A stretch of DNA of 6,613 bases from Acidimicrobiales bacterium (GTDB lineage Bacteria; Actinomycetota; Acidimicrobiia; Acidimicrobiales; RAAP-2), in assembly GCA_030044045.1 (NCBI GenBank), contig JASHWO010000084.1, positions 1 through 6,613 on the forward strand, in the 5' to 3' direction. The notes under the pieces are model-generated. The model was not told where the DNA came from, did not search any database, and saw only the letters and a program-made list of their open reading frames with translations. Shown one piece after another: positions 1 through 6,613 of this stretch (position 1 is the stretch's first letter; each line of letters starts with the position of its first letter). A program made the position numbers and the translations under genes.

Positions 1-260
1 CCCTCCCCGGTGAGCACGATCACCCCGACCTCGGGGTCATCCCGGGCCTCGTTGAAGGCGTCGGCCAGCTCGAACAGGGTCTGGGGCCGGAAGGCGTTGC
101 GGACCTCGGGCCGGCAGATGGTGATGCGGGCGATCCCCTCGGCCGTCTCGTAGCGCACGTCCTTGTAGTCACCGGCGGGCACGAACGCCGGCAACGGGAG
201 GCCCCGGAGGTCGTCGAGGGGGTCGTGGGGCCGGCCGGTGATGACGGTGTCCGCGCACAT
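1..260 (-). CDS. menB: 1,4-dihydroxy-2-naphthoyl-CoA synthase (MenB), N-terminal part
   Basis: MenB is a crotonase-family enzyme that cyclises o-succinylbenzoyl-CoA to 1,4-dihydroxy-2-naphthoyl-CoA in cytosolic menaquinone synthesis. Only the first 86 codons are visible; the rest lies off the left edge. The translation contains [20 protein letters not shown], then [19 protein letters not shown] and [13 protein letters not shown]. These match the start of the MenB crotonase fold, where the PxVRNAFRP segment is diagnostic of MenB over other enoyl-CoA hydratase relatives. The CoA-binding GG and catalytic residues are outside the window. The ATG at 260 is the earliest possible start, because an in-frame TAG lies two codons upstream. 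No Shine-Dalgarno sequence is visible, but a TAGCGT -10-like hexamer ends 9 nt before the ATG, suggesting a leaderless or near-leaderless transcript. It is divergent from menE with 21 bp between start codons. Family assignment is firm; the start is fairly sure. Confidence 0.93.
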
Positions 261-267
261 GGCGACC

Positions 268-274
268 TACGCTA
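268..274. promoter_or_regulatory. Candidate bidirectional promoter: overlapping symmetric -10 elements for menB and menE
   Basis: The 21-bp gap between the menB and menE start codons contains TACGCTA. Read on the plus strand it gives TACGCT (268-273), and on the minus strand TAGCGT (274-269). Both fit the actinobacterial TANNNT -10 pattern. Each hexamer ends exactly 9 nt from the first base of its start codon. If transcription begins 7 nt after each hexamer, the start sites would be 280 (+) and 262 (-), 18 bp apart, with 2-nt leaders. Neither gene has a Shine-Dalgarno sequence, which fits. No clear -35 element is visible. Assignment rests on pattern only. Confidence 0.5.
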
Positions 275-281
275 CCGGCCG

Positions 282-1523
282 ATGCGCGAGCTCGTCGCCT
301 TGGAACTCCCGCCCGGGCGGGGGTTCGTCGACGCGCTGCAGGCGGTCTGGGACGCCGGCGACGCCGGCGCCCCCCTCGACCCCCGGCTCCCCCCGCCAGC
401 CGCCCGGGCCCTGCGGGACGCCCTGGCCCCCACCCGGGTGGTGGGACCGGACGGGGCCGCCGTCCGGCTGGCCGGCGGCCGGCCGGTAGAGGAGGGCGAC
501 GCCCTGGTGGTGGCCACCAGCGGCTCCACCGGCACCCCCCGGGGCGTCGTGCTCACCCACGCCGCGGTCACCGCCTCAGCTGTGGCCACCAACGCCCGCC
601 TGGGGGTGGACCCGGGCCGCCACCACTGGCTGGCCTGCCTGCCCCTGGCCCATGTGGGGGGGTTGGCCGTGGTCACCCGGGCCCTGCGCACCGGCACCCC
701 GCTCACCGTACTGCCGGGCTTCGAGGCCGAGCGGGTCGAGCAGGCCGGCCGGGACGGCGGGGCCACGCATGTCTCACTGGTGACCACCGCCCTCCGGCGG
801 ATCGACCCCGCCGTGTTCGCCGCCATCCTCCTGGGGGGTGCCGCCCCGCCCGGCGACCTGCCGCCGAACGTGGTCACCACCTACGGCATGACGGAGACCG
901 GCTCCGGCGTGGTCTACGACGGCCGGCCCCTGGACGGGGTGGAGGTGGCGATCGGCACCGGCCGGCCCGGGGAGGGCGAGGCTGGCGAGGTGCTCCTGCG
1001 CGGTCCCATGCTGCTCCGCTGCTACCGCGACGGCACCGACCCCCGGGTGCCGGGCCCCGACGGGGGCGGGGGGTGGCTCCCTACCGGCGACGGCGGCCGG
1101 CTCCGCCCCGGCGACGGTGGCGATGACGGTGACGGCGGCCCAGGCGATGGCGGCCGCCGCGGTAGTGAAGGCGGCGGTGGTGGCCCCGGCGGCGGGCCGG
1201 CCCTGCTCGACGTGGACGGCCGGCTGGCCGAGGTGATCGTCACCGGCGGCGAGAAGGTCTGGCCGGCGGCGGTGGAGCGGGTCCTGGCCACTCACCCGGC
1301 GGTAGCCGAGGTGGCGGTGTGGAAGCGGCCCGACCCCGAGTGGGGCGAGCGGGTGGTGGCCTGGGTGGTGCCGGCCGACCCCGCCCGCCCGCCCGGGCGG
1401 GACGAGCTGGCCGAGCTGGTGGCGGCCACCCTGTCCCCGTGGGCCGCGCCGAAGGAGGCGGTAGCCGTGGCCGCCCTGCCCCGGACCGCCTCGGGCAAGG
1501 TGCGGCGGGCGGCGCTGACGTAG
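282..1523 (+). CDS. menE: o-succinylbenzoate-CoA ligase (MenE), ANL superfamily
   Basis: MenE activates o-succinylbenzoate with ATP, then forms its CoA thioester, the substrate of the neighbouring MenB, in cytosolic menaquinone synthesis. The 413-aa product shows the adenylate-forming motifs in order: P-loop ATSGSTGTPRG (78-88), LPLAHVGG, YGMTETG (201-207), TGD (268-270), VTGGEKVWP (320-328) and C-terminal PRTASGK with the presumed catalytic Lys406. The VTGGEKVWP and LPLAHVGG forms and the short N-terminus favour MenE over general acyl-CoA synthetases. I chose ATG 282 because recognisable sequence (MRELVALELPPG) begins there. A GTG at 225 in the same frame would overlap menB by 36 bp and add 19 unconvincing residues. 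Odd: residues about 275-306, between TGD and the DGRL segment, form a Gly/Asp-rich insertion that makes the protein longer than typical actinobacterial MenE (roughly 360-390 aa). All core motifs are intact, so it is probably active. It could conceivably act on another aryl acid, but the menB neighbour argues against that. Confidence 0.9.
   Translation: MRELVALELPPGRGFVDALQAVWDAGDAGAPLDPRLPPPAARALRDALAPTRVVGPDGAAVRLAGGRPVEEGDALVVATSGSTGTPRGVVLTHAAVTASAVATNARLGVDPGRHHWLACLPLAHVGGLAVVTRALRTGTPLTVLPGFEAERVEQAGRDGGATHVSLVTTALRRIDPAVFAAILLGGAAPPGDLPPNVVTTYGMTETGSGVVYDGRPLDGVEVAIGTGRPGEGEAGEVLLRGPMLLRCYRDGTDPRVPGPDGGGGWLPTGDGGRLRPGDGGDDGDGGPGDGGRRGSEGGGGGPGGGPALLDVDGRLAEVIVTGGEKVWPAAVERVLATHPAVAEVAVWKRPDPEWGERVVAWVVPADPARPPGRDELAELVAATLSPWAAPKEAVAVAALPRTASGKVRRAALT
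1104..1199 (+). repeat. Low-complexity Gly/Asp-rich coding insertion in menE
   Basis: This stretch encodes residues about 275-306 of MenE, dominated by G and D with a few P, R, S and E. The DNA is a run of GGN and GAN codons with imperfect triplet periodicity (ggcgatg, ggcggc, ggtggt units). It lies between the TGD motif and the DGRL segment, where most relatives have only a few residues. The frame is kept on both sides. It probably arose by slippage of GC-rich triplets and forms a flexible surface loop near the hinge of the C-terminal domain. Confidence 0.75.
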
Positions 1524-1547
1524 CCCCGGCCCCGGCCCCGGCCCCGG
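1524..1547. repeat. (CCCCGG)4 hexanucleotide microsatellite
   Basis: Four perfect copies of CCCCGG begin at the base after the menE stop codon (TAG, 1521-1523). On the minus strand this is four GGGG runs separated by CC, which meets the usual G-quadruplex motif. It abuts a second, different microsatellite. A role as a menE transcription end or structural barrier is possible but not shown. Confidence 0.9.
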
Positions 1548-1575
1548 CGGCAGGCGGCAGGCGGCAGGCGGCAGG
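1548..1575. repeat. (CGGCAGG)4 heptanucleotide microsatellite
   Basis: Four perfect copies of CGGCAGG directly follow the CCCCGG repeat and end 11 bp before the presumed -10 element of the next gene. The stretch where a -35 element would lie (about 1564-1569) falls inside this repeat. Copy-number change would therefore alter the sequence upstream of the promoter but not the -10 to start spacing. Confidence 0.9.
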
Positions 1576-1586
1576 ACCGTGCCCCG

Positions 1587-1592
1587 TAACAT
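1587..1592 (+). promoter_or_regulatory. Candidate -10 element for a leaderless yyaL transcript
   Basis: TAACAT fits the TANNNT -10 pattern and is an AT-rich island in very GC-rich DNA. Its last T lies 7 nt before the G of the GTG at 1599, so transcription starting at the usual distance would begin on the start codon itself. There is no convincing Shine-Dalgarno sequence and no recognisable -35. Confidence 0.5.
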
Positions 1593-1598
1593 CGGGGC

Positions 1599-3701
1599 GT
1601 GAACCGCCTGGCCGAGGAGACCAGCCCCTACCTTCGCCAGCACGCCGGCAATCCCGTGGGCTGGTACCCCTGGGGCGAGGAGGCGTTCGACCGGGCCCGG
1701 CGGGAGGACAAGCCACTCTTCGTCTCCGTCGGGTACGCCTCCTGCCACTGGTGCCACGTGATGGCCCACGAGAGCTTCGAGGACCCGGCCACCGCCACCG
1801 ACCTGGACCGGTCGTTCGTCTCGGTCAAGGTCGACCGGGAGGAGCGGCCGGACGTCGACGCCGTCTACATGGCGGCGGTCCAGGCGATGACCGGGTCGGG
1901 CGGGTGGCCGATGTCCGTCTTCTGTACGCCCGACGGGCGGCCCTTCTTCGGCGGCACCTACTTCCCGCCCACCGACCGCCACGGCATGCCGGCCTTCCGC
2001 CGGGTGCTGGCCGCCCTGGCCGAGGCCTGGACCGAGCGGCGGGCCGAGGTGGAGGCCCAGGCCGACGCCCTGGTCGAGGCGGTGGCCCGGGAGGTGTGCC
2101 TGGCCGACCACCTGGCCGACCGGCTGGCGGCCGACGCCAACGTGGCCACCACCGACAGAGCCACCACCAGCGCAGCCACCGCCGGTGGCCCCGACGCGTC
2201 GAGCGGCCCGGACGGCGCGGCCGCCGGCTCGGCCCGGGCGGCCGACCTCCTCGCCCGGACGGTGGCCCAGCTCGGCGAGCGCTTCGACCCCGAATGGGGC
2301 GGCTTCGGACCGGCCCCGAAGTTCCCCCGCCCCACCCTGGTCGAGCTCTGCCTGCGCCACCACCGGGCCACCGGCGACGAGCGATCGCTGGCCATGGCCA
2401 CCACCACCCTCGACGCCATGGCCGCCGGCGGCATCTACGACCACCTGGCCGGCGGCTTCGCCCGTTACTCGACCGACCGGCAGTGGCTGGTGCCGCACTT
2501 CGAGAAGATGCTCACCGACCAGGCCCTCCTGGCCCGGGCCTACCTCCATGCCTGGCAGGAGACCGGCCGTCCCGAGTACCGCCAGGTGGTGGTCGAGACC
2601 CTCGGCTACGTGCTGGCCGACCTGGCGGCGCCGGTGGGCGGGCTCTGCGCCTCGGAGGACGCCGACGCCGCCGGGGTCGAGGGCGGCCACGCCACGTCCA
2701 CCCCGGACCAGGTGGCCGGGGCCCTGGCCGCCGCCGGCCGGGAGGACCTGCTGGCCACCGCCCTGGCCTGGTACGGCGTCACCCCGGACGGGAACTGGGA
2801 GGGCACCACCGTCCTGCGCCGGCCGGTCGGCGGCCCGCTCCTGCGCCCCGGACCGGTGGAGGAGGCCCGCCGGCTCCTGCTGGTCGCCCGCCGGCAGCGG
2901 CCCCAGCCAGCCCGGGACGGCAAGGTCCTCACCGAGTGGAACGCCATGGCCGCCGCCGTGCTGGCCGAGGCGGCCGGGGCCGCCGGCGAACCAGGCTGGG
3001 CCAGGGCCGCCGAGGATCTCGGCGACTTCCTCTTCGCCGAACTGCGGGGCCCCGACGGGCACTGGCGGCGGTCGCTCGGCTCGGACCTCCCGGCCTACGC
3101 CGCCGACCACGCCTGGCTGGTCGAGTGCTGCACCCGGCTGGCCGAGCTGACCGGACGGGCCCGGTGGACCGAGCGGGCAGTGGCCGTGGCCGGCACCCTG
3201 CTGGACCAGTTCTGGGACGACCGCCGGGGTGGGCTCTTCACCACCGGCCACCGGGCCGAGCGGCTGGTGGTGCGGGCCAAGGAGTTGGTGGACGGGGCCA
3301 TCCCCTCGGCCAACGCCGTGGCCGCCGGCGCCCTCCTTCGCCTGGCCGCCCTGACCGGCGACGAGCGGTTCGGCGACGCCGGGGGCCGCATCCTGGCCCT
3401 GGCCGCACCTCTCCTGGCCGAGCAGCCGCTGGCCCTGGCCGACATGGTGGCCGCCGCCGGCCTGGCCGAAGGCACCACCGAGGTGGTGGTGGCCGGCGAC
3501 CGGCCGGACCTGCTGGCGGTGGCCCGGGCCCGGTGGCTGCCCGGGGCGGTGCTGGCCTGGGGCGAGCCGTGGCCGTCGCCGTTGTGGGAGGGGAGGGCCC
3601 CGGGCGCCGCCTACGTCTGCCACCGCTACACCTGCCAGGTGCCCGCCACCGATGCCGCTACCCTGGCATCCCAGCTCGACACCGGGCGGGCAGGCGACTG
3701 A
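1599..3701 (+). CDS. yyaL: YyaL/SPATA20-family protein: thioredoxin-like (DUF255) domain plus alpha/alpha six-hairpin domain
   Basis: The 700-aa product matches the conserved YyaL (Bacillus) / SPATA20 (animal) family across its length. The N-terminal domain (about 1-165) begins [19 protein letters not shown] and carries the thioredoxin-type motif SCHWCH with C49 and C52. It continues with [30 protein letters not shown] and GGTYFPP. The long C-terminal part resembles (alpha/alpha)6 sugar-processing barrels: [31 protein letters not shown] (His300, Glu302, Lys303), [17 protein letters not shown] and [11 protein letters not shown] (440-450). The biochemical role of the family is unresolved; cytosolic redox or sugar-related functions have been suggested, and I see no signal peptide. 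The GTG start fits the family N-terminus and follows a -10-like TAACAT by 7 nt. Residues 182-212 are an Ala/Thr/Ser/Gly/Asp low-complexity segment, probably a linker between domains. The length is at or slightly above the family norm. The next gene follows after 76 bp and may be co-transcribed. Confidence 0.92.
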
Positions 3702-3763
3702 GAGGCCCAGCGGACAGGCAGCGTGGATCAGGGAGCCGTTCATCCAGGCAAGCAGATCGAGGC

Positions 3764-3771
3764 GGAGGAGG
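3764..3771 (+). promoter_or_regulatory. Strong Shine-Dalgarno sequence deciding the start at 3778
   Basis: GGAGGAGG ends 6 nt before the ATG at 3778, a near-ideal ribosome binding site. The frame stays open upstream to 3652, inside the end of yyaL, but the strong site and the low-quality sequence upstream decide for 3778. It contrasts with the other starts in this window, none of which has a clear site. Confidence 0.85.
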
Positions 3772-3777
3772 AAGGCC

Positions 3778-4623
3778 ATGTCGGAGCCATGGCCGACCGA
3801 CGACAACGCCGCGATGCACCGGCTGGGGGACGGCGAGCCCGCACTGCCTGTCCGCTGGGTCTCTGGACCAGGGGAGGTTGAGCCGTTGGCCGGACCGGCG
3901 CACCGCCGGGAGGAGGCACCGGGTCCCGAGGGGCGCGGGGCGCGGGCATTGCTGCGCGACCTCCCCCGGCGGGAGCGGGCCATGGTGGCCGGCGGTGCCC
4001 GGCTGCGCCTGCTGGTCCTGGCCTGTACCCCCGACGACACCACCGGCGTGGATCTCTCCTCCGGCGCCCTGCTACGGCTGCGGGTGCCCTGGCCGGAGGA
4101 CCACGAGCCCGACCTGGCTGCCTTCGACGTGGTGGAGGCCACCCTGGCCGACGACCCCGAGCACGACGACCTGGCTCAGCCCGAGGCGGCCACTGCCGCC
4201 GGGCTCCCCCGCCAGGTGGGGACGCTGCGGGGACGCCGGGTCCGCCGGATGCTCCAGCGCCTGGCGGCGCCGCCCGACGGGCCGCTGCTCGGCTTCCCGG
4301 GCCCGGCCGCCCCCTACTGGGAGTTCCGGGGCACCCGCCCCTCGGCGGCGCTGGTGGTGCCCACCCGGGGGCCCCAGCTCATCCGGCGGTCGGCCGACGG
4401 GACCACCTGGGTGCGCTTCGGCTGGCAGCGCGACGATGTCTGGCTGGAGGTGGAGGACCGGCACGCCGCCCGGGCGCTCGACGCCGCCCGGCGGGAGCGG
4501 CTGTCCGGCAAGGCGCTGGAGACCGCCCTGGGCTTCGCCCCGCAGTACCTGCTGGCCTCGCTCAGCCGGCCTCGGGACGGCCACTGCTACAAGGTGTGCA
4601 GCGCCGTCCTGCCCCGCGGCTGA
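3778..4623 (+). CDS. Conserved-looking protein of unknown function (281 aa)
   Basis: I do not recognise a named family. The N-terminal third (MSEPWPTDDNAAMHRLGDGE to about residue 65) is polar and probably loosely structured. The rest looks like a soluble globular alpha/beta protein, with LRLLVLAC, a D/E-rich middle (DDPEHDDL), then GTLRGRRVRRMLQRLAAP, GPAAPYWEFRGTRPSAALVVP, TTWVRFGWQRDDVWLEVED and the C-terminal LGFAPQYLLASLSRPRDGHC. The densely aromatic second half resembles acidimicrobial hypothetical proteins I recall, but that is memory only. No signal peptide, transmembrane helix, nucleotide-binding loop or metal-binding cluster is visible; the few Cys are scattered. It starts 76 bp after yyaL on the same strand with its own strong Shine-Dalgarno sequence, so co-transcription with yyaL is plausible. 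A shared function with YyaL would be inference only. It is convergent with the unknown gene at 4690-5361. Confidence 0.8.
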   Translation: MSEPWPTDDNAAMHRLGDGEPALPVRWVSGPGEVEPLAGPAHRREEAPGPEGRGARALLRDLPRRERAMVAGGARLRLLVLACTPDDTTGVDLSSGALLRLRVPWPEDHEPDLAAFDVVEATLADDPEHDDLAQPEAATAAGLPRQVGTLRGRRVRRMLQRLAAPPDGPLLGFPGPAAPYWEFRGTRPSAALVVPTRGPQLIRRSADGTTWVRFGWQRDDVWLEVEDRHAARALDAARRERLSGKALETALGFAPQYLLASLSRPRDGHCYKVCSAVLPRG

Positions 4624-4627
4624 CGGC

Positions 4628-4644
4628 GGCCGGGCGCCCTGGCC
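4628..4644. terminator. Weak GC hairpin between convergent genes
   Basis: GGCCGGG and CCCTGGCC-type arms pair over 7 bp (4628-4634 with 4638-4644, including one G-U pair on the plus-strand RNA) around a 3-nt loop. It begins 5 bp after the stop of the plus-strand gene, in the 66-bp gap between convergent genes, where a terminator is expected. There is no T-run on either strand, so intrinsic termination is doubtful. In such GC-rich DNA a hairpin this size could occur by chance. Confidence 0.3.
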
Positions 4645-4689
4645 ACGGGGAGAGGCAGCGTACCGCCGGGTGCGAGCCCCGCGACGGGC

Positions 4690-5361
4690 TCAGCGGCCGA
4701 GCTTGCCTCCGGCCAGGTCCTCGGCCATGGCCCACCCGAAGGCCACCAGGCGGTCCCCGGCGTCGGCGTCGACGTCGGCGAACACCACCGCCAGGTCGCC
4801 GTCCGACTGAGGCTTGGCGTGGGCGAAGTCCAGCCCGCCGGCCACCGAGCCCTCGCCCTTCAGCACGAAGCTGCGGTCGTCCAGCCGGCTCTCGGCCCCG
4901 AACCGCTTGGCCAGCCGCCGGGCCCAGGCCCGCTCCTCCCCGGTCGGCCGGTGCCCGGGGGTGGGCACCACGTCGGCCAGGCCGGCGAACGCCCGGAAGC
5001 CGTCGGCGCCGAGCAGGCGGGCGCCGAGCAGCACATCCTCGTCCGGGAAGGCCAGCAGGGCCCGCCGGTACTGGTCGCCCATCATCTGCTTCAGCGCCGG
5101 CTCGGCCCGGGTGGTGCGGTCCACCGAGGCCAGGCCGATCAACAGGGCCGGCGTGCCGCCGATCCGCTCCAGCGTGCAAAAGGAGTACCCCCGCAGCTTG
5201 CGCCCCTCGCGGGCGTGCGTGACCAGGACCCACTCCTCCCGCTGCTTGGAGAGGAAGCCGATGTCGAAGGCCGGCGCCCGATCAGCGCAGAGGTCGGCCA
5301 TCTCCTCCAGCTCAGCGTCGCTGAGTGCGGTACAGTCCTTCGTGGTCACCCCGATCGCCAT
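4690..5361 (-). CDS. Conserved-looking protein of unknown function (223 aa), possibly GNAT-like fold
   Basis: The product begins MAIGVTTKDCTALSDAELEE. It contains REEWVLVTHAREGRKLRGYS, FCTLERIGGTPALLIGLASV, ALLAFPDEDVLLGARL, RPTGEERAWARRLAKRFG and a C-terminal LVAFGWAMAEDLAGG. The alternation of a helix (ELEEMADLC), paired strands with a charged turn, then GTPALLIGLASV recalls the layout of N-acetyltransferases. However, I cannot see a clear acetyl-CoA pyrophosphate loop (Q/RxxGxG/A), so function is left open. It resembles actinobacterial hypothetical proteins from memory. It has no signal peptide or membrane segment. ATG 5361 is supported by coding content and by a TAGAAT -10-like element 8 nt upstream; no Shine-Dalgarno sequence is present, so a leaderless start is likely. 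It lies 57 bp downstream of dnaE on the same strand and could also be reached by dnaE read-through. Confidence 0.82.
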   Translation of the reverse strand: MAIGVTTKDCTALSDAELEEMADLCADRAPAFDIGFLSKQREEWVLVTHAREGRKLRGYSFCTLERIGGTPALLIGLASVDRTTRAEPALKQMMGDQYRRALLAFPDEDVLLGARLLGADGFRAFAGLADVVPTPGHRPTGEERAWARRLAKRFGAESRLDDRSFVLKGEGSVAGGLDFAHAKPQSDGDLAVVFADVDADAGDRLVAFGWAMAEDLAGGKLGR

Positions 5362-5380
5362 ACCGGTAATTCTACCGGCA
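5361..5380 (-). promoter_or_regulatory. Candidate leaderless promoter embedded in a palindrome (possible operator)
   Basis: On the minus strand TAGAAT (5374-5369) is a good -10 match whose last base lies 8 nt before the A of the ATG at 5361. It sits inside a perfect inverted repeat: CCGGTA (5363-5368), a 4-bp spacer and TACCGG (5373-5378). The same block can be read as two direct octamers, TACCGGTA (5361-5368) and TACCGGCA (5373-5380), 12 bp apart. The position over the -10 and start site is typical of repressor operators. The palindrome could instead act as a hairpin at the end of the dnaE transcript. Confidence 0.5.
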
Positions 5381-5418
5381 CCCCCGAGCCGTTTCCCATT
5401 CGTCGGCGGCGGGACGCC

Positions 5419-6613
5419 CTAGGCCACCACGGCCTTGGCCCCGAGCAGCATTTTCAGCTCCCCGACCAGGCCGTTCCGGCTCTCCACGTTGAACTCGGGC
5501 GGCAGGCGGAACACCTTCTCGCCCACCAGGAGCAGGACCGGGGAGGGCCCGGGATGGTCGGCCAGCAGCTCCTTCAGGCGGTCCACCGTCCCGTCGGTCA
5601 GCACCCCGAGCGGCAGCGAGACCCGCAATGCCGACACGCCCTGGGCGTCGAGCGCCGGGCGCCGGATCTCCACCGCCGAGATCTTCGGCTGGTCGTCCCG
5701 CAGGTCGACCCGGCCCCGGACCACCACTACGGCGTCGTTCTCCAAGAGGGCGCCGCACTCGGCCATGACCCGGGGGAACACGAACACCTCCATCGAGGCC
5801 TGGAGGTCTTCCAGCACGAACCGGGCCATGAGGTCGCCCTTCTTCGTGTACTGGCGCTTGAGCTCGGTCACCACCCCGCCGACCGTCCGCACCGACCCCT
5901 CCGCCCCGCCTCCCTCGCCGCCGTACTCCACGCCCCCGGCGTCGCGCAGGTCGGCCAGCGGGCAGTCGGTGTGGCGGGCCAGCGCGTGCTCCAGCCCCAT
6001 CAGGGGGTGGTCGCTCACGTAGAGGCCGAGCATCTCTTTCTCGAAGGCCAGCTTCTGGGACTTGTCGAACTCGCTGTCCGGCAGCGGGACCCGGGTCCCC
6101 TCCCAACGCCCGGCCTCGTTGCCCGATCCCTCGGCCGGCTCGATGGAGGAGAAGAGGGTGGCGATCCCCACCTCGTGCTCGCGGCGCCGTTCCAGGGTGC
6201 GGTCGACGATCTCGTCCAGCACCAGGCAGAGCCCCTGGCGGGGGTGGCCGAGGGAGTCGAAGGCCCCGGCTTTGGCCAGCGACTCCACAGTGCGCTTGTT
6301 CAGCACAAGCGGGTCGACCCGCTGGCAGAAGTCGTAGACGTCCAGGAACGGGCCGGCGGCCTCCCGCTCGGCCACGATGCGCTCGACTAGTCCCTCCCCC
6401 ACGTTGCGCACCGCGGCCAGGCCGAAGACGATGCCTGATTTCCCGCCTGGGGCCCCAACCCCAGGCTCCTCCGATGCGTGGGGCCCCGGCCCCACGCCGG
6501 CCGTGATGCCTGATTTCCCGCCTGGGGCCCCAACCCCAGGCTCCTCCGATGCGTGGGGCCCCGGCCCCACGCCGGCCGTGATGCCTGATTTCCCGCCTGG
6601 GGCCCCAACCCCA
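5419..6613 (-). CDS. dnaE: DNA polymerase III alpha subunit (DnaE), C-terminal third, with in-frame repeat insertion
   Basis: DnaE is the catalytic subunit of the replicative polymerase. About 397 of its usual 1,150-1,200 residues are visible; the PHP, palm, thumb and most of the fingers lie off the right edge. From 6429 downward the match is clear. The helix-hairpin-helix segment FGLAAVRNVGEGLVERIV (about 6373-6426) comes first, then LNKRTVESLAKAGAFDSLG, FEKEMLGLYVSDHPL and an OB-fold (VRTVGGVVTELKRQYTKKGD to SAVEIRRP, about 5656-5900). The short C-terminal domain ends LLGAKAVVA at TAG 5419. The internal clamp-binding site, QxDLF in relatives, reads IATLF here (6151-6165), lacking the Gln. 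Upstream of 6430 the frame runs straight into a perfect 25-residue tandem repeat up to the window edge, where relatives have the end of the fingers region. Either the polymerase carries this insertion or the gene is interrupted. The sequence from 6429 to the stop shows no decay. Confidence 0.9.
   Translation of the reverse strand, partial: GVGAPGGKSGITAGVGPGPHASEEPGVGAPGGKSGITAGVGPGPHASEEPGVGAPGGKSGIVFGLAAVRNVGEGLVERIVAEREAAGPFLDVYDFCQRVDPLVLNKRTVESLAKAGAFDSLGHPRQGLCLVLDEIVDRTLERRREHEVGIATLFSSIEPAEGSGNEAGRWEGTRVPLPDSEFDKSQKLAFEKEMLGLYVSDHPLMGLEHALARHTDCPLADLRDAGGVEYGGEGGGAEGSVRTVGGVVTELKRQYTKKGDLMARFVLEDLQASMEVFVFPRVMAECGALLENDAVVVVRGRVDLRDDQPKISAVEIRRPALDAQGVSALRVSLPLGVLTDGTVDRLKELLADHPGPSPVLLLVGEKVFRLPPEFNVESRNGLVGELKMLLGAKAVVA
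6430..6613. repeat. Perfect 75-bp tandem repeat (about 2.45 copies, open-ended) with two hairpins per unit, in frame with dnaE
   Basis: Copies lie at 6430-6504, 6505-6579 and 6580-6613 (34 bp, cut by the window edge), with no base differences. Each unit is exactly 25 codons in the dnaE frame and encodes a Gly/Pro-rich peptide including GPGPHASEEPG and GAPGGKSGI. In copy 1 hairpin A pairs GCCTGGGG (6445-6452) with CCCCAGGC (6459-6466) over a 6-nt loop. Hairpin B pairs GCGTGGGGC (6476-6484) with GCCCCACGC (6489-6497) over a 4-nt loop. All three minus-strand frames and one plus-strand frame are free of stops through a unit. The copy number beyond the window is unknown. Confidence 0.93.

Follow-up and report, generated by a model that had tools for sequence, protein, structure and literature searches.

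A dispersed palindromic element as the probable source of an in-frame tandem array in the replicative polymerase gene dnaE

The DNA studied here, a stretch of 6,613 nucleotides that we call the window, ends within an exact tandem repeat read in the frame of dnaE, and thereby raises the question of what this repeat is and how it came to lie in the gene of a replicative DNA polymerase. The periodic run has its first base exactly at 6430 and extends to the last base of the window (184 nt). Tandem Repeats Finder describes it as 2.5 copies of period 75 with 100% matches (6430-6613), and within the array the bases are identical at the 75-nt offset in 109 of 109 cases, a regularity that chance does not explain. 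An open frame on the minus strand runs from 6612 to a stop at 5419, array included, and the units follow the dnaE frame, leading into FGLAAVRNVG. The first-pass annotation had described perfect 75-bp units running in the dnaE frame into the helix-hairpin-helix segment, with the window stopping inside the repeat, and both observations hold. It had also proposed a recent expansion or ongoing homogenisation, the former in agreement with the identity of the copies, which suggests recent multiplication. As the contig stops within the array, the copy number (two full units plus 34 nt) is a floor. Each 75-bp unit is a composite of 63 nt that belong to a dispersed element (21 codons, TAGVGPGPHASEEPGVGAPGG) and 12 nt of dnaE (KSGI), and the features of this region are the following:

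5419 to 6429, minus strand: dnaE 3' portion (replicative DNA polymerase III alpha), running from VFGLAAVRNVG as far as the stop codon; over 329 residues it shares 85% identity with the L007 dnaE
6430 to 6441, minus strand: 12-nt spacer AAATCAGGCATC (KSGI), the native dnaE flank adjoining VFGL (many relatives have (R/K)PGIV here)
6442 to 6504, minus strand: first full copy of the element, 63 nt with two hairpins, translated as TAGVGPGPHASEEPGVGAPGG (scored at 71.7 bits by model R2, from which the window was left out)
6505 to 6516, minus strand: spacer copy AAATCAGGCATC (KSGI)
6517 to 6579, minus strand: second full copy of the element (71.7 bits with model R2)
6580 to 6591, minus strand: spacer copy (KSGI), placed by the period of 75
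6592 to 6613, minus strand: incomplete third copy of the element, truncated at the window end, placed by the periodic run to the last base
6476 to 6497, unstranded: first hairpin of copy 1 in the coding direction, GCGTGGGGC-N4-GCCCCACGC, in agreement with the stem columns of the alignments
6445 to 6466, unstranded: second hairpin of copy 1 in the coding direction, GCCTGGGG-N6-CCCCAGGC, a covarying stem

The window dnaE product comprises 397 residues, with HHH_6 and OB-fold domains after the array. It scores 220.3 bits against the replicative model NF004226 and 50.5 bits against the error-prone model NF004225, and its C-terminal part assigns it to the replicative type (DnaE1); the full-length DnaE of the relative L007 scores 1345 and passes the NF004226 cut-off of 1002. 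L007, an Acidimicrobiaceae MAG, represents the nearest genome found. A domain search detected no intein domain in the window dnaE product; elsewhere, the DnaE fragment P0112 carries another kind of in-frame dnaE insertion, an intein-type endonuclease domain (PF14528). The dnaE neighbours are two genes without family match, a DUF255 protein, menE and menB, and as the loci of other genomes, L001 and L005 among them, also have relatives of these neighbours close to dnaE, the locus looks like an ordinary chromosomal one. The window contains other repetitive stretches. The menE-like gene has a Gly/Asp-rich low-complexity insert (GDGGRLRPGDGGDDGDGGPGDGG...) at 1075-1200 (plus strand), the point where tblastn alignments to relatives break (query residues 268-333), and exact tandem repeats of GCCCCG (4.3 copies) and GGCGGCA (4.3 copies) were detected by Tandem Repeats Finder at 1523-1575, between menE and the DUF255 gene.

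The array sits in a DnaE loop of variable length. The 329 sources consulted comprised 89 loci and 240 proteins, with near-duplicates retained; 297 of them yielded the loop, measured from PDVNxSxxxF to FGLAAVRNVG, and 32 did not. Its length spans 8-77 aa, with a median of 15 aa, and reaches at least 30 aa in 16 of the 297. According to a sequence alignment, the DnaE of M. tuberculosis (7pu7, 5lew) has only a short turn at this site, and other repeats occupy the same loop in L005 (TGDS/TGDP), P0108 (GVRET) and P0154 (PAETA). The first-pass annotation had taken this place for a constrained junction in an essential polymerase, a view that the range of lengths in relatives and their own repeats do not support; a change of length here is no surprise for this clade. 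In the structural model of P0003 (pLDDT 78.8, pTM 0.48), residues 143-181 fall under 50 and lie between two strands; the best Foldseek match of this model, used for fold identity only, was M. tuberculosis DnaE 7pu7 (TM 0.36). In the model of the window protein, P0001 (pLDDT 69.2, pTM 0.38), the array is disordered, with residues 1-59 under 50. The product of the array is predicted to be a disordered loop.

The unit folds at -23.5 kcal/mol versus -14.8 for shuffles (z -3.74), with two strong hairpins per unit, and its GC3 is 0.76 versus 0.955 elsewhere in the dnaE fragment (A/T-ending codons 6 of 25 versus 15 of 335, p 0.0016), a low value expected of inserted non-coding DNA.

What the earlier reading lacked was a dispersed two-hairpin element with copies in other genomes and genes. 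A seed of 21 nt from the window unit, with up to 2 mismatches, matched 15 places in 10 of the 397 genomes of the order of L007, and its reversed control gave one match in one genome. Leaving out L121, L127, L128 and L132, which are without hairpins, the 11 places kept, in 7 of the 10 genomes, share a layout of 62-76 nt: ACGGCC, a hairpin, a linker (ATCGGAGGAG in the window), a second hairpin and CGGG. Since these copies were found with a window-derived seed, the central 21 nt cannot count as independent support. At the non-seed positions, taken with the short 5' form seen in 4 of 12 copies, the window unit and the consensus agree at 36 of 42, whereas the best of 1,750,616 background positions reaches 28. 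In addition, the covariance model R2, for which 12 copies other than those of the window were used, recovers both full window copies with an E of 6.4e-11 at the score listed above.

The stems of this element covary. Among the 13 copies first aligned there are 6 pairs with changes on both sides, all those of the first stem coming from one copy (19 cells, where shuffles give 5.3 and slid structures no more than 2). The 67 distinct copies fitted to the model yield 10 such pairs, distributed over both helices and with 6 of the 10 in the first stem (110 cells, where shuffles give 30.3 and slid structures no more than 15). Folding was carried out without the alignments A2, in which the repeat was misplaced, and A3, which had frameshifted rows. 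The linker motif GGAGGAG is invariant in the 13 aligned copies, partly by selection, since most of the linker is inside the 21-nt seed. By six-frame openness, 55 of 62 distinct copies are open versus 42% of shuffled copies, largely owing to their high GC. Searches against Rfam retrieved no family at gathering score in window positions 6300-6613 and, in 8 element loci, two tRNAs only, away from the element.

In what follows, order and family are those of G001, the genome of L007, and the name Acidimicrobiia is taken from the titles of L007 and its neighbours. At least 33 of 397 genomes in the order match model R1, which includes the window copy, at E<=0.01 (best 13 candidates scored per genome), and with 150 candidates scored R1 finds, in six genomes, at least 50, 31, 26, 23, 15 and 10 matches respectively. 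Only 1 of 172 genomes in the family of L007 gives a weak match (30 candidates scored in each), so that the window's nearest sequenced kin are mostly without the element. BLAST searches with the repeat DNA found none in the 172 genomes of this family; in G001 there is no R1 match, and BLAST gives only short matches, the best with an E of 0.01. At the level of the phylum, 2 of 296 sampled genomes match at E<=0.001, one of them being the centre, G240, itself. Searches for the repeat DNA in plasmids, and for its exact patterns in viral contigs, gave no match. Among the papers listed by a literature search there was no description of the element, an earlier one being possible, and, judging by titles, nothing on repeats in this DnaE loop.

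In 60 regions picked for their matches plus the window, 85 matches were found, and 15 of these 61 sources contain arrays, with periods of 70-87. In many arrays the repeated unit joins the element either to 8-13 nt that are found again behind the last copy or to a third hairpin; in those of L178 and L213 the spacer is absent after the last copy, which implies that the copying of element plus flank is not universal. A third small hairpin (GCGGCGAAGCCGCCAGCAA), which doubles as an array spacer, follows the element in L182, L187, L191, L198 and L205 (genomes including G345, G314, G248 and G201). A crude test, which the window cannot pass because its array lies at its end, flagged a coding ORF across a copy in 6 of the 61 sources; of these, the ORFs in L219 and L216 proved convincing when read. 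Going by this crude ORF test, the majority of copies seem to fall outside genes.

Searched alone, the repeat peptide is found in at least seven unrelated proteins at E<=0.01 (7993 candidates scored), and in-frame copies thus appear to exist in several unrelated genes, an RPE-like trait. The best candidate in-frame interruptions are those of ArgD, UvrC and a DnaE2-like polymerase. ArgD (P0246) is a good case, with 409 residues versus 377 model positions. In UvrC (P0244) the element falls within the RNase H domain match (188 residues versus 159 positions); another UvrC model crosses the same spot without net insertion, so the UvrC linker is itself variable. The DnaE2-like error-prone polymerase (L219:1-3099, minus strand) has the element in its PHP domain (197 residues versus 164 positions), read in another frame than the copy in the window DnaE. 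A helicase ORF (L216:1022-3100, minus strand) carries an in-frame element outside its Pfam domain; this helicase shows a distant likeness to DISARM DrmD (112 bits versus a cut-off of 610). N-terminal copies occur in PriA (P0241, three copies), a CoA-transferase (P0242) and a seryl-tRNA synthetase (P0243), where they may be untranslated. A DUF72 protein (P0247) contains several copies in mixed frames, and a further peptide-bearing protein, P0245, has no known domain.

The gene dnaE itself is a rare target of the element. None of the 28 dnaE loops of element-bearing genomes carries it. R1 found no match at E<=0.05 in the dnaE loci of 80 relatives (880 kb), a result in favour of an inserted origin. 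Outside these samples, P0002, from another contig, bears a single diverged copy of the element at the same place in dnaE, and GPHASEE is conserved between the loops of P0002 and P0003, which are variable elsewhere. In the phylogenetic tree, a clade with support 99/96 unites P0002, P0003 and the possible remnant P0214, and the window branches elsewhere with weak support; constraining the dnaE element bearers to a single clade was not rejected (AU p 0.241).

Taken together, these observations make it highly probable that the array derives from a dispersed palindromic element that was inserted in frame in a variable DnaE loop and was then multiplied in tandem. Set against this reading are the rarity of the element in the family of L007, its absence from the 28 dnaE loops of element-bearing genomes and the derivation of the seed from the window. 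The element would have entered dnaE just upstream of KSGIVFGL, an insertion that would be tolerated because 63 nt keep the frame and the Gly/Pro-rich product forms a disordered loop. Slippage or unequal exchange, with the hairpins helping, would subsequently have duplicated the element together with the 12 nt of its flank. Because spacers recur in arrays and single copies show no regular duplication, the best fit is an insertion that duplicated no target, after which element and flank would have been copied together in tandem. Indeed, 29 of 38 single copies lack a direct repeat of score >=7, and among the 9 that have one, 5 possess the third-hairpin flank and the other 4 look like array remnants. 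L125, outside these 38, has ATGTAAC on both sides. Target-site duplication as such looked good in arrays but failed in most single copies, and was rejected. The same applies to a RAYT mobiliser: no PF01797 (Y1 transposase) match over cut-off was found in 16 genomes of unstated completeness (15 carriers plus G001), the control search being positive in 5 of 14 known genomes, E. coli included. A weak PF01797 match in G248 (20.9 bits versus a cut-off of 23) stays below threshold.

Among the other explanations, the one that survives best, unlikely as it is, holds that the element is not a selfish insertion but a regulatory RNA leader, acting on mRNA through two hairpins around a Shine-Dalgarno-like GGAGGAG. 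Copies in L194, L195 and L209 end 17, 8 and 7 nt before ATGs, in front of tuf-like genes (two places in G314) and an rplC-like one, with GGAGGA between their hairpins, and the covarying stems and the invariant GGAGGAG of the 13 aligned copies would suit such a role. However, part of that invariance reflects the choice of the seed, Rfam offers no match, and the copies also occur inside proteins, in more than one frame, and in tandem arrays.

An assembly artefact, arising from a repeat-graph loop on a single copy or from a dnaE end joined to an array located elsewhere, appears quite improbable. The window does end within the array, and arrays of this element trouble assemblies, as exemplified by a run of N within that of L175. 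The pure artefact considered in the first-pass annotation is weakened as an alternative: a graph loop can lead to miscounted copies, but it could form only from reads that cross the GGCATC/ACGGCC junction, and arrays of the same element exist in other genomes. Moreover, every spacer is dnaE sequence (KSGI), so that the internal copies belong to dnaE, and P0002, on another contig, has one diverged copy at the same dnaE place.

Plain slippage expansion of the native loop, with any likeness elsewhere due to coincidence or shared GC-rich composition, would agree with the variability of the loop, with the short repeats of relatives (L005, P0108, P0154) and with two hairpins per unit, which favour slippage, but it is very improbable and largely refuted by the score of the window copies under a model built without them, by the excess of non-seed matches over the background and by the same peptide within unrelated proteins. 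The two hairpins, the low GC3 and the GPHASEE conserved in P0002 and P0003 likewise point away from simple slippage. This plain loop expansion had been our first reading, dropped on finding the element in other genomes and proteins.

Beyond the insertion in dnaE followed by tandem multiplication, we tentatively consider, as a possibility somewhat short of even, that the copies belong to an active and undescribed family of Acidimicrobiia elements whose spread does not depend on a REP-type transposase, and which settles in genes of replication and repair (dnaE, dnaE2, priA and uvrC) and grows into in-frame arrays there. If this were true, the polymerase that copies the hairpins would carry a variable-length loop made of them. 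For the replicative polymerase, the array in dnaE may amount to a natural polymorphism of length. There is a practical warning as well: in these metagenome assemblies, the element may lie behind contig ends and unusual Gly/Pro inserts.

Several known systems resemble what we describe here. Low-complexity loop repeats concern the same kind of disordered, variable-length loop in an essential enzyme, but the sequence of the array derives from a dispersed DNA element and not from protein. MITEs are also small, non-autonomous and dispersed, but the element shows no regular target-site duplication. Rickettsia is the best-known example of dispersed palindromes entering working proteins, and other bacteria provide further cases. 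The element resembles RPEs in being a dispersed palindromic repeat that interrupts unrelated genes in frame; compared by description, it differs in its lineage and in its structure of two hairpins around GGAGGAG (~64 nt) and tandem arrays with spacers. The accessible part of PMC5656822 presents another in-frame RPE, and that of PMC12306157 names Acidimicrobium ferrooxidans in a table of REP counts. REPs, as portrayed in the accessible part of PMC3733652, are short palindromes with many copies, some grouped and some inside ORFs, many of these of DNA synthesis or repair, and include one within dnaE in R. conorii, so that the kind of insertion reported here is already known. REPs carry a GTAG or CGTC tag at one end (PMC3733652, same part), whereas the 13 copies end in ACGGCC and CGGG with no such tag; unlike RAYT-associated REPs, the element has a direct two-hairpin form of ~64 nt, and its 15 carriers have no Y1 transposase over cut-off. 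The element works like an RPE and fails the REP tests made, and an Acidimicrobiia family with tandem growth in coding genes would provide a second system in which to study the movement of such elements and their absorption by proteins.
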